Shown: positions 1 to 64,000 of the stretch, one piece after another
Numbering within the stretch: position 1 is the first letter of the stretch
How the letters are laid out: every line of letters starts with the position of its first letter
IMG/VR virus record: IMGVR_UViG_3300021437_000001
Coordinates: 1 to 64,000 of that record
From: a virus
Direction: 5' to 3' (one strand)
DNA: 64,000 nucleotides
Program-made: the position numbers and the translations under genes
Notes under the pieces: model-generated
The model's input: only the letters and a program-made list of their open reading frames with translations
Told to the model about the DNA's origin: nothing
Databases searched by the model: none

Positions 1-230
1 TACTGGAGAGGAGATAAAACTTTTCAGACACTTGACAAAACAGCGGTTGGTCTTTCAAATGTTGATAATACTTCTGATGCTAATAAACCAATCAGCACTG
101 CTACTCAAACTGCTCTGAATGCTAAAGAAAACAGCATCACAGCAGGAACTACTTCTCAATACTGGAGAGGAGATAAAACTTTTCAGACACTTGACAAAAC
201 AGCGGTTGGTCTTTCAAATGTTGATAATAC
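1..230 (+). repeat. Direct repeat in the fibre shaft, 159-bp period
   Basis: Bases 1-71 and 160-230 are identical by eye. The unit of 159 bp equals 53 codons, so copies can be gained or lost in frame. The first copy touches the window edge, so more units probably lie upstream. Identity at DNA level rather than only protein level points to recent duplication or ongoing recombination in the shaft. Confidence 0.85.
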
Positions 231-1350
231 CGCAGACACGGCAAAAAGTATTGCCGGAGATGTAACAGGAACTCTTGGAGCTTCAACTGTAACAAAAATA
301 CAAAATAGAGATGTTGCAACAACTGCTCCCGCAAATGGGCAATCATTATCTTGGAATTCGAGTACTAATAAATGGGAACCGCAAACAGTAGGCGGTTCTG
401 GCGTAACTACAATAACTACAGCAGCTTCAGTTTTAAATTTGTCCGTTTCTAGTAGTAAATATCAATTATTTGTTGGTACTGTACATGGACAATCTGTAGT
501 TCTACCTGATGCCACAACCTTAACCGCTGGCGCTGATTTCTTTTTAGCAAATAAATCAGACACTATAATTCCAGTTTTTTATAATGGTGGAGCTTTAGCT
601 TGCTTTCTTTATCCAGATCAATATATAGAGGCGCTTGTATTAGACACATCTACTGCTGCTGGAAAATGGATAATAGAGACTGCCACACCAAATCCGCTAT
701 CTCAAATAGCTATAAATGATGATTTCATAAATAGTGGTACTACATCTGGAGCAATTGGACAATTAGGTTGGACAGTAGTTACAGGAACAACTGCAATGCA
801 AGCGTCTACAGGGTCTAGCAGAGGTGTTGTTCGTCTTAGTAGTTCGATAGCCAATAACGGTACAGGAGCTTTGCATTTAGGTTTAAATAACTTTCTCACA
901 ACTGGTGGAGCGATTGTATTTGAGACTAGGGTTCAGTTTCCCACATTAGGAGGGGCGACTGCTGCTGGATATACTGCCAGATTTGGTTTGGGAGATACTA
1001 CGGGAAATGCAGACCAAGCAAATGGTATTTATTTTGAGTATGCTGGTATCGTTGCAGGAACAGTAAATTGGTCTTTAAAAACTGCATCAGCTAATACACG
1101 AACTACCACGGCTACCTCTGTGGCCGTAGCCGCTACTACATATTATAAGTTAGCGTGGGTACTAAATGCCGCTGGTACGTCAGTAGGATTTTACATAAAC
1201 GGAACTTATATAAACTCGATAGCAACAAACATTCCTGCTGCTGCAATTGGACTTTTAAGTCACATCACTACCAATGCTACAAATGCGGCAGCAAAGAGTG
1301 CTGATATTGATTATGTTTATATGACTCAAAATTTTAATACGGTACGGTAA
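1..1350 (+). CDS. Tail fibre protein, 3' part (5' end outside window)
   Basis: The frame is open from base 1 without a start, so the gene begins upstream; 449 residues are visible. The first part carries a fibre-shaft repeat with the motifs GLSNVDNTSD and AGTTSQYWRGDKTF, of the type seen in many phage fibres. A SWNSSTNKWEPQ linker follows, then a C-terminal domain of about 200 residues (FGLGD, GIYFEY, GFYINGTYI) that resembles a lectin-like jelly roll. Such a domain at a fibre tip would contact the host surface. The stop codon overlaps the next ATG by one base. The fibre call is strong; the receptor-binding role is inferred from family behaviour. Confidence 0.8.
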   Translation, partial: YWRGDKTFQTLDKTAVGLSNVDNTSDANKPISTATQTALNAKENSITAGTTSQYWRGDKTFQTLDKTAVGLSNVDNTADTAKSIAGDVTGTLGASTVTKIQNRDVATTAPANGQSLSWNSSTNKWEPQTVGGSGVTTITTAASVLNLSVSSSKYQLFVGTVHGQSVVLPDATTLTAGADFFLANKSDTIIPVFYNGGALACFLYPDQYIEALVLDTSTAAGKWIIETATPNPLSQIAINDDFINSGTTSGAIGQLGWTVVTGTTAMQASTGSSRGVVRLSSSIANNGTGALHLGLNNFLTTGGAIVFETRVQFPTLGGATAAGYTARFGLGDTTGNADQANGIYFEYAGIVAGTVNWSLKTASANTRTTTATSVAVAATTYYKLAWVLNAAGTSVGFYINGTYINSIATNIPAAAIGLLSHITTNATNAAAKSADIDYVYMTQNFNTVR

Positions 1351-1751
1351 TGAAATATATAGTGTTAACAGATAATTCCGAAATAGAATTTGTAGATCAA
1401 ACTTCTGCAAATTCCTATGTTTTGACTTTAAATCAACCTTACAATATAATCTCTGAACAAGAACGTACCGAACGAATTTTAGCTAAACGTAAACGAGAAT
1501 ATGGTCTTTACATTTCCAACGAGTGTATCGAACTATTAGGAGCCAGAAACAAGATCTTAAATCTTTCAGGTCAACAAGTTACAGCCATGCTGTCGGCTTT
1601 GATGCCTGTTAGAGCTTTACTAGAAACTGGTGCCTTGGGCACAGCTAGAGGCTATTTAATTCAATTTAAAGCCGCCTATCCAAACCATGCAGACATATTT
1701 GATGACGGCATATCCGATATAAATGCGTTTGAGGCGGAGCATGGACTATAA
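1350..1751 (+). CDS. Hypothetical protein after the fibre; possible fibre chaperone
   Basis: 133 residues, start ATG overlapping the fibre stop by one base, which suggests translational coupling. The N-terminal part looks beta-rich (TDNSEIEFVDQTSANSYVL), followed by a charged helix with ERTERILAKRKREYG and a helical C-terminal half. No family is recognised. A small gene coupled to the end of a fibre gene is a common position for fibre assembly chaperones or tip attachments, so that role is possible, but nothing in the sequence proves it. Confidence 0.55.
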   Translation: MKYIVLTDNSEIEFVDQTSANSYVLTLNQPYNIISEQERTERILAKRKREYGLYISNECIELLGARNKILNLSGQQVTAMLSALMPVRALLETGALGTARGYLIQFKAAYPNHADIFDDGISDINAFEAEHGL

Positions 1752-2268
1752 AATAATCATAGGGTTTTCTAAACCCAAGTCTAAGACTGCAATTTTTGGA
1801 AATGGTATTAGAGCCGTACTAGGTACAGATTTTTCGCATGTGTACGTTAAGTTTAAATCTGACAAATTCAATAGGGTATTAATATACCAAGCTTCTGGTT
1901 TTGCTGTGAATTTTATGGAAGAGTCTCGCATGTTGAAGGATCATGCAGTAGTCGCAGAATTTGAATTAACGGTTTCAGAAGCGACGTATGTGAAGACAAT
2001 GCAATTTGCCATTGATAATGCAGGAGTTCCCTATGGAATTGCTCAGATTTTTGGTATACTCTATGTAAAGGCTCTAGCATTAGCAAGTATTCGGGCAAAG
2101 AATCCTTTCGCAAATGGCGATAGTAATTTTGTCTGTTCAGAGTTAGTGGGAGAAATCTTAAAGGAAATCGTAGGTTTAGAGGTCGATTACGACATGGACC
2201 TGATTACTCCTAAAGAGATTTTTGAGCTATTAAAAAAATATCAAATACCGGAGATGGCTCGTGAGTAG
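1741..2268 (+). CDS. Permuted papain-like (YiiX/NlpC-P60 type) hydrolase
   Basis: 175 residues from the ATG at 1741, which has a GAGGCGGAG ribosome binding site; an ATG 18 bases upstream lacks one. The order of motifs is His first (FSHVYVK, about residues 31-37) and Cys later (FVCSELVGEIL, about residues 130-140), as in permuted papain-fold enzymes of the YiiX/YaeF group. Members of this fold cut peptide or amide bonds or act on lipids. It sits just before a holin-like gene and an M15 peptidase, so a role in cell-wall attack or lysis is plausible. Substrate unknown. Confidence 0.6.
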   Translation: MDYKIIIGFSKPKSKTAIFGNGIRAVLGTDFSHVYVKFKSDKFNRVLIYQASGFAVNFMEESRMLKDHAVVAEFELTVSEATYVKTMQFAIDNAGVPYGIAQIFGILYVKALALASIRAKNPFANGDSNFVCSELVGEILKEIVGLEVDYDMDLITPKEIFELLKKYQIPEMARE

Positions 2269-2656
2269 AATTGACGAACAACTATTAGCTAGAATGCTTG
2301 ATAAACTCGACAAAACCCATGAAGTAGTTACACTGCTTGATAAAAAAGTGGATTTGCATGTACAACGTACCGAACAAGAGTTTGAAGCTTTACGAGCTTT
2401 AGATGCACGTCAAAACGATCTGCTAGATGAGCATGCCAAACGAAGTGATCGTTTAGAAGCAGATAATAAATTAAGAGAGGCCGCTCTTAAATTAGAACTT
2501 GAAAAAACGGCAAAAGACTTGGATAAACGAGTCACAGTATTAGAAACTCCGTGGAAATGGGTTTTAACTACTAAAAAAGGAATAGCATGGCTAGCTGCTG
2601 TTGCAGGCTCAGTAGCCGCAATTGTAGAACTTATACGCATGCTTTCAGGGAAATAA
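2261..2656 (+). CDS. Coiled-coil protein with C-terminal membrane segment (XhlA/holin-like)
   Basis: 131 residues from a GTG start preceded by GGAG and overlapping the previous stop by 8 bases. About 90 residues form a charged coiled coil with heptad-like leucines. They are followed by TPWKW and one hydrophobic segment of about 20 residues (GIAWLAAVAGSVAAIVELI) ending with a short basic tail. This layout matches XhlA-type lysis accessory proteins. The adjacent endolysin candidate supports a lysis role as holin partner or regulator. A structural anchoring role cannot be excluded. Confidence 0.55.
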   Translation: MSRIDEQLLARMLDKLDKTHEVVTLLDKKVDLHVQRTEQEFEALRALDARQNDLLDEHAKRSDRLEADNKLREAALKLELEKTAKDLDKRVTVLETPWKWVLTTKKGIAWLAAVAGSVAAIVELIRMLSGK

Positions 2657-2657
2657 T

Positions 2658-3035
2658 ATGTTGACATTAGACATCGTCTCAAAAAACCCACAATTGAATT
2701 CTTTTACTTTAAGTAAGAATTTTGCATTTGCTGCTGGCGAAGATGTCAAAGTGACGATGCGTTTATTTCAGTCAGATTTGGGAATACGTTATATTCCTAG
2801 TTCCTCTGCCACAATGTCTATTTCTCTAAAGAAATCAGACGGCACAACACTTTCTAAAAATTGTTCCTTTACTTTTGCTGATGATAGGTCGATAATTGAA
2901 TTCGAGATGACTGCCGTAGAAGCGGCAAGTGTTATAAGTCAGAATTTAGTCGTATCTATTGTTGAAGGCTCTCTTACTAAAATTGCGCTTCTTCAGTATG
3001 GTTTGACTAGAATCATCACGGATGGGAGTTGTTAA
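2658..3035 (+). CDS. Hypothetical beta-rich protein in the lysis group
   Basis: 125 residues. The sequence alternates polar and hydrophobic residues (FTLSKNFAFAAGEDVKVTMRL, then MSISLKKSDGTTLS), as in an immunoglobulin-like or baseplate-type beta sandwich. There is no signal peptide, membrane segment or catalytic motif. It starts one base after the holin-like gene stop and its own stop overlaps the endolysin ATG by one base, so the genes are co-translated. BppU-like virion domains have a similar look, but the similarity is not specific enough for a name. Confidence 0.45.
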   Translation: MLTLDIVSKNPQLNSFTLSKNFAFAAGEDVKVTMRLFQSDLGIRYIPSSSATMSISLKKSDGTTLSKNCSFTFADDRSIIEFEMTAVEAASVISQNLVVSIVEGSLTKIALLQYGLTRIITDGSC

Positions 3036-3451
3036 TGGGTAATGTTAAGATTTTTGCCAAAGGTTCTAATGTTCAACTGAGTAAGAACTTTAACTCAGAT
3101 GAATTTGATTGTAAATGTAATAGAGCAACTTGTAAGCAAACTTTGATAGATATGGACCATGTGGCCAATATGCAAACTCTGCGAGATAAAGTTGGCAAAC
3201 CTATCACACAAGATTGTGCATACAGATGCCCAGAGCACAATGCCGAAGTCGGAGGAGTGTCAAATTCTCAGCATCCGCAAGGATACGCTTCCGATATAAA
3301 AATAGCAGGTATGACACCTGATGAAGTGGCGGATGTTTCTGAACCTATTTTCAATGGTTTAGGACGCTATGATACTTTTACGCACGTTGACAGTAGAACT
3401 TTGCAACAAAAAGGTGCTAAAGCTCGCTGGGATTTTAGAACCAAGAAGTAA
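3035..3451 (+). CDS. M15-family peptidase, probable endolysin
   Basis: 138 residues from ATG 3035; an upstream in-frame TTG at 3029 is less likely. The zinc site of M15 peptidases is visible: SQHPQGYASDIKI at about residues 77-89 gives the His and Asp ligands, and FTHVDS near residue 115 gives the second His. The N-terminal FNSDEFDCKCN segment and the fold length fit the M15_3 group (D-Ala-D-Ala or L-Ala-D-Glu cleaving enzymes). Phages use this family to cut peptidoglycan stem peptides at lysis. Several extra cysteines (CKCNRATC) are notable for a cytoplasmic endolysin. Confidence 0.8.
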   Translation: MGNVKIFAKGSNVQLSKNFNSDEFDCKCNRATCKQTLIDMDHVANMQTLRDKVGKPITQDCAYRCPEHNAEVGGVSNSQHPQGYASDIKIAGMTPDEVADVSEPIFNGLGRYDTFTHVDSRTLQQKGAKARWDFRTKK

Positions 3452-3453
3452 TT

Positions 3454-3714
3454 ATGAATGCGTATGAAAGTTTGCAACAGTTGGAAGATGATTTAGAGTA
3501 CGCAAGAAACAACCCGCATGATGAAGCGTTTTTTGATAAAATGGTAGAACGCTACAAAAATGCAACAAGTCCAGTTCAAACAATTTTGAAATCGGCTTTG
3601 TATGATCGAATGTTGGAACATAATCCAACTTATATGATCGAAAAAATTGCAGCAGAAAATCCTCATAAGATGATTTACTGCAATACAGAACAAGATCCAT
3701 TTTTTCACGTTTGA
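3454..3714 (+). CDS. Small acidic hypothetical protein
   Basis: 86 residues, predicted helical and acidic (LQQLEDDLEYARNNPHDEAFF), with no membrane segment or known motif. It begins two bases after the endolysin stop and is followed by a 7-base gap to the connector-type gene. Two minus-strand frames of similar length cover the same bases, but the + frame fits the gene chain. Function unknown. Confidence 0.5.
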   Translation: MNAYESLQQLEDDLEYARNNPHDEAFFDKMVERYKNATSPVQTILKSALYDRMLEHNPTYMIEKIAAENPHKMIYCNTEQDPFFHV

Positions 3715-3721
3715 GGTTTAA

Positions 3722-4501
3722 ATGAGTTTTCAATTCCCTCCAAATTCTGTTAGTGCAGCAGGCTTCACTAGAAGTGAATCTATAGTCACGCCTGACGAAT
3801 TAAAAAATCGTTATTTTTGGGGTGTAGATCTTACTGACAAATCTGGAAAACCAGTTCCTCCTGAAGTATTACAACATCAAATTAATGCAGCCGTATCTTA
3901 CATCGAACATAAATTAGACATCATTATAGCTCCTACCACAATCGTAGATAATCATGATATGAGAACCGTAGACTATCAAGAGTTTAATTTCTTATCTCTC
4001 AAAAAACGCCCAGTTAGTGAAGTAAAAAAGATGAGGGCGATGTTTCCCAATAATAGAACTTTAATCGAATTTCCTAAAGAGTGGTTTGTTCTTGAGAAAG
4101 AAGGTGGTCAACTTCAATTGGCCCCTGTAGAAGGAACCTTCAACGGATTGATTATTACTAGTGGAGGTTCTTATGTACCTCTACTTTATGGAACAAAAGA
4201 TTCATGGCCTCACATGTTTGAAGTCACTTATGTGGCTGGATTCTGTGATGATCAATTGCCAGTTATTATTAATGAAATGATCGGGTTGCAAGCTGCCATT
4301 TCAATGTTTATGATATTAAGAGATACTATTTTTGGACCTATCGCCGGAGAGAATACCAGTATTGATGGAGCTGCTGCCGGAAGACAATTAGGTCCTACAG
4401 GACCATACGGCGCTCGTATAGAGTCATATCAGAAGAAGCTGGATGAGCTATTAAAAGTTGCGCACAAATACTATAACGGTTTTGCTTTCGCAGTGCCATA
4501 A
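3722..4501 (+). CDS. Head-tail connector/adaptor-like virion protein
   Basis: 259 residues. The order is an N-terminal segment with VTPDELKNRYFWGVDL, helices around QINAAVSYIEHKLDI, a beta-rich middle, then a helical end with PVIINEMIGLQAAISMFMILRD and a GPYGARIESYQKKLDELL tail. Helices that open with an index of positions followed by AVSYIEH resemble gp6/gp15-type adaptor proteins that sit under the portal. Its place ahead of neck and tail-completion genes agrees. The identification is by general pattern, not by a diagnostic motif. Confidence 0.45.
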   Translation: MSFQFPPNSVSAAGFTRSESIVTPDELKNRYFWGVDLTDKSGKPVPPEVLQHQINAAVSYIEHKLDIIIAPTTIVDNHDMRTVDYQEFNFLSLKKRPVSEVKKMRAMFPNNRTLIEFPKEWFVLEKEGGQLQLAPVEGTFNGLIITSGGSYVPLLYGTKDSWPHMFEVTYVAGFCDDQLPVIINEMIGLQAAISMFMILRDTIFGPIAGENTSIDGAAAGRQLGPTGPYGARIESYQKKLDELLKVAHKYYNGFAFAVP

Positions 4502-4509
4502 GGATAGCC

Positions 4510-5175
4510 ATGAGTAAAGATCCAAAGTCGTTTGCTAAAAATTTTAAGAAATCTTATGATTATCCTGACAGCTTAGTCATCATTGACGCTAAAGACCAGC
4601 AAGCTGCTGAAGAAGGCACTCCTACGGCTTTTTTAGAGAAGATAACTTCTCAGATGCGTAAGGGTGATACCATTCATAAAATTCAAATGCAAAAAGGAAT
4701 ACTCACTTTAGCGAATAAAGATTCAGCCCTTTATAGCGGTTTTTTTACAGATGGCGAAGGTCAAATAGTTGAAAAGTTTGAAGCACACACTTTAGCAATG
4801 ATAGCTAAAACTTTAATTGTTAAAGGTCGAGCCACAGATTACGATTTGTATGGCGAGGCTGAAGATTACGAACCAGAAGCTCCAATAGCGCCAGTTGCGC
4901 CTACAAGTGCTGGACAACCTCAAGTAACTATTAAATTTGGTGATGTTGAGATTCAATTAAGAAAGTCAGTTCGTCAATTCATTGACGATTTTAAACAAAA
5001 GAATGTCGAAGATGAGCTTATGAAAAAGGCTCTAAAGTCTTGGAGACGCTCACAAACATTTAATCGTTATGAATCTGATAGAGAAGCTGCTCAAGCTATC
5101 ATTTCAAATTGGGAAGCCAATGGTGAAAGTTTTAGTCAAACCTTATTTGCTATACGCCAGATGTCGAGGAAGTAA
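4510..5175 (+). CDS. Hypothetical protein, two-part with proline-rich linker
   Basis: 221 residues. An N-terminal alpha/beta part (to about residue 115) and a C-terminal helical part (KSWRRSQTFNRYESDREAAQAI) are joined by an acidic, Pro/Ala-rich linker (APIAPVAPTSAG). No known family. It overlaps the next gene by one base (TAATG junction), so expression is coupled. Position among virion genes suggests a structural or assembly protein. Confidence 0.45.
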   Translation: MSKDPKSFAKNFKKSYDYPDSLVIIDAKDQQAAEEGTPTAFLEKITSQMRKGDTIHKIQMQKGILTLANKDSALYSGFFTDGEGQIVEKFEAHTLAMIAKTLIVKGRATDYDLYGEAEDYEPEAPIAPVAPTSAGQPQVTIKFGDVEIQLRKSVRQFIDDFKQKNVEDELMKKALKSWRRSQTFNRYESDREAAQAIISNWEANGESFSQTLFAIRQMSRK

Positions 5176-5975
5176 TGTCGAAATACAAAGACTTCATTCT
5201 ACAAAGAAAAGCTGCCGCATTTAAGAAATCGGTGCAAGAAGGTAAGATGCCTGAGCAAGGCACTTATGTTACGCTTTTCAACAATAGTTATAAAGTTCTT
5301 ACAAAACCAGATTCTAAGATAGCGATTTTAGAAGATAACAAATCCAATAAGATTGCTTATCCTCGTGATGCTATAACTAAAATGTTGAGTGAATCAGTAG
5401 GAGATACTGTTCAAAAGGCAGACCATTATGGAGCTAAACCAACATCTTTAGTTGGACACATTGGACAAAACGCCAAGCCATCAAGTTCTACTAAAACTCC
5501 AGGAGCGCCTGCTGGAGCTAATGCTGCGCAAGTAAAACCAGTTGATCCTGTAGGAACTATTCGTAACGGTAGAAAGAAAGTCGTCAGCAAAAAGACTGGC
5601 GAAACTATGTGGGTAAATATTACAAATGGCGAAGCCCATTCAGAACATGATTCTCACGAACCACAACAACCTAGTCCAGAAGCCGAGAAGCAATCTAAAG
5701 AGTTTTTTGATACGATAAAGACAAATCTATGGCCTGGTGATAAACTTAAGTTACAACGCCAAATGAAAGATTTGGTTGGTATGAAACAGCGTTTAATGAA
5801 TATGCTAGCTACTGCGCATCAAGATGATCGTCAAAAATTACCAGAAGCGCAAATGACTCGCAAAAAAGTATTCGCAATGCAAGATGAGTACAAAAAGGCA
5901 TTCGAACAATTTAAAACTGATATAAAATCCTCAGTTGCCAAGATGAGCAAGGAGTCTAAGAAAAATGAAACATAA
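5175..5975 (+). CDS. Hypothetical lysine-rich virion-region protein
   Basis: 266 residues, basic at both ends. A central low-complexity stretch rich in Pro, Ala and Ser (about residues 95-125) separates an SH3-like beta part (GTYVTLFNNSYKVLTKPDSKI) from a C-terminal helical coiled part. A short RNGRKKVVSKKTGETMWVN motif precedes the helices and resembles the KKGGQF motif of the next gene. No catalytic signature is visible. It may bind DNA or form part of the capsid interior, but this is only inferred from charge. Confidence 0.4.
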   Translation: MSKYKDFILQRKAAAFKKSVQEGKMPEQGTYVTLFNNSYKVLTKPDSKIAILEDNKSNKIAYPRDAITKMLSESVGDTVQKADHYGAKPTSLVGHIGQNAKPSSSTKTPGAPAGANAAQVKPVDPVGTIRNGRKKVVSKKTGETMWVNITNGEAHSEHDSHEPQQPSPEAEKQSKEFFDTIKTNLWPGDKLKLQRQMKDLVGMKQRLMNMLATAHQDDRQKLPEAQMTRKKVFAMQDEYKKAFEQFKTDIKSSVAKMSKESKKNET

Positions 5976-6609
5976 AGACAAATTGCCTGGCGGAGAGGCT
6001 GATAAAAAGTCGCCAAAAGACTTTGATAAGAAAGCCCTTGAACATGGAACAAAACATGAAATGGAACATACCAAAGATAAAGAGATTGCACAAGAAATAG
6101 CTATGGACCATTTAGTAGAAGATCCTGATTATTACACTAAGCTTAAAGAAGTTGAGAAAGCCAAAGATCCTGGAGCTAGCATGCCTTGTGGTGATGGATT
6201 AGCTGGAAAAATTTGCGCTCACAATAAGAAAAAGTTAAATAAAGCAATGGACCCTGCTGCCGAAGCTTCTGCTAAAAAGGATAAGATGAAGAGTATTATC
6301 CGAAAGCTAAAAAGAAAGAAAAAAAAGTTACTGGGTCAAGTTTCTATACCTGGCGTAACGCACCCTCATAAACGAGCTAAAGGTAAAGTCAAAGAAACTA
6401 AACCCGCTAAACATGAAACGGCTTCAAAACCAAAAGGGCCTAATAAACAGGTAATGGTTGGAAAAAAAGGTGGACAATTTATTATCACTAGCAGTGGTAA
6501 GAAAAAGTACACAGAGAAAACTAAAAAATCATTAGAAGCTTTTATTGAATCTGAAGATAAAATTAAACAGTTTGTAACAAACTTTAGGAGTAACAAAAAT
6601 GGAAAATAA
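5965..6609 (+). CDS. DUF5661-like, strongly basic protein
   Basis: 214 residues. The first 70 residues contain KLPGGEADKKSPKDFD, HEMEHTKDKEIAQEIAMDH and EDPDYYTKLKEVEK, the pattern of the DUF5661 family found in phage virion regions. A very basic middle (IIRKLKRKKKKLLG) and a VGKKGGQFIITSSGKKKY segment follow. The gene overlaps its upstream neighbour by 11 bases and its downstream neighbour by 11. The family has no established function. The basic stretch could contact packaged DNA. Confidence 0.6.
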   Translation: MKHKDKLPGGEADKKSPKDFDKKALEHGTKHEMEHTKDKEIAQEIAMDHLVEDPDYYTKLKEVEKAKDPGASMPCGDGLAGKICAHNKKKLNKAMDPAAEASAKKDKMKSIIRKLKRKKKKLLGQVSIPGVTHPHKRAKGKVKETKPAKHETASKPKGPNKQVMVGKKGGQFIITSSGKKKYTEKTKKSLEAFIESEDKIKQFVTNFRSNKNGK

Positions 6610-7156
6610 ACTATCTCAATACGACGTAGACGGCTCATTACACGCTATGATGCGTGCTGCTCATGCAAAACAAGATAAAGAGCACATGAAACTTTGCATG
6701 GAAGAGGCTACTAAACGAAAGAAAAGTTTGGCTATGATTATGAAAGATATGCCTATGCAAAAGGCACAAGAATTAAAAGCTCTTGTGGCTGATCGTTTGG
6801 CTAAAAGTTTTAGTGATAAAGAATTGACTGCTGAAGAGATTGAGTTAATTTCTATTGACGTAATGCTTAAAGCTTCTCAATTAGAAAAGAGCGAAGTAGC
6901 TACACCAGCCGAACAAGTAGCCGCTGCTGCTGGCACACAAGTTATAACAGACCCAACTGCCGTAAAAGAAGTAAAATTTGCTGGCAATTTGTTTAACGAC
7001 TACCGTGTAGGATCAGTTATTAAAAATAGCGCAAATGGTTCTGTATTAGAAAATGCTAGAAAGAATCCGCAAGATTACGTTGCAAACGGCAATAAATCTA
7101 AAAATCAAGCTTACACAGCAGATCAACTCAAAGCAGAGTTGACTCCTAAGAAGTAA
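6599..7156 (+). CDS. Hypothetical helical protein
   Basis: 185 residues. The first half is helical, Met- and Lys-rich (MMRAAHAKQDKEHMKLCMEEATKRKK). A more ordered C-terminal half holds EVKFAGNLFNDYRVGSVI. No known domain, signal peptide or membrane segment. It overlaps the DUF5661-like gene by 11 bases and ends two bases before a small basic gene, so the four genes form one unit. Function unknown. Confidence 0.45.
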   Translation: MENKLSQYDVDGSLHAMMRAAHAKQDKEHMKLCMEEATKRKKSLAMIMKDMPMQKAQELKALVADRLAKSFSDKELTAEEIELISIDVMLKASQLEKSEVATPAEQVAAAAGTQVITDPTAVKEVKFAGNLFNDYRVGSVIKNSANGSVLENARKNPQDYVANGNKSKNQAYTADQLKAELTPKK

Positions 7157-7158
7157 AC

Positions 7159-7356
7159 ATGGCGTCCTCGGCTGTTGGAAAGAAGATTGCTAAGCTTGTC
7201 AATGAGGGCAAACCTCAGAAGCAAGCTGAAGCTATTGCGCTTCAGATGCAACGGTCTGGACGATTAACCAAAGAAGGCAGATACAATAGAGTTAAGAAAT
7301 CTAAAGTGACGCCTAAAGAATTTGCAATTTTGCATAAGATGTTGAAAAATGGCTAA
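7159..7356 (+). CDS. Small basic protein with a KIAKLVNEGKPQKQA motif
   Basis: 65 residues, pI clearly basic. The segment VGKKIAKLVNEGKPQKQAEA followed by IALQMQRSGRL resembles short motifs in small phage proteins (DUF6496-like) in which a helix precedes KQAxAIAL. The C-terminal end is TPKEFAILHKMLKNG. Overlaps the next gene by 8 bases. Function unknown; a DNA- or RNA-contacting role would fit the charge. Confidence 0.5.
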   Translation: MASSAVGKKIAKLVNEGKPQKQAEAIALQMQRSGRLTKEGRYNRVKKSKVTPKEFAILHKMLKNG

Positions 7357-8143
7357 ACAAATTACTCGTGGAATAAATGTCGTAAATCTCGACCAAATAG
7401 TCGAAGATTTAGGAGTTAGAGTTAGGGTGTGGAAATCTTCTACATGTCCTAATATGACTTCTTTAGAATCATTTGACCATGATCCTAATTGTCCAGTTTG
7501 CAACAACAATATGATTGATTTTGACTGCTACGAGACTATCGCCATGTTTCAACAGCAAGATCTAAATGAGCAATTTAAAGTTCACGGTACTTTTAGCATT
7601 GACGAAGTTTTGGTAACTTTCAAAGCTGGAATCAGTTTACAAACTTTTGCAAAAGTAGAAATCTTAGATTTTAAAGAAGAGTTTTATGAGCTTATACAAA
7701 AGCAAGATAACCTTGTAACCAATATTGATAAGTTAAAATATCCTGCGTGTGAAGTTACAGCCGTTTTTGCCATTCGCAATAATCAAAAAATTAGATTTTA
7801 TCAAGGTGCTGATTTTGACTTAGATCTTAATGGCTCAATTGTTTGGACAGGTTCGCATAAACCAAATGATCGTGAAATCTACACAATTTATTATAAATAT
7901 CATCCAGTGTACCGAGTTACTAAAGCCGTACATAGAGACCGCTTCTCACAGTATAACGATTTAAGAGACTTGAAAACGTCTACGATTCCAGAGTCAGCAA
8001 TTAAAACAATCAATGGTAAAACTTTTGTAAAGTTACCAGAAGAATGGGTTTTACGCAGAGATTATCTGCTGGATCGTTCTGATAAGACTCAGGCTCAACC
8101 AACTAAATTACAACCTAATCAAAATTACGATCCTAACGGGTAA
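7349..8143 (+). CDS. Virion neck-type protein with Cys pairs
   Basis: 264 residues. The N-terminal part holds a C-x17-C-x2-C arrangement (STCPNMTS then DPNCPVCNNN), which could bind zinc. Beta-rich sequence follows (FKVHGTFSIDEVLVTFKAG, KIRFYQGADFDLDLNGSIVW) and a tail with many Asn and Gln. Placed between connector-type genes and tail-completion genes, it looks like a head-closure or neck protein. No sequence motif makes that certain. Confidence 0.45.
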   Translation: MAKQITRGINVVNLDQIVEDLGVRVRVWKSSTCPNMTSLESFDHDPNCPVCNNNMIDFDCYETIAMFQQQDLNEQFKVHGTFSIDEVLVTFKAGISLQTFAKVEILDFKEEFYELIQKQDNLVTNIDKLKYPACEVTAVFAIRNNQKIRFYQGADFDLDLNGSIVWTGSHKPNDREIYTIYYKYHPVYRVTKAVHRDRFSQYNDLRDLKTSTIPESAIKTINGKTFVKLPEEWVLRRDYLLDRSDKTQAQPTKLQPNQNYDPNG

Positions 8144-8146
8144 ACA

Positions 8147-8851
8147 ATGCGCACTAAAGTAAAGCTCGACTTAAAAGCTGATGACATTGTGTCCGAAGTT
8201 GAGCCAAAGCTTAAGGCTGCTGGCGCTGCGACTGCGAATCAATTATACATGCGTGGTTTAGAGTACGCAAAACAAGCTTTTGGAGCTAGTGGCTTTAAGA
8301 ATTGGTCTAACGGCTACAAATTTGCCAAAGTTGAAGATGGGCTATACATCATCTCAGTCGAAGGTAAATTAGCAACTATGATGGAAGATGGCATAGAGAC
8401 CGGAGAAATTTCCAAACTGATTATGGGTGGAAATAGAGCGCAACATAATAAAGCCGAAGGTAAAGATTACGTTGATGTGCCAATTCATAAAGATGCAGAT
8501 TCGGCAGGTAACATTTCAATTCAAGGTCAAAAATTTCAAGTACAAGGCTTTAAAAACGCTGACGATTTAATGAAACAATTTTCCAAACCTGAAAATAAAC
8601 AAGTAAAATTTTCACGAGGAAAAGAGGTAGAAGAGGAGTCAAGGATAGTCGCTCGTGCTAAAAAGGTTGAGGGGCTTATAAAGTCTCAAAATCCCAAGAA
8701 TGGGTCTACTGCCTATATGACTATACGCCGTGTAAGTAAAGACTCAGTATGGCCGTCTAGCCCTTATGCGGGCGGAAAGGTCCTTGACAGGTTGGACTTG
8801 GAAGTTGAGAAAATCTTTGCTACTATGATAGATAGCTTCTTTGGGAGATAG
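8147..8851 (+). CDS. Tail-completion/neck protein (HK97 gp10-like)
   Basis: 234 residues. The C-terminal part has YMTIRRVSKDSVWPSSPYAG then KVLDRLDLEVEKIF, close to the pattern of gp10-type proteins (beta strand, conserved Ser/Trp, Pro-Tyr-Gly, then a long helix). The N-terminal helix region KAAGAATANQLYMRGLEYAK and a LATMMEDGIETG turn also fit. In other phages this protein joins head and tail at the neck. It is followed by a terminator-like gene, which is the usual order. Confidence 0.55.
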   Translation: MRTKVKLDLKADDIVSEVEPKLKAAGAATANQLYMRGLEYAKQAFGASGFKNWSNGYKFAKVEDGLYIISVEGKLATMMEDGIETGEISKLIMGGNRAQHNKAEGKDYVDVPIHKDADSAGNISIQGQKFQVQGFKNADDLMKQFSKPENKQVKFSRGKEVEEESRIVARAKKVEGLIKSQNPKNGSTAYMTIRRVSKDSVWPSSPYAGGKVLDRLDLEVEKIFATMIDSFFGR

Positions 8852-8854
8852 TAG

Positions 8855-9781
8855 ATGAGCGCACCATTAACTGAGTTTGTAATAGAAACGGTCATACGAG
8901 ATGGCCTCGGTTTTATCCGAGCCAACCCTGCCGTTCTTGATGACATCTTCAGTAAGTTCACGGCCACTTGGTTTAATACCCAATACGGTGTAAATCATAT
9001 AGAAAAGCTTAAAACTTTTGTCCAACAGAATCAAGTAAAAATAGTCCACTCTTTTGCTCAAGTACCTACTAATACACCTTGCATTTCAATACAAATCTTA
9101 AAAAGTTCAGAAACGCCTAAGCTTCAACAGTTCAGTAATGAATACGAAGACGTGGATACTCCAGTAGCGCCAGTTGTTAGAATCAATAATGTAATACCGT
9201 TATCGTTTGACGTGGTTACAGGAAAGTTACAAATTGATCCAAGTGTGAATCTTGGGCCAGTTTTTCCAGGAATGATCTTTGTTGATTCTCAGAATGTAGA
9301 ATTTACAATACAGAGTGGAAACAGTAACTTAGCGGGTAATAAATACATATCGCTGCCTCGTGACGGCAACGTTCCTAATTTAACGGCTCCTGGAAAAATT
9401 GTAAGTAGTATAAAAATTCAAAGGGTTGAGCGTAGAATGGTGCGTCTTGAAGAGACCATTTCTTTAGGCGTCCATGCCCGAAATGACGTTCATATTGCTA
9501 AATACTTGTACTATTTACTCACCTATATTTTAAAGTCTAGAATGGACTCTTTAATACAGAGAGGTATTAATCTAGATTTTGGAGTTGGCGGCGTATTTGA
9601 TCGAGCGGATGAATATCAAGGCGAGAACGTATTTAGCCGTTTTATGGAAGTTAATTGCATAACTGAATTTGACTGGAACCAAGAACAGGTCAGTCTGATA
9701 GACAATTTTGACCTTACAATGCGTGCCCCAGACGGCATCACACAGAACTCCACGACAGTGGTAAAACCCAAGGATTCGTAA
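8855..9781 (+). CDS. Putative tail terminator or sheath-end protein
   Basis: 308 residues, mainly beta with helices at each end. Features include VDTPVAPVVRINNVIPL, then VERRMVRLEETISLGVHARND, followed by a helix IAKYLYYLLTYILKSRMDSL. The pattern of a strand with a charged pair and then a helix near 210-240 resembles tail terminator proteins. It lies directly upstream of the sheath operon, where terminators usually lie. Longer than typical terminators, so the name is tentative. Confidence 0.45.
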   Translation: MSAPLTEFVIETVIRDGLGFIRANPAVLDDIFSKFTATWFNTQYGVNHIEKLKTFVQQNQVKIVHSFAQVPTNTPCISIQILKSSETPKLQQFSNEYEDVDTPVAPVVRINNVIPLSFDVVTGKLQIDPSVNLGPVFPGMIFVDSQNVEFTIQSGNSNLAGNKYISLPRDGNVPNLTAPGKIVSSIKIQRVERRMVRLEETISLGVHARNDVHIAKYLYYLLTYILKSRMDSLIQRGINLDFGVGGVFDRADEYQGENVFSRFMEVNCITEFDWNQEQVSLIDNFDLTMRAPDGITQNSTTVVKPKDS

Positions 9782-9801
9782 CTAAAACGGTTATGGGAAT
9801 G

Positions 9802-9810
9802 TGGTAAAAT
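9802..9810 (+). promoter_or_regulatory. Extended -10 promoter candidate before the sheath unit
   Basis: TGGTAAAAT lies in the 41-base gap after the neck genes, giving a TG extension and -10 box TAAAAT (9805-9810). No good -35 box is seen at 16-18 bases upstream. It would start transcription shortly before the gene at 9823. The gap is one of few in this dense region. Confidence 0.35.
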
Positions 9811-9822
9811 ACAGGGAAACCA

Positions 9823-10044
9823 ATGAAGGACAAGAAACTCAAAAAAGTCGAACTAGAAACTGATAATCTAATGGAAGAAGTTCAAGAAGAGGAATGTATT
9901 ACGTTTGACGTGTATTTCCAGATTCTTCTAAAAGAGCGAAAGGTTCTAGCTCATCATAAACCGCCAATGCGTCAACATGCAGAAGCGAACGAAATGTCGA
10001 GTGCAACCCGAACAGAGTTTAATGAACTCTTCAAGTCTTACTGA
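9823..10044 (+). CDS. Small acidic hypothetical protein before the sheath
   Basis: 73 residues. The N-terminal part alternates Lys and Glu (KDKKLKKVELETDNLMEEVQEEE), and the C-terminal part has HHKPPMRQHAEANE. No domain is recognised. The gene follows the promoter candidate and is 16 bases ahead of the sheath gene. It may be an assembly factor for the tail, but nothing shows this directly. Confidence 0.5.
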   Translation: MKDKKLKKVELETDNLMEEVQEEECITFDVYFQILLKERKVLAHHKPPMRQHAEANEMSSATRTEFNELFKSY

Positions 10045-10060
10045 AAAGAGGGAGTAGAAA

Positions 10061-11872
10061 ATGTCAATTAGAGTACCTTTCAACGGAGCGAGTCTAGCTA
10101 AACCTGGATCATATTCCAAGACCACAGTCAATTTGTCTGGTGGATTTCCGCTTGCTGCAACTGGCGTTATTGCCATTGTTGGCGAAGCTCTTGGTGGTGC
10201 CCCTGGATCTAGCGATGGCGTGCAAACGTTTACTAGCGAAGATATTGCTAGCTTGATCGCCAAATATAAATCAGGACCAATTGTAGATGCTGCAAGATTA
10301 CTAGTAGCTCCTGCTCGTGATAATAGAGTTCCAAATGGAGCTTCTATGATTCGAGTTTGGAAAACTAACGCATCAACAAAAGCTTCTAAAATTCTAAATA
10401 ATGCTGCTGCGGCTAGTCTGTTTACAGTATCTTCTTTGAATTATGGTGAAGATGAAAATTTAATCAATATTACAGTTTCTAACGGTTCTTCTGCTAATAA
10501 TAAAGTTTTGACTATTAAGAAGAATGGTGTTACTGAAACTTTAAGTGAAAATGCTTACGATGCTGTACTGCAACTTCAATATTCTGGTGCAGATGCTTCT
10601 TGCTCTTTGACGATTCAAAATGTTGCTGGAGTTAAAACTTTAGTTGCTTCCACAAGCTCGACACCTGCTGATAATCTTAGTATTCCGCTGGCTGGTAAAT
10701 CTGTTCAAGATTTAGTAGACATTGTTGATTCAAATGCTTCTTATGCAGCTTCGACTTCTTTTAGAAATGCAAAATCGGTATCTGCTGCTTCTTTAGATTT
10801 TATTAGCACAGCTTTGGATATTAAAGCTTCTGCTAAAACTTTACGAAGAGCGCAACAAGAATTGTTGGACATCGTAGCAAGTCAATCTCAATTGATTTCA
10901 ATGTCTCAATCCGCAAATGCCGAAGGACTTCCTGCTAACGTAGGACCTGTGTTTTTGGCTGGTGCTGTCAGAGGAGCTTCTGCTAATTCAAATTTCCAAG
11001 CTGGTTTTGATGCTCTTTTAGCCGTTAGATGTAACGAAGTTGTTCCATTGGTATCGCAAGATGCTTCTGCCTTAATTTCTAGTGGAGATACTGATCCTGC
11101 ATCTTCGTTTACAATTGATGCTGTAAATCTGCAAGCTCTTACACATTGCATCACTGCTTCAAATACTAAGAATCGTTCTGAGAGAAACTGTTATGTTTCT
11201 AAGAAAGCTTCTTTTGCTGCTGCACAAGCTGCTGCTCAAGCTTTAAATCACGAACGAGCTTCGATGCTTTTCCAAGACGTTCAAGTTCTTGGTGCAGATG
11301 GCAATTTAAAACTTGTTGATCCTTGGGCTGCTGCTTGTATGGTAGCTGGAATTCAAGCTGGAACTGAAGTAGGAACTCCTGCTACTTTTAAGTTTGTTAA
11401 TGCCAATGCTATTAAGCATCAAGACTACAATTCTAAAACTCAAGTTGATTTGGCAATTGATGCTGGACTTCTACCTTTAGAAGAAGCAGACAGTGGTGGA
11501 TTTCGAGTTGTTGTTCATAACACTACTTATGGAATTGATGCAAATTTTGTTTGGAATAGAGTTTCTGTTGTTGAGGCTGCTGACTATGTTGCTTACAATT
11601 TGAGACAACAATTAGAAGCGATTTTTATTGGTAACAAAGCTGCTACCGGAACTGCGCAATCAATTAAAAATACGATTATCTCTATCATGGATTCTTTCTT
11701 ACGAGCGAATATCATAGTAGGAGATGACACAAATAAAAATCTTGGCTTTAAAGATCTTAACGTTGTCCTAAACGGAAATACCGCTTATGTTGATGTTACT
11801 ATCACTCCAGTTCAAGGTGTCGATTTCATCCTGAATCGTATAACTCTAGATAACATTCGACAATCAGCGTAA
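10061..11872 (+). CDS. Tail sheath protein
   Basis: 603 residues, preceded by GAGGGAG. The N-terminal RVPFNGASLAKPGSYSKT opening, the following FPLAATGVIAIVGEALGGAPG strand-turn and the C-terminal domain (VVVHNTTYGIDANFVWNRVS, then FLRANIIVGDD and VNFI-type end strands) are the layout of myovirus sheath proteins: a variable outer domain inserted in a conserved core. The sheath subunits contract around the tube during injection. Ala/Ser-rich composition of the middle part (about residues 110-300) marks the exposed insertion. Followed after 12 bases by an Ala-rich gene and then the tube gene. Confidence 0.88.
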   Translation: MSIRVPFNGASLAKPGSYSKTTVNLSGGFPLAATGVIAIVGEALGGAPGSSDGVQTFTSEDIASLIAKYKSGPIVDAARLLVAPARDNRVPNGASMIRVWKTNASTKASKILNNAAAASLFTVSSLNYGEDENLINITVSNGSSANNKVLTIKKNGVTETLSENAYDAVLQLQYSGADASCSLTIQNVAGVKTLVASTSSTPADNLSIPLAGKSVQDLVDIVDSNASYAASTSFRNAKSVSAASLDFISTALDIKASAKTLRRAQQELLDIVASQSQLISMSQSANAEGLPANVGPVFLAGAVRGASANSNFQAGFDALLAVRCNEVVPLVSQDASALISSGDTDPASSFTIDAVNLQALTHCITASNTKNRSERNCYVSKKASFAAAQAAAQALNHERASMLFQDVQVLGADGNLKLVDPWAAACMVAGIQAGTEVGTPATFKFVNANAIKHQDYNSKTQVDLAIDAGLLPLEEADSGGFRVVVHNTTYGIDANFVWNRVSVVEAADYVAYNLRQQLEAIFIGNKAATGTAQSIKNTIISIMDSFLRANIIVGDDTNKNLGFKDLNVVLNGNTAYVDVTITPVQGVDFILNRITLDNIRQSA

Positions 11873-11884
11873 TCGAGGTAGATA

Positions 11885-12358
11885 ATGGCTCTTACTGATA
11901 AACAAAAAGCAGAATTAGACATTGCGATGGGCAGCAAAAAAGCTGCCGATGCTTTAGTTGCAAAATTGGACGCTAATGCTGCTCTTAATGATAAAGAATT
12001 TAAACAACTTGAGATTGCTTTGGCAGATAAAAAAGCAGCAAAAGAAGTATCCGAGGATATTCCTGCTCAGGCGTCTGCGGATGTCGCTGCAATAGCTGCT
12101 GCTCAAGCAGATGTAGATAGTGCGCAAGCTGCTGTCGTTTCAGCTCAAGCTGCTTTGGATGCTGATCCAGGTAATCCTGTGTTAGTAGCCGCATTAGCTG
12201 CTGCTCAAGCAGATCTTGCTGCTAAACAAGCAATCTTAGCTTCTGCACAAGCAGTTCAAGCTAAAGATCAAATTTCCGAAAGAACTAAAAAAGTTTTAGA
12301 CATTGCAATGGCATCGAAAGATGGCGGCAGTGCTCTGAAAGCTGAAATTGAAAAATAA
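11885..12358 (+). CDS. Ala-rich repetitive protein between sheath and tube
   Basis: 157 residues. A motif occurs three times in varied form: LDIAMGSKKAADALVAKLDA near the start, LEIALADKKAAKEV after it, and LDIAMASKDGGSALKAEIEK at the end. A highly Ala/Gln-rich coiled stretch (about residues 60-125, AAQADVDSAQAAVVSAQAAL) lies between. It begins 12 bases after the sheath stop. Most phages have tube directly after sheath, so this insertion is unusual. Possible roles are tail assembly or a minor virion part. Function unknown. Confidence 0.55.
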   Translation: MALTDKQKAELDIAMGSKKAADALVAKLDANAALNDKEFKQLEIALADKKAAKEVSEDIPAQASADVAAIAAAQADVDSAQAAVVSAQAALDADPGNPVLVAALAAAQADLAAKQAILASAQAVQAKDQISERTKKVLDIAMASKDGGSALKAEIEK

Positions 12359-12370
12359 TAGGCAAATAGA

Positions 12371-12405
12371 ACGTAAACCCCTAGCCTGTTTTACTTATTA
12401 GGGTT
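12371..12405 (+). promoter_or_regulatory. Hairpin ahead of the tube gene
   Basis: AACCC-C-TA (12376-12383) can pair with TAGGGTT (12399-12405), giving seven pairs with one bulge and a 15-base loop. There is no T-run after it, so it is not a standard terminator. It could be an mRNA processing or stability element separating sheath and tube translation. The ACGTAAACC at 12371-12379 recurs at 12913-12921 on the other side of the tube gene. Confidence 0.3.
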
Positions 12406-12421
12406 GTAAAGGAGAAATAAA

Positions 12422-12835
12422 ATGAGTCAAACTTCAACTGGCGCAAGGATTGTATTTAGAGTTAATGGTCAAAAGGTAGCTTTTGCCAATTCTTTGAATT
12501 ATACTGTAGCGCACGCCCATCAACCTGTCGATGTTCTTGATCAATTGGAACCAGCAGAATATGCTGAGACTGGTTATACTGTAAATTTTAGTGCAACTCA
12601 ATTTCGAGTGTCAAATCAATCTGCTATGGCTCTAGGCTTGCGACCTCGTTTGCAAGACATCCTTACGCAGCCAGAGTTGACTGCGGAATTAGTTGACCGT
12701 ATCACTGGAGCCACTTTAATGTTAATCCAACGAGTAAAATGTACTCAAGAGGATTTTAACGTTGATGCTAGGTCTTTAGGCCAAACTACTTTGTCTTTTG
12801 TTGGAATTAAACAAGATGACGAAGGCTCTTTATAA
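12422..12835 (+). CDS. Tail tube protein
   Basis: 137 residues, preceded by AAAGGAG. Sequence features: TGARIVFRVNGQKVAFANSL (strand-turn-strand), then YAETGYTVNFSATQFRVSN and a C-terminal CTQEDFNVDARSLGQTTLSFVG. This matches the beta-barrel tube subunits of contractile tails (XkdM/gp19-type length). It follows the sheath gene after the Ala-rich gene and precedes the chaperone and tape-measure genes, the standard order. The tube forms the channel for DNA delivery. Confidence 0.75.
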   Translation: MSQTSTGARIVFRVNGQKVAFANSLNYTVAHAHQPVDVLDQLEPAEYAETGYTVNFSATQFRVSNQSAMALGLRPRLQDILTQPELTAELVDRITGATLMLIQRVKCTQEDFNVDARSLGQTTLSFVGIKQDDEGSL

Positions 12836-12967
12836 GCTGAAACGATAGGCTTATAGGTTCTAACCTGACGGCGCACGAAAATAGTACCTCTAGCGCCCAG
12901 GAATGGGGTAAAACGTAAACCACTTGCTGATAGTCTGACCGGAAGGGCTGAATAGACAGAACCAGCA
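12833..12967 (+). ncRNA. Structured non-coding stretch after the tube gene
   Basis: The 200-base gap before the endonuclease start has no good frame but several possible stems. TAAGC (12833-12837) pairs with GCTTA (12849-12853). GGCGC (12870-12874) pairs with GCGCC (12893-12897). TGCTG (12925-12929) pairs with CAGCA (12963-12967) and encloses GTCT/AGAC and a CC-GGAA-GG hairpin with a GNRA loop (12939-12946). This could be a processed RNA, a 3' UTR structure or the remains of an intron. Class not assigned. Confidence 0.35.
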
Positions 12968-12972
12968 TTTAC

Positions 12973-13007
12973 AAGGGTTAGACTTAGGTCTAGCCCTTTA
13001 CTTTTTG
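12973..13007 (+). terminator. Rho-independent terminator after the tail tube
   Basis: AAGGGTTAGAC (12973-12983) pairs with GTCTAGCCCTT (12988-12998) over 11 bases with one G-T pair and a TTAG loop, followed by TACTTTTTG. It would end transcripts from the sheath and tube genes just before the homing endonuclease cassette. Confidence 0.75.
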
Positions 13008-13024
13008 TAGCATTATGTTATACT
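12997..13024 (+). promoter_or_regulatory. Promoter of the homing endonuclease gene
   Basis: TTTACT (12997-13002), a 16-base spacer and TATACT (13019-13024) with a TG extension (13016-13017) form a sigma70-type promoter. The -35 box overlaps the T-run of the terminator, so the cassette has a compact end-then-restart layout. Expected transcription start is near 13031. Confidence 0.55.
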
Positions 13025-13040
13025 CCTTATATGGAGTATA
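13019..13040 (+). repeat. Perfect palindrome joining -10 box and Shine-Dalgarno
   Basis: TATACTCC (13019-13026) and GGAGTATA (13033-13040) are exact inverted repeats around a 6-base loop. The left arm contains the -10 box and the right arm contains the GGAG ribosome binding site for the ATG at 13045. It could act as a protein operator or as an RNA hairpin that hides the ribosome binding site in read-through transcripts. Confidence 0.6.
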
Positions 13041-13044
13041 TTTC

Positions 13045-13722
13045 ATGCTTGGAAAATTATATAAAATTACATTAGACGACCGAGTTATATATGTTGGCCA
13101 AACTTTGCAGGAATTAACTGCTCGCATAGCGCAACACAAAAAATCTGACTCTTTAGTCGGAAGAAAGATTAATAAGGGCTATGATTTAAAATTTGAGATT
13201 ATAAAAGAAGTGCCTATAAGCGAATTAGATGCTTGGGAATGTTTTTATATAGGATATTTTAATACATTGCATCCAAATGGTCTAAATTTGCAATTACCAT
13301 TTAGTTCTGCGAGAATGACTGAAACCACTCGAAATAAGATTAGAAAATCTAAAACTTATGGAAAAGTTTATACAATAGATTTACAAGGAACCATCCTTGA
13401 GTTCGAATCTGGAAGACATGCTGCCTTGTCGTTAAAGATAAATATTGCGCATATTTACGAATGTATTAATGGCAAGCGTTATGCAGCGGGAGATAGGGCC
13501 TTCTGGAGAGAAGGTCAACAACCTAAAAATGTAGCAGATATTAGACAAAGACCAAGAATAGCAGTATGTACCGTAAATACAAATACAGGAGAACAACAGC
13601 ATTTCCCAAGTGTCTATTCTTGTGCTATGATGTTAAATATAGACCCAGCAACAATTTGCAAAGGTCTAAAAGATAAAAAAGAAATAAAGTATAAACATTA
13701 TAAAATAAGGAAGGCTATATGA
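13045..13722 (+). CDS. GIY-YIG homing endonuclease with NUMOD-like repeats
   Basis: 225 residues. An in-frame ATG at 13015 falls in the promoter, so ATG 13045 with GGAG is chosen. The N-terminal nuclease has LYKITLDDRVIYVGQT (variant GIY-YIG), ELTARIAQH (conserved Arg) and AWECFYIGYF (catalytic Glu). Two DNA-binding units follow, each with S-x-x-x-A and I-x-x-C/I-x-G patterns: KVYTIDLQGTILEFESGRHA and TNTGEQQHFPSVYSCAMML, like NUMOD1. Such enzymes cut allele DNA and copy themselves by repair. It sits between tube and chaperone genes and its stop overlaps the next ATG by 4 bases. Confidence 0.85.
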   Translation: MLGKLYKITLDDRVIYVGQTLQELTARIAQHKKSDSLVGRKINKGYDLKFEIIKEVPISELDAWECFYIGYFNTLHPNGLNLQLPFSSARMTETTRNKIRKSKTYGKVYTIDLQGTILEFESGRHAALSLKINIAHIYECINGKRYAAGDRAFWREGQQPKNVADIRQRPRIAVCTVNTNTGEQQHFPSVYSCAMMLNIDPATICKGLKDKKEIKYKHYKIRKAI

Positions 13723-14123
13723 TCAATACGTTACCAAGCATGGAATTTTCATTTTCAATTGACGTAAAGGGTTCTGACACTGGACAACAATTTCAAGGTA
13801 CTTTTACCTACAAACGTCCAAATTTGCGTCTAAAATCTAATGCTGCAAAACTGGCTGCACGGTTAAATGAAGATCTTCGCAATCTTGATGAAGATACTAA
13901 ATTCATTCATGACGTTTTAGCAAATCTCCGATTCTCTTTAATTCAAACTCCTGATTGGTGGCAAAAGTCTGACTTTGGCCTAGAGCTTTATGATACGAAT
14001 GTAATATTCGATATTTACAAGGCTTGTATTGATTTTGAAAATGCTTGGACTGAGAAAGTCTGGGGAAATCAAGAGAAAGCCAAAGAAGAGCTTAAAGAAG
14101 CTGTCAAAGCTAAAGCCAAGTAG
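13719..14123 (+). CDS. Putative tail assembly chaperone, first gene
   Basis: 134 residues, start within the endonuclease stop (ATGA overlap) with AAGGAAGG upstream. Contains FSFSIDVKGSDTGQQFQGTF, a helix NAAKLAARLNEDLRNLDED and SLIQTPDWWQKSDFG, ending in a Lys/Ala-rich helix. Position between tube and tape measure, and the two-gene arrangement, are those of tail assembly chaperones that bind the tape measure during tail assembly. Sequence alone does not prove the role. No -1 slippery site connecting it to the next gene was found. Confidence 0.55.
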   Translation: MINTLPSMEFSFSIDVKGSDTGQQFQGTFTYKRPNLRLKSNAAKLAARLNEDLRNLDEDTKFIHDVLANLRFSLIQTPDWWQKSDFGLELYDTNVIFDIYKACIDFENAWTEKVWGNQEKAKEELKEAVKAKAK

Positions 14124-14137
14124 TCAGAGAGGTTAGA

Positions 14138-14581
14138 ATGTCGAAATTCGGCGTTCTCAGCTTTGTAAGAGCTGCTCATGAAATGGTAAACGCCAAGACC
14201 GATTCAATGGAAGGTCTTGAGAAGTTTTTAATTTCTTGGTTCTGCCTTAAGTTTGAGACAACCCCTAATGATGATAGATTGCAAGGAATGACTCTAGAAG
14301 AGTTAGTTACTTTCTATTACATGCACCGAATTAAAGACGATCCAGAAACTATTTCTAGACTTATTCAGGATGGTGAAGACGAATACGAAAAGTGGCTTAA
14401 AGCTGAAATGGAAGAAGAGTACGTTACGGATGAAGAGATGGTTCAAGGAATGCTACAATATGAAGAGAATCAAAAGGATAAACGCAAAGCCCGTGACGAC
14501 GAGTTTCGAAATAAGTTAAAAGAAATGCCAGACAAAGTTACTACGGTATTTCCTACTTTCGACTCGCAGGATGATGAATAA
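14138..14581 (+). CDS. Putative tail assembly chaperone, second gene
   Basis: 147 residues, helical and acidic, with LISWFCLKFETTPNDDRLQG, a TLEELVTFYYMHRIKDDPE helix and a charged C-terminal tail (QKDKRKARDDEFRNKLKE). It has its own AGAGAGG ribosome binding site and starts 14 bases after the previous stop; its stop overlaps the tape-measure ATG by one base. In most tailed phages the second chaperone is made by ribosomal frameshift; here the genes appear to be separate. Confidence 0.5.
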   Translation: MSKFGVLSFVRAAHEMVNAKTDSMEGLEKFLISWFCLKFETTPNDDRLQGMTLEELVTFYYMHRIKDDPETISRLIQDGEDEYEKWLKAEMEEEYVTDEEMVQGMLQYEENQKDKRKARDDEFRNKLKEMPDKVTTVFPTFDSQDDE

Positions 14582-16746
14582 TGTCAGATATAAAAAAACA
14601 GTTGATACTAGAGGTAAGCCTCGGTACTCAAAAACTTAAATCGGAAATTGCAGGTCTTAAGAAAGATCTTGAGAGCGTTGGCCGTGGCATGGGCGGTCAA
14701 GCAGGAACTCCTGCGTCCAAGAAGAGTGGAGTATCTGCTGATTTAGAAAAAGCTAAACAAATCAATATGGCGTATAAACAACGCCAAAAAGAGCAAGACC
14801 AACTTGAAAAAGCTTATTCTCAACGTCAAAAAGAAATAACTCGAGAGCAAGAAAAAGCTACTCGAGAAATGACAAAGCTTGCTACTAAAAAAGAAAATGC
14901 TGCTCGTAAAGAAGCGCAACGTATTGAAAAAGCTACTGAGAAAGAAGTTAAGCAAAATGAAGCTGCAATAGAAAAAGAACAAGCAGCAAAAATTAAAGCT
15001 GAACAAAAAGAATCTAAACGTGCCGAGACTCAAAGGCAGAAAGATTTAAACGCAGAAAAGCGAACAATCCAAGAACGTTTTGATTTTCTTAAAAAGAAAG
15101 ACTTAGAAAATAGCATTCGTAAATCTCAGTTAGATAGATCTGCTACGGCAAAATTAGCTAGAGCTTTTGGAGTTTCTGACGAAAAGGCCAGAGACTTGGC
15201 GGAAACTGTTCACGGAACTCCTGGTCGTACAGGCCGTGGAGGAATGAGTTCAGGCTTAGCTTTAGGATTAGGCTCCCTTTTAAAAGTTGGTGCCGAAGTT
15301 TATGATTTTTCTCAATTTAGAAGAACGCAAAATGCTCAAATGGCTTCCGCACAAAATTCAGCTATTAAAAGCGGTGACTATGTGGGTGGTCAAATTCAAG
15401 GTTTTAGATCTACTAAACATGGGTTAGGAAGGATGTTTTCTGATATAGCGACTTCGACTGCAATAGGAGCTGGAGCTGGTTTTGCAGTAGGCGGAGTAGG
15501 GGCCATCCCTGGTGCTCTCGCTGGCTTAGGAGTTGGTGCCCTTAGAGCGGGTAGATCTTATTTAACGGGGCAGCAAGAAGAACGAGACCGTTTAATGTTA
15601 GAAACTGAACCAGCTAGACAAGCTCAAGAACGACAAAGACAAGTTTCTAATATTAGATTTGATCTATTAAGACAGACTGGTAGAACAATGGGCGGAGCAA
15701 ATCCATTGGATAGGATGACTAGTCTACAGCATTTAGGAACTATGAATGGTTTTTCTCAAGAAGAAACATTATCACAACTTGGAGGTTTGCGCCAGTACAT
15801 AGGAACCAATGCGGCATCCAATGTGCTTTATAAAGGCCAGCAATTATACAATCAAACTGGAGTTGGTTTAGAAAGTCAAGGGAAACTGTCTGAAGCTGTA
15901 ACTACTGGAGAGCGTGGTACATTTGAAGCAGGTAATGCCAAACTGGAAGGTATCATTCGCAAAGGAATGGCTTTTGGTATTAAAGATGGCAAATTAGATC
16001 AATATGCTCGTATAACAGCGGACGCAGTTCAACGAAATGCCGAAATGGGTGGACAACAGGATGCTACGGCAATAGCAAATGAAGTTGCATCTCGTGCTCG
16101 AGGTTTGGCAGGTGAAGGAGATATAACAGAGAGTACATTGAGCCAAGCTGTCGGCATTCAAGATCTATTACGTCAAAAATCATCACAGACTACTGGTCTT
16201 GCGGGAGCTAATAACTTCTTAGGAATAAAACAAGCAGTAGAAGAGACTGGAGTAGAGCTATCTCCGGCGCAGATGATGTTAGCAGCCCAAACTTCCAATA
16301 AAGGGGGAGCTGCCTTAAAAGAATTATTAGTTAATCAAGGAATGTCTGAAGATCAGGCAAAAAGTGTCGTAGATAAAACAATATCAAATAAAGATAATTT
16401 TAATCTTGGAACTGGAAGTAAAGACGTAGATCAATTTTTAAAAAATCAACTTTACGGCACTACGACTGAAAAAACATTAGATATTGATAAGTCAAGAATG
16501 GGCGGTACTGCCGACGCCGAAGCAATTTCATTACAAGGTCGTGGCACAGCACAAGGCGGAGCAGAAGGCACCTTAATACAAAAAAATGCTCAAGTAGATT
16601 TTAAAAATTTTCAAGCAGGACTGGATAACATTGAAGTGTCAACTAAATTAGTAAATACAAGTCTGCAAACTTTTAATGAAAATTTGCAACAATCTTTTAG
16701 ATTGATGCACGAATTTTTGCTTAACAATGGTAATTTGAGTAAATAA
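14581..16746 (+). CDS. Tape measure protein
   Basis: 721 residues. Residues about 1-200 are an extended Lys/Glu/Ala-rich coiled coil. A hydrophobic Gly/Ala region follows (GLALGLGSLLKVGAEV, then IGAGAGFAVGGVGAIPGALA), likely the membrane-active part released at injection. The rest is mixed helical, with repeated Gln/Gly segments, and ends in a helical tail. This is the largest gene between tube and baseplate genes, as expected. At about 1.5 angstrom per residue it predicts a tail of roughly 110 nm (inference). Coupled to the chaperone gene by a one-base overlap. Confidence 0.75.
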   Translation: MSDIKKQLILEVSLGTQKLKSEIAGLKKDLESVGRGMGGQAGTPASKKSGVSADLEKAKQINMAYKQRQKEQDQLEKAYSQRQKEITREQEKATREMTKLATKKENAARKEAQRIEKATEKEVKQNEAAIEKEQAAKIKAEQKESKRAETQRQKDLNAEKRTIQERFDFLKKKDLENSIRKSQLDRSATAKLARAFGVSDEKARDLAETVHGTPGRTGRGGMSSGLALGLGSLLKVGAEVYDFSQFRRTQNAQMASAQNSAIKSGDYVGGQIQGFRSTKHGLGRMFSDIATSTAIGAGAGFAVGGVGAIPGALAGLGVGALRAGRSYLTGQQEERDRLMLETEPARQAQERQRQVSNIRFDLLRQTGRTMGGANPLDRMTSLQHLGTMNGFSQEETLSQLGGLRQYIGTNAASNVLYKGQQLYNQTGVGLESQGKLSEAVTTGERGTFEAGNAKLEGIIRKGMAFGIKDGKLDQYARITADAVQRNAEMGGQQDATAIANEVASRARGLAGEGDITESTLSQAVGIQDLLRQKSSQTTGLAGANNFLGIKQAVEETGVELSPAQMMLAAQTSNKGGAALKELLVNQGMSEDQAKSVVDKTISNKDNFNLGTGSKDVDQFLKNQLYGTTTEKTLDIDKSRMGGTADAEAISLQGRGTAQGGAEGTLIQKNAQVDFKNFQAGLDNIEVSTKLVNTSLQTFNENLQQSFRLMHEFLLNNGNLSK

Positions 16747-16747
16747 T

Positions 16748-18433
16748 ATGCAAAATAAATTTATAAGAAAAGGACAAGAAGCTGCAAAAATTCCATTACG
16801 AGGAATGTCTCGTCAAAACTCTTGTATTATACGCATTCATCCTTACAAATCTGCAAATTTAACTGATTTATTATTTCTTTCTTCTAGTACCGAAGGCGGA
16901 ATTCTTGGAGAGGAGTTAAGCACCTCTGCAACTTTTGAAACAGATAAAACTTTTACCATAGATAATGACGTGATTGCCTGTACAATCACTAAACACAAAT
17001 CTAATCCGTCAGGTTCTTTTTCCTTTACGTTGAAGCAAGGTAAGTACGAAAAGGGTCAAACTTTACCAAATACCAATCAGATAAATTATGCTAAAATTCT
17101 ACAACCTGGAGCTTGGGTCACCATCTGGATTAAAAGCGGCCTACCTAAAGATTTTTCCAAAGACTCTTCAGCAAATTCTGGTCTAAAATTAATAGGTTTT
17201 ATCGAAGATGTTTCTATTATAGAAAGAGATGCTGTAAACGGAATTCCTAGTTTAGAATATGTTGTATCTGGAAGTGATATTGGAAAAGTTTTTTTAACTG
17301 ACTTATTTTTTAGTCCTGTTTTAACAAATGACACGTTTGCTAGCCTTTTAGGTGCAAATTTAATGGCAGATTCAAAAAAATTAAGTAAAGATAAATCGCA
17401 ATTAATGAGTCCAGATGAAGCTGTAAAAAAGATTTTAAGTTTTGCATTAGGAAGTAGTTTAACTAAATTATCGTCTGCAAATCAAACGTGGTTCATTCCA
17501 AAGACATTACTTACAACTCTAAAAAATGTAACTTTAATGGAACAAAAAGTACAACCAGCCGTAGTAAATATTTTAGATATAAATACTAGAATCGGACTTC
17601 ATCAGTACGCCGGAACTTCATTTACGACTCAGCCTTTATTAGGAAAAACAGTTTTCCCCACTATTCCTGCTCAAGGTACTATATGGGAACTTTTGCGTTT
17701 TGTTCAAAATCCAAGTATGAATGAATTGTATGTGGACTTAGTAAAACAAGGAAATGAACTTGTTGCCTCTGTTGTTTGTCGTCAATATCCTTTTTCTGTT
17801 AGTAAACAGTCTAATATGTCACCTTTTAATGGTAAAGCTAAAGACATTAATACAGATTCAATGAAGACTCAATTTACGTCTTTACCAAAACATAAAATAA
17901 ATAGCGCAGACTTATTAGAAAAAAATATTCGAAAAACTAATAAAGATAGAATAAATCATATTTCAGTAGTGCCAGAAGTTGTTGGAACAGACGTTGGAGC
18001 TTTATACATGTCAATGCTTAACGTCAATTCAATAAAAAAATATGGATTAAAAAGTGTGCAATTTGTGAATACTTATGCGTTAGACAAAAATTCTATAAAA
18101 TCAGCTTTATACCTACTTACAGATTGGTTTTTTAAAGCTCATGGTTTATTTAAAGGAAGATTAAAAATTATAGGACCTGATGATTATTTTACTATAGGCA
18201 ATAATCTACTTATTGATGATCAAGCTTCTCTTTTTCATATTGAAGGTGTTACCTATGAGTTTAGACAAAATGCTAATGGTACTAATCAATATTATGCTTT
18301 TGTAGATGTAAGTCATGGGATACATGCTGATGGGAATTTCTTAGACTTTGCAGATCTAAATGAAGGGTCTGGAACTACTATGGCAGTGACGATGTTGGAA
18401 AATACAAAATCTGCTAGAGGGTCTGGTGGCTAA
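16748..18433 (+). CDS. Baseplate hub protein (gp27/gpD-like)
   Basis: 561 residues. The N-terminal half holds SGSFSFTLKQGKYEKGQTLP, then LQPGAWVTIWIK and KLIGFIEDVSIIERD. This strand-PGxWV-strand-GFIxDV order is the first tube-like domain of hub proteins. A long middle insertion and a later DDYFTIGNNLLIDDQASLFH/IEGVTYEF segment form the second domain. The hub joins the tube to the spike. The next gene is the spike, overlapping by one base. Confidence 0.65.
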   Translation: MQNKFIRKGQEAAKIPLRGMSRQNSCIIRIHPYKSANLTDLLFLSSSTEGGILGEELSTSATFETDKTFTIDNDVIACTITKHKSNPSGSFSFTLKQGKYEKGQTLPNTNQINYAKILQPGAWVTIWIKSGLPKDFSKDSSANSGLKLIGFIEDVSIIERDAVNGIPSLEYVVSGSDIGKVFLTDLFFSPVLTNDTFASLLGANLMADSKKLSKDKSQLMSPDEAVKKILSFALGSSLTKLSSANQTWFIPKTLLTTLKNVTLMEQKVQPAVVNILDINTRIGLHQYAGTSFTTQPLLGKTVFPTIPAQGTIWELLRFVQNPSMNELYVDLVKQGNELVASVVCRQYPFSVSKQSNMSPFNGKAKDINTDSMKTQFTSLPKHKINSADLLEKNIRKTNKDRINHISVVPEVVGTDVGALYMSMLNVNSIKKYGLKSVQFVNTYALDKNSIKSALYLLTDWFFKAHGLFKGRLKIIGPDDYFTIGNNLLIDDQASLFHIEGVTYEFRQNANGTNQYYAFVDVSHGIHADGNFLDFADLNEGSGTTMAVTMLENTKSARGSGG

Positions 18434-19413
18434 TGATAAACATTAAAAGTGCTTCAAAAGGCGGAGCAAGTTTTATATTAGGTAGCAAACTTGTTCGTGG
18501 ACAAGTTTCAAAAATAATTTTTTCAGATGATCCATCAAATACCTCAAAAAAATTTGTGCAATACGAAGTAGTTTTAGAAAACGGCGATGGTAGTTCTAGT
18601 ACAATATTAGCTAGAAAAGTGTCTGATCTTTTTGGCGCAAACGATTATTCAGAAGAAATTTTGGAACCGTCTGAGTATTCTTATTCTGGAACTAATGATA
18701 TTGGAAATTCTTTTGGAAATAGAAATGGCGCACTAGTATTAGTTGGTTTTTTAAATAGTAATGTGAATGACCCTGTGATAATTGGAACATTAGCGCATCC
18801 TAAAATACAAGGTGCTACCAAAAAAGAGGGTATTCGCTATGTAAAAATATTTCGAGGTTTAAAAACTGAAATAAACAAGGACGGTGAATGGTCTATCACT
18901 TATCAATCACCTTATGGTCCTGATGGAAAACTAAAAGCAGAAGCTACTGGTCCCAGTTTTATAAAGTTAAATAAAACTGGAGGAATGGAGATTTCTTTAA
19001 AAAAAGGCACTATCAAACAAACCCACGATGTTGATTCAGAAAAAACTATTTTTGAATATAAGTCCGGTTTGAAAATCGAGTTTGATGGTAAAGGTGATAA
19101 AGTAACCTACACTACAAAAGGTGGACCGATTGTAACGGTTGATGGTTCTGGCACTATTACACTGTCCGCAAATTCCACTAAAATCATAATTGACGGCAGT
19201 TCTGGAAAAATTAGTTTAACTGGCTCTCTTGTGGATGTTGGAGAAGCTGCGTCGGCTTTAGCTGTGCTAGGTCCGCAAATGCTTGCATGGCTGTCAACAC
19301 ACACACATCCTTTTATAGACTCAACTCCCATACCTGTGCCGAGTATGACTCAACCTCCAGCAGTACCACCACCCTCGACTTTACTAAGCAAAACTGTTAA
19401 GATTAAGGACTAA
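18433..19413 (+). CDS. Baseplate central spike (gpV/gp5-like) with metal-tip motif
   Basis: 326 residues. An N-terminal OB-like domain (LVRGQVSKIIFSDD, then GALVLVGFLNSNVNDPVIIG and TLAHPK) is followed by a beta-helix with regular short strands (GTIKQTHDVDSEKTIFEYKS, TKIIIDGSSGKISL). A C-terminal WLSTHTHPFIDSTPIPVPS segment contains an HxH motif, which in P2-type spikes binds iron at the tip; a Pro-rich stretch follows. The spike pierces the outer membrane. Stop is 1 base before the next ATG. Confidence 0.75.
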   Translation: MINIKSASKGGASFILGSKLVRGQVSKIIFSDDPSNTSKKFVQYEVVLENGDGSSSTILARKVSDLFGANDYSEEILEPSEYSYSGTNDIGNSFGNRNGALVLVGFLNSNVNDPVIIGTLAHPKIQGATKKEGIRYVKIFRGLKTEINKDGEWSITYQSPYGPDGKLKAEATGPSFIKLNKTGGMEISLKKGTIKQTHDVDSEKTIFEYKSGLKIEFDGKGDKVTYTTKGGPIVTVDGSGTITLSANSTKIIIDGSSGKISLTGSLVDVGEAASALAVLGPQMLAWLSTHTHPFIDSTPIPVPSMTQPPAVPPPSTLLSKTVKIKD

Positions 19414-19414
19414 G

Positions 19415-20632
19415 ATGGCAAAACCAATTCCTACTTTAGATCAGACAGCCGCTATACAGGCGGAGATAGCAGGAAATACGGCGCAAAGTAATGCGTTAAC
19501 TTCTTCTATTCCTTTGCAAGATCCGATAATTGCACAAAAACAAAAAGTTGATGATGCCTTTAAATCATTGTTTAGTTACTACAACACAGACATAATTGGA
19601 AAATACGACGCTGAGCGCAAATCAATTGCGGGAGTTTACGTTTCTAATCCAGTTACCGAATCTGACATTCTAGCAGTAGGAGGCAATCCAGCTTCGGGCA
19701 GATTAGTGCCAACACCTCCTGCCACGGATATTATTAGAGTTGCGGAATTTGATGGGACAGCTTATACGGCCACGGTCAGCAATTACGAGCAAAAACATAT
19801 TACTGACCAAGCCAGCGTAGAAAGCACACTTGTGACTGGCTACGGAGCAGGAACTTATCCTGCAACTCTTTTGACAGACAGTTCCATCACTCCTACGAGT
19901 ACGACTTTAAAACTTAAAGATACCGCCGTAACAATTGCTTTAACTGCTGGAACCGTTTTTATAGTAGCCAGCGGCGGAGATTTAGCAGTTGTAAAAATTA
20001 CAACTATCACAGCTAACAATCCTCCAACCCCTCCACCGTATCAATCAGATTTGGTTATTGAATTGATCGTGCCTCCAATTGGTACTATTTCTTCAGGTCA
20101 AACCTTAGAGTCTTTTACTGGTTTTACTAATACTGAGCGAACTTCTAAAACTGCAATTGTGAAGCCCTCTTTACAGCCTTTAATGAATTATTTGGTAGCT
20201 CAATTACAAGCTAGAATAAATGACAGAATTAGTAGACTATTAGAACAGATTACCGCTCTTACGGCAAATCAAGATACGGATGGGGCTGTAAATATAAACG
20301 CAGCCAAGAATAATGCAAATACAAGTAAAACGTTTTTGACAAATTATTTAATAGGTACGGATATATCTGATACTGGTTTGGCTTCATTATCAACTGAAAG
20401 AGCGACTCGTTCAGGACAGTTGACAGCGAGACTAGCTCAGATTATTGCAGCTTATACAGGACAGACAGAGAACTATTATGAGCAACGGTATCAGACGGCA
20501 AACAATCGAGGAAACACTCAACGAGGAACTTTGAGAGCCGTAGAGAATGCCAAGCAGGTTAAAACCACACTACAAAATATGGCGACCGGATTAGCCTCTG
20601 CCAATACTGCGTTGAGTGGCATAATTCCGTAA
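19415..20632 (+). CDS. Baseplate-region protein of unknown role
   Basis: 405 residues. Helical ends (DQTAAIQAEIAGNTAQSNAL and a C-terminal set with RGNTQRGTLRAVENAKQVKT) surround a beta-rich middle with TTLKLKDTAVTIALTAGTVF. Ala, Thr, Asn and Gln are frequent. No known family. Placed between spike and LysM-type protein in a one-base-spaced chain, it is likely a baseplate or assembly protein. Confidence 0.5.
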   Translation: MAKPIPTLDQTAAIQAEIAGNTAQSNALTSSIPLQDPIIAQKQKVDDAFKSLFSYYNTDIIGKYDAERKSIAGVYVSNPVTESDILAVGGNPASGRLVPTPPATDIIRVAEFDGTAYTATVSNYEQKHITDQASVESTLVTGYGAGTYPATLLTDSSITPTSTTLKLKDTAVTIALTAGTVFIVASGGDLAVVKITTITANNPPTPPPYQSDLVIELIVPPIGTISSGQTLESFTGFTNTERTSKTAIVKPSLQPLMNYLVAQLQARINDRISRLLEQITALTANQDTDGAVNINAAKNNANTSKTFLTNYLIGTDISDTGLASLSTERATRSGQLTARLAQIIAAYTGQTENYYEQRYQTANNRGNTQRGTLRAVENAKQVKTTLQNMATGLASANTALSGIIP

Positions 20633-20637
20633 TTGTC

Positions 20638-20646
20638 TGCTATAAT
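20638..20646 (+). promoter_or_regulatory. Extended -10 promoter candidate
   Basis: TGCTATAAT: a TG extension and perfect -10 box TATAAT (20641-20646) in the 45-base gap before the gene at 20678. No -35 at normal distance; TTGAGT at 20612-20617 is 23 bases from the -10. The same TGCTATAAT occurs at 39115-39123. Confidence 0.5.
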
Positions 20647-20677
20647 GAAACGAGAATAAAATAAATAAGGATAATGT

Positions 20678-22474
20678 ATGGCGTTTGAATTCCCAACGTC
20701 CGTTTCGGGCGCAGGTCCATTTAATCAAATAGTAGAGACTTTTAATAAGTCTCTAAATGCTATATTTGGGCTGACTGGTGACAAAAAGTCTGCTGGAAAA
20801 CTGCAAACTATTTCAGATCTTATGAAGTCAGATGGTGTTGGGCATCAACACTTTGTATCAGAGAATTGGACTGGTAATACAGATCGAAAAAGCAATAAAT
20901 TGCGTTATGGATTCACCACTGTTAATGTCAGTAATATTTCAAAAGGTTTAAATTTTAGTAGTGATAATAAGGGGCAACCAGACACTTATTATTTAGACAT
21001 TCCTCCACAAGCCATATCTCAGAAAGAGTTATTTGCAACTAATATTACGGCCTCTCGTAGAGGTGTAGTAGTTGAGTCCGAAGGTGTTATATTCAAGGAT
21101 CTAGTGATTGCAGGCACAACAGGCGTGTATCCAGGACCTCGTGAAGGTTTTGGAGGAAATCAAGCAAATTTTTCAAATCCTTTAAGCGCCCCAACAAAAG
21201 CTGGAGGTGTCCAAGCAAATGGCACGTCAAAAGCTTCCACTGTGGTTTCTGGATATGCAGAATTTCTAGGATTAAGAGCTTATTTTTTAAAATATGCCAA
21301 CGATAAAGTAAAAAAACGAGGAAATCATTTTTTAGTTTTTATTAACGAAAAAGATCAACAAGCTTTGGTCGTAGAGCCTTTAGAGTTTACAATGGAACGT
21401 AATTCTAAAAATCCAATGCAATATCAATATAGAATTGTTTTGAAATGTATAACTACAATTGATGCTTTATTTGCGGCAGATCAAGAAGCAAATCGAGACC
21501 CTGGAATTATTTTAAATGATATTGTAAATATTTCACGAAATGCTGTAGCAGCTATTCAGCAGTTTCGAGCGGCTGTAGGTGCTACCAACCGTCTGGTTCA
21601 ATCTATATCTCAAGAAATAGACAAGACATTTATACAACCCCTTCGTCTTTTAGGCACCGCTCTGAATGACGTAGCAGATGCTAGATCAAATATATTAGCC
21701 GTACCAACAGCATTACAGAGAAATTTGAACGAGGCACTTTTAACAATACAAGAATCAAGATTTGAAAAAAGTAGATCGGAAATGAGTAGGGAGATTAAAA
21801 TAAACACACAAAACCCCTCTCGGCCACAAACTCCCGCAGACGTTAAATCTGGGAAAATTTCAGAAAGAGGTTCTACTGACGCCTACACTTCAAAGAAACT
21901 TTTAGATAAAAGTCAAGCAGAGAACTTTGTAAACTCGGCTGTGCAAACATTAGAACAATCGTCAGTTAACCCATTGTCCAAAAGCTTTGTTCAGGATTTA
22001 AGAGATAAAGCGCAAGCGTTGGCCAATGATATAGCAGACACAGTTAATCTAGGTAATGCTGATTTTAATACAATACAGAATAGGTCTCCATCATTCATAC
22101 CTAATCCTTTGCGCTCTGCCACCTCAAATGAGTTTTTATTGCTAGGACAGACTTTAAAAGTAGTTGCGGTTTTGAATCAAGTATTAGCAACAAATAATTT
22201 ATTTTTAATTAACGTTCAAGCGACTTTTGATAATGATCAAAGTTTATTGCAAAATATAGCAACATTACAAGCGCCTACAACAGTTAGAGAAATAGTAATA
22301 GGTCAGAATGATACACTGGAACGTATTGCTTTACGAGAGTACGGAAATGTAGCCCGCTGGGTAGATTTGGCAGTTTTAAATAATCTAAAATATCCTTATA
22401 TCGCAGATAACCCTTCTGATCCTAGAATTTCTGGTGTAAAAGTGTACGGCGAAAAACTTTTAATAGGTAATTAA
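20678..22474 (+). CDS. Baseplate protein with C-terminal LysM-like domain
   Basis: 598 residues. The C-terminal 60 residues contain IVIGQNDTLERIALREYGNV, WVDLAVLNNLKYPYI and VKVYGEKLLIGN, a LysM-like pattern (DTLxxIA ... LNNL ... GxxLxI) typical of tail proteins near the hub such as XkdP/gp53 types. The N-terminal and middle parts are mixed (TNITASRRGVVVESEGVIFK and a long helical segment at about 300-500). In other phages this domain helps attach the wedge to the hub or binds peptidoglycan. Expressed from its own promoter candidate. Confidence 0.6.
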   Translation: MAFEFPTSVSGAGPFNQIVETFNKSLNAIFGLTGDKKSAGKLQTISDLMKSDGVGHQHFVSENWTGNTDRKSNKLRYGFTTVNVSNISKGLNFSSDNKGQPDTYYLDIPPQAISQKELFATNITASRRGVVVESEGVIFKDLVIAGTTGVYPGPREGFGGNQANFSNPLSAPTKAGGVQANGTSKASTVVSGYAEFLGLRAYFLKYANDKVKKRGNHFLVFINEKDQQALVVEPLEFTMERNSKNPMQYQYRIVLKCITTIDALFAADQEANRDPGIILNDIVNISRNAVAAIQQFRAAVGATNRLVQSISQEIDKTFIQPLRLLGTALNDVADARSNILAVPTALQRNLNEALLTIQESRFEKSRSEMSREIKINTQNPSRPQTPADVKSGKISERGSTDAYTSKKLLDKSQAENFVNSAVQTLEQSSVNPLSKSFVQDLRDKAQALANDIADTVNLGNADFNTIQNRSPSFIPNPLRSATSNEFLLLGQTLKVVAVLNQVLATNNLFLINVQATFDNDQSLLQNIATLQAPTTVREIVIGQNDTLERIALREYGNVARWVDLAVLNNLKYPYIADNPSDPRISGVKVYGEKLLIGN

Positions 22475-22476
22475 AA

Positions 22477-22896
22477 ATGTCAGTTATTAAGAATAAACAA
22501 TACAATATAACTAAAGGTCTATCTCAAACAGAGAAAGATATGGGTGTTGATTTAGAATTGAATGCTGATGGTGATATAAAAATGAGCAATCTTAAAGACT
22601 TTAAATTAGTTGCTGGTGTAAATAATGCGGCCCAGGCTTTAAGATTAAAATTGGAAGTAGAAAAAGGCAGTCTCCCTTATCATCCAGGCATAGGTACAGA
22701 TCTTCAAATTGGCGAGAAGACTAAAAACGCTTTTGCACTTAAACTTTCGATATTGAATTCGATTCTACAAGACCCTAGATTTGTCAATGCACGAGTCAAC
22801 GTGACAGTCAATGGAAGTTTTTATTTACTTGACATTTTTGTCACTTTAAAGAATACTGATCAAGAAGTACCATTGCAATTGGCATTAGTGGAGTAA
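22477..22896 (+). CDS. Baseplate wedge protein, gp25/XkdS-like
   Basis: 139 residues. The core LKDFKLVAGVNNAAQALRLK, LEVEKGSLPYHPGIGTDLQI and a C-terminal VNVTVNGSFYLLDIFVTLK match the gp25-like family: GD-x-K-LV-GxxNxxQAxxxRL, GELPxHPxxG, then beta strands. This small protein is the conserved seed of the wedge and links it to the sheath. It lies directly before the J-like gene (one-base gap), the standard order. Confidence 0.75.
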   Translation: MSVIKNKQYNITKGLSQTEKDMGVDLELNADGDIKMSNLKDFKLVAGVNNAAQALRLKLEVEKGSLPYHPGIGTDLQIGEKTKNAFALKLSILNSILQDPRFVNARVNVTVNGSFYLLDIFVTLKNTDQEVPLQLALVE

Positions 22897-22897
22897 T

Positions 22898-25800
22898 ATG
22901 GCGTTTTCACCAAAAAGTTTCAATGAAATTGTAGCGAATATGGCCGCAAAAATAGCGGCAGAAACTCCCATAAACGACTTTAATCCAGGGTCAGTCATAC
23001 TGACTTTGATTGAAGCGGCAGCGCAAGAAGATTTTCAGCAGTTCGTTGCCATGTTAGAAATTATCCTAGCATACAATCTCGACACCACTTCCGGCACAGA
23101 TCTTGATAAAAGAGCCAAAGAATTTGGACTGACTCGTTTAGATGCTCAACCTCACAGCGGATATATATCTGTAATTGATACTCGTTTTAATAAAATTGTT
23201 ACTAAACTTTACGCAGGACTAGCAGGTCCTACAGCCAATTCAAATGTAATTCATGTGGATGATGCTTCTTTATTTCCTGCCACTGGTTCTATCTATGTTG
23301 GTAGAAGTACACAAAATGCCGAAAGCGTCATAGCTTATTCTGCTGCTCCTGTGAACAACGGTTCATATTGGACTATTACATTAGACACAAATTTGACAAA
23401 AGATCACGGAACGGACGAGACCATCATTCTTGCTCAATATGGAGACAGGTCCGTAACAGCCGGAACAGAAGTTAGAATTCCGCCTAATGATTTTTCTGCG
23501 GCTGTACTGTTTGAATTAAATCAAGCAGTCACTCTACTCGATGGCGAAAATAGAATTGACAACGTTCTTGTAACGGCTTTGAATGCTGGCGGTTTTGCAG
23601 TTCCTTCTGATTCTATTATTGAATTCGTAAATGCTCCATTTGATAGTGCGGTTGTAACCAATCCGCTTCCATTTGTAAATGGTCGAGACATAGAGAATGA
23701 TCAAGATCTTAGAGACAGAATTAGAGACACCATTCAATCTCTGTCCAGAGGTACTAAAGACTCCGTTCGAACACGCATCACTGGTTTAGTTGATCCAAAT
23801 TCAAATAGTCGTATCGTATCTGCAAACATTATTCCGCCAGTTATATTAGCGGATGGTCCTACTAAAGTCTATATAGATAATGGTCGAGGTCTAGAACCTG
23901 AATTAGCGACTACAGGCTTGGAAACACTTATTGCGAAAGCAAATGGTGGTGAGAGCTTTTTTCAATTACAAAACTTTCCAGTTGTTAAAGCCAATCTTAT
24001 TTCTCAATTTTCACAGCCATTTAACTTAGTTGGTGGCGAAACTCTTATTGTCACTGTTGGTGATAATGAAGAAACTTTTACTTTTGCTGCTTCTGATTTC
24101 AAAGCTTTAGGAAAAGCTACTGCGGTAGAAGTTTCCCAAGCAATCAATAAGCGTGCAAATTTAATAGAAGCTCGAACGATCACAGACTCTTCAACTGGTT
24201 CTCGTAAACTATTCATAACGCCAATTGCAAGAACTAATGAAGAACTAGCAGTATCTTCTGCTTCGACTTCTCAAGCGGCTTTTAACTTTAATACTAAAAA
24301 GGTCTTCACTTCCAAACTTTACAAGAACGACGTTTTGCTGAGTAAAGATGGCACAACCGCTTCAGTTTTAAGTGATGCCCAACCTTTTGATTTATCCACT
24401 CAAAGTGTAACGACTACAGATGGCGATTTTACATTAGCTTCTGGTTCTCGTATTTTAACTAAGAGTGCTGTAGGCACTGGCGTAAATTCTGTGATTGAAC
24501 AGGTACAGCCAGGCGATTATATTAAATTAGCAAACGATCCTGATACTTTTTATACCAAAGTTCAAACAATCGTTAGTGCTCAAAAATTGCTGTTACATAC
24601 AGCGTACCCAATTGGCGGCTCAGGCTCAGGAAATATAGTTATTTGGAATTCTCCACAATTAGAAATTGCTTCTAATGGAGAAGATAAAGATACTGAACTT
24701 GTTAGCTTTGGCCCTAATGATTTTTCTAATCCAGCACAAGCTTTAGCTTCTGAGATTTTAGCTCGTTTGAAATCAGAAGTTCATCAATCAAAATCAGAAT
24801 TGGCCGTTAATTCAACTCGAGTTAAACTTATTTCTCAAATTGAAAATAGTTCTGGTTCTAGTATGCGCATTATTGGCGGAGGCGCAGCTATAGATTTAGG
24901 TTTTAATACGTCAGCGCCGATCACAGGAACTATAACTGTTAATGGTGGTTCTGCTATTGTCACTGGTTCTGGAACTCAATTTACAAATGATCTTGTCGAA
25001 GGACAGTGGATCAAAGTATCTGCGCACGGTAAAGGTTCTTGGACTCAAGTAGAGACCATAGAAAGCAACACCGTTTTATATTTAAAACAAGGTTATCGTG
25101 GTCCTAATGCAACTGGAGTTGCTGCGAGCAAGATAAATTTAGGAAGTTTTGTTCAAGGCTCAAATCAAGATTACGTTTTAAATCGTTCCAATGGTCAAAT
25201 TGAATTATTGTCGCCTTTGGTGGCCGGAGATTCATTGACTATAGGTTCAGTTAATACTAGAGCTTTTGTTGATTCCTTGCCAGAGACTTTCAACTTCAAT
25301 ACCCTCGGCTCTTCGTCTACATTGATTGTAAGAATTGATGGTGGATTTGTAGGTTCAGTATCTACTGGAGATTCAATTGCTCCTTACAATTTGATGCTGT
25401 CTGAAAATTTAAAAAACTACCCTGCAAACTTTTTTGTTGGATTTCATATTGAATTTACTAGCGGAAATAACATAGGACAGACTGATCTAATCAGCTCTTA
25501 TAGCCCTGTCACTGGACAAGTCACGTTAGTGAATGGTCTATCCAATCCAATCCTTGTAAGTGATAAGTTTGTACTTTCACAAGTTATCAACTTTAATCAC
25601 GCCTTGAATTTTGCTGATCCTACTAATGTATTTGCTTCTGAAGTTGTTGCCGCAATCAATTCACAAATTTTAGGTGGTACTTCTAGTATTAAATCTGTCA
25701 ACAATTCTATAAGAATGCAAACGACAAATTTTAATACCGATGGCTCTATTAAAGTAATTGGTGGCAGCGCAAATGGCGTATTAAACTTTAGTAAAGTATT

Positions 25801-27265
25801 ACAAACAAATCAAGAAACCAACTTAGCGTATTCATTATCAAAAAATTCTGATAGATCTGGTTTGTTAAATGCTTTAGGATTTACTTTAGGACCAAATCAA
25901 TCACTGGTAGTGATTATTGATGGCGACGTAGTAAATAAGACTTTCGTTGTTCCAATGTCAATATCCGGAACTGTTGGCACAGGCGGCTCTGGTTCATTCT
26001 TAACTAGCGATTTTATAACTAAGTATCCTACTAGTAATTACTTTAATGAGTTTTTGTTATTTTGGACTTCCGGTTTGCTCGAAGGAATGATACAAGAAGT
26101 AACTGCGTACAATGCTGTAACAGGACACTTCTCAGTTTCTTCAGTATTTCCTTCAATTGTAGGAGCTTCTTCCACTGGAGATACATTTGTATTAGTTCCA
26201 AGAACCGCAGAGAATGTAGCAAAACATCTAGCAGATCTAAATATTTCGACTATCTCTACAGCTATTAAAGCCGAAGTTACTGGCATTTCTGGAGACTATG
26301 TTCAGTTGGTTACTACAACTCCAGGTTCATCTGGTAAAGTTTTTGTGTCTGGCGGAACGGCTAATGGATTAGAGATTGCAATTCAAAGTATCGTTGCTGG
26401 GTCACCAGTAAATGACGTGACGACTAATTCAATTGCAGGATTAGCAAAAGGACTTCCAGTAAATCTGAGAGCGGGTGGAACGGTAACGGTTGGAGATAAT
26501 TCCGCAGCTTACGATACTTTCACTTCTGCGGCCTTCATTACATCTTTACCATCTTATTTTAATGGTTTAGAACTAGAATTTACTTCTGGTTTGAATGTCG
26601 GACACAAGTCTGTAATTGCATCTTACAATAATACTACTGGCGGTTTTGTACTAACAACTGCCGCAGCAAACCCTATTGCTGCCACTGATTCTTTTGTCAT
26701 TAATCGTTTAGCTTTTGTAGTTGGCATTTCTGGCTCTTCAGCACCTTACACTGTAAGTTTGAATGATTCGACAAATTCTGTTATAGACGTGTCTGGTTAT
26801 ACATCTGAAAGATTAGGAACAATTAAAGATTACAATGGTCTTAATTTTGCAAGTCTTCAGGTAGAAGGAACTGATGGTTATAAAAACTATACAGGACTCA
26901 TTCAACTTGCTCAGTGGACTATTGATGGTTTAGATAGAGACCCTTCTAACTACCCAGGTATCGGAGCCGCTGGAACTCAATTTGAAGTTATTCCTCCAGT
27001 GCTTATAAATGTTAGTTTGACTTTAAATGTGACTACCGATTCGGGTGTTAGTTTAGCCTCTATACTGAATGATGTTCAAAGTGCTGTACTTGGATATGTA
27101 AACTCTCGTAAAGTCGGACAAGAAGTAGTGCTTTCAGAAGTAATCGCAGCAGCGCAATCTGTAGCGGGAGTTTTTGATGTCACTATCAGCAATCAAACTT
27201 CTAACATTATCGTAGCTGATGGCGAGCTTGCTCGTTTGGCAGATGCAGATTTGGTGATCGGCTAA
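22898..27265 (+). CDS. Very large baseplate J-like wedge protein
   Basis: 1455 residues, far above the usual 300-500 of J-like proteins. The N-terminal part (FNPGSVILTLIEAAAQEDFQ, TTSGTDLDKRAKEFGLTRLD) and the C-terminal end (PPVLINVSLTLNVTTDSGVS, VGQEVVLSEVIAAAQSVAGV) are the J-like core. Between them about 900 residues of inserted beta modules occur, including two GTQF/KVSA-type units (about 24420-24615 and 24930-25110) and four EVxxAIN/GGxAN-type units (about 24100-24300, 24650-24915, 25590-25800, 26190-26400). The core forms the wedge; the insertions probably decorate the baseplate. Its stop overlaps the next ATG by one base. Confidence 0.75.
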   Translation: MAFSPKSFNEIVANMAAKIAAETPINDFNPGSVILTLIEAAAQEDFQQFVAMLEIILAYNLDTTSGTDLDKRAKEFGLTRLDAQPHSGYISVIDTRFNKIVTKLYAGLAGPTANSNVIHVDDASLFPATGSIYVGRSTQNAESVIAYSAAPVNNGSYWTITLDTNLTKDHGTDETIILAQYGDRSVTAGTEVRIPPNDFSAAVLFELNQAVTLLDGENRIDNVLVTALNAGGFAVPSDSIIEFVNAPFDSAVVTNPLPFVNGRDIENDQDLRDRIRDTIQSLSRGTKDSVRTRITGLVDPNSNSRIVSANIIPPVILADGPTKVYIDNGRGLEPELATTGLETLIAKANGGESFFQLQNFPVVKANLISQFSQPFNLVGGETLIVTVGDNEETFTFAASDFKALGKATAVEVSQAINKRANLIEARTITDSSTGSRKLFITPIARTNEELAVSSASTSQAAFNFNTKKVFTSKLYKNDVLLSKDGTTASVLSDAQPFDLSTQSVTTTDGDFTLASGSRILTKSAVGTGVNSVIEQVQPGDYIKLANDPDTFYTKVQTIVSAQKLLLHTAYPIGGSGSGNIVIWNSPQLEIASNGEDKDTELVSFGPNDFSNPAQALASEILARLKSEVHQSKSELAVNSTRVKLISQIENSSGSSMRIIGGGAAIDLGFNTSAPITGTITVNGGSAIVTGSGTQFTNDLVEGQWIKVSAHGKGSWTQVETIESNTVLYLKQGYRGPNATGVAASKINLGSFVQGSNQDYVLNRSNGQIELLSPLVAGDSLTIGSVNTRAFVDSLPETFNFNTLGSSSTLIVRIDGGFVGSVSTGDSIAPYNLMLSENLKNYPANFFVGFHIEFTSGNNIGQTDLISSYSPVTGQVTLVNGLSNPILVSDKFVLSQVINFNHALNFADPTNVFASEVVAAINSQILGGTSSIKSVNNSIRMQTTNFNTDGSIKVIGGSANGVLNFSKVLQTNQETNLAYSLSKNSDRSGLLNALGFTLGPNQSLVVIIDGDVVNKTFVVPMSISGTVGTGGSGSFLTSDFITKYPTSNYFNEFLLFWTSGLLEGMIQEVTAYNAVTGHFSVSSVFPSIVGASSTGDTFVLVPRTAENVAKHLADLNISTISTAIKAEVTGISGDYVQLVTTTPGSSGKVFVSGGTANGLEIAIQSIVAGSPVNDVTTNSIAGLAKGLPVNLRAGGTVTVGDNSAAYDTFTSAAFITSLPSYFNGLELEFTSGLNVGHKSVIASYNNTTGGFVLTTAAANPIAATDSFVINRLAFVVGISGSSAPYTVSLNDSTNSVIDVSGYTSERLGTIKDYNGLNFASLQVEGTDGYKNYTGLIQLAQWTIDGLDRDPSNYPGIGAAGTQFEVIPPVLINVSLTLNVTTDSGVSLASILNDVQSAVLGYVNSRKVGQEVVLSEVIAAAQSVAGVFDVTISNQTSNIIVADGELARLADADLVIG

Positions 27266-29160
27266 TGGCGAATGATAAATTTAAACGTTTAGTTAGATCT
27301 ATGCCTGGACTATATCGTCCAGAAGTCAATACCATGATTGGTGGACTTTTGAAAGCATGGGGTTTATCTGATGACGACATCGTAGTACAACTTAAAGAAA
27401 CTAAGAAGCAACTGTTTGAAACAGACGCTTCTGATAGGTATTTAGATTATCTGGCTAACAATGTTGGCGTATCTCGATCTGCTCAATTAGGAATTGAGGA
27501 CAATGATTTTAGAAATTTGATCCCAGTCCTATCTTACTATCCTAAACAAGTGCGTCAAACTGTAATTGCGCTTCTCGACGTATTTTGGGGAGCTGGTTTC
27601 ACTCGTGCAAATATTAACAGTGGAAACATAGAGCCTTACGATTTCTCTCCTGAAAGTGCACTCACTGGCCAAGTGACTTTTGAAAAAGGCAATGTTATTG
27701 TACGAGGCGTAGGAACTCAATTCTTAACCGAAGTTCATCCTGGTGAATACATTAAAGCGGCTTCTGCCTCTGGAAAACTATATGCAAAAGTATCCGCAGT
27801 TGTAAGTAATACACAGCTACTTTTATCAGCAGTACCTTCAGCACTGACCACGCAAGTAAACATTACGGCTGTCAAAGCTCCAGTTCTAGAATTAGAATAT
27901 TCCATTGATAATGGAAGTGATCAACGTAAGATACGTTTTAAACCTAATGCATTTGCTAATTTGCATTTAGTCACAGCCAGCGAAATAGTGGCTGCAATCA
28001 ACGCAGATCCAGAACACAATAAAAATTTAACTGCTTCAGTATTTATTGACCCTCTTGCAGGAAATAAACTGAACTTGAGAACTAATACCCCTGGACTTCA
28101 AGGTTCGATTGAGATTATGGGTGGTTCTGCAAACGTTCCCACTAAGTTAAATTTTGCATTGACAAAACAAACAGAAACTAAGTGTGCCGTATATGAAGTC
28201 AATCCAAATGAGGTTGTCATCCGAATACCGTCATCTGTCCCTGTTTTACGAAGAAAGCTTGCAGGCTCAGCACATCCTAAGCAAACTAAAACTGAATTGT
28301 TTTCTACTAAAGATAGTTTTAATTTCGCTTCTTTGGGATCTTCATCCACCTTGACTTTGACAGTGGATTCTGTAAGTCATGTTGTAAATTTTAATCATTC
28401 TGCTAATTTTGTAAACGCTGCGGCTGCTACTGCGGCGGAAGTAGTTTCTGTAATCAATAAGCAGCTAGCTTTTTTAGAAGCATTCGACGATGGTATAACT
28501 GGCAGAAATATTGTAGGACTTCGTACAACCGATGGTTCAATGGAGTATCAAATAACTGGCGGCACAGCCAACACGATACTTCAATTTCCAACCACGTTAC
28601 AACAAGATCCAGATTTGATTGTGGCCAATTATCCTTCAGCGTACATGTTCGACCCTACAGGTCAACTCTTTACTGTAACTGGCAAAGTTGCCAACACAAC
28701 GGCGCAAATCGCACAAGGGGTTATAAGCCCTACTCTTTCTGTTGACAATGCTTCGGCATTTGCAAATCAACCTGGATTGTTATTATTGAATTTTGGACGC
28801 AATGATCAAGAAGGTCCGATAAGCTATAATAGCCGACCAAATAACTCAACCTTATTATTAGATGCCAGCTATATATTTCAAAAACAGCACCTAGTAGGAA
28901 CTAAGGTAAATTATGTAGCAAACACGCCGACTATACCTCGAATTACAGGGGAAGATTATGCTGTGTATGTTACTGGAACTCAGGAGGCTAGGACAGCCGC
29001 TCAAGATTTAATAAAGAAGCTTCTGGCAGCCGGAGTTGTCGTTCGCTTTGTAATCGAGTTTCCTGAAGTTCTTTTTGAATGTTCGTGCCAAACTTGCGGA
29101 ACCAGCGATAGCCCTGACCAAGTGGGTTCTCGTAGCGGGTTGCCGCCATTGACGTTTTAG
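27265..29160 (+). CDS. Baseplate/tail protein, gpI-like with shared modules
   Basis: 631 residues. The N-terminal MPGLYRPEVNTMIGGLLKAW, TDASDRYLDYLANNVGVSRS and NLIPVLSYYPKQVRQTVIAL resembles gpI/XkdT-type proteins after the J-like gene. The middle carries one GTQF module (27667-27845) and two AEVV-IN/GGxAN modules (27895-28170 and 28350-28600) shared with the J-like protein. The end has an unusual ECSCQTCG cysteine cluster. It is the last gene of the tail unit; a promoter follows. Confidence 0.6.
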   Translation: MANDKFKRLVRSMPGLYRPEVNTMIGGLLKAWGLSDDDIVVQLKETKKQLFETDASDRYLDYLANNVGVSRSAQLGIEDNDFRNLIPVLSYYPKQVRQTVIALLDVFWGAGFTRANINSGNIEPYDFSPESALTGQVTFEKGNVIVRGVGTQFLTEVHPGEYIKAASASGKLYAKVSAVVSNTQLLLSAVPSALTTQVNITAVKAPVLELEYSIDNGSDQRKIRFKPNAFANLHLVTASEIVAAINADPEHNKNLTASVFIDPLAGNKLNLRTNTPGLQGSIEIMGGSANVPTKLNFALTKQTETKCAVYEVNPNEVVIRIPSSVPVLRRKLAGSAHPKQTKTELFSTKDSFNFASLGSSSTLTLTVDSVSHVVNFNHSANFVNAAAATAAEVVSVINKQLAFLEAFDDGITGRNIVGLRTTDGSMEYQITGGTANTILQFPTTLQQDPDLIVANYPSAYMFDPTGQLFTVTGKVANTTAQIAQGVISPTLSVDNASAFANQPGLLLLNFGRNDQEGPISYNSRPNNSTLLLDASYIFQKQHLVGTKVNYVANTPTIPRITGEDYAVYVTGTQEARTAAQDLIKKLLAAGVVVRFVIEFPEVLFECSCQTCGTSDSPDQVGSRSGLPPLTF

Positions 29161-29173
29161 GGTAAACTGACAC

Positions 29174-29202
29174 TTGGGCGTGATAGAATTGTCATATATA
29201 AT
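29174..29202 (+). promoter_or_regulatory. Sigma70-type promoter of the fibre region
   Basis: TTGGGC (29174-29179), spacer of exactly 17 bases, TATAAT (29197-29202). It lies in the 65-base gap between the baseplate and fibre genes and starts transcription about 18 bases ahead of the ATG at 29226, leaving room for the AAGGAA ribosome binding site. Confidence 0.65.
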
Positions 29203-29225
29203 AAAAGACAACACAAGGAATTAGA

Positions 29226-31340
29226 ATGGCCTTACTTCAACAGACTCGAATATTGCCAAATCAACGTCTCGATCTTCCTGATTACAGGAATATTGAAGAC
29301 TTTGTTTGCGCAGATTTCAAAGCTATAAATAAAAATGTTTGGGCAAATGGCAACTTTGTTGTCTCTGGTTTTAAACCTACCGCAGGTTCTATCGGATCTA
29401 ATGCACTTGCTTTAACTATCGCAGGTTCAACTTGTATCATGGGACAAAACGATGGAACTATGTTCATCGGCGCCCCTAGTATTGCTGACCTTTCTACTAC
29501 CGCTCTAACACCAAATGCCGTCAACTATGTGGAACTTATTATTGATAAAGACACTGGTGGTGCTGATTCTAGAGCGTTTTGGGACTCTACCGCAAATGGC
29601 GGAGCTGGTGGAGAGTTCAGTCAGATCGTAGACACTTATGTATTTTTAAAAGCTAAGTTTGCAATTAACACTTCAAACTTTACTGGCGATGCAAATAAAA
29701 TTCGAATATGCAAAGTTACTGTAAATAATTCAGGAATCATTACAAGCATTTCTGATGATCGTAATCTCTTTTACCGTTTAGGTAGAGATGGAAATCCTGG
29801 GTACACTTTTCCTTGGAGTTCTCGTTCAGAGCCTTTGACTACTTCATTTTCTGGCGGCGACAAGGATATTGTTAATTTAAAACAGATTCTTGATGCTTTG
29901 ATGGATGGACTTAGAGAAATAAAAGGTACGACCTATTGGTACGAAGAGCCTTCGGTTTCTTTTCCAGGTGCTTTTGCAAATCCGTCTTTATCAGTAATAT
30001 CAGGTAGTTCCGACTCTGCAAAATTTGCATGGGATGGCTCGGCCCTTACCATTACAGATGATTCGCTTTCTCCACTTCAGTCTGATGCAATCGCTTATAT
30101 CCGTATTTTTTCTTCAGCAATAAATCTTTCTTTAACTCGTCAATCAGGTGCGCAAGCAATCTCAATTGCGAATAAAGAAGTTTTATGGGTCGAAATTCCA
30201 TCTCCATACGCCACAACCAATTACGATGGTGTAGGATTGACTTCCTTTAACTATCATGTCTCTGCTCTAGGTTCTGTGCCATTGAGTGAAAAATCTTTCT
30301 GGCTCGCTTATAGAGAAGGCAATCGACTTTATGTTCGAGGTCTTGGAGAGTTAAATCCAGGCGAGTCTATGGAAATTAGCGATCAAGTTCCAGAAGCTTT
30401 GATGACATTTTTAGGTTTCAACCCTGAAACAGCAACGTCAGTACCATACACAGCTACTCCAAATTCTGCAATTTTTGGAAACGTTTTCAATACTTCTTCG
30501 AGTTTAGTAACTGCTATCTCTGTCAATACCGCTAACTTAAATGCTATAGGTCTTGCACTAGATACTCCTGTTTATGACGAAAAGATGGTAGTTGTATCCG
30601 GCTCTCCTGCCGATGACAACGAAATTCACGGCCCAGTTTCCGCAAGCACTGTAATCACAATTCCTCTTGATTCTCGAGACACTAACATTCAAAAACAGTA
30701 TATTGTCGGCGCAGGTCTATTAACAGTATACTTAAATGGTCAACTATTAGAACTTGGACTGGACTGGAATGAAGTAGGAACCACAGGAAGTTTAAGTTCT
30801 ACTATACAAATTTTACAAGATCTAGTAGTAGACGACCGTCTGATTTTCCGTATAGGATCGTTGGGTGGTTTCAATGTCGGAGCCTCTTCTGGAGAAGCTA
30901 ATACAGCTTCTAACGTAGGTGGCGGTGCTGAAGTATTTAAAATTAAATCCGGTATTGATCTAGAGTTTAGAACTATCGTAGCTGGAGCAAATATCAGCCT
31001 TACGCAGAATGCCAATACATTGGTCATTTCTTCTACAGGTGGCGGAGGCGGTGGAGGAACTGATCAAGTTACTCAAGTCTCTTCGGCTTATACAGTGCTT
31101 GGCACTGATGCTCACGTTAGGGTAGATGCTGGCTCTGGAGCTATAGCTATTACGTTACCTGACGCTTCTGCCGTGCTTGGTAAAAAGTATGTAATTAAGA
31201 AAGTGGACAGTTCGGGCAATGCTGTAAATATTAATACGGTATTAAGTCAGCAAATCGACGGTTTAACTACTCGAGCTTTAAGCGCACAATACCAAACAAT
31301 ATCAATCATTTCTAACGGTTCTGGTTGGGATATTCAATAA
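29226..31340 (+). CDS. Tail fibre protein
   Basis: 704 residues. The N-terminal part (LPNQRLDLPDYRNIEDFVCA) looks like a baseplate-attachment domain. A middle unit YLNGQLLELGLDWNEVGT with DRLIFRIGS recurs in the small gene at 33737. The C-terminal end (AIAITLPDASAVLGKKYVIK, QIDGLTTRALSAQYQTISII, NGSGWDI) is the ITLPDA-type terminal domain common in fibres. Role in attachment is inferred from these patterns and from the adjacent fibre genes. Its stop overlaps the next ATG by one base. Confidence 0.7.
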   Translation: MALLQQTRILPNQRLDLPDYRNIEDFVCADFKAINKNVWANGNFVVSGFKPTAGSIGSNALALTIAGSTCIMGQNDGTMFIGAPSIADLSTTALTPNAVNYVELIIDKDTGGADSRAFWDSTANGGAGGEFSQIVDTYVFLKAKFAINTSNFTGDANKIRICKVTVNNSGIITSISDDRNLFYRLGRDGNPGYTFPWSSRSEPLTTSFSGGDKDIVNLKQILDALMDGLREIKGTTYWYEEPSVSFPGAFANPSLSVISGSSDSAKFAWDGSALTITDDSLSPLQSDAIAYIRIFSSAINLSLTRQSGAQAISIANKEVLWVEIPSPYATTNYDGVGLTSFNYHVSALGSVPLSEKSFWLAYREGNRLYVRGLGELNPGESMEISDQVPEALMTFLGFNPETATSVPYTATPNSAIFGNVFNTSSSLVTAISVNTANLNAIGLALDTPVYDEKMVVVSGSPADDNEIHGPVSASTVITIPLDSRDTNIQKQYIVGAGLLTVYLNGQLLELGLDWNEVGTTGSLSSTIQILQDLVVDDRLIFRIGSLGGFNVGASSGEANTASNVGGGAEVFKIKSGIDLEFRTIVAGANISLTQNANTLVISSTGGGGGGGTDQVTQVSSAYTVLGTDAHVRVDAGSGAIAITLPDASAVLGKKYVIKKVDSSGNAVNINTVLSQQIDGLTTRALSAQYQTISIISNGSGWDIQ

Positions 31341-31789
31341 TGACTTACGATCCTAGGCTTTCAGGAACAGTTTTGACAGTAGGTGCGGTCAGCTCAGAGC
31401 TACCAGCTAGAACAAATTCTAGTGGTGGGTCTTTGAACCGCACAGATCCTATTAGACTGGATTCATCTGGCACTGTGCAAAAGGTAGATCCTTCAGTCGA
31501 GTCTCAGGTATTATCGTGTATCGGTGTAGCAAAAGATTCGATTTCTAATGGAGCCTCAGTCGGTATTGTTACTGGTGGAAGGCTTGAAAATGTTACAGTG
31601 CCAGGCAGTTTCGGAGACTCTTTATTTCTTTCCAAAACAGGAACTCTAACTAACGTTAAACCTGCTATTGGAGTAGGCGGCTTTGTGACCGGAGACTTTG
31701 TTTTAAGTATTGGTATTGTAGTTAAAAATCAAGATAATCCATTACTTTCTGATCTTCTAGTAAACATTAGATTAGTCGGTCAGTTGTAG
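31340..31789 (+). CDS. Small virion protein, DUF2190-like pattern
   Basis: 149 residues from ATG 31340, which overlaps the fibre stop; an upstream in-frame TTG lies inside the fibre gene and is unlikely. The pattern SSGTVQKVDPSVESQVLSCI, GRLENVTVPGSFGDSLFLSK and TGTLTNVKPAIGVGGFVTGD resembles the small beta-barrel DUF2190 type domains. The C-terminal part of the fibre at 32013 has a similar GKPFFLAASGAV segment. Probably a fibre or decoration protein. Confidence 0.5.
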   Translation: MTYDPRLSGTVLTVGAVSSELPARTNSSGGSLNRTDPIRLDSSGTVQKVDPSVESQVLSCIGVAKDSISNGASVGIVTGGRLENVTVPGSFGDSLFLSKTGTLTNVKPAIGVGGFVTGDFVLSIGIVVKNQDNPLLSDLLVNIRLVGQL

Positions 31790-31818
31790 CGAAATTTTAG
31801 GACGAGAGGAGTTATACT

Positions 31819-32010
31819 ATGGAAGAACGAGTACGCAAGGTTAATGTCGAAGCTTTATCAGTAGAACGAGCTGAAGAACTTTCCCAACAAATTGGTGAAA
31901 AAGTAGTGAAGATACAGACCGAAGCAATTGAGAAAATTAATAAGATTTTAAGTATTTATGGAATGAAGGCAGAACTTGCCGTAACGATTTCCAAACTTGA
32001 GGAGAAATAA
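31819..32010 (+). CDS. Small coiled-coil protein between fibre genes
   Basis: 63 residues with a strong GAGAGGAG ribosome binding site. Almost entirely helical and charged (LSVERAEELSQQIGEKVVKI), with heptad-like spacing. No known family. Position just before a fibre gene (two-base gap) suggests a trimerisation or assembly partner, but this is inference. Confidence 0.5.
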   Translation: MEERVRKVNVEALSVERAEELSQQIGEKVVKIQTEAIEKINKILSIYGMKAELAVTISKLEEK

Positions 32011-32012
32011 CA

Positions 32013-33698
32013 ATGGTTGACGTTTCAATTTTAAGCAGACTGGTCGATGGCGTACAGCGCAATGTAGACATTTCGCAAAATTCATTAGTCGTAGGCAGTC
32101 TAAAAGTAGGAACATCAACTCCTACCGAGCTTACAAAAACAATCCTAGATAACTTGGTATCGTTGCAAAATGGTAGTGACGTAGCGGCTTCGCTCCATCA
32201 CCATGATTCTCTATATTACAGAAAGACGGCGTTAAACTCGACTACTAGTGGCTCTTCTGGAGCTAAACAAATCGGCGTCAGCGGAACTCCAGTCAATCAT
32301 TCACCTGCAAGTGCTGATGTTCAGGCGTACTTAAATAGTATTGACTCTGCCCTATCTTCTGCTGGAAATGAGAAATCCGATAGCGTTTTCCGTATCGTAG
32401 ATAACGGCGACGCAACTAAAAAGATTGCTTTTGAAGCTGCTGGTATTGCCACGGCTACAACTCGCACAATCACAATGCCAGATGCAAATGTTGATCTTGG
32501 CAATTTAACTAATAGCAATATTTCAGCTTCAGCAGCTATTGCTGAATCTAAATTAGCTCTAGATTATTCTACTTCTTCTTTAAACACTGCGATCAGTGGA
32601 AAAATCTCTAGCACTCTTATCGGTGCCAATAACGGAGTTGCTCCTCTTGATGCTGGTGGAAAAATCCCAGTAGCTTATCTTCCAAATTCAGTAATGACTT
32701 TCGAAGGTGTGTGGGATGCTTCGACAAATACTCCGACTCTTGCAGATAACGCTAACGGCGCAAATGCAGGTATGGTGTATTTGGTAAGCGTTGCTGGTAC
32801 TCAGAATTTAGGTTCTGGTTCTCAAACGTTTGCTGCTGGCGACTGGGTCGTTGCTAACTCTAGTAACGTATGGCAAAAATCAGTTAATTCAAATGCTGTA
32901 GTTTCTGTAAATGGTCAAACTGGCGTTGTAACTATTAATGCTATCAATCAGTTGACTGGCGATGTTACTACTAGTGCGGCTTCTGGTTCACAGTCTTTAG
33001 TCTCTACTATTTCTAATAGCGCAGTTACTCTTGCAAAATTAGCTTCAAACTCTGTTGATGAGAATAAGATCGTATCAACGGCTCTATCTTCTAGTGGCGC
33101 TTTAACTGGTGGCTCTGGATCTAAGCTTGCATGGAATCCTGATGGAACAACTCTCGAAATCAATGCTAATGCCGCCCGCATTAAAGACCTTGGAGTTTCA
33201 ACTGCAAAACTTGCTGCGACTTCTGTAACTGCTGCTAAACTTGGCAGTGATGTTGCGGGTGCTGGTTTAGCTGGTGGAAATGGTTCAGCTCTTTCAGTTG
33301 CTTATGCTCCGGCTATTAAAGCCGATAGTGAAGTGGCTGGTGAAGCTTTTGCCGCTACTACTTTGTTTGCTGTTCGTTATGGACAAAATGCTGAAACAGC
33401 AGGTAGTATTTACAAAGCTGATAAAGACGCTTCCACTACCGATAACTTTTACGCAATTGGTTTGTTTAAGTCGGTTGGTGCTTTGGCTGCGGCTGATCCT
33501 ATGCCAGCCATTACTAAAGCTGGTTTGATGTCAGCCCCTTCACATGGACTTACTGTAGGTAAACCTTTCTTCTTGGCTGCTTCTGGCGCAGTAACAAGCA
33601 CTGCACCTTCTGCAATCAATGAAGCTGTTATCAAGCTTGGTATGGTAAAAGATGCAAATACCCTTGATATTCAAATTCAAATAATGGGCGTCAACTAA
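32013..33698 (+). CDS. Tail fibre protein with His-rich knot
   Basis: 561 residues. The N-terminal domain is followed by AASLHHHDSLYYRKTALN, a pattern seen in shaft sections of long fibres. Further shaft repeats (SNISASAAIAESKLALDY; SNSAVTLAKLASNSVDENKI) follow; this alternating SAxVxLAKLA pattern is typical of long fibre shafts. The C-terminal domain has a DUF2190-like GKPFFLAASGAVTS. The sequence is Ala/Ser/Gly-rich. Fibre identity is well supported by composition and repeats. Confidence 0.7.
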   Translation: MVDVSILSRLVDGVQRNVDISQNSLVVGSLKVGTSTPTELTKTILDNLVSLQNGSDVAASLHHHDSLYYRKTALNSTTSGSSGAKQIGVSGTPVNHSPASADVQAYLNSIDSALSSAGNEKSDSVFRIVDNGDATKKIAFEAAGIATATTRTITMPDANVDLGNLTNSNISASAAIAESKLALDYSTSSLNTAISGKISSTLIGANNGVAPLDAGGKIPVAYLPNSVMTFEGVWDASTNTPTLADNANGANAGMVYLVSVAGTQNLGSGSQTFAAGDWVVANSSNVWQKSVNSNAVVSVNGQTGVVTINAINQLTGDVTTSAASGSQSLVSTISNSAVTLAKLASNSVDENKIVSTALSSSGALTGGSGSKLAWNPDGTTLEINANAARIKDLGVSTAKLAATSVTAAKLGSDVAGAGLAGGNGSALSVAYAPAIKADSEVAGEAFAATTLFAVRYGQNAETAGSIYKADKDASTTDNFYAIGLFKSVGALAAADPMPAITKAGLMSAPSHGLTVGKPFFLAASGAVTSTAPSAINEAVIKLGMVKDANTLDIQIQIMGVN

Positions 33699-33736
33699 CA
33701 CTTGATGCTTTTTGAAATGTAAGGTAAATTAAGTGA

Positions 33737-34036
33737 ATGGGTAAGTTTTTACGTCTAAGCAATGGAGTTCCTAGATCATTTGATGAATCTTCGTCAGTGA
33801 CTATCTATGACCAAGCCATAGACGTAGGATCAATAATTACCACAGGCACGGCTGTTACCTTACCTGCAAGTGGTACTTACGATTCGCAAGAGTTAGAAGT
33901 ATACTTAAACGGTCAAGTATTAGACGATGTGACCGATTACAACTTTGTAGGAACGGTGCCAAGAACTCAAGTGGCATTTACGTTTCAACTCGAAGTTGGT
34001 GATAGAATAAGATTTAGGAAGATTCGTGGTGCTTAA
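33737..34036 (+). CDS. Small stand-alone fibre module
   Basis: 99 residues. The segment LEVYLNGQVLDDVTDYNFVG with VGDRIRFRKIRG matches a unit in the fibre at 29226 (YLNGQLLELGLDWNEVG and DRLIFRIG). It therefore looks like a single copy of a fibre beta module encoded as its own gene. The gap before it (33699-33736) has AAGG near the start; a -35/-10 pair there would place the start of RNA at the ATG, so it was not accepted as a promoter. Confidence 0.5.
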   Translation: MGKFLRLSNGVPRSFDESSSVTIYDQAIDVGSIITTGTAVTLPASGTYDSQELEVYLNGQVLDDVTDYNFVGTVPRTQVAFTFQLEVGDRIRFRKIRGA

Positions 34037-34077
34037 TTACGAATTGGAATTAAGATAAATAAAAATAAGAGGCACTA

Positions 34078-37000
34078 ATGGCACAAAAATTTGATTCAAG
34101 ACAGATAATCTCCCACGATGTTCTAGCGAATGTTCTTGGCGTAGATGGGTCACAATTAAAGACTTTACTGCAAAATTTGAATAAAGAGATTAATGCTCCT
34201 TATCGTATATCTGCTACTTCACCTACCGCTGATTCTAAAATCAATTTCCAGGCTTCTGAAGTAGAAGCTGCTGATCTAGCTGCTAAAAACGCTTCTCCGG
34301 TTTCTTCTCAGATTCCAACTTTTCCCGCATCTACCATCGACTTCCAAAGTGGAGCTACGACTGGTGGAACATTCAATATTTCTTTTCCTAACTCGACTGT
34401 AGGTTATTTCCGAAGAATCGGATTTAGCTTAGATGCTTCTGGTACTATACAGTGTTTATTTTCTGCCGAAGTAGCCTCTCTAGGTTCTTTGGCAAATGCC
34501 GGAACCGTTTTTGTTAAAGGCGCTTTACCAATTGGTTGGATTGATCTTGAAGCCACAGCCGCTTCTCCAGGTCGTTTTAAGACCGCAGGTTCGGCCACTA
34601 ATATTATTGAAAATAAAGTAGGTAGCTCTAATCGTGTACACCGTATCGTAGGTGGCGGTGGAGCTAGTTCGGGTTCTGGAAGTGGAACTGGAGATGACAT
34701 CAATGCTTTAACTTTTAAAGCAAGCTTCACTGATCTTTTCGCAGATCTTCCTACTGACTCAGTTTCCGCTGTTGATTATACGACTGGTAAAACTGATTCT
34801 ACAACTTACGATATTGTAAGTTCTTATCATCGTTTAGCTTATGACGCCTCTAAGACCGTAACTGGTTCTGGCGTAAATATGACTCTTAGTTCTGCTCCTG
34901 CTTTTACAATTAAAGCGGGTGATGTTCTGGTAGTTGGAACTGAGGTTAAGAAAATCGCTTCTATAACTTCTCAAACTGTTTTTGCGGTTGAATCTGCTTT
35001 TACAACTACGCCATCTTCATCAGCTTGCTGCGTATCACAAGCAGTACATACTAAAGATCTAAATAACTTTGCAGGTGATGGATTAGCTGTTTCCACAGCA
35101 TTTAGCACAAGCATTAGTCAGATTTTAATGACGTATGAAGATACTTCAACTCTTAGCGACACTATCTTTGATGCCAACACCTCTCCTGTAATCGCTTATT
35201 CCGCTTCTTCTGATGGTACGAATTTTTCTGCTCTATCTTTGAGACCTACAAATCTTAGCGATATGCAGTCAATGTTAAATTTACCCACGTCAGGAACAAA
35301 CTTATACGTTCGTTTCTTTGCCAATAAATCTTCTGGCTCTGGATCTGTAAACATTCTTGGCTATAAAACATTTTTTCATAGAGATGCGTCATTCTCAGAT
35401 GGCTCAGTATTAAATCAGGCTTATGGCCGTTTAGACAATACTGGAACTAAGATTAACGTTGCAGCAATTGCAAACGTAGCAGGGAAAACTAGAATTCAAC
35501 TTTCATGGTCTTACCCTGTAGGCGTCAATTCTGGAACCGCAAATGGTTCTTTAAAAGTTCTTGTTGACGGTTTAAAACTTCCACGTTTTGTGGATAGCAC
35601 TGTATCCATTTCTGGTTACTATAAAGAGATTGATCAGAATACAATCGAACTTGATGCCGATTATTCCTTATCTCCAATTGAATTTGAAATCGTTCAGGAC
35701 GTCGCTGTTGTCGATGCTTCTGATACTAATACTACCGCTGTAGCGCAAATTCAAGAAGCTATTGGCGAAGGTTTTCAAGCCTTTGTTAAGTCTAGTCAGG
35801 TAATTAACGCAACAACCGGAACTCCTGGTACTGGACAGTTCTACTCTACTATTGCAAATAGAGCCGCAATTTCTGACTTATCTCAAGACCTTAAAGTAAG
35901 AATGGGTATTGAGCGAATCATGACTCAGCAAATCTATCAACTTCAAAACGAGTTCGGACCTAATGGCGAACCTGTTTTTTCTGTTGTTAATGATGACAGA
36001 GGGCAGATAAGATTTGTAGGCAGTGGAATATTCACGATAAATGACGCTAGTGGTCAAAGAATAGGAACTGGTACTACTTCTACAGATTACGCCGAAGTGA
36101 CATTTTATGGAACTGGTATTAATTTATTGCAGAATATTGGCGTCGCTGCCAACGTTTCTGTAGCTTATTCTGTTGATGGCGGAGCCGAATCTACAACTGC
36201 CACCACATCGTATTCTGGAGTAATCACCGGAAGAAATTATTCTACTAACTCCATTATTCCAATAGTTTCTGGATTGACACTAGGAGTACACACTGTAAAA
36301 ATTAGAGCTGCTTCTTCTTCTGGTGTAGGCTATTATGGTTTTGAAGTTTTAAATGAAGCTTCAACTTTAAAAGTCAATCCTGGTTCTTCTTATATAAATA
36401 GCAAAAAGATAACTACGAATGCACAACAAACCGTAGTTTACAATTCCACTTTTGAAAGCGGTACTCTTGGAACAAGAGGTGGTAGAGTTCTCGTTTATCA
36501 AAAATCTGATGGTACAATTGCTAAAGCAGTTACGCCTGCTGGTTCGCAACTTAATTTAACTAGTGCTGATCATACTAATGAGGAAATCGCAAGAGTATAT
36601 TCAGTAAAAGAATTTGGAGCAGGAAGAAGTGATGATTTTAGTATAGCAACTGCGGCAGGAAGCTATACTTTTACGCTTGATGACGGAACAACTACATTGT
36701 CTGGTGCAGCAGTAGTACCAAATACTTTATTTTCAGGCAGAACTGGTGTTGGATATAGCACTAGTGGATTTCTCATTTTAACCTTTGTTGGTACTGGTTT
36801 AGATATTAATTGTAATTCAACATCGGCTAATACAATTGTTACACTCGTGGATGGAGCTTCTGTAGGAAATATAACTACTTTAACTACTGGATATAGAACC
36901 TATAAAGTTGTATCAGGTCTTCCATACGGTACACATACAGTTAAATTAACAATAGCAACGGCTACAAATATAACAATAAATGAGTTCATCGCCTATCAAC

Positions 37001-38022
37001 CTAAAAAACCAACGCTTCCATCTGGAGCAGTTGAACTAGCTGATTATAATGTGATGGCTAATTATGCAGTAGGTACTTCGTTTTTAATCGAAGCAATAGG
37101 TACTGGACTGCTTCGTAAAAACGCTTTACGAGAACTTGTTTATGGCGGTACAGGTTGGGCATTGGGAACGCCGACCTCTGCTTACATGAATTATCTTTTT
37201 GTGCAAACTACAACAATTGGAGACTATGCGCAATATACTTTTTTTGGTACTGGATTTGAGTTTAGATTTGATTTACTTACTAATAATGCAACAGCCGTTC
37301 AATTAACACTGGATGGTTCAATAACTAACTTTTCTGCTTATACAACTTCAGTGTACGGAACAGGTGTGGCTTTTACAGCATCTACTGGGATTCTAAATCA
37401 AGGGTCCGCCATAAGTGGTGGAGCTGGTGGCTTAAGCATTTCTAATTTGCCATTAGGCCTGCACACTATAAAAATTGCTTACTCTTCTGGTGGAGCAGCC
37501 ATGCGTATTGGTGCTGTAGATGTCATCACTCCAATTCACTCAGCAAAGTCAAATCTTTATGCCGACCTACAAAATACTCTGCCAGTTGGTTCTCAAGGTA
37601 TTTCTGATAACAGAAAAACTTCAGCAATCAAAGAAGCTCTGCCTGCTCAAAAAGCATGGGCACAGGCAGTAGGTATTTCAGCAAATCCGACTATGGCGGC
37701 TACAGCAGCAGTACCAATCCCAGATATGTCTGTTACTATTAAAACCAATGGTGGGATTTTAGACATCTCCTTTCAAATGGCCGTTTTTGGAAATTCAAAT
37801 TCAGGTGATAGATTTTACTCAATTTATGTAGATGGTGTACTTGCTTATGAAACTGCGGATTCTGTGGAAACGAGTGCCGGAGACAGGCCTTGGGTACATT
37901 TGCGTTATTTAGTTCCAGTTTCGGCAGGAACACATAAAGTTGAAGCTTACTGGCGCTCTTCTGGAGTCGCTACGCTAACTGGACAAGGCACTGGGCGAAT
38001 CTTAATAGCTAAGGAACTTTAA
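34078..38022 (+). CDS. Giant tail fibre with repeated GTG jelly-roll domains, copy A
   Basis: 1314 residues. After a beta-rich N-terminal part and a helical GTGQFYSTIANRAAISDLSQ region, three related domains occur at about residues 672-760, 900-980 and 1047-1160. Each has FYGTG/FVGTG/FFGTG at the start and GLxxGxHTVKI near the end, as in carbohydrate-binding jelly rolls. A final unit (SIYVDGVLAYET, PVSAGTHKVEAYW) ends the protein. The gene is paralogous to the fibre at 39156. The fold suggests binding of surface glycans. The domains were identified by eye. Confidence 0.7.
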   Translation: MAQKFDSRQIISHDVLANVLGVDGSQLKTLLQNLNKEINAPYRISATSPTADSKINFQASEVEAADLAAKNASPVSSQIPTFPASTIDFQSGATTGGTFNISFPNSTVGYFRRIGFSLDASGTIQCLFSAEVASLGSLANAGTVFVKGALPIGWIDLEATAASPGRFKTAGSATNIIENKVGSSNRVHRIVGGGGASSGSGSGTGDDINALTFKASFTDLFADLPTDSVSAVDYTTGKTDSTTYDIVSSYHRLAYDASKTVTGSGVNMTLSSAPAFTIKAGDVLVVGTEVKKIASITSQTVFAVESAFTTTPSSSACCVSQAVHTKDLNNFAGDGLAVSTAFSTSISQILMTYEDTSTLSDTIFDANTSPVIAYSASSDGTNFSALSLRPTNLSDMQSMLNLPTSGTNLYVRFFANKSSGSGSVNILGYKTFFHRDASFSDGSVLNQAYGRLDNTGTKINVAAIANVAGKTRIQLSWSYPVGVNSGTANGSLKVLVDGLKLPRFVDSTVSISGYYKEIDQNTIELDADYSLSPIEFEIVQDVAVVDASDTNTTAVAQIQEAIGEGFQAFVKSSQVINATTGTPGTGQFYSTIANRAAISDLSQDLKVRMGIERIMTQQIYQLQNEFGPNGEPVFSVVNDDRGQIRFVGSGIFTINDASGQRIGTGTTSTDYAEVTFYGTGINLLQNIGVAANVSVAYSVDGGAESTTATTSYSGVITGRNYSTNSIIPIVSGLTLGVHTVKIRAASSSGVGYYGFEVLNEASTLKVNPGSSYINSKKITTNAQQTVVYNSTFESGTLGTRGGRVLVYQKSDGTIAKAVTPAGSQLNLTSADHTNEEIARVYSVKEFGAGRSDDFSIATAAGSYTFTLDDGTTTLSGAAVVPNTLFSGRTGVGYSTSGFLILTFVGTGLDINCNSTSANTIVTLVDGASVGNITTLTTGYRTYKVVSGLPYGTHTVKLTIATATNITINEFIAYQPKKPTLPSGAVELADYNVMANYAVGTSFLIEAIGTGLLRKNALRELVYGGTGWALGTPTSAYMNYLFVQTTTIGDYAQYTFFGTGFEFRFDLLTNNATAVQLTLDGSITNFSAYTTSVYGTGVAFTASTGILNQGSAISGGAGGLSISNLPLGLHTIKIAYSSGGAAMRIGAVDVITPIHSAKSNLYADLQNTLPVGSQGISDNRKTSAIKEALPAQKAWAQAVGISANPTMAATAAVPIPDMSVTIKTNGGILDISFQMAVFGNSNSGDRFYSIYVDGVLAYETADSVETSAGDRPWVHLRYLVPVSAGTHKVEAYWRSSGVATLTGQGTGRILIAKEL
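36478..36581 (+). repeat. 104-bp block identical to 40251-40354
   Basis: This stretch inside giant fibre A is identical base for base to 40251-40354 in giant fibre B, while flanking codons differ at many synonymous sites. It encodes GGRVLVYQKSDGTIAKAVTP and what follows up to the Glu-Glu. Best explained by recent gene conversion. Confidence 0.85.
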
Positions 38023-38023
38023 T

Positions 38024-39112
38024 ATGCCAAGAATTAATACAATACATCAGCCAGCCGAAATCAAGAACTTCATTCTCAATGGGGCACTTGATTTTTGGCA
38101 AGAGAAGGTTGGAACAACTACGACTATCAATACAGCAACAACCTCATCTCCGTTTATTGCGGATATGTTAAAGTCTATTTCAGTTGGGTCTACTACTAAA
38201 AACTATTCTGTAGTACGCAGCACTGATATTCCGACCGTTGCTCAATCAGGTTTTCAATCCACTTATAGCGCATTGTTCACAATGGTGACTGGAATCACAT
38301 CTCCTGCCGCAACAGACTACGTCACACCTTTCGCTTATTTAATGGAAGGTTTTGATTATTCTAAAGTGCATTCTAAAACTGTAACTATTGGTTTTTGGTT
38401 AAAAGCCTCTATTGCTGGAACTTATAGTGTGGCTTTGCAGAATTCAGCGGGAACACGAAGCTATGTGACCACTGTAACAGTTGTAAATCCTAATACTTGG
38501 GAATTTAAAGCTGTGACAGTTACTTTAGATTCTTCAGGAACTTGGCTGTTTGATACTTCCGTAGGTTTGGGGCTTTTTATTGGTACTATTTCAGGTGCTA
38601 ATTCGCAAACTGCAACTTTAAATCAATGGCAGACAGGTTCTTATTTGTCAGCATCTACAGCAACAAACTATCAAGCTACTTCTGGTGCGACTGTAAGAAT
38701 TGCGCAGCTTTCAATGATAGAAGGTTCTTTAGGCTTAGGTCCTATGGGCTTTCAACGTGCTGGTAAGAGCATTCAGCAAGAACTTGCCATGTGTCAAAGA
38801 TATTATTTTAAGACTGACGCTTCTGTAGTAGGAGCTTGCGGCCCAGCTCCGACGACGACAAGCTGTTATATTTCAATGCGGTATCCAATTCCAATGCGAG
38901 CAGTTCCATCTTTGAGCGGAACAACTGGAACGTATGGTATAAACAATAATGGAAATTTTGCTTCCTCTTCGACAACACCGTCAGCGGCAGCGGCAGAAGC
39001 TACTGGCGGTATTTGGCTTATTACTGGTTTTACAGGTCTTACTACAACCATGGTATATCAATTGACGACCGTATCTAGTACCGGAGCTTTGATCGCTGAT
39101 GCACGCTTGTAA
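38024..39112 (+). CDS. Tail fibre/adhesin with carbohydrate-binding-like domain
   Basis: 362 residues. The opening NFILNGALDFWQEKVGTTTT and the later QQELAMCQRYYFK pattern occur in many phage tail tip proteins, in which a lectin-like domain is followed by a CQRYY-containing helix. The middle FEFK/VTVTLDSSGTWLFDTSV strands match a carbohydrate-binding beta sandwich. It lies between the two paralogous giant fibres, as if inserted. Role as receptor binding is inferred. Confidence 0.65.
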   Translation: MPRINTIHQPAEIKNFILNGALDFWQEKVGTTTTINTATTSSPFIADMLKSISVGSTTKNYSVVRSTDIPTVAQSGFQSTYSALFTMVTGITSPAATDYVTPFAYLMEGFDYSKVHSKTVTIGFWLKASIAGTYSVALQNSAGTRSYVTTVTVVNPNTWEFKAVTVTLDSSGTWLFDTSVGLGLFIGTISGANSQTATLNQWQTGSYLSASTATNYQATSGATVRIAQLSMIEGSLGLGPMGFQRAGKSIQQELAMCQRYYFKTDASVVGACGPAPTTTSCYISMRYPIPMRAVPSLSGTTGTYGINNNGNFASSSTTPSAAAAEATGGIWLITGFTGLTTTMVYQLTTVSSTGALIADARL

Positions 39113-39114
39113 TC

Positions 39115-39123
39115 TGCTATAAT
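39115..39123 (+). promoter_or_regulatory. Extended -10 promoter candidate for fibre B
   Basis: TGCTATAAT in the 43-base gap before 39156, the same nine bases as at 20638-20646. As there, the nearest TTGA (39089-39094) is 23 bases upstream of the -10 box, so a normal -35 is missing. Confidence 0.5.
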
Positions 39124-39155
39124 TAATGTAAAATAAAAGAAAAATGGAGACCTAA

Positions 39156-41861
39156 ATGTCTTTGACGAAAACAGTAAATTCAAAATCAAATATTAAGCAG
39201 TACAGCAATGCTGACCTGCCTGTTCAGCCTCGTCAACCTGCTATAGCACGTTACGCTGCCGAATCGACATTAAATCAAACCGTCATTTCTCTACCTTTTC
39301 AAGTAGATACCGTAAACGCTGCCGATTCATTTCTTCTTTCAATTGACGGTAAAGTCTTAACACCAGGCGTTCTTAACGACTTTACTTTTACCGCAATTGA
39401 CTCTTTTGGCTTTTCCTCTACCGTAACTCTTACACAAGCAATTCCAGCTTCTCTTAATATCCAAGCTATTAAACTTGGTCTTAAAAAAGAAACTGAGTTT
39501 GCTCAAGATGCTCGTTTCACTAATTTATATGAATCTCAAGACCAAGCCTTTCAAGGTTTTGTTCGTACTGCTGATGTAATTACAGCGACTACTGGAACTC
39601 CTGGTACTGGACAGTTTTACTCAAGTATCTCAAATAGAGCTTCTATTACAGACTTGACTAAGGACCTTAAAGTTAGAATGGGTATTGATCGTGTTATTGT
39701 TCAATCTATAGCACGTTTGCAAAATGAATTTGGACCTAATGGCGAACCTGTTTTTGCTGCTGTTAACGACGATAGAGGGCAAATTAGATTTGTTGGCCAA
39801 TGGGCTATTGGAAATACAACTACTAATGGAGTTCATCCGGCCACATCTAACGTAAATGATTATGTAGAAGTTACTTTCTACGGAACTGGTCTGAATTTAT
39901 TAACCGTAATTTCTAATGACGCCAGAGATTCTAGAGTATCAGTGGATGGCGGTGCTGAAGGTTCTAATATTTTCCCAGGTTCTACTGGTTCTGCTGTTCT
40001 AAATGGTAGAAATTATCAGACTAATAGCATTTTACCAGTAGTCGCTGGACTATCTTTGGGTATTCACACTATTAAAATCAGAATAAATAGTGTTTATTTA
40101 GACGTATCTGGCTTTGAAGTCCTTAACCAATCCTCAACTTTAGTAATTAATCCAGGCGCTACCTACATGTCTGGTAAAAAAGCTACAACACTAGCTCAAC
40201 AATCTCTTGCTTACAACTCTACCTTTGAGTCTGGAACTTTAAGTACTCGTGGTGGTAGAGTTCTCGTTTATCAAAAATCTGATGGTACAATTGCTAAAGC
40301 AGTTACGCCTGCTGGTTCGCAACTTAATTTAACTAGTGCTGATCATACTAATGAAGAAATTGCTCGCACTTATCACTGGCGTGAATTTGGAGCAGGTAGA
40401 ACTGATGATCTAAGTTTAATTGCAGGAAATGGTAACTACGCTTTCACATTAGATGATGGAACAACTACGCTTGTGGCGTCACAAATGACACCTTCATCTC
40501 TTGGTGGGGGAAACAATCTAGTATTTAATAGTAATGGCGCTTATGCCACTATTACATTTGTCGGAACTGGTTTAGATTATGTACGTTCCGATACCGTAGC
40601 AGGTGGGGCAGATACGTTTTCTGCTACAGTAGACGGCACCTCTTTAGGCAACTATGCTACTACAGGCGTGCTTGGGGAACGAATTCAAAAAATCGTATCA
40701 GGATTACCGTATGGTACACACACTGTAAAATTGATGCGAACTTCTGTGCCCGCAACTTACGACGCCGGAATTAAGCAATTTATCGTTTACCAACCTAAAA
40801 AACCAACACTCCCATCTGGAGCAGTTGAGTTGGCTGATTATAATGTGATGGCTGATTTTGCGGTCGGTACAGTCGGAGTTCCAAATATTTCTACGGGAGT
40901 TGTGCGTAAAAATAATACACGAGAAGTGTCTTATGTTAACGGAACTGGCGGAACTTCAGATTGGACTATTGGCATTGATGTTGTCAACGAAGCTTCTGGA
41001 TTTTCCATGACTTCTGATCGAACTAATGCGTATGCTGATTTTATATTTTTCGGTACTGGTGTAGATTTTAGATATTTTGCTGCAACAAATAGATCGAGCA
41101 GCATTCAAATATCTTTACAAAATCTATCTACTAATGGCTCACTGCTAGCAGCTACAACAACAAATTTTGCAACTGCTACATTTTCCCAATATGGAATTGG
41201 ATCTTTTACATCCAGCACTGGTATATTAAGTCAAAACGGCACTAATACAGGCGGTTCTGGTTTAAGAATTTCAGGACTTCCTTTGGCTTTGTACAAAATT
41301 AGAGTATTAAATAACACAGCCAGTTCTTTTGTATCTGTTACGAATTTTGACATCATCACTCCAATCCACTCAGCAAAATCAAATGTCTATGCGGACCTAC
41401 AAAATACTCTGCCAATTGGTTCATGTGCAATTTCTGATAACAGAAAAACTTCAGCAATCAAAGAAGCTCTACCTGTTCAAAAAGCATGGGCACAGGCAAT
41501 AGGCACAACACCTAGCCCTTCTCCAGGAGTCACGACAACAGCAACAACTTTTGTCCCATGTCCTGATATGAGTGTTACTTTAAAGACTAATGGCGGAAGA
41601 TTAAGAATAGCTTATAGTATTTGCACTTTGCATTCCGTTTCTGGGGCATCTCAGGAATTTCAAATTTATGTAGATGGCGTGGCGGTTGGAACTGAAAAAT
41701 ACACACTGGCTCCAGGAGTTTCAGCTTCCGTGGACACGAGCGATGTAATATCCATACCTGTATCTGCTGGCGTACATAAAGTAGAGTTATATTGGCATAC
41801 TAGTTCTGGCATTTTGACAGGATATAGAGATTATCGTACACTTTTAGTAGAAGAACTTTAA
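39156..41861 (+). CDS. Giant tail fibre with repeated GTG jelly-roll domains, copy B
   Basis: 901 residues. From about residue 140 on it parallels fibre A: ITATTGTPGTGQFYSSISNR, then three GTG/GLxxGxHTVK domains at about residues 237-325, 462-545 and 627-735, and a terminal SNVYADLQNTLPIGS region. It lacks the large N-terminal part of copy A. The jelly-roll regions have diverged strongly while linkers are conserved, as expected for receptor-binding domains under selection with shared framework. Fibre role is well supported; ligand unknown. Confidence 0.7.
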   Translation: MSLTKTVNSKSNIKQYSNADLPVQPRQPAIARYAAESTLNQTVISLPFQVDTVNAADSFLLSIDGKVLTPGVLNDFTFTAIDSFGFSSTVTLTQAIPASLNIQAIKLGLKKETEFAQDARFTNLYESQDQAFQGFVRTADVITATTGTPGTGQFYSSISNRASITDLTKDLKVRMGIDRVIVQSIARLQNEFGPNGEPVFAAVNDDRGQIRFVGQWAIGNTTTNGVHPATSNVNDYVEVTFYGTGLNLLTVISNDARDSRVSVDGGAEGSNIFPGSTGSAVLNGRNYQTNSILPVVAGLSLGIHTIKIRINSVYLDVSGFEVLNQSSTLVINPGATYMSGKKATTLAQQSLAYNSTFESGTLSTRGGRVLVYQKSDGTIAKAVTPAGSQLNLTSADHTNEEIARTYHWREFGAGRTDDLSLIAGNGNYAFTLDDGTTTLVASQMTPSSLGGGNNLVFNSNGAYATITFVGTGLDYVRSDTVAGGADTFSATVDGTSLGNYATTGVLGERIQKIVSGLPYGTHTVKLMRTSVPATYDAGIKQFIVYQPKKPTLPSGAVELADYNVMADFAVGTVGVPNISTGVVRKNNTREVSYVNGTGGTSDWTIGIDVVNEASGFSMTSDRTNAYADFIFFGTGVDFRYFAATNRSSSIQISLQNLSTNGSLLAATTTNFATATFSQYGIGSFTSSTGILSQNGTNTGGSGLRISGLPLALYKIRVLNNTASSFVSVTNFDIITPIHSAKSNVYADLQNTLPIGSCAISDNRKTSAIKEALPVQKAWAQAIGTTPSPSPGVTTTATTFVPCPDMSVTLKTNGGRLRIAYSICTLHSVSGASQEFQIYVDGVAVGTEKYTLAPGVSASVDTSDVISIPVSAGVHKVELYWHTSSGILTGYRDYRTLLVEEL
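40251..40354 (+). repeat. 104-bp block identical to 36478-36581
   Basis: Second copy of the identical DNA block described in fibre A. It lies between the first and second jelly-roll domains of fibre B, at the same protein position as in A. Confidence 0.85.
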
Positions 41862-41876
41862 TAAAGGAGCTATAAA

Positions 41877-42242
41877 ATGCAAAAATTAGAATTACAATGG
41901 AAACAAATCAGTATTGATCTAGAAACGGTAGATGCTAAGCTTAGAGCTGATCATCCCGATACATACAAAGGTAATCAAGCCGCTGGTATTTTAGAGCTTT
42001 GGTTTTCTGAGTTGCCAGATCAAGCAGCTCAAGATGCTATCGTAGCTTACTGGGAAGCTCTTGACGCTTCTTCACCAGAGGCACTTTCATATCGCTCTCA
42101 AACCCAAATTACAGCAGCAATCCAAACTTTAAAAGAAGGTATTCCTGCTAAAACTTGGAATCAAATGAGCGCCTTAGAACGAAGACTTCAAATGGGACTT
42201 GCGGTTTCAAAAGCAGACTTAATTGCCGCACAAGTATTGTAA
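41877..42242 (+). CDS. Hypothetical helical protein after the fibres
   Basis: 121 residues, with an AAAGGAG ribosome binding site. Helical throughout (LQWKQISIDLETVDAKLRAD; LELWFSELPDQAAQDAIVAY), acidic-neutral, with no membrane segment. No known family. Its position between a giant fibre and the glycine-rich adhesin resembles that of fibre assembly chaperones, but the sequence does not decide. Confidence 0.5.
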   Translation: MQKLELQWKQISIDLETVDAKLRADHPDTYKGNQAAGILELWFSELPDQAAQDAIVAYWEALDASSPEALSYRSQTQITAAIQTLKEGIPAKTWNQMSALERRLQMGLAVSKADLIAAQVL

Positions 42243-42251
42243 GGTGGGATC

Positions 42252-42905
42252 ATGGCTTTAACACAAATTCCTAGATTACCAACCCAACAGAAGTTTACTT
42301 CTGGTTCTGGCACCTACACAACGCCTGCCTATTGCAAATACATTCGTGTAAGAATGGTTGGCGGCGGCGGCGGCGGCGCAGGCAGCGGAACTTCAGCAGG
42401 TACGTCTGCGACTTCAGGCGGAACTTCTACTTTTGGAACGTCTCTTCTGACTGCAAATGGCGGTGTTGCAGGAGGAATTAATAGTACAGCAGGCGGAGCG
42501 GGTGGTACTGCTACTATTAATTCTCCAGGTATCGGAGTGGCTTTACAAGGTGGATATGGTGCCACTTCTTGCTCTTCGGTTCAAGCGACAGCAGGTGGAG
42601 GTCACGGAGGTTCTAGTCCTTTTGGTGGTGCGGGCAGTGGATCTGGATCTACTAACACAGGAGCAGCAACCGCAGCAGTAGCCAACACTGGCTCCGGCGG
42701 TGGCGGTGCATCTGGATTTTCAGCAAATGTATTTTCTGGCGACGGTGGCGGTGCAGGTGGATATATAGACGCTATTATTTCCTCTCCTTCAACCACTTAT
42801 AACTATTCTGTAGGTACAGGTGGCACCGCAGGCGCAGCAGGTCCATCAGGATTTGCTGGTGGAGCAGGTGGGTCGGGCGTTATTATAGTTGATGAATATT
42901 ATTAA
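42252..42905 (+). CDS. Glycine-rich tail adhesin
   Basis: 217 residues. After an N-terminal beta segment (QKFTSGSGTYTTPAYCKYIR), most of the chain is Gly/Ala/Ser/Thr with runs such as GGGGGGAGSG and GGSGVIIVDEYY at the end. This matches the glycine-rich (poly-Gly II sandwich) adhesins such as gp38 of S16-like phages and related tail tip proteins. The variable loops between Gly runs carry receptor specificity. Last gene of the fibre region. Confidence 0.75.
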   Translation: MALTQIPRLPTQQKFTSGSGTYTTPAYCKYIRVRMVGGGGGGAGSGTSAGTSATSGGTSTFGTSLLTANGGVAGGINSTAGGAGGTATINSPGIGVALQGGYGATSCSSVQATAGGGHGGSSPFGGAGSGSGSTNTGAATAAVANTGSGGGGASGFSANVFSGDGGGAGGYIDAIISSPSTTYNYSVGTGGTAGAAGPSGFAGGAGGSGVIIVDEYY

Positions 42906-42931
42906 ACTGATCTGCCAAGTGTAGAAACAGT

Positions 42932-42961
42932 AAGAGGGCCGCAAAACGGCCCTTTCTATTT
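42932..42961. terminator. Hairpin terminator between convergent genes
   Basis: AGGGCCG (42935-42941) and CGGCCCT (42947-42953) form a strong stem with a CAAAA loop followed by TTCTATTTG. It ends the + strand fibre operon. Its stem overlaps no coding bases but the T-tract touches the end of the minus-strand helicase gene. On the minus strand the T-tract is weaker. Confidence 0.75.
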
Positions 42962-44392
42962 GTAGTCTTTATAAATCTCAGAGCGTTCTCCTGAGTGCTC
43001 TTCTAAATAGCCGCCATCTCGGTCAGTAAAATCGTAGATGACGGCTTTTTGTTTTTTAGGGGCTATGCGAAGTACCCTACCAATATTTTGAATAACTTGC
43101 GAACGAGCTTTACCACCACCAGCCATAATTAGAACTTCAGCACAAGGCAAGTCAACACCCTCCCCTATAACGCTAGTTCCTATTAAGCAGTCCAACGAAC
43201 CCTCTTTAAAATTCTTCATCATTTTAGCTCGAACATCATCTTTCTCTTCACCGTGAATAAACTCGGCCCAAGGAATCAAGGTTTTCAAAGCTTCTCCATG
43301 TTCTTTATACTGAACAAGGATAATCATCTTTTTTTTCTTTTCTTTTTTAGCAATATCGGCTATTACAGAATTACGTTCCTCATTTTCAACTATTCCTTCA
43401 CGATAAACTTTTTGATAGTTTGTTTCTTGAAGCTGCATAGGCATGTCAATAATTTCAAATGTAGGTTTAACCAAAAACCCATCAGCTATCGCCTGTTGTA
43501 CACTATACTCGTGTAGCACTTCACTCAAGACGCCTTCTAACGCTAAGTCAGCGCCGTCATTTCTAAAATTAGTAGCAGTCAATCCGATTCTAAAATACAC
43601 ATGTTTTAAATGCTTCAAGTTAACTTCTTGATAAGTAGTAGCAGCAGAATGGTGAAACTCATCAATAAAAACAGCTCCCACTTCTTTAAATACTTCAGGA
43701 TCTATTTTTATCAAAGCTTGAATATTGCAGATGCTTATTACTTTTTTAAGCTTGACTGTTTTAGTATTTAATACTTCTACAGAACCGCTGCCGAAATATC
43801 TAATCATGACTTCTTCCATCATGTCAGTGATACCTTTGTTAGGAGTAATAATTAAAGTTTTAACTCCAAGCTCCCATATCATTTTAGCCGCAGTCACAGT
43901 TTTACCTGTACCAGTAGGCAATACAACAATACCTCGTCCATCGGTTAAAAGCTTTTTAACGGCTGCTTTTTGATAATAACGAAAATCAGGAAATGGAAGT
44001 TTGTTCATTATCTTTGCAGAATTGCGTTTAGGCTCAATGCGCTTGTCTTCAACAGCCCATTCGATTTGTTGCTCACTCAACCAATCTAAAACTCGAGGCA
44101 ATATTCCAGAAGGAAATTCATTGTCGATAAGTAAAGTTATTTTTCTTTCTTTGTCAAGTTTTTCCGCTTCCTTTGAAAGAAATGCCCGCTGCCGTTTTAA
44201 AGCAACTTGATCCGAACCTAAATTAGTATTTTGCAATAATGTGTTGACACGGCGTAATTGTTTGATTATCTTTTGAAATGAGTATTCAGCCGCTTGATCA
44301 ACATAAGACATTTGGTTTTGAAGAGCAGCATAATCTGCACCTTTTAAACCTAATAGTTGACATGTGGAATTATTCAAAGTAATCTTGACCAT
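42956..44392 (-). CDS. DExH helicase (SF2, XPB/UvsW-like)
   Basis: 478 residues from the ATG at 44392; an ATG at 44407 would add MRYLL. The only minus-strand gene seen. Walker A is VVLPTGTGKTVTAA (about residues 160-173); the DExH box is FIDEFHHSAA; motif III is IGLTATN; motif VI is QNIGRVLRIA. The N-terminal domain has coiled sequence (KQLRRVNTLLQNTNLG). Members of this group remodel R-loops and recombination forks, as UvsW does in T4. Its 5' end contains a right-facing promoter for the next operon, so its transcription may be opposed to that of the early genes. Confidence 0.85.
   Translation of the reverse strand: MVKITLNNSTCQLLGLKGADYAALQNQMSYVDQAAEYSFQKIIKQLRRVNTLLQNTNLGSDQVALKRQRAFLSKEAEKLDKERKITLLIDNEFPSGILPRVLDWLSEQQIEWAVEDKRIEPKRNSAKIMNKLPFPDFRYYQKAAVKKLLTDGRGIVVLPTGTGKTVTAAKMIWELGVKTLIITPNKGITDMMEEVMIRYFGSGSVEVLNTKTVKLKKVISICNIQALIKIDPEVFKEVGAVFIDEFHHSAATTYQEVNLKHLKHVYFRIGLTATNFRNDGADLALEGVLSEVLHEYSVQQAIADGFLVKPTFEIIDMPMQLQETNYQKVYREGIVENEERNSVIADIAKKEKKKKMIILVQYKEHGEALKTLIPWAEFIHGEEKDDVRAKMMKNFKEGSLDCLIGTSVIGEGVDLPCAEVLIMAGGGKARSQVIQNIGRVLRIAPKKQKAVIYDFTDRDGGYLEEHSGERSEIYKDYK
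44357..44385 (+). promoter_or_regulatory. Strong sigma70 promoter for the chaperonin/replication operon
   Basis: TTGACA (44357-44362), 17-base spacer, TAATCT (44380-44385). The -35 box matches consensus fully and the -10 in four of six positions. Predicted start about 44392, ahead of the gene at 44426. It lies inside the start of the minus-strand helicase, so the two transcripts overlap in opposite directions. Confidence 0.65.
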
Positions 44393-44425
44393 GAGTAAGT
44401 ATCTCATTATGGAAGGAGAAAATCA

Positions 44426-44653
44426 ATGGAAAGTGACATCAAAGCTAAGGGGTTAGAGTTTTTGTACGGCCAGGTTTCTAAAGGCAATATTCCGCAAATC
44501 AAGAAAGGCATGCTTGAAGATTTGTTGGGTTTTGTAGAAGGTCTAAAGGCCGAAGAACAGGCTCGTCAAATGGCTAGAAGATTTGAACAGATTTCAAAAG
44601 AAGCTGGACAAGATTCTTCGGCAGAGGCGCTAGCAGAAAAACTAACTCGATAA
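44426..44653 (+). CDS. Small helical protein upstream of the chaperonin
   Basis: 75 residues with GGAAGGAG at the right distance. Helical, charged (KKGMLEDLLGFVEGLKAEEQ; RQMARRFEQISKEAGQD). No known family. It is not a GroES: there is no beta-barrel or mobile-loop pattern. First gene of the operon behind the strong promoter and nine bases before the chaperonin, so it may be a regulator or a partner of it. Confidence 0.5.
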   Translation: MESDIKAKGLEFLYGQVSKGNIPQIKKGMLEDLLGFVEGLKAEEQARQMARRFEQISKEAGQDSSAEALAEKLTR

Positions 44654-44662
44654 GGAAGTCCT

Positions 44663-46312
44663 ATGAGTAAAATAATTCTTAATTCTCACGACACTAAGCA
44701 AAAAGCTTTAGAGACAATTACGGAAATGGCTGCTGCTGTAAAAGCTACACTAGGCCCAGGCGGAAATCCCATCATCCTCCAACGTCAAGGGCAGAATCCA
44801 GACGGTACTCCTATTGGCCCTCTTATAACTAAAGACGGCGTAACAGTTGCCGAATACATCGCTTTTAAAAGTAATGTAAAAGATACAATCGCAAAAGCCA
44901 TTCTTCAAGTTGCAAAAAATACAGTAAATCAAGCTGGTGACGGTACAACTACTGCGGTAGTGCTTGCAGAGGCAATTTACAAAGCGGGCTACCGACACAT
45001 AGAACAAGGCCAGAATTCAATTCAACTTTATGACGAATTGAACGCCATTAAAAATGAAATTATTGCTTCGATCAATAAAGTAAAGAAAGATATTTCCGAA
45101 GAAGAAATTATGGACGTGGCTTTAATTTCTGCCAATGGTGATGCAGAGATTGCCAGTATTGTTCAGCAAGCAATCTTAGCTGTTGGAGAAGATGGACACA
45201 TTGCCCTTGAAGAAGGAGCTTCTCGTGAAACAGAACTCACTCAAATTGAAGGCGCTGTCTATAAGCAAGGTTGGACTTCTTTTGGAGCTGCTGGTTCTCA
45301 TTTAGTTACCGATAAATCTCGAGACTTATGCGTCATGTCAAATCCAGCGATTCTTTTATATGCTGGAAATCTCGACAGTATTCACGATCTTGGTAAAGTT
45401 CTTCAAGGCTTGTATCAAGTTGAGAATGGTCAAGTTAACAACGTAGTTCCTGTTTTAATTATTGCTAACGAAATTTCAGATGACGTCAAAAATTTCATTC
45501 TTGAAAATAGAACCCACAGAGGCTATCCAATTGCCGCTATTAAATCTCCATTTGACGGCTCTCCAAATTCTCGTACTGAGATGTTAGAAGATCTAGCTTG
45601 TCTAGTGGGTGCCCAAGTAGCAGCTAAAGGTATCTTAGAACTTAAGAACGTAACTTCTGAACATTTTGGATCTTGTGACCGAGTTGAAATTTCTCGTAAT
45701 GAGATGACTATCTTTTCTGGTGCTGGCGACGAAGAGGATGTTTTACAACGTGTAACTGACATGAAAAAGTTACTCGCTAGTAAACTTCACGACTTCGATC
45801 AAGAGAATCTGCGTATCCGTATCGGTAAACTCACCGGAGGTATTGCTGTTATCCGTGTAGGCGGAAACTCTGAGCTAGAGATTCTAGAGAAAAAAGACCG
45901 TATTGAAGATGCCCTTTGCGCTGCAAGAGTAGCCATTCAAGATGGCGTCGTAGCTGGTGGAGGTTATACACTGTACCAAATTAGTCAGGAATTAACCTCT
46001 AATTCAACTGCCGCACAGATAATGAAGGAAGCTTTACAAGCGCCTATTAAACAGATTATTACAAACGTAGGCCAAGATGCCAATGTTGTACTAGCTTTGA
46101 TGCCTAAGAAGAAAGGTTATAACGCTAGAACCAAAGAATACGTTGATTTGCTAAAGGCCGGAATTATTGATCCAGCTAAGGTTACGAAGTCGGCATTAGA
46201 GAATGCGGTTAGCATAGCAGGGTTATTGTTAACTACAGGCGGTTCAATTGTAGTAGATGACACTCCCGCTAGCGGAATGCCAAACCCTTTACATGCGCTC
46301 TTTGGAGGCTAA
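44663..46312 (+). CDS. groEL: Phage group I chaperonin (GroEL-like)
   Basis: 549 residues, full length. ATP-binding motifs: ATLGPGG, TKDGVTVA (Asp of GroEL D52 type), AGDGTTTAVVLA (D87 type) and VVAGGGYTLY; the D398-type Asp is in EDALCAARVA. Equatorial, intermediate and apical domains are all present. In the apical groove GroEL's Tyr-Leu-Ser-Pro-Tyr-Phe is here Trp-Thr-Ser-Phe-Gly-Ala by eye alignment, so hydrophobic residues that bind substrate and GroES are changed. The C-terminus ends NPLHALFGG without GGM repeats. No GroES gene is nearby. Likely folds phage proteins, perhaps virion proteins. Confidence 0.9.
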   Translation: MSKIILNSHDTKQKALETITEMAAAVKATLGPGGNPIILQRQGQNPDGTPIGPLITKDGVTVAEYIAFKSNVKDTIAKAILQVAKNTVNQAGDGTTTAVVLAEAIYKAGYRHIEQGQNSIQLYDELNAIKNEIIASINKVKKDISEEEIMDVALISANGDAEIASIVQQAILAVGEDGHIALEEGASRETELTQIEGAVYKQGWTSFGAAGSHLVTDKSRDLCVMSNPAILLYAGNLDSIHDLGKVLQGLYQVENGQVNNVVPVLIIANEISDDVKNFILENRTHRGYPIAAIKSPFDGSPNSRTEMLEDLACLVGAQVAAKGILELKNVTSEHFGSCDRVEISRNEMTIFSGAGDEEDVLQRVTDMKKLLASKLHDFDQENLRIRIGKLTGGIAVIRVGGNSELEILEKKDRIEDALCAARVAIQDGVVAGGGYTLYQISQELTSNSTAAQIMKEALQAPIKQIITNVGQDANVVLALMPKKKGYNARTKEYVDLLKAGIIDPAKVTKSALENAVSIAGLLLTTGGSIVVDDTPASGMPNPLHALFGG

Positions 46313-47455
46313 GTGGCTAAAGAAAAGAAAAAGTGGAATCCTAACGCCGTATGGCTCAGTTACTCAGGGGCAAGCTCCTTTAAAGCCTGTCCTGAGAAGT
46401 TTTACTTGAGCAAAGAATGGCAAGCCAAGGGTAACTTTAGTTACTTTGTATTTGGTTCTGCCGTGGAGTGTGGTGTTACTTCTGCTTTGATTGATCGAGA
46501 CCGAGAGAAGATGTTGGCCGCTTTTGAAAAGAATTGGAAAGCAGAACACGCCGATGATCCTGAGAAGTCTAAACCAATATTTGATAATTGGACTATTGAG
46601 TATTCAGCAGGTGACGTGGATATTGATCTAGTTGAAGGCGAAGACATTCGTTTAGATCAATGGGTTACTGAGCTATTTAACGATGTAACTCAGACATGGA
46701 AGCCTAAGATCTTTGAGATTTTTGCAAAGATCAAAGAAAAGAAGAAACTTGACGAGAACGAAGATAAGTTTTACAAACGAGTTGCCTGGCTTTCCATGAA
46801 GAAAAAGGGTGAGTACATGCTCAATTCCTTTTTTGACACGAAGCTTAAAGACATTAAAGGTTTGGTAGAGCTTGACGGTAAACCAGCAGCACAATTGCGT
46901 ATTGATATTCCTTCGGAAGATGGAGACAATATCGTAGGTTATGTCGATTATATTGTGGAGTTAAATGACGGCACAGTTGTGATCTTAGATTGTAAAACTG
47001 CTGCTGCGGCTTATGACGATCATAAATTACTAACTTCGGAACAATTAAAAACGTATGCTGCGGCTTTGTCGTCTAAGTTTGACGAAGTTCCAGAGATAGG
47101 TTATCTTGTTTTAGTAAAGAAATTGAATACTGAAAAATCTTGTACAAGCTGTGGAGCTTTGCGAGAGAATTCGAAATTAAAAAATTGTGTATCTTGTGGC
47201 GAAGGTAAATACGAGTCGGCGTCATATTCAGCAGAAGTGCAAATGATGCACCGACCAATTGATGATGAAGAAATGGACGATCAGCTTGAAGACTATTCTC
47301 AAATAGCTGATGCGGTGAGAAACAAAATCAGATATAAAAATCCTGAGAATTGTTTTTCGTTTGGTCGAAGATGTGAGTTTTACGATCATTGCCATAAAGG
47401 TAAAAGTTTAGATAAATTAACAACAGTTGAACCAAAGAAAAAAGGAGGCCGCTAA
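46313..47455 (+). CDS. PD-(D/E)XK nuclease with Cys clusters (Cas4/RecB-like)
   Basis: 380 residues from GTG with GGAGG upstream, one base after the chaperonin stop. Catalytic pattern: GYVDYIVELNDGTVVILDCK (residues about 210-230: Asp, then D-x-K) followed by SEQLKTYAAAL (QxxxY). A zinc-ribbon-like CTSCGALRENSKLKNCVSCG lies near residue 275. A Cys in SFKACPEKFYL with NCFSFGRRCEFYDHC at the end resembles the 4Fe-4S site of Cas4/AddB-type nucleases. Probable 5'-3' or end-processing exonuclease in recombination, next to an annealing protein candidate. Confidence 0.75.
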   Translation: MAKEKKKWNPNAVWLSYSGASSFKACPEKFYLSKEWQAKGNFSYFVFGSAVECGVTSALIDRDREKMLAAFEKNWKAEHADDPEKSKPIFDNWTIEYSAGDVDIDLVEGEDIRLDQWVTELFNDVTQTWKPKIFEIFAKIKEKKKLDENEDKFYKRVAWLSMKKKGEYMLNSFFDTKLKDIKGLVELDGKPAAQLRIDIPSEDGDNIVGYVDYIVELNDGTVVILDCKTAAAAYDDHKLLTSEQLKTYAAALSSKFDEVPEIGYLVLVKKLNTEKSCTSCGALRENSKLKNCVSCGEGKYESASYSAEVQMMHRPIDDEEMDDQLEDYSQIADAVRNKIRYKNPENCFSFGRRCEFYDHCHKGKSLDKLTTVEPKKKGGR

Positions 47456-47997
47456 TGGCTAAGGGAAGATTACCAGATGGTTATAGGGGCGTAGATTTAA
47501 TTATAAAAGAATTTCGAATCAAAAACCCCAAAGGTAAAGTGGAGACAACTCCGGTTTTAATGGGTGATGGTTATGTAATCATTACTGCAAAAATTACCAC
47601 TGACGATGGTGCAGTTGGTAGCGGTATGGCTGATGCCGACGTGCAAGAAGATAAATCAGTTGAGAAAGCTGAGTCTGGTGCAATTCGACGAGCTTTACTA
47701 ACTCTTGGATATGAATCCATTGCCGTTGACGAAGATCAAGAAGAATCTTCTAAACGTAAAGAAGAAGAACCAAAAGAAGAGAAAAAGTCTTTCAAACGTT
47801 CTGAACCAGCTAAGAAAGTTGAAGAATCTGACGACGAGCAGGATGAAGACGAAGAAAAAAAACCTAAATCTCGCTTTGGCAACAAAGGTTTGAAACGCCA
47901 AGCCGACGAGAAAGATTCTGAAAACGACGATGACGAAGAGTCTCAAGAAGAAGGTAAGTCTAAATTTACCAGAGGTTCTCGTTTTCAACGAGGTTAA
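47455..47997 (+). CDS. Rad52/DdrA-like annealing protein candidate with acidic tail
   Basis: 180 residues. The first 95 residues hold YVIITAKITTDDGAVGSGMA and VEKAESGAIRRALLTLGYE, close to the EKAETxAIxRALxxxGY motif of Rad52/DdrA/Sak3-type single-strand annealing proteins. The rest is a long disordered acidic/basic tail (DDEQDEDEEKKPKS) that ends FTRGSRFQRG. The acidic tail is typical for ssDNA proteins. It directly follows the nuclease, the usual pairing of a viral nuclease-annealing system. Core shorter than usual, so the call is tentative. Confidence 0.5.
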   Translation: MAKGRLPDGYRGVDLIIKEFRIKNPKGKVETTPVLMGDGYVIITAKITTDDGAVGSGMADADVQEDKSVEKAESGAIRRALLTLGYESIAVDEDQEESSKRKEEEPKEEKKSFKRSEPAKKVEESDDEQDEDEEKKPKSRFGNKGLKRQADEKDSENDDDEESQEEGKSKFTRGSRFQRG

Positions 47998-47999
47998 AA

Positions 48000-48278
48000 A
48001 TGGTAGACATCGTAATCTTGAAATATCCAAATCGTAAACTTTATGACCGAACTAACAGCGTATATGTTACAGGTTCTAAAATTCTCGAAATGATACGTTC
48101 AGGAAAAAAGATTCAGATTGTTGAAAGTAAATCGGGGAAAGTTATTACTGGTTTAATTTTGGCTCAAGCTTTGCTTGACGAAAGTGAAAATCAGTTTTAT
48201 AGTCAAGAGAGTGTGACCGTCTTGGAAAGAATAATTCGAGATGGAAACTTTGAAACATTTAGTAAAAAACTTCTATAG
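48000..48278 (+). CDS. Stand-alone PhaR-N (PHB accumulation regulator) domain protein
   Basis: 92 residues. The segment ILKYPNRKLYDRTNSVYVTG, the following ILEMIRSGKKIQIVESKSGK and VITGLILAQALLDE match the PHB_acc_N pattern (KYPNRRLYDT, S-x-YIT, VRxG, VxDxxxGxDxT, LxQ). The end (SVTVLERIIRDG) fits the short helix after this domain in PhaR. PhaR binds DNA and polyhydroxybutyrate in proteobacteria. Here it stands among recombination and replication genes, so a DNA-binding regulatory role is the simplest reading; a link to host storage polymer is speculative. Confidence 0.75.
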   Translation: MVDIVILKYPNRKLYDRTNSVYVTGSKILEMIRSGKKIQIVESKSGKVITGLILAQALLDESENQFYSQESVTVLERIIRDGNFETFSKKLL

Positions 48279-48287
48279 GAGGAAGAT

Positions 48288-48881
48288 ATGGGATTTAAAA
48301 GAGAAAAACGTAATAGCGCAGCAAGGGAAGAACGAAGTGAAAAAAGCGAAAGATCGTCAACATCTCGAAGAGACCGTTCGGATCGTACTGAGCGTCGTAG
48401 CTCTCGCTCTAGCGGTGGCGATAAGCAGTACGCATTCACAAACATCGGATCTGTCAAGCAGGGAAGAAATCTGTCTGACAAAGACGCTGCCGAACTTAAA
48501 GGATGCGGAGAGTCCGTAAAAATTAAACTTTACATGCCAAATGTAGAGAAGCTAGTTCTTGCAAAAGATGCTGTTCTTGGGATTAACCTTGGCAAGCGTC
48601 AGTCAGATGAGAGCTATGTAATCGGACAAGCTGTACTTCCACTAGGCTCATTGACACCAACAAAAAAGACTGCCGATGATTTGGTTGATTTTCTTGGCGG
48701 TATGGGCGATGTAGCTGAGTATGACTTTGTTGCTCAAATTTATCTACCTAAAGGTATCGACACTGTGACACTCGAGCACGGTAAGATGATGCTTTTGACT
48801 TTTAAAACAGGCGAAAAAGCAGAAGAACTTGATTTCGTACTAGGAACTCTTTCTTTGGCAAACGACAACTCTGAGGAGTAA
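48288..48881 (+). CDS. Arg/Ser-rich protein upstream of primase-helicase
   Basis: 197 residues, ribosome binding site AGGAGGAAG. The first 45 residues are disordered and rich in Arg, Ser and Glu (KSERSSTSRRDRSDRTERRS), like an RNA- or DNA-binding tail. The rest is an alpha/beta domain with ESVKIKLYMPNVEKLVLAKD. No known family. Position between a ssDNA protein candidate and the primase-helicase suggests a replication accessory, for example a single-strand binding protein, but the fold is not recognised. Confidence 0.5.
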   Translation: MGFKREKRNSAAREERSEKSERSSTSRRDRSDRTERRSSRSSGGDKQYAFTNIGSVKQGRNLSDKDAAELKGCGESVKIKLYMPNVEKLVLAKDAVLGINLGKRQSDESYVIGQAVLPLGSLTPTKKTADDLVDFLGGMGDVAEYDFVAQIYLPKGIDTVTLEHGKMMLLTFKTGEKAEELDFVLGTLSLANDNSEE

Positions 48882-48884
48882 ACA

Positions 48885-51107
48885 ATGCTCATTCGTGTTA
48901 CCCAGACCGTCCAAGATAAAGGACGGCTGGTAGCACCAGTAGAGCTTGACGCTATCGTTAGCCGCAACCGAGAGGTTGACTGGTACTACTCGCCTTTCTA
49001 TTACAGTGACGATGCTTTGGAGCATTTTAAAGATAAAGGAACCATATCTGGGTTCACTGGTGAGACTTGGACCGATACTTTGTATTGGGACTTGGACGCT
49101 GCTGACGATCTAGATAAAGTTCTAGGTGCCGCAGCACGTCTTGTTGCTAAGCTGGAAGAGTTCGGTCTCATAAAAGGGGTTGAAGTCTACTTCTCAGGCA
49201 ACAAAGGTGTTCATATACTTTTGCGAACTAAGAACAAGTTCTCTCCTACCGAGACTTCTCGCATCTGTTATAACCTAGCCGTTGAATCTGGCGCTGATTC
49301 TGTATTCGATACCGTCGTTTACAATCCTACCCGAATATTCCGAGTAGCTAATACTCGACATAAAAAGTCAGGTTTGTATAAAATTCAACTCAAACTCGAC
49401 GAACTTGGTGATGGAGATTTTAATGGCGATGCTGTTAGAAAATTAGCAGTTAAGCCTAGATTTGACGTCGAAGAGTCAGGCGCAAATGTAGAAGCTGACT
49501 TCTTGAAAGACAAGTATAAAGAGCGAGAGAAGACGACAGTAACGTCTTTTACTAAATTTGAAGGTGGCGGAACATCTGAGGATACCTCAAGTATTCAAGT
49601 ACCAGAAGGTATGCGCAGATCTAATTACCTTTTAGAATTGGGTCACTTTGGTAAAGGTGAACGCAACAGTGCTTTAATTAGAATTGCATCCTATGCCAAA
49701 TACAAAAAGGGCATGGATAAGGATCAAACTCGTCAATTGATCTACTTGGCCTTAGAGCGTAGAGCTAATTTAGGTTTAGGTGATAATAAGTGGGACGAAA
49801 AAGAAATTGAATCTACAGTATTAAATTTGGTCTTTTCAGATAAATGGCGTAAAGGTTATTTTTCGTGTGCGCCTGGAGCTGAAAAAGAAGATAAGTTTTT
49901 ACAGGACGCTTGCGACAAAGGTCCTGGATGTTGCATGTTGCAACCGAAAGCCCAAGTCGTAACTATGGGTATTGAAGCTCTAATTGAGCAATATAAAAAA
50001 TACGCAAAAGAGAGTCCTGAAGTTTATCCTAAGTTTGGAATTGGTTGGTTAGATAACTTAATCAGGCTACGTCCTAAGAACTATTCAATCATCAACGGTG
50101 CCAATGGTTCTGGGAAAACTTCTTTAGCGACTCAGTTAATTGATAATTTGAATAAGCAAAAGTTGTACCATGCCTTCTTTTCAGCAGATATGGCTGATTC
50201 GTCTCTATTTGAGAAATTAGGGGCTAAGTATACTCAATATGATCAATTTGAAATTGAACGAGCATTTCAAAATGTTGTAAAGAATACAGACCCAACTCAA
50301 CGAGACCATGACATCTTTGCTGAAGTCGTAAATAAGTTGAAGTCAGCTCTTCCTTATACAATTTTTGACTTTACTTCTTCATTAAAATCGGATCTAATTG
50401 AGAAGACGATTAGAGAAACTGAAGCAGCAATGCAGATAAAGTTTCACTTAGCGATCATAGATTATGCCGGTCGAATCTCTTCGGAGCATGAGTCAGCTTA
50501 TATGAATGCTACGCAGAACGCTTTAGATGCCAATACGATTGCTAAACGCTGCGATGTACACATGGTTTACATCTCTCAGATTTCTCGAGAGCAGGGAGAC
50601 CACATTAAACCGTTGAGAACTTCAAGGGTTTCTAAGGACTCTGGTGCATGGGAAGAGAATGCTACGGTTGTGCTGAATGTGTGGAGACCGTTAGGATTTG
50701 ATCCAGGTGTGGATAAGTACATTCACTTATTCCTTGGAAAAAACCGAGGCCCTGGTGTTTCTTCTGAGCATGTAATGTTTTGGGATGGTAAGGAAGGTTC
50801 TTTTAGGGAGTTGTCTGACGAGGAATTTGAACATTATAGACGTCTGTGCGATGAGTACAATGCGTCGCCAGATCGTCCAACGACTCATAAATTAATTGCC
50901 CCTCATAGAGAGGGCTTTGAATATAGAGACTCTGAAGACATAAAAGCTTCAAACTCTGCATTCGGAAGTAAACCAAAGAGAGAGCAAGACGATGAAAGTG
51001 ATGAGCAATATGAACGAAGAACAAGAGGCGAAAACTACTCCGAAGAAAGTAAGCAAAAAGGCTTACAAGCTTCTGAAAGACGCCGACAGTTTAGAACAGA
51101 TGCTTAA
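48885..51107 (+). CDS. AEP primase-DnaB-like helicase fusion
   Basis: 740 residues. The N-terminal AEP-type primase has LYWDLDAADD (Asp 69 and 71), SGNKGVHI (S-x-H motif, His 110) and NPTRIFRVANTRHKKSG. A cysteine group FSCAPGAEKED ... DACDKGPGCCML (about residues 325-350) resembles a zinc or PriCT-like segment. The C-terminal helicase has Walker A GANGSGKTSLA (about residue 404) and Walker B LAIIDYAG (about 522) with QISREQG and a RecA-like end. One protein thus primes and unwinds at the fork. It overlaps the polymerase gene by 116 bases in another frame. Confidence 0.85.
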   Translation: MLIRVTQTVQDKGRLVAPVELDAIVSRNREVDWYYSPFYYSDDALEHFKDKGTISGFTGETWTDTLYWDLDAADDLDKVLGAAARLVAKLEEFGLIKGVEVYFSGNKGVHILLRTKNKFSPTETSRICYNLAVESGADSVFDTVVYNPTRIFRVANTRHKKSGLYKIQLKLDELGDGDFNGDAVRKLAVKPRFDVEESGANVEADFLKDKYKEREKTTVTSFTKFEGGGTSEDTSSIQVPEGMRRSNYLLELGHFGKGERNSALIRIASYAKYKKGMDKDQTRQLIYLALERRANLGLGDNKWDEKEIESTVLNLVFSDKWRKGYFSCAPGAEKEDKFLQDACDKGPGCCMLQPKAQVVTMGIEALIEQYKKYAKESPEVYPKFGIGWLDNLIRLRPKNYSIINGANGSGKTSLATQLIDNLNKQKLYHAFFSADMADSSLFEKLGAKYTQYDQFEIERAFQNVVKNTDPTQRDHDIFAEVVNKLKSALPYTIFDFTSSLKSDLIEKTIRETEAAMQIKFHLAIIDYAGRISSEHESAYMNATQNALDANTIAKRCDVHMVYISQISREQGDHIKPLRTSRVSKDSGAWEENATVVLNVWRPLGFDPGVDKYIHLFLGKNRGPGVSSEHVMFWDGKEGSFRELSDEEFEHYRRLCDEYNASPDRPTTHKLIAPHREGFEYRDSEDIKASNSAFGSKPKREQDDESDEQYERRTRGENYSEESKQKGLQASERRRQFRTDA

Positions 51108-53409
51108 TTATGCCCAGGGTCTTGAGTATGTCGCTTTCGACATCGAGACCAATGGGCGAGAAGAGCACAAGATTTCCACCATTGGAATAGCCATTTCTGG
51201 GCATTTCGATACTGGTTATTATGCTGCATTTTATGATTGGTCTCCTGTAACTAAGTCTTTAATACGTTTAATTCCAGAAGATGTAGAACGAGCTTTTGTA
51301 AAGAAGCTTTGCGATGTACTCCAAGATAAAAAATTAATAATGCACAATGCGGTGTTTGACGTAACTACAATTCGTCATCAATACGGTATCAATTTAACTG
51401 AATCTGTACACTGCGATACGATGTTATTAAAACATACCATCGACGAAGAACGCCCATTCGGTCTTAAGGATTTGGCAATTCTTTACAAAGAAGAGATAGG
51501 CATTCCTTCTGAGGACATGGCTAATCAAGAGCAGTTGGACCTTTCTGAGTCAGTAAAACGCAATGGCGGTAAATGGACCGACAAAGATAAAGAAATTTGG
51601 AAAGGTCAAGTTGATTTAGTAGGCTATTACGCTTGCGCTGACGTTGATTTGACTCTTCGCATGTTTGACTTTTTTGAAGATCAATTATACAAACAACGCT
51701 TAGATGAATTCTTTTACGATAAGGAAGTCATGCCGTTATTTCGTGAGGCCACTACTCAAATGAAATACAATGGTGTCTTTGTTGATGTTGCCTATTTTGA
51801 AAAATTAAAAAGTGAAATTCTTGAAGAATCCGCAAAACTTGAGGCAGCTATCTTTGAAGAAATTGAAGACGATATTCAAGAGTTTGTCCGTAAGCATGTA
51901 GATAAAGAGATTGATATTACTAAGACTGGACGCTTTGCCGCAGAGTTACTTGCACATTACGGATTGACTCCGCCAATCAATGTTAAGACTGGAAAAGTTA
52001 CAGTGGCTAGATCTTCTTTACAAGCATTGAGCTTGGAGTATCCTAATCATCAGGCTTTGAAATGGTTATTGTATGAACCTATTATGGCATGCCCTTATGA
52101 AGTTGACCCAGCCACCAATGCGGTCGTTAAAACAAAAGCAGTTCGAGTCTATTCAATTGATCCAGACGAACCTGAACTCGATGAAGAAGCCGTCTTTGAA
52201 ATCAAAAAGAAAATTTACATAGAAGCTAATCCAGAGCACCCTCGTATATTTAACTTAGCTTCTGGTGCGCATTTAGCATGGTTGATTTTTGATCAGTATG
52301 GCTGTGAACCCGCTGAGCTTTCTCGTAAAACTAAGAAACCAAAACTTGATGCTGATAATTTGGAAAAGTACGAGCATTTGACGTTTATTAAAAAGCTTCT
52401 TGAGATGAAGAAGCTCGATAAGATGATTTCAACTTATATTTCTCCAATTTTAGAAATGCAAGATGAAGGATGGATTTATCCTTCTATGTTACAATTTGGA
52501 ACTACTTCTGGACGTTACTCTTGCGGTGGAGGTTTGAATTTACAAACACTTCCTCGTGATGATAAGCGTATTAAGAAGGGGTTCATCGCACCTCCAGGAT
52601 ATAAGATTGTAAATGCCGACTTTAGCGCCCTAGAGCCTAGAATCTTTAGTTGGGTGTCTGAGGATGAGGGCCTTAAAGAAATTTGGCGCAAAGGCTTAGA
52701 TCTTTACTCACAAATTGCTATTGACGTGTTTGGACTTAAAGGCGTATCTGCAAACGAAAAAGATGCAAATTACCTAAAGAAGGTTCAACCAGAGTATCGT
52801 CAAAAAACAAAAGTGTTTACCCTTGCGGTGCCATACGGCGCTAACGCATGGAGAGTCGCTGCGCTTATGGGCGTGGAAGTCGATGAGGCTTCTGAGATTA
52901 TTGATTCTTATCTAGACAGTTATCCAATGCTCAAAGAGTATATGGCTAATTGTGAGCGTGCTGCCCAAAGAACTGGAATGGTTCGCACTAAGTTTGGACG
53001 TATTCGACATCTTCAAGGTGCGAAAGAATTACATAGAAAATATGGTACTCGCATTACAGATAAGCGGGCCATGAAAGCCAGATGCGGTGATGATCTTGGA
53101 AATGAACTGTATTATAAATATAGGAACTACCTTAATAATAGTAAGAATTTTCCAATTCAATCTACGGCGGCGAGCGTTTGTAATGCTGCAATGATCAAGT
53201 TGTCAAAGTTATTTAAAAAGCATAAAATTGATGGATGGCTTGCGCTTCAGGTGCATGACGAGATTACTTGTATTGTACGAGAAGACCAAGCAGAATTTGC
53301 TGCGGAACTTTTACAGGATTCCATGCAGAACAATGTAGTAACTGCGGCGATTGATATTCCAATTTTAGCTGAGCCTGTAATTGCAGACAATTTGGCAGAT
53401 TCAAAATGA
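50992..53409 (+). CDS. Family A DNA polymerase
   Basis: 805 residues. The proofreading exonuclease has VAFDIETNG (Exo I, about residue 50), MHNAVFDVTTIRH (Exo II) and YYACADVDLTLRM (Exo III). The polymerase has motif A VNADFSALEPRIFSW (about 541), motif B YRQKTKVFTLAVPYGANAWR (about 602) and motif C LQVHDEIT (about 753). All catalytic Asp residues are present. Start ATG 50992 follows GAGAG and lies inside the 3' end of the primase-helicase gene; further in-frame ATGs follow at 51001 and 51010. Replicative polymerase of the phage. Confidence 0.92.
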   Translation: MKVMSNMNEEQEAKTTPKKVSKKAYKLLKDADSLEQMLNYAQGLEYVAFDIETNGREEHKISTIGIAISGHFDTGYYAAFYDWSPVTKSLIRLIPEDVERAFVKKLCDVLQDKKLIMHNAVFDVTTIRHQYGINLTESVHCDTMLLKHTIDEERPFGLKDLAILYKEEIGIPSEDMANQEQLDLSESVKRNGGKWTDKDKEIWKGQVDLVGYYACADVDLTLRMFDFFEDQLYKQRLDEFFYDKEVMPLFREATTQMKYNGVFVDVAYFEKLKSEILEESAKLEAAIFEEIEDDIQEFVRKHVDKEIDITKTGRFAAELLAHYGLTPPINVKTGKVTVARSSLQALSLEYPNHQALKWLLYEPIMACPYEVDPATNAVVKTKAVRVYSIDPDEPELDEEAVFEIKKKIYIEANPEHPRIFNLASGAHLAWLIFDQYGCEPAELSRKTKKPKLDADNLEKYEHLTFIKKLLEMKKLDKMISTYISPILEMQDEGWIYPSMLQFGTTSGRYSCGGGLNLQTLPRDDKRIKKGFIAPPGYKIVNADFSALEPRIFSWVSEDEGLKEIWRKGLDLYSQIAIDVFGLKGVSANEKDANYLKKVQPEYRQKTKVFTLAVPYGANAWRVAALMGVEVDEASEIIDSYLDSYPMLKEYMANCERAAQRTGMVRTKFGRIRHLQGAKELHRKYGTRITDKRAMKARCGDDLGNELYYKYRNYLNNSKNFPIQSTAASVCNAAMIKLSKLFKKHKIDGWLALQVHDEITCIVREDQAEFAAELLQDSMQNNVVTAAIDIPILAEPVIADNLADSK

Positions 53410-53446
53410 TTAAAGCGAATTAAAACTTTCCAGAGGAGTCGAAGTA

Positions 53447-54748
53447 ATGAAAAAACAAACTAAAACTGCCAGAAAACCTAAAGAGATTATTAAACTCTTT
53501 TTGAAGAACATGAAACAGATTGCAAAAGAGTTAGACAAATCTCCACAAGAGGTCACTGCTACCCAATTTTGGGCAAACGTTTCGGAAGAACTTCCAGAAT
53601 GGGATGTCAGGAGAGTTGGCGGTTTTAAGAACTTACAAAATTTGTATTTTCCTAAACAAGAAGAGAGCATTGTAGTAAAGAAAACTGGTGACCTTCTTAA
53701 AGAACGAGTTAAGAAAGTTCAAGATGACTTAGGCACTCGTAGACTGATTGCAGAAGAGTTGGCTGCCAATCTACAAGAGATTGTTAAAACTATTGACTTT
53801 AAAGTACATAAACCATTAGCGAAAGCTAAAGGAAAGGGCAAACCTGCTGAACGAACTATCGTTGCGCATTTATCTGATACGCACTACGGATGCAACATAG
53901 ATAAATCTGAAATGGGTGGCTTGAATGAATACAATTGGCAGATTGCTGCTAGACGTTCGGCTTTATTTTTTCAACAAATTGTTAATTACAAGCCTCAACA
54001 TCGTGACCAAACTGAAGTTGTATTATTAGTGAATGGCGATATTATCGCAGGAGTTATCCACAATCAAGAATGGTTTGTGGATTTGCTAACTACGCAATTT
54101 GCTGGCACTCTAAACATTCTTTGCCAGGGAATTTCTTATTTGGCTCAGAACTTTAAAAAAGTACGAGTAGTTATGACACCTGGTAATCATGGTCGTTCGA
54201 TGCACAAAGCCAGCACAGACCGTGGCACGACACATAAATACGACTCTTACGAGACTCAAATTTTTATTGCGGTGCGTGAGGTTATGAAGGCGAAATGTGC
54301 CAATGTTGAAGTCGAAGTTCCTGATAGTCCATTTGCCATCTTTAAAGCGCAAGGGCATACCTATTTTGTTACGCATTCTGATACTGTCATCAATGTAGGA
54401 AATCCTGGCGCAGCCTTGAACATGAAGTCAATCAACAATCAGATCAACAAGCTAAATGCTTCTGAGCTTGGTGGAGATGCTAAATTTGACGCCGTTATCT
54501 GTGGACACATTCATACTCCTACACTTCAGCTTATGGAATCAGGATGTATGTTAGTTCTTAATGGCTGTTTGAGCGGCCTTGATCCTTATGCCTTATCTAT
54601 AGGTATTTTTGACTCTAATCCAACCCAGCAATTATTCGAAGCTACGGAAAAGCATGCTGTAGGAGACGTCAGATTTATACAAGTGAAGTCTGCTGATAAA
54701 GATGCTCAATTGGATAAGATCATCGAAACTCCTAAAAGGCCTTATTAA
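53447..54748 (+). CDS. Metallophosphoesterase (SbcD/Mre11-like)
   Basis: 433 residues, AGAGGAG upstream. Metal motifs in order: HLSDTHYG (about 142), VNGDIIAG (about 197), TPGNHGRS (about 244), VTHSD (about 309) and CGHIHTP (about 347). These form the two-metal site of calcineurin-like phosphoesterases. About 130 N-terminal residues (TKTARKPKEIIKLFLKNMKQ) form an extra helical domain that could bind DNA. SbcD-like nucleases work in end processing with an SbcC partner, but no SbcC is seen in the window. Substrate is unknown. Confidence 0.8.
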   Translation: MKKQTKTARKPKEIIKLFLKNMKQIAKELDKSPQEVTATQFWANVSEELPEWDVRRVGGFKNLQNLYFPKQEESIVVKKTGDLLKERVKKVQDDLGTRRLIAEELAANLQEIVKTIDFKVHKPLAKAKGKGKPAERTIVAHLSDTHYGCNIDKSEMGGLNEYNWQIAARRSALFFQQIVNYKPQHRDQTEVVLLVNGDIIAGVIHNQEWFVDLLTTQFAGTLNILCQGISYLAQNFKKVRVVMTPGNHGRSMHKASTDRGTTHKYDSYETQIFIAVREVMKAKCANVEVEVPDSPFAIFKAQGHTYFVTHSDTVINVGNPGAALNMKSINNQINKLNASELGGDAKFDAVICGHIHTPTLQLMESGCMLVLNGCLSGLDPYALSIGIFDSNPTQQLFEATEKHAVGDVRFIQVKSADKDAQLDKIIETPKRPY

Positions 54749-55200
54749 TGAAAGGGGTTAGAAAGCAGTTCAGCAAAGCCTTACATGATGGTCATGATGA
54801 GAAGGCTCGTAATCAAGCCAAGGCTTTCTGGACTAAGCGAGGTTATCTTGTGAAGGATAATCCTAATACCAAAGGTGTTGACTTATTCTTATGCAATCCA
54901 GATACCGAAGAAATCATGGCCTATCTAGAAGTAGAAGTCAAAAACAACTGGAATAGTAAAGCGTTTCAATATGACACACTTCAAATTCCAGAGCGTAAAG
55001 CTAGATATTTTGTAGAGTATGGCGACAAAATAATTTACATGGTGTTCTCAAAAGACTTGACACAGGCCTTTATAGCCGATAGTCTTAGCTTTAAGAACGC
55101 TAAGTTAAAAGAAGTACCGAATAAGTTTGTTAGTAAAGGTGAGTATTTTTATCAAGTACCAGTTAAAGACTGTGACTTAGTATCAATGGAGGAAGCATGA
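54748..55200 (+). CDS. PD-(D/E)XK-type endonuclease candidate
   Basis: 150 residues, start overlapping the previous stop by one base. N-terminal helix (DEKARNQAKAFWTKRGYLVK) then NTKGVDLFLCN (Asp, about residue 46) and YLEVEVKNNW (E-x-K, about residues 61-66), which is the fold signature of the superfamily. The length and layout fit small restriction-like or resolvase-like nucleases. It is second to the nuclease at 46313 and third to the RuvC-like gene. Probable DNA processing, exact target unknown. Confidence 0.65.
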   Translation: MKGVRKQFSKALHDGHDEKARNQAKAFWTKRGYLVKDNPNTKGVDLFLCNPDTEEIMAYLEVEVKNNWNSKAFQYDTLQIPERKARYFVEYGDKIIYMVFSKDLTQAFIADSLSFKNAKLKEVPNKFVSKGEYFYQVPVKDCDLVSMEEA

Positions 55201-55403
55201 CAGATTATGGTCAATTTTACGATAAAGATGGCAAGTTGTTGGACGATGATGTAACGCCAAAAAAAGAAAGATGCTCAAGTAAGAGTACGTCTTTAAAAAC
55301 GATTATACAGTATGCAAAAAAATTAAATTCATTAAGAAAAGCCGCCGCTAAAGATGGAGTTTGTCTAGATGAGTTAGAAGAAGCGGCAAAGGAGTTAGCA
55401 TGA
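55197..55403 (+). CDS. Small hypothetical protein
   Basis: 68 residues, overlapping both neighbours by 4 bases (ATGA type junctions). Acidic N-terminal part (YDKDGKLLDDDVTPKKERC) and helical, basic C-terminal part (IQYAKKLNSLRKAAAKDGVC). No known domain. Tight coupling shows it is really translated. Function unknown. Confidence 0.5.
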   Translation: MTDYGQFYDKDGKLLDDDVTPKKERCSSKSTSLKTIIQYAKKLNSLRKAAAKDGVCLDELEEAAKELA

Positions 55404-56170
55404 AGATTGTAAGTTTTACAGGACCTAAAGGAAGCGGAAAAGATACATCGGCAGACATTCTCAAAGAGGAGAAGATTGCGTCAGGTAGTTTATCGTTCGC
55501 AGGACCTTTGAAAAAGATTTGTATGGAGGTGTTTAAACTCCATCACAATTACATGAATGATCCAATTTTAAAAGAAAAAGAACTCGAAGAACCCATCGTT
55601 CTTAAATCAGCTCATTTTCGCAAGATCAACTTGCTAATGACCGATTTCCTAGATCAGGACGAGTTCTTTTACAACCCTTACAAAGCTTCTATTGCTGGGC
55701 TTGAAGGCATGGTTATAACTACGCCTAGACAGCTTTTACAGGTAATAGGTACAGATTACATTCGCAATCGAATTCACCCAGACTGGCACCTTCAGGCGGC
55801 CTTTTCAAAGACCAGCCTAGCTAAAATGGATGAGAATGGCTTGTATTGTGTCACCGATGCAAGATTTCCTAATGAATATAGCTTCCTAGCCAATAAATTT
55901 GGCGAAGACTTTAAAGGATTCTATGTAGAGCGCCCAGAAGCAGAAGAAAAATTAGTTAATGGCGCACACGCATCTGAGATGAAAGTTCTAGAAGTCAAAG
56001 AATTAATCCCAACAGAAAACATTTTAAAGAATGACAAGACTGTTGACGACTTAAAGAAAAAGTTACTCGCCCTTAAGTTGGGCGATGCTCAACCCAAGAA
56101 GAAAGGACAGCAGACTGCAAGTAAGTTTAAATTTGCACAAGCTGGCAAAAGCGATGAAGGAGCCTTCTGA
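55400..56170 (+). CDS. Deoxynucleoside monophosphate kinase
   Basis: 256 residues. Walker A FTGPKGSGKDTSAD at residues 6-19. The later TPRQLLQVIGTDYIRNRIHP, CVTDARFPNEYSFL and HASEMKV segments match T4 gp1/T5-type dNMP kinases. It converts dNMPs to dNDPs, supplying the pool together with the RNR at 61109. The C-terminal 25 residues are a Lys/Gln-rich extension (KKKGQQTASKFKFAQAGK). Gene overlaps both neighbours. Confidence 0.8.
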   Translation: MKIVSFTGPKGSGKDTSADILKEEKIASGSLSFAGPLKKICMEVFKLHHNYMNDPILKEKELEEPIVLKSAHFRKINLLMTDFLDQDEFFYNPYKASIAGLEGMVITTPRQLLQVIGTDYIRNRIHPDWHLQAAFSKTSLAKMDENGLYCVTDARFPNEYSFLANKFGEDFKGFYVERPEAEEKLVNGAHASEMKVLEVKELIPTENILKNDKTVDDLKKKLLALKLGDAQPKKKGQQTASKFKFAQAGKSDEGAF

Positions 56171-56780
56171 TCTAGTAGAACCTAGCATTGAAGTAAAGGT
56201 CTCTAAACCAGACCTTCCTGTATTTGTTGAGTTCGAAACTAAATATAGAGTTGACGACCCAAAGATTCTCTGGGATTTTAAACATTTGGTTGAAAAACAA
56301 ATAGGTCGAAAAGACTTTATTTATATTCAATCAGATGACATCTATTATGTTAAAACAGCAGACGAATTCATACGTTACCGTTTTTCTGAAAGTGATAAAC
56401 GATCAGAATTAACTATTAAACGTAAAACAGGCACCGGAAATAACATTATCCGAGAAGAGACTAATTTAAGAGTTGATGGTAATTCATTTGATTTAGTTGA
56501 AAATTTTATAAAACAATTAGGTTTTACATTTAATTTTCGAATCAATAAGCAGTGTCATATTTACCACGGTGAAGAATGCACCCTTGTATTTTATTCAGTA
56601 CGAGACTTAGAAACTAATAAGCTTGCGCATTTTATTGAAATTGAAGTTACTGAGGGCGCTGGCTTTACAGAAGACGAATCTTGGGCTATTATTAAGAAGT
56701 ACGAAGGTTTACTAGCACCGTTAGGCGTAACTGCTCAAAAACGTTTGAGAAAATCTTTGTTTGAAATGTATCGGAGATAG
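56154..56780 (+). CDS. CYTH-domain triphosphate enzyme
   Basis: 208 residues from ATG 56154; a longer start at 56085 lacks support. The CYTH signature E-x-E-x-K is present as VEFETKYRV (Glu26, Glu28, Lys30). Other tunnel residues appear in order: FIRYRF (R-x-R), ELTIKRK, IREETNLR and FIEIEVTEG (E-x-E). All the charged motifs for binding triphosphate and metal are intact, so it is probably active. Family members include class IV adenylyl cyclases, thiamine triphosphatases and tripolyphosphatases. It follows the dNMP kinase with a 17-base overlap. Which substrate it uses is not visible. Confidence 0.8.
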   Translation: MKEPSDLVEPSIEVKVSKPDLPVFVEFETKYRVDDPKILWDFKHLVEKQIGRKDFIYIQSDDIYYVKTADEFIRYRFSESDKRSELTIKRKTGTGNNIIREETNLRVDGNSFDLVENFIKQLGFTFNFRINKQCHIYHGEECTLVFYSVRDLETNKLAHFIEIEVTEGAGFTEDESWAIIKKYEGLLAPLGVTAQKRLRKSLFEMYRR

Positions 56781-56781
56781 T

Positions 56782-56934
56782 GTGAGTGTAATAGAGACAG
56801 CTTTAATATTTTGCGCCGTGTTTCCATTTAGCTTAGTAGCTATTGGGGTAATTGCGCTTTTGAGAAAACGTAAAAAATCTAATTTAGTTCTTGTAGAACA
56901 AAAGGATGAAAATGGGAATAATTCAAAAAATTAA
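56782..56934 (+). CDS. Small single-pass membrane protein
   Basis: 50 residues from GTG 56782, with CGGAGA at the right distance, one base after the CYTH stop. It has one hydrophobic segment (LIFCAVFPFSLVAIGVIALL) followed by a basic stretch RKRKKS and a polar tail, so N-out/C-in topology by the positive-inside rule. Too short for standard gene calls. It opens a group of four small membrane or exported proteins. Confidence 0.6.
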   Translation: MSVIETALIFCAVFPFSLVAIGVIALLRKRKKSNLVLVEQKDENGNNSKN

Positions 56935-57256
56935 AGATCTTTTTAAGATCAGCGCAGAACGTGGCATGTATTTGCCTTTAGCTTATGATGCTTCAAAAAA
57001 AGGTCCTAGCATTACTTTATTGACTTTTTATATTGCTATGGTGTTGTCTTCATTATCACTTATAGCTTTTCACTTTTTGCCAGAGAAATTGTTGCAACCA
57101 AGTCTACTTACTTTGATGTTTCTAGCCATGAGTTTTGTATTTTATCGTATGCGAAACTTAGACAAGATCAAACTAGATTTAGACGATAAAAGTATTGAGT
57201 TAGAAGGTAACAACAAAGAAGAGGAATCTTCAACAACTAAAAAGGAGAAGGAATGA
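56912..57256 (+). CDS. Membrane protein with two hydrophobic segments
   Basis: 114 residues from ATG 56912 with AAAGGA; an ATG at 56906 is an alternative. Two hydrophobic segments are seen, SITLLTFYIAMVLSSLSLIA and a second at LLTLMFLAMSFVFYRM, then a charged tail with EGNNKEEESSTTKKEKE. Overlaps the small gene at 56782 by 23 bases and the next by 4. Reminiscent of phage accessory membrane proteins (holin-like topology), but not placed near the endolysin. Function unknown. Confidence 0.5.
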   Translation: MGIIQKIKDLFKISAERGMYLPLAYDASKKGPSITLLTFYIAMVLSSLSLIAFHFLPEKLLQPSLLTLMFLAMSFVFYRMRNLDKIKLDLDDKSIELEGNNKEEESSTTKKEKE

Positions 57257-57579
57257 AAAATCTAATTTTAGCAGCTATTGTAGGTGCTGCGCTGGCGTCA
57301 GGAGCTTTGCTCGGTCAAGCTAAACTTGCAGATAAGGCTTTGAACGAAGTGCAGGAAGCTTATAGCGGAGCAAACGGCGAAGAGCCTATTTGTCTAGCAC
57401 AGGAAGATGGCGGAGAAGCGTACATTATCCTAAATGCTGATAAAGAAGCAAAAACATACAGCGGTATTCGAGTCTTGGTGATGCTACAAGTTCCTTTTCA
57501 AGTATCAGCTAGAGCCTTGAATCAACGTCCAGATCTTAAGCAAGTTGATTGCCGAACTGGTCAACCACTAGGAAAATAA
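57253..57579 (+). CDS. Small exported protein with signal sequence
   Basis: 108 residues. N-terminal KNLILAAIVGAALASGALLG is a signal-peptide-like or membrane-anchor segment; the mature part has two cysteines (PICLAQ and VDCRTG) that could form a disulfide outside the cytoplasm. No known family. Position in the membrane gene group suggests an envelope-located product. Confidence 0.5.
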   Translation: MKNLILAAIVGAALASGALLGQAKLADKALNEVQEAYSGANGEEPICLAQEDGGEAYIILNADKEAKTYSGIRVLVMLQVPFQVSARALNQRPDLKQVDCRTGQPLGK

Positions 57580-57580
57580 T

Positions 57581-57991
57581 ATGAACTATAAAATCATAGG
57601 TATTTATACCTTGGTTATTATTGCTTTGTCAGTAGCCGCTACTAAGCGGCTTTGGCCTACTATTGATACTCAAGTCAAAGTAGAAGAAAAGGAAATAATC
57701 AAAAAAGATATTCAAACGGTAATTAAAGAGCGCATCAAACCGGATGGTACTAAAGAAATTGAGACTGTTATTGTGGACCATACTAAAGAAGCGTCTACAA
57801 AAACTTTAGAGCAGGTGGTAACCAAGAAAAATGATTGGTATGTAGCTGCTGGCGCAGAGGCGCAACTTAGTAAGTTGAATGAGCCAAGTTACAAACTAGA
57901 AGTCAATCGTCGAATTATTGGCGATGTTTTTGTTGGAGCTACAGTCAACACTCAAGGTGCTTTCGGTTTGCAGGTGGGCTTTCAATTTTAA
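57581..57991 (+). CDS. Membrane-anchored protein with beta-rich C-terminus
   Basis: 136 residues. One N-terminal hydrophobic segment (IGIYTLVIIALSVAATKRLW), a charged coiled middle (VEEKEIIKKDIQTVIKERIK), then a beta-rich end with DWYVAAGAEAQLSKLNEPSY and VFVGATVNTQGAFGLQVGFQF-like strands. The shape (anchor, periplasmic helix, beta end) resembles envelope-spanning phage proteins. Spanin-like function is possible but no evidence selects it. Confidence 0.5.
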   Translation: MNYKIIGIYTLVIIALSVAATKRLWPTIDTQVKVEEKEIIKKDIQTVIKERIKPDGTKEIETVIVDHTKEASTKTLEQVVTKKNDWYVAAGAEAQLSKLNEPSYKLEVNRRIIGDVFVGATVNTQGAFGLQVGFQF

Positions 57992-58000
57992 GGAAGTTAA

Positions 58001-58393
58001 ATGAGCAAAGATACTAATGTAAGTCTTTATGATGCTGTTGATACAGAGCTAATGATCGACATCAAAAACCTAAATGGTGAATTGATGGATCAAGCTCTGT
58101 TGATGCGTAAATGGACTAAAGCAAAAGCTATGGCGAGTAAACGAGCTAAAGCTATCAGAGGTCAGTTGGCCTTTACTAAAGGCTCTCTGCACAAAGATCT
58201 GGCTCGCAAAGGCCTACGAGTAGGTGATATTGAGGCCGCTATAAATACAGATCCTACTATGATGAAATTAAATGACGAACTCAATGAAGCAGAATATGAA
58301 TTTGATGCTTTAGATGGCATCGTGCGTGCTTTTTATCAAAAGCATGAATCTCTTAAAGAACTTTCATATAACTCTCGTAAAGGAATGGAATAA
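58001..58393 (+). CDS. Helical protein upstream of the recombinase
   Basis: 130 residues, predicted helical coil with many Lys and Glu (LLMRKWTKAKAMASKRAKAI; LNDELNEAEYEFDALDGIVR). No known family. Starts 9 bases after the membrane gene group and ends one base before the recombinase ATG. A recombination mediator or loader role would fit its position, as for UvsY in T4, but similarity was not seen. Confidence 0.5.
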   Translation: MSKDTNVSLYDAVDTELMIDIKNLNGELMDQALLMRKWTKAKAMASKRAKAIRGQLAFTKGSLHKDLARKGLRVGDIEAAINTDPTMMKLNDELNEAEYEFDALDGIVRAFYQKHESLKELSYNSRKGME

Positions 58394-58394
58394 T

Positions 58395-59426
58395 ATGTCA
58401 CGTTTTAAACGTTCAAAAGAAGAAACAACCGAAGTTAAAACAGAAATTGCACCCGCTACCGAAGAGACGACTGAAATTGTAGATTCCAAACGCTCTGAGT
58501 TTGCTAGTGCAATTAGAAAATTCAGTGGTTATATTAATGCTGAATATAAATCAGAAAAATCAAAAGTTCACGATCTAGAAGATTTAGGTAAGATAATCGT
58601 GAACGACTACGTCTCCATGCCAGAGGCGTTTGAAGAGGCAACAGAGTTGAAAGGACTTCCTTTTGGCGTAATATCTTGTACCTATGGAAAACCCGATACC
58701 GGAAAAACTACATTGCTGATGGAAGGTATTAAAGGTTGTATTGAGGACATGGTAATTCCAGTTCTTATCTTGACCGAGCATAAATTTGCGTATGATCGTT
58801 TGCAACACATGGGTGTCGATCTTATGCCAATCGTTGTACCTGTAGGTAGTATTGAAGAGGGTTATGACGTCTTGATCAAGATGCTTAGAGACCTTCAGCA
58901 AAATAAATTAAAATTTACTGACGATGAAGGCAAAGAGCAAGTAATCGACATGACTAAAAATAAATGTTATTTCTTTTGGGATTCTATTGGAAACGTTATG
59001 TCTCAATCTGAAATGGACGCTGAAACTGAAGATTGGCAAAAAGGTATGATGAAAACTGCCAAAGCTTTGCGAGTTCTTACTCGTAAGGTTAGTATGTTAT
59101 TGAACAAGGTTAGAGAGAAAACAGGAATTCTGTTTCTTAATCAATCTTATATCAACACCACTCCACAAGGAATTCAAATTGAAACTCCTACTGGTGGCGA
59201 TGCAATTCCTTATTCCTCCGCTTTAGTTCTCAGAACTAGACGTAGAAAACGTCTTGACATGACTCAAGATGGTAAAGAAGTGGACATCGGACTTGAAACC
59301 ATTATTGAAACTGTGAAGAATCATATTACAAATCGTAAAGTTACTGCCAGCGTGTTTACAGTCGCTTCCGGTATGATCCCAGCGACTAAAGAGGCATTAG
59401 ATAACTATAAAAAGACCTTGCGTTAA
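58395..59426 (+). CDS. RecA/UvsX-like recombinase
   Basis: 343 residues; start ATG 58395, a longer frame starts in the previous gene and is rejected. Walker A is CTYGKPDTGKTTLLM (about 95-109); Walker B is CYFFWDSIGN; LNQSYINTT is the loop after it, and TPTGGDAIPYSSALVLRT matches the RecA L2/Gly-rich region. The first 80 residues are a charged tail. Strand exchange protein of the phage recombination and replication system; the Rad52-like gene, nucleases and RuvC-like gene support it. Confidence 0.8.
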   Translation: MSRFKRSKEETTEVKTEIAPATEETTEIVDSKRSEFASAIRKFSGYINAEYKSEKSKVHDLEDLGKIIVNDYVSMPEAFEEATELKGLPFGVISCTYGKPDTGKTTLLMEGIKGCIEDMVIPVLILTEHKFAYDRLQHMGVDLMPIVVPVGSIEEGYDVLIKMLRDLQQNKLKFTDDEGKEQVIDMTKNKCYFFWDSIGNVMSQSEMDAETEDWQKGMMKTAKALRVLTRKVSMLLNKVREKTGILFLNQSYINTTPQGIQIETPTGGDAIPYSSALVLRTRRRKRLDMTQDGKEVDIGLETIIETVKNHITNRKVTASVFTVASGMIPATKEALDNYKKTLR

Positions 59427-59467
59427 AACTGCTCATGGGTAATAATCGAATGAGTAGAGGTGGTCGT

Positions 59468-59845
59468 ATGGCAAGACGAAACGGCGACAAAGAGTTGGAT
59501 CAACTTCAAAGGCTAAAGTATGAGAATCAAAAGCTTAAAAAGGAAAACGCTAAGCTTAGAAAGCTCATTCAAAGAGGGCAAGCCGATCAAGAACTTTTGC
59601 ACGAATTGGTTTTACAAAAAGATCGAGAAGAAGAACTTGCACAAGCTGAAAAAATAGCGCAGAATAAGTGGAAATGCTTTGAGTGCGGCGAAGGAATAAT
59701 GAAGATTCACACAATGAAACGCCTAGATGGTGTTTTTTATTGGAGAATTTGCAGTAATTCTGAGTGTGGGCATAAAACAAAGCTTCAACGTTACTCTAAA
59801 GATGTGGAAGGGGTTCGGCATGAATCTGAAGATGCTGATGAATAG
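59468..59845 (+). CDS. Coiled-coil zinc-ribbon protein
   Basis: 125 residues; start at 59468 preferred because of AGAGGTGG upstream, earlier ATGs at 59435 and 59450 lack good sites. The first 55 residues are a basic coiled coil (LKYENQKLKKENAKLRKLIQ). The rest has WKCFECGEGIMKI and WRICSNSECGHKTKL, a C-x2-C ... C-x4-C zinc ribbon. Such small proteins often contact RNA polymerase or nucleic acid. Next gene starts within its 3' end. Function not known. Confidence 0.55.
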   Translation: MARRNGDKELDQLQRLKYENQKLKKENAKLRKLIQRGQADQELLHELVLQKDREEELAQAEKIAQNKWKCFECGEGIMKIHTMKRLDGVFYWRICSNSECGHKTKLQRYSKDVEGVRHESEDADE

Positions 59846-60197
59846 TTGGTACAAGGAATTTTCTTTTTACTCTTTTTGGGAAGGTCCTCCAAAATACTTG
59901 GATTGGGATGAAGAAGATCACACCAAGCCTTTGATTCATTTTTCATTTGAAACATGGTTTACCGAGACCAGGCCCTTGACGTATTATGATTCTTGCGATA
60001 AAGGTCGATGGCGTGGGATTCATTTTAGAATGTACATTTCTAGACGTTTAATAGGATTGACAATTCCTTTTAAGCCTTTGCCAGATCATGTTCCTAGTGC
60101 TCGAGAGTTAAAGATGAGGGCTTTGCATGATACGCCTGAACATCGAGCTAAAATGAAAGAACTTGCGGAGATGTTCAATGCCAATAAGAAAGTTTAA
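59820..60197 (+). CDS. Hypothetical protein, Trp/His-rich
   Basis: 125 residues from ATG 59820, preceded by GGAAGGGG; the upstream ATGs in the long frame lack support. Contains KEFSFYSFWEGPPKYLDWDE, then IHFSFETWFTETRPL and a C-terminal helix HDTPEHRAKMKELAEMFNAN. Unusually many aromatic residues for this region. No family recognised. Overlaps both neighbours. Confidence 0.45.
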   Translation: MNLKMLMNSWYKEFSFYSFWEGPPKYLDWDEEDHTKPLIHFSFETWFTETRPLTYYDSCDKGRWRGIHFRMYISRRLIGLTIPFKPLPDHVPSARELKMRALHDTPEHRAKMKELAEMFNANKKV

Positions 60198-60486
60198 TTG
60201 TAATAAGTGCAAGCATGAATGGACTCGTATAATTAAAGGCGTAAGTGATGATTGTCCAAAATGTAAATTATCTTCTATAGCTTTATTGCCTAAAGAATTA
60301 AATACTTTAGTTTATGAAATGAAAGACAAACACCGTGGAACTCAATTGCGCAAGAACCAAGAACAGAAAATGCGGAAGAGGATGAATGATCACCACGACC
60401 GCAATGAAGTAGCCGAGAAGATCGACAAACATGGTATGGATGACGCAGTGAGGAACGGATGGCTAAAGAGAATAAAAAAAATATAA
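60178..60486 (+). CDS. Small zinc-ribbon protein
   Basis: 102 residues from ATG 60178 with GGAG; a TTG start at 60163 would be less likely. CNKCKHEWTRIIKGVSDDCP and KCKL give a C-x2-C ... C-x2-C zinc ribbon, followed by a strongly basic helical part (TQLRKNQEQKMRKRMNDHHD). This design (ribbon plus basic helix) is common in small nucleic-acid-binding or transcription proteins. Overlaps the RuvC-like gene by 28 bases. Confidence 0.55.
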   Translation: MPIRKFNCNKCKHEWTRIIKGVSDDCPKCKLSSIALLPKELNTLVYEMKDKHRGTQLRKNQEQKMRKRMNDHHDRNEVAEKIDKHGMDDAVRNGWLKRIKKI

Positions 60487-61091
60487 AGACCGTTCTGGGG
60501 CTAGACTTGTCTACGACGTCTACTGGATTTGCGCTATTAGATATGGACACGAAGAATCTAATTAAGTATGGATTCATTCTTCCAAAAATTAAAGGCATCT
60601 CCAAGCTCAAATACCCAAGAGCTGCTTTAGCTCGTATTCTAGACTTGGCTGTAAAAATTTCAGACCTAGTTAAAGAATACAATCCTGATCAACTAATTAT
60701 TGAAGAAGTGAATCGTGGCAAAAACAGAATCTCTCAGAAGAGTCTTGATGCTCTACACTTTTTGGTATTGCACTATATTGATCAGCATTCACCAAACTTA
60801 ATTGATCAACTATTCTATTACGATTCGGACGGTAAAGTAGGTTGGCGAAAACATTTAGGTTTAGTTCTTACAGAAGAAGACAAAGCCCATAACGCCCATA
60901 TTAAAACCTTTAAGTCGAGTAGAAAAGTCGGAAAAAAGAAACCGAAGATCACTAAGAAACACCTCGCTATGAGGTATGTGCAGTCAGTGTATAATTTAAA
61001 CTTGGATATTGACGAGAAAGTCGAGTACGAAGACATCAATGATGCCATCGCAATGACTAGCTCTTACTTGATTCACGTTTGCAAACAGTAA
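60459..61091 (+). CDS. RuvC-like Holliday junction resolvase
   Basis: 210 residues. RNase H-fold catalytic acids are in VLGLDLSTTSTGFAL (Asp, about residue 15), LIIEEVNRGKN (Glu, about residue 81) and EDINDAIAMT (Asp, about residue 195), the order of RuvC-like enzymes; the length is close to the family norm. It cuts branched DNA before packaging. Overlaps the upstream zinc-ribbon gene by 28 bases. Confidence 0.75.
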   Translation: MAKENKKNIKTVLGLDLSTTSTGFALLDMDTKNLIKYGFILPKIKGISKLKYPRAALARILDLAVKISDLVKEYNPDQLIIEEVNRGKNRISQKSLDALHFLVLHYIDQHSPNLIDQLFYYDSDGKVGWRKHLGLVLTEEDKAHNAHIKTFKSSRKVGKKKPKITKKHLAMRYVQSVYNLNLDIDEKVEYEDINDAIAMTSSYLIHVCKQ

Positions 61092-61108
61092 CAACATAAG
61101 GAGGAATC

Positions 61109-62740
61109 GTGTCAGAAAAAGGCACCTTTGACGTATTTTCTAACAAGTTCGCACAAGATATTTTTCTTCAAAAATACAGTATGAATGGAACAGAGACCTG
61201 GGCTGATACCTGTGAAAGGGTTGTAAATGCCGTGTGTGGTCAGCTTTTGGACGCTAAGACCAAAGCTAAAATTTTAAAATTTATGAAAGAACGTAAGTTT
61301 ATTCCAGGCGGACGATATTTATATTCTGCTGGACGTTCATTTCATCAGGTTAACAATTGTTTTTTATTCAGGGCAGAAGACACTCGAGAGGGTTGGGCTG
61401 ACTTGATGGGTAAAGCTAGTTCTGCTTTACTAACTGGTGGCGGAATAGGCGTGGATTACACGGCCATTCGCTACAAAGGCGCTCCAATTAAGCGTACTGG
61501 CGGGTTTTGCACAGGTCCTATTTCTTTGATGGAAATGGTGAATGAAGCGGGCCGTCATGTAATGCAAGGTGGACAAAGGCGTTCAGCTATTTGGGCAGGT
61601 CTGCAATGGGACCATAAAGACATAAACGAATTCATTCATCTGAAAGATCATAATGCCGATCTTAAAGCTATGAAAGAAAAAGATTTTAATTTTAGATTGC
61701 CTATGGAATTTACAAATATCTCTGTGATATACGACACAAATTTCTTTATCGCAATTGAAGATGAAAGTCATCCAGATCATGCTAAAGCCAAAGCTGTATG
61801 GTTAGATAACTGTCGTCAAGCTTTCTCAACGGCTGAGCCTGGTATGGCATTTAATTTCAGAAAAGATGCTGAATCATTAAGAAATGCTTGTACAGAAGTT
61901 ACATCTGAAGAAGACTCTGATAAATGTAATTTAGGTACTGTATGGATGAATCGCTGTAAAGATAGAGAGGAATTTGCGGAAGTTTGCAAATTTGGAACTT
62001 TATTTTTGCTATGCGGTGGAATTTATTCTGATGTTCCAACTGAAAAAATTAAAGAAGTTGGTTTAAAAAATAACCGCATTGGGTTAGGGCTTGGCGGAAT
62101 GCACGAATGGCTGATGCTGCGTGGCTCAAAGTACGAATGTACTCCAGAGCTTCATAAATGGCTGGCTACCTACGAACGAGAATCTGACTCAGCCGCCTTT
62201 GTCGGCGCTAAGCAACTCGGAGTAGCTGTGCCTAAAGGTGTTAGAGCGATTGCTCCAACTGGGACGATAGGTATTATTGCAGAAACTACTACCGGAATTG
62301 AGCCGTTATTTTGTAAAAGCTACAAACGTCGATACTACAAAGAGGGTAAATGGATGCACCAATATGTCGTAGATGGTGCTGTAAAACGTCTACTAGCTTT
62401 GGGTGTAAAACTCGAAGATATTCAAGACTCGTATGACATCTCTTTTAAAGAGCGTGTTAAGTTTCAAGCAGATGTTCAGCAATACGTTGATATGTCTATT
62501 TCATCTACTTGCAATATGGCTTCTTGGGGTTCGGAAGAGAACAACGAATCTACACTTGAGAAAAATGCTATGGTACTATTAAAGTACGCCAAGCGCCTTC
62601 GAGGATTTACCGTATATCCAGATGGGTGTCGTGGTGGACAGCCTTTAACTCGAGCTGATCTTGAAGAGGCTATGGCTTCTGAAGGAAAAGTGTTTGAAGA
62701 AAAGGAAACCGAATGCGTAGGTGGAGTATGTGGAATTTAA
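61109..62740 (+). CDS. nrdJ: Class II (adenosylcobalamin-dependent) ribonucleotide reductase
   Basis: 543 residues, GTG start with a strong AAGGAGGA. Motifs: FIPGGRYLYSAGR, NNCFLFRAED (active-site Cys near residue 82), GGGIGVDYTAIR, NACTEVTSEEDSDKCNLGTV (N-x-C-x-E and second Cys near residue 260-280), APTGTIGIIAETT and C-terminal ECVGGVCGI redox pair. The compact size is typical for monomeric or short class II enzymes. It makes dNTP precursors and does not need oxygen but needs B12. Works with the dNMP kinase. No class I or III subunit was seen nearby. Confidence 0.88.
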   Translation: MSEKGTFDVFSNKFAQDIFLQKYSMNGTETWADTCERVVNAVCGQLLDAKTKAKILKFMKERKFIPGGRYLYSAGRSFHQVNNCFLFRAEDTREGWADLMGKASSALLTGGGIGVDYTAIRYKGAPIKRTGGFCTGPISLMEMVNEAGRHVMQGGQRRSAIWAGLQWDHKDINEFIHLKDHNADLKAMKEKDFNFRLPMEFTNISVIYDTNFFIAIEDESHPDHAKAKAVWLDNCRQAFSTAEPGMAFNFRKDAESLRNACTEVTSEEDSDKCNLGTVWMNRCKDREEFAEVCKFGTLFLLCGGIYSDVPTEKIKEVGLKNNRIGLGLGGMHEWLMLRGSKYECTPELHKWLATYERESDSAAFVGAKQLGVAVPKGVRAIAPTGTIGIIAETTTGIEPLFCKSYKRRYYKEGKWMHQYVVDGAVKRLLALGVKLEDIQDSYDISFKERVKFQADVQQYVDMSISSTCNMASWGSEENNESTLEKNAMVLLKYAKRLRGFTVYPDGCRGGQPLTRADLEEAMASEGKVFEEKETECVGGVCGI

Positions 62741-63048
62741 AAACCAAAGCCCTTGTATATAAATACACGGGCTGGTATTTTGCGGATAAAGAGGAAAATG
62801 AGTATATTCAAAGTGACGAATGCTGGGAAAAGCTATTTAAGATCGTCAAGAATAAACAAAACGAATTAGATCCTCAGAGTGCTCAAGGTCTTTTAATAGG
62901 ACTTTGGCAATCCGAACATGGCTTTCATAGACCTGCTTCTTTTTTAAAATACAAACGGCCCAGAGCTTTCTGGCGTGTCGTGGCATGGTGGGTTGATCTT
63001 TATACCGTAATTAAATGGGATATTCAATCATGTCTACGAAAGAAGTAA
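62713..63048 (+). CDS. Hypothetical protein downstream of RNR
   Basis: 111 residues, AAGGA before ATG 62713; overlaps the RNR gene by 28 bases. Trp and Tyr are frequent (LVYKYTGWYFADKEENEYIQ; FWRVVAWWVDLYTVIKWDIQ). The C-terminal part has a hydrophobic segment of borderline length, possibly a membrane-associated helix. No family recognised. Confidence 0.45.
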   Translation: MRRWSMWNLKTKALVYKYTGWYFADKEENEYIQSDECWEKLFKIVKNKQNELDPQSAQGLLIGLWQSEHGFHRPASFLKYKRPRAFWRVVAWWVDLYTVIKWDIQSCLRKK

Positions 63049-63329
63049 AATTAACAAATTTTCAAGTTCCTAGATCGCCAGAAGGTCAAATGCGAGATGC
63101 AATGGCCCAAGCGCCAGCTTTTAATCCTGATGACTATAAAAATCTAGGTAAAGTACACAATACACAGACAGTAGAAGAAGTGGCAGAGCGCATGATGCAA
63201 CGTCGTGAAGCAGTCACAGGTATTCCAATTAATAAGCCACCTGAAGAAGGTCCACAGGTAAACACTAAGGGTGTTGTGGATGATCGAGCCAAAGAATTCT
63301 GGACGCCGCCTAGAATCGGTCGAAGATAA
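63030..63329 (+). CDS. Hypothetical protein, end of the operon
   Basis: 99 residues from ATG 63030; ATG 63015 is an alternative. Contains NFQVPRSPEGQMRDAMAQAP and EEVAERMMQRREAV, mostly helical and disordered, ending in DDRAKEFWTPPRIGRR. No known family. It is the last gene before the terminator at 63337. Confidence 0.45.
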   Translation: MSTKEVKLTNFQVPRSPEGQMRDAMAQAPAFNPDDYKNLGKVHNTQTVEEVAERMMQRREAVTGIPINKPPEEGPQVNTKGVVDDRAKEFWTPPRIGRR

Positions 63330-63336
63330 CATTCTC

Positions 63337-63363
63337 AAAAAGCGACACTTTTCGGTGCTTTTT
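63337..63363 (+). terminator. Rho-independent terminator at operon end
   Basis: AAAAAGC (63337-63343), one bulged base and AC pair with GTGCTTTTT (63355-63363), giving nine pairs and an 8-base loop, ending in a run of T. It closes the DNA-metabolism operon. Confidence 0.6.
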
Positions 63364-63371
63364 AAAAATGC

Positions 63372-63400
63372 TTGCATTTTGTAAACATACCTTATAGACT
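63372..63400 (+). promoter_or_regulatory. Possible promoter before membrane gene
   Basis: TTGCAT (63372-63377), 17-base spacer and TAGACT (63395-63400). Transcription would start near 63407, at the annotated ATG, giving a leaderless message unless the real start is downstream. Weak -10 box, so low confidence. Confidence 0.3.
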
Positions 63401-63406
63401 GTTTTC

Positions 63407-63712
63407 ATGAACAGGTTAGAAAAGTATTCTTTGTACCTTTTGGTTTATTCTTTCTTACTCAGCGTATTACGCCATAGCTTATGGTGTGGTGTTAATTCAG
63501 TGTGCCTAATGCTGGGCTTATTTGAAAACAGCATTCTACTTATATTTTTCCTACCAACATTCTATCTCCATAAGAAATTCGTAGGTCCTAGAGAGGACTT
63601 TAAAAGCGATTTTTCTTATTACTTAGCAAATCTGCCTTTGGCGATATGGTTTGCTTTTGTAGTATTTTGCAACATACTAAAGATTTTTAACTTGACATTT
63701 CTATTCTATTAA
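63407..63712 (+). CDS. Membrane protein with several hydrophobic segments
   Basis: 101 residues. Three hydrophobic stretches are seen: YSLYLLVYSFLLSVL, LMLGLFENSILLIFFLPTFY and LAIWFAFVVFCNILKIF. No good ribosome binding site precedes the ATG. No family recognised. It stands after a terminator and is separated from the gene upstream, so it is probably in another expression unit. Confidence 0.4.
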   Translation: MNRLEKYSLYLLVYSFLLSVLRHSLWCGVNSVCLMLGLFENSILLIFFLPTFYLHKKFVGPREDFKSDFSYYLANLPLAIWFAFVVFCNILKIFNLTFLFY

Positions 63713-63754
63713 AGGATACTAATTTTGTCAGTTATTGTTATTTAAAGGAGCATT

Positions 63755-63934
63755 ATGACACAGGGAGACATGATACTACTCTGGCAACAAAGGCAAGAAT
63801 ATCTTGCAACGAAACAGTTTGAAGAGGGGCAGAGTTTTGTAGAAGATCCTCCATATTGTGAGGATGCGTATATTTCAGAAGAGGAAAGGTGGGAAGAGTT
63901 ATGTCAACAGCAGCAATCGCAACCACGATCTTAA
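63755..63934 (+). CDS. Small acidic hypothetical protein
   Basis: 59 residues with a perfect AAAGGAG four bases before ATG 63755. Sequence has ILLWQQRQEYLATKQFEEGQ, a middle rich in Glu and a Gln-rich end (CQQQQSQPRS). No known domain. Too short for most gene calls, but the ribosome binding site and the overlapping next gene support it. Confidence 0.5.
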   Translation: MTQGDMILLWQQRQEYLATKQFEEGQSFVEDPPYCEDAYISEEERWEELCQQQQSQPRS

Positions 63935-64000
63935 TGATTTGCGGTAGTGGTGGAACTGATAAGGACTTTGATTGTTACGATTACTATGTAAATTGTACAG
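63901..64000 (+). CDS. Partial gene running off the window
   Basis: ATG 63901, with GGAAGAG upstream, overlapping the previous gene by 34 bases; 33 residues are visible and the frame is open at the end. The N-terminal part is hydrophobic (TAAIATTILMICGSGG) followed by a Cys/Tyr-rich stretch (DFDCYDYYVNC). It could be an exported or lipid-modified small protein, but no lipobox is clear. Confidence 0.4.
   Translation, partial: MSTAAIATTILMICGSGGTDKDFDCYDYYVNCT

Follow-up and report, generated by a model that had tools for sequence, protein, structure and literature searches.

A homing endonuclease cassette in a phage tail-gene spacer with a hairpin predicted to hide its Shine-Dalgarno sequence

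The stretch from 13009 to 13722 in the genome of an uncultured phage is best read as a free-standing homing endonuclease cassette with a T4-style hairpin, which would hide the Shine-Dalgarno sequence (SD) and restrict production of the nuclease to transcripts from its own promoter; we assign this reading a probability of roughly 0.6. It is supported by the sequence, by the insertion as seen against empty-site relatives and by the predicted folds with their rank among the genes of the phage; the transcript start, an effect on translation and homing by the nuclease are what we infer. According to the proposed mechanism, the cassette would have entered an insulated spacer flanked by a tube-like gene and a tail assembly chaperone gene, where a terminator should stop most RNA of the tail operon. 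Remaining read-through RNA with both arms of a palindrome would form a hairpin burying SD and start codon, and no nuclease would result. The extended -10 box of the cassette lies in the left arm, and RNA starting at about 13031 would lack this arm, expose the SD and be translated. Since read-through RNA would bury the SD while RNA from about 13031 would expose it, the nuclease would be made only on firing of its own promoter.

Organization of the locus

The window analysed comprises the first 64 kb of the 117,954-base IMG/VR record of this phage. The nuclease gene sits intergenically, with the tube-like gene upstream and the chaperone gene downstream, the ATG of the latter overlapping the nuclease stop codon (ATGA). 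The following features are referred to below:

10061-11872: tail sheath gene (PHROG 279, E 1e-46)
12422-12835, plus strand: tail tube-like gene (PHROG 985 virion structural protein, E 1.5e-8)
12833-12972, plus strand: conserved structured non-coding stretch 3' of the tube-like gene (identity to relative L002, two-sided pair changes)
12973-13006, plus strand: intrinsic terminator with an 11-bp stem (12973-12998) and a T tail
12997-13002, plus strand: -35-like TTTACT belonging to the pre-existing terminator (identical bases in empty relatives)
13009-13722, plus strand: inserted cassette of promoter core, palindrome and nuclease gene (loss of L002 identity)
13010-13048, plus strand: extended hairpin with outer GCAU/AUGC helix (RNA fold)
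13016-13024, plus strand: extended -10 element TGT-TATACT (comparable element at the chaperone gene in nearly all empty relatives)
13019-13026, plus strand: left arm TATACTCC, with anti-SD and -10 box
13023-13044, plus strand: candidate operator resembling the chaperone start of the empty-site relatives L002 and L004, not that of L003
13031, plus strand: expected transcript start, as the 7th base past the -10 box
13033-13040, plus strand: right arm GGAGTATA with SD GGAG
13045-13722, plus strand: GIY-YIG nuclease with NUMOD-type DNA-binding region, 225 aa (Pfam, PHROG)
13603-13631, plus strand: possible embedded chaperone promoter TTCCCA-17-TATGAT with TG (motif prediction)
13719-14123, plus strand: tail assembly chaperone gene (PHROG 25000/1038, E 1e-4; 87.5% aa identity to L002)

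The label "tube" for 12422-12835 was deduced from its placement after the sheath gene. An Rfam scan of 12000-14000 returned nothing beyond one chance snoRNA match, and hence no known intron or RNA family is indicated there.

The nuclease

The intact open reading frame of 225 aa combines a GIY-YIG catalytic domain (PF01541, E 7.6e-5, 23.4 bits against a cut-off of 22.6) with a separate DNA-binding region (PF22083, I-HmuI_NUMOD-like, E 3.5e-9, in two stretches) and matches the homing endonucleases of PHROG 314 (E 2e-11). By reading, residues Y6, Y16, R27, E65, and N81 stand at what we take to be the expected GIY-YIG catalytic positions. The single-sequence structure model was poor (pLDDT 41), and the best PDB folds for this model were the GIY-YIG domains of T4 EndoII and UvrC with E > 0.1; a PDB search by sequence gave no meaningful match. 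Close relatives of the nuclease were found in none of IMG/VR, the GTDB genomes, INPHARED, and G000, which leaves the nuclease hairpin with no orthologous copy for covariation, a point against the SD-hiding switch. A second GIY-YIG or HNH_3 gene was not detected at threshold in G000 by searches of which that with PF01541 was insensitive and missed the known gene too.

Insertion into a spacer that is empty in relatives

For the tube-like gene, 16 relatives were collected, 15 of them with the full spacer and the closest, L002, with 99% aa identity. The nuclease is missing from the same spacer in all 15; 12 contain no nuclease there, while L008, L012, and L015 harbor a different cassette. From the tube stop codon to the T-tract of the terminator, 163/171 positions are identical to L002, compared with 360/414 for the tube coding sequence. 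This identity extends through TTTTTGT (13008), and the two phages next share a gene from 13719 on. At this place L002, L003, and L004 feature, instead of a nuclease, an extended -10 promoter and the chaperone SD. The cassette thus begins at about 13009, with the terminator doing second duty as its -35 region, and takes the place of the promoter and leader of the chaperone gene. L002-L004, whose site is empty, retain the terminator with one two-sided pair change; terminator and -35 are the phage's own and not the cassette's. The preceding stretch (12833-12972) is likewise structured and better conserved than the adjacent coding sequence, with two-sided pair changes in both helices; it has no Rfam match, and L002-L004 were the only relatives in which it was found.

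The empty spacers show a related arrangement. In L002, L003, and L004, the bases immediately following the terminator are complementary to the chaperone SD (TGCTCCT/AGGAGCA, GCTCCTT/AAGGAGC, and TTCTCCT/AGGAGAA, respectively), with one change on both sides. For most relatives, folding predicts a chaperone SD that is concealed in read-through RNA and more open in RNA from the promoter; the difference from shuffles stands out in L002, L004, L005, and L011, whereas other relatives show it weakly and L016 not at all. A universal hairpin rule for the chaperone SD was therefore not adopted, as it holds only partially across the relatives. Since the empty relatives pair their chaperone SD similarly, the hiding of an SD in read-through RNA seems to be partly a property of the spacer, and it is suggested that the cassette may reproduce this silencing with arms of its own. 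A further dyad, TATCAT-GTGAT-ATGATA, was observed in L002 (about 4600-4625), where its right arm holds the chaperone -10, and at the same place in L003, L013, and L014.

Hairpin and accessibility of the Shine-Dalgarno sequence

The exact inverted repeats reported in the first-pass annotation were confirmed as perfect at exactly the positions listed above, with a 6-nt loop (TTATAT). It also held that the left arm carries the -10 box TATACT, extended by the TGT before it, and the right arm the nuclease SD, which is spaced 8 nt from the ATG at 13045. RNA folding added an outer helix absent from the first-pass annotation, in which 13010-13013 (GCAU) pairs with 13045-13048 (AUGC) and buries the start codon. 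Perfect 8-bp inverted repeats with loops of 3-10 nt occur 26 times in the genome and 16-40 times in five random controls; with the genome count at chance level, such a repeat is unremarkable by itself, and the unusual feature is the placement of the palindrome at the SD. The local fold around the nuclease start reaches z = -5.9. Among the 133 SD-bearing genes of the whole 118-kb record, the nuclease ranks lowest in SD accessibility (0.0003) and also in local folding energy at its start (-17.7 kcal/mol).

Read-through RNA had been proposed to fold and hide GGAG, and folding predictions agree: the probability of an unpaired SD is 0.00, and 0/100 upstream shuffles came as low as the real sequence. 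The SD is accordingly predicted to be paired in upstream-started RNA, as in systems of the I-TevI type. The companion proposal that locally started RNA frees GGAG stands in part, as RNA from 13031 is more open (0.45 versus 0.00) but its SD only partly free. With these values and a -10 position conserved in relatives, silence in read-through RNA combined with expression from the local promoter is the explanation best supported by the predictions.

Two further start codons are present in this region. An in-frame ATG at 13015 was rejected as the nuclease start for lack of an SD and for its position upstream of the expected transcript start. The other, an AUG with which the transcript is expected to begin (13031), starts a 14-codon frame that is not in phase with the nuclease (13031-13075) and could compete for ribosomes.

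Promoter and terminator

The overlap of the upstream terminator with the -35 box, noted in the earlier annotation, was found again: TTTACT (12997-13002) overlaps the end of the terminator. The promoter is arranged as TTTACT-16-TATACT with TGT directly 5' of the -10 box and matches the consensus at 9/12 positions with TG before the -10. As about six comparable sites are expected by chance in a scan of the region, this match alone proves nothing, and genome-wide enrichment of extended -10 boxes gave 7 sites, too few to use. The position of the -10 box agrees with the promoter conserved in empty-site relatives. As the extended -10 lies within the left arm and relatives possess a comparable promoter, the local promoter may yield RNA without the left strand. 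No T4 late box of the type TATAAATA is present, the element being TATACT with TG, and it would thus work like a T4 late-promoter hairpin without being one. Counting against the SD-hiding switch are the openness of only 0.45 in the short RNA, the 9/12 promoter with its common chance matches and the 14-codon frame behind the 5' AUG.

The same palindrome at other nuclease genes

A scan with the pattern TATACTCC-N3-9-GGAGTATA-N1-7-ATG retrieved 25 loci, nine of which feature an open reading frame of at least 100 aa at that ATG. These comprise seven SegE-type GIY-YIG genes, one HNH_3 gene (E 1.5e-9) and one unassigned frame; three of the seven SegE-type calls derive from a Pfam scan (E 1e-38 to 4e-40), the others being near-identical or 73-95% similar. 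As the seven SegE-type genes are mutually related, the nuclease genes among the nine frames represent about two independent lineages. In the control scan, for which the left arm was rotated, 10 loci were retrieved, with neither a frame of 100 aa nor a nuclease at any of them, and the recurrence of the palindrome before SegE-type GIY-YIG and HNH genes therefore counts for the SD-hiding hairpin. So do the hairpins of different sequence hugging the ATG in other SegE-type genes, e.g., ATACCTC/GAGGTAT, ACACCT/AGGTGT, and AATATACC/GGTATATT. Many more distant SegE-type genes feature no such hairpin, and column-wise covariation of SegE-type leaders was not counted, as shifting loop lengths disturb the alignment. 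The same palindrome was also seen in L022 (1292-1318), directly 3' of a tRNA-like end and 5' of a 57-aa frame.

Other cassettes in the spacer

The cassettes in L008 (3324-4940), L012 (4501-5886), and L015 (about 600-1985) occupy the same tube/chaperone spacer and encode other, mutually similar proteins with treble-clef zinc fingers and an MTES_1575-like nuclease region. They possess no SD, and exactly 6 nt separate the end of their -10 hexamer from the ATG or GTG; judging from this spacing, their messages would begin at the start codon and be leaderless. The ATG at 13031 of the present phage occupies the position corresponding to these start codons. We tentatively propose, as a generalization that may well fail, that the spacer serves repeatedly as a landing slot and requires each incoming cassette to be mute in read-through RNA, with two solutions, namely a -10-containing, SD-hiding hairpin here and SD-less, leaderless messages with the -10 set 6 nt before the start in L008, L012, and L015, and that expression of the essential chaperone gene has likewise passed to the cassette. 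To a specialist, the repeated use of the slot and the possible leaderless alternative may come as unexpected.

Alternative explanations

The palindrome might mainly be a DNA operator, by which the nuclease binds and shuts its own promoter like I-TevI, the RNA hairpin being secondary; this is rather unlikely, yet it is the strongest of the alternatives. Positions 13023-13044 resemble the chaperone start in L002 and L004 (TCCgTcTATGGAGcATA-cTTTCA in L004), and this similarity is the best match within both loci, equalled by shuffled leaders at frequencies of 0.001 and 0.0005. The chaperone start of the present phage has diverged at the matching place (score 7.0), as expected if a homing site was lost beside the nuclease, and the operator and homing site of I-TevI share 15/20 (PMC2988022). 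An I-TevI-like operator that imitates the homing site should leave such a pattern. However, L003, which is close and empty too, shows no resemblance to 13023-13044 (score 6.0), and the comparison is post hoc, having been made after the match was seen, and rests on two related sequences. Moreover, SegE-type hairpins hold their structure while the sequence varies, which suits an RNA element more than a DNA site of fixed sequence. The resemblance of part of the palindrome to the chaperone start in two empty-site relatives makes a protein operator possible, as a lead only.

Less probable still is that transcripts starting further upstream always contain the hairpin, resulting in a constant low level of nuclease and no switch. 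The modest promoter match and the frequency of chance matches are in line with this, whereas the extended -10 conserved in the spacer of relatives and the -10 placed exactly 6 nt before the start codon in other spacer cassettes argue for a local promoter. That the cassette landed beside a -10 box by chance and the palindrome has no role is very improbable, since perfect 8-bp repeats are indeed at chance level genome-wide but the SD ranks first of 133 genes in inaccessibility and the palindrome recurs at nuclease starts in unrelated phages.

Comparison with known systems

The T4 precedent invoked for hairpin silencing of homing endonucleases is real: an SD-hiding hairpin with an internal promoter is established for I-TevI, I-TevII, I-TevIII, and MobE, was proposed for SegB and also occurs at T4 e, soc, and 49 (PMC2988022, PMC3014915). 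The SD-hiding hairpin discussed here shares with the I-TevI-type systems an SD about 8 nt before the AUG, predicted here to lie in a hairpin on upstream-started RNA, and, putatively, a local promoter in the hairpin region which would give RNA without the left strand. In contrast, those nucleases are intron-encoded and use T4 middle or late promoters, whereas this element is intergenic with a sigma-70-like extended -10. A similar layout is seen in MobE of phage Aeh1 and SegB of T4, free-standing nucleases located between phage genes, each with a local promoter and a hairpin over its SD; T4 mobE is associated with a terminator as well, but protein (mobE being HNH), phage group, site, and promoter type differ. 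At T4 e, soc, and 49, read-through RNA likewise conceals the SD, and RNA from a promoter within the structure leaves it accessible, although these are ordinary phage genes and not a selfish nuclease. On the best reading, the mechanism itself is thus already known and the present case lies outside the phage group in which it was described.

A regulatory trick of T4-like phages would thereby be extended to a different phage group, and empty and occupied versions of one site are now available for comparison. These render directly testable the rule that a free-standing homing gene has to stay silent in read-through RNA, including the possible second, leaderless solution.

T4 seg genes carry embedded promoters (PMC2988022). 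As at T4 segG/gene 32, the insert displaced the promoter of the downstream gene and may carry a replacement in its coding region (13603-13631), which here, unlike there, is a motif prediction only. Its extended -10, TGCTATGAT at 13623-13631, may serve the chaperone gene. Extended -10 boxes of the sequence TGCTATAAT were also observed at 20638 and 39115 of the window, about 40 nt upstream of the genes at 20678 and 39156, and are probably further promoters of this phage.
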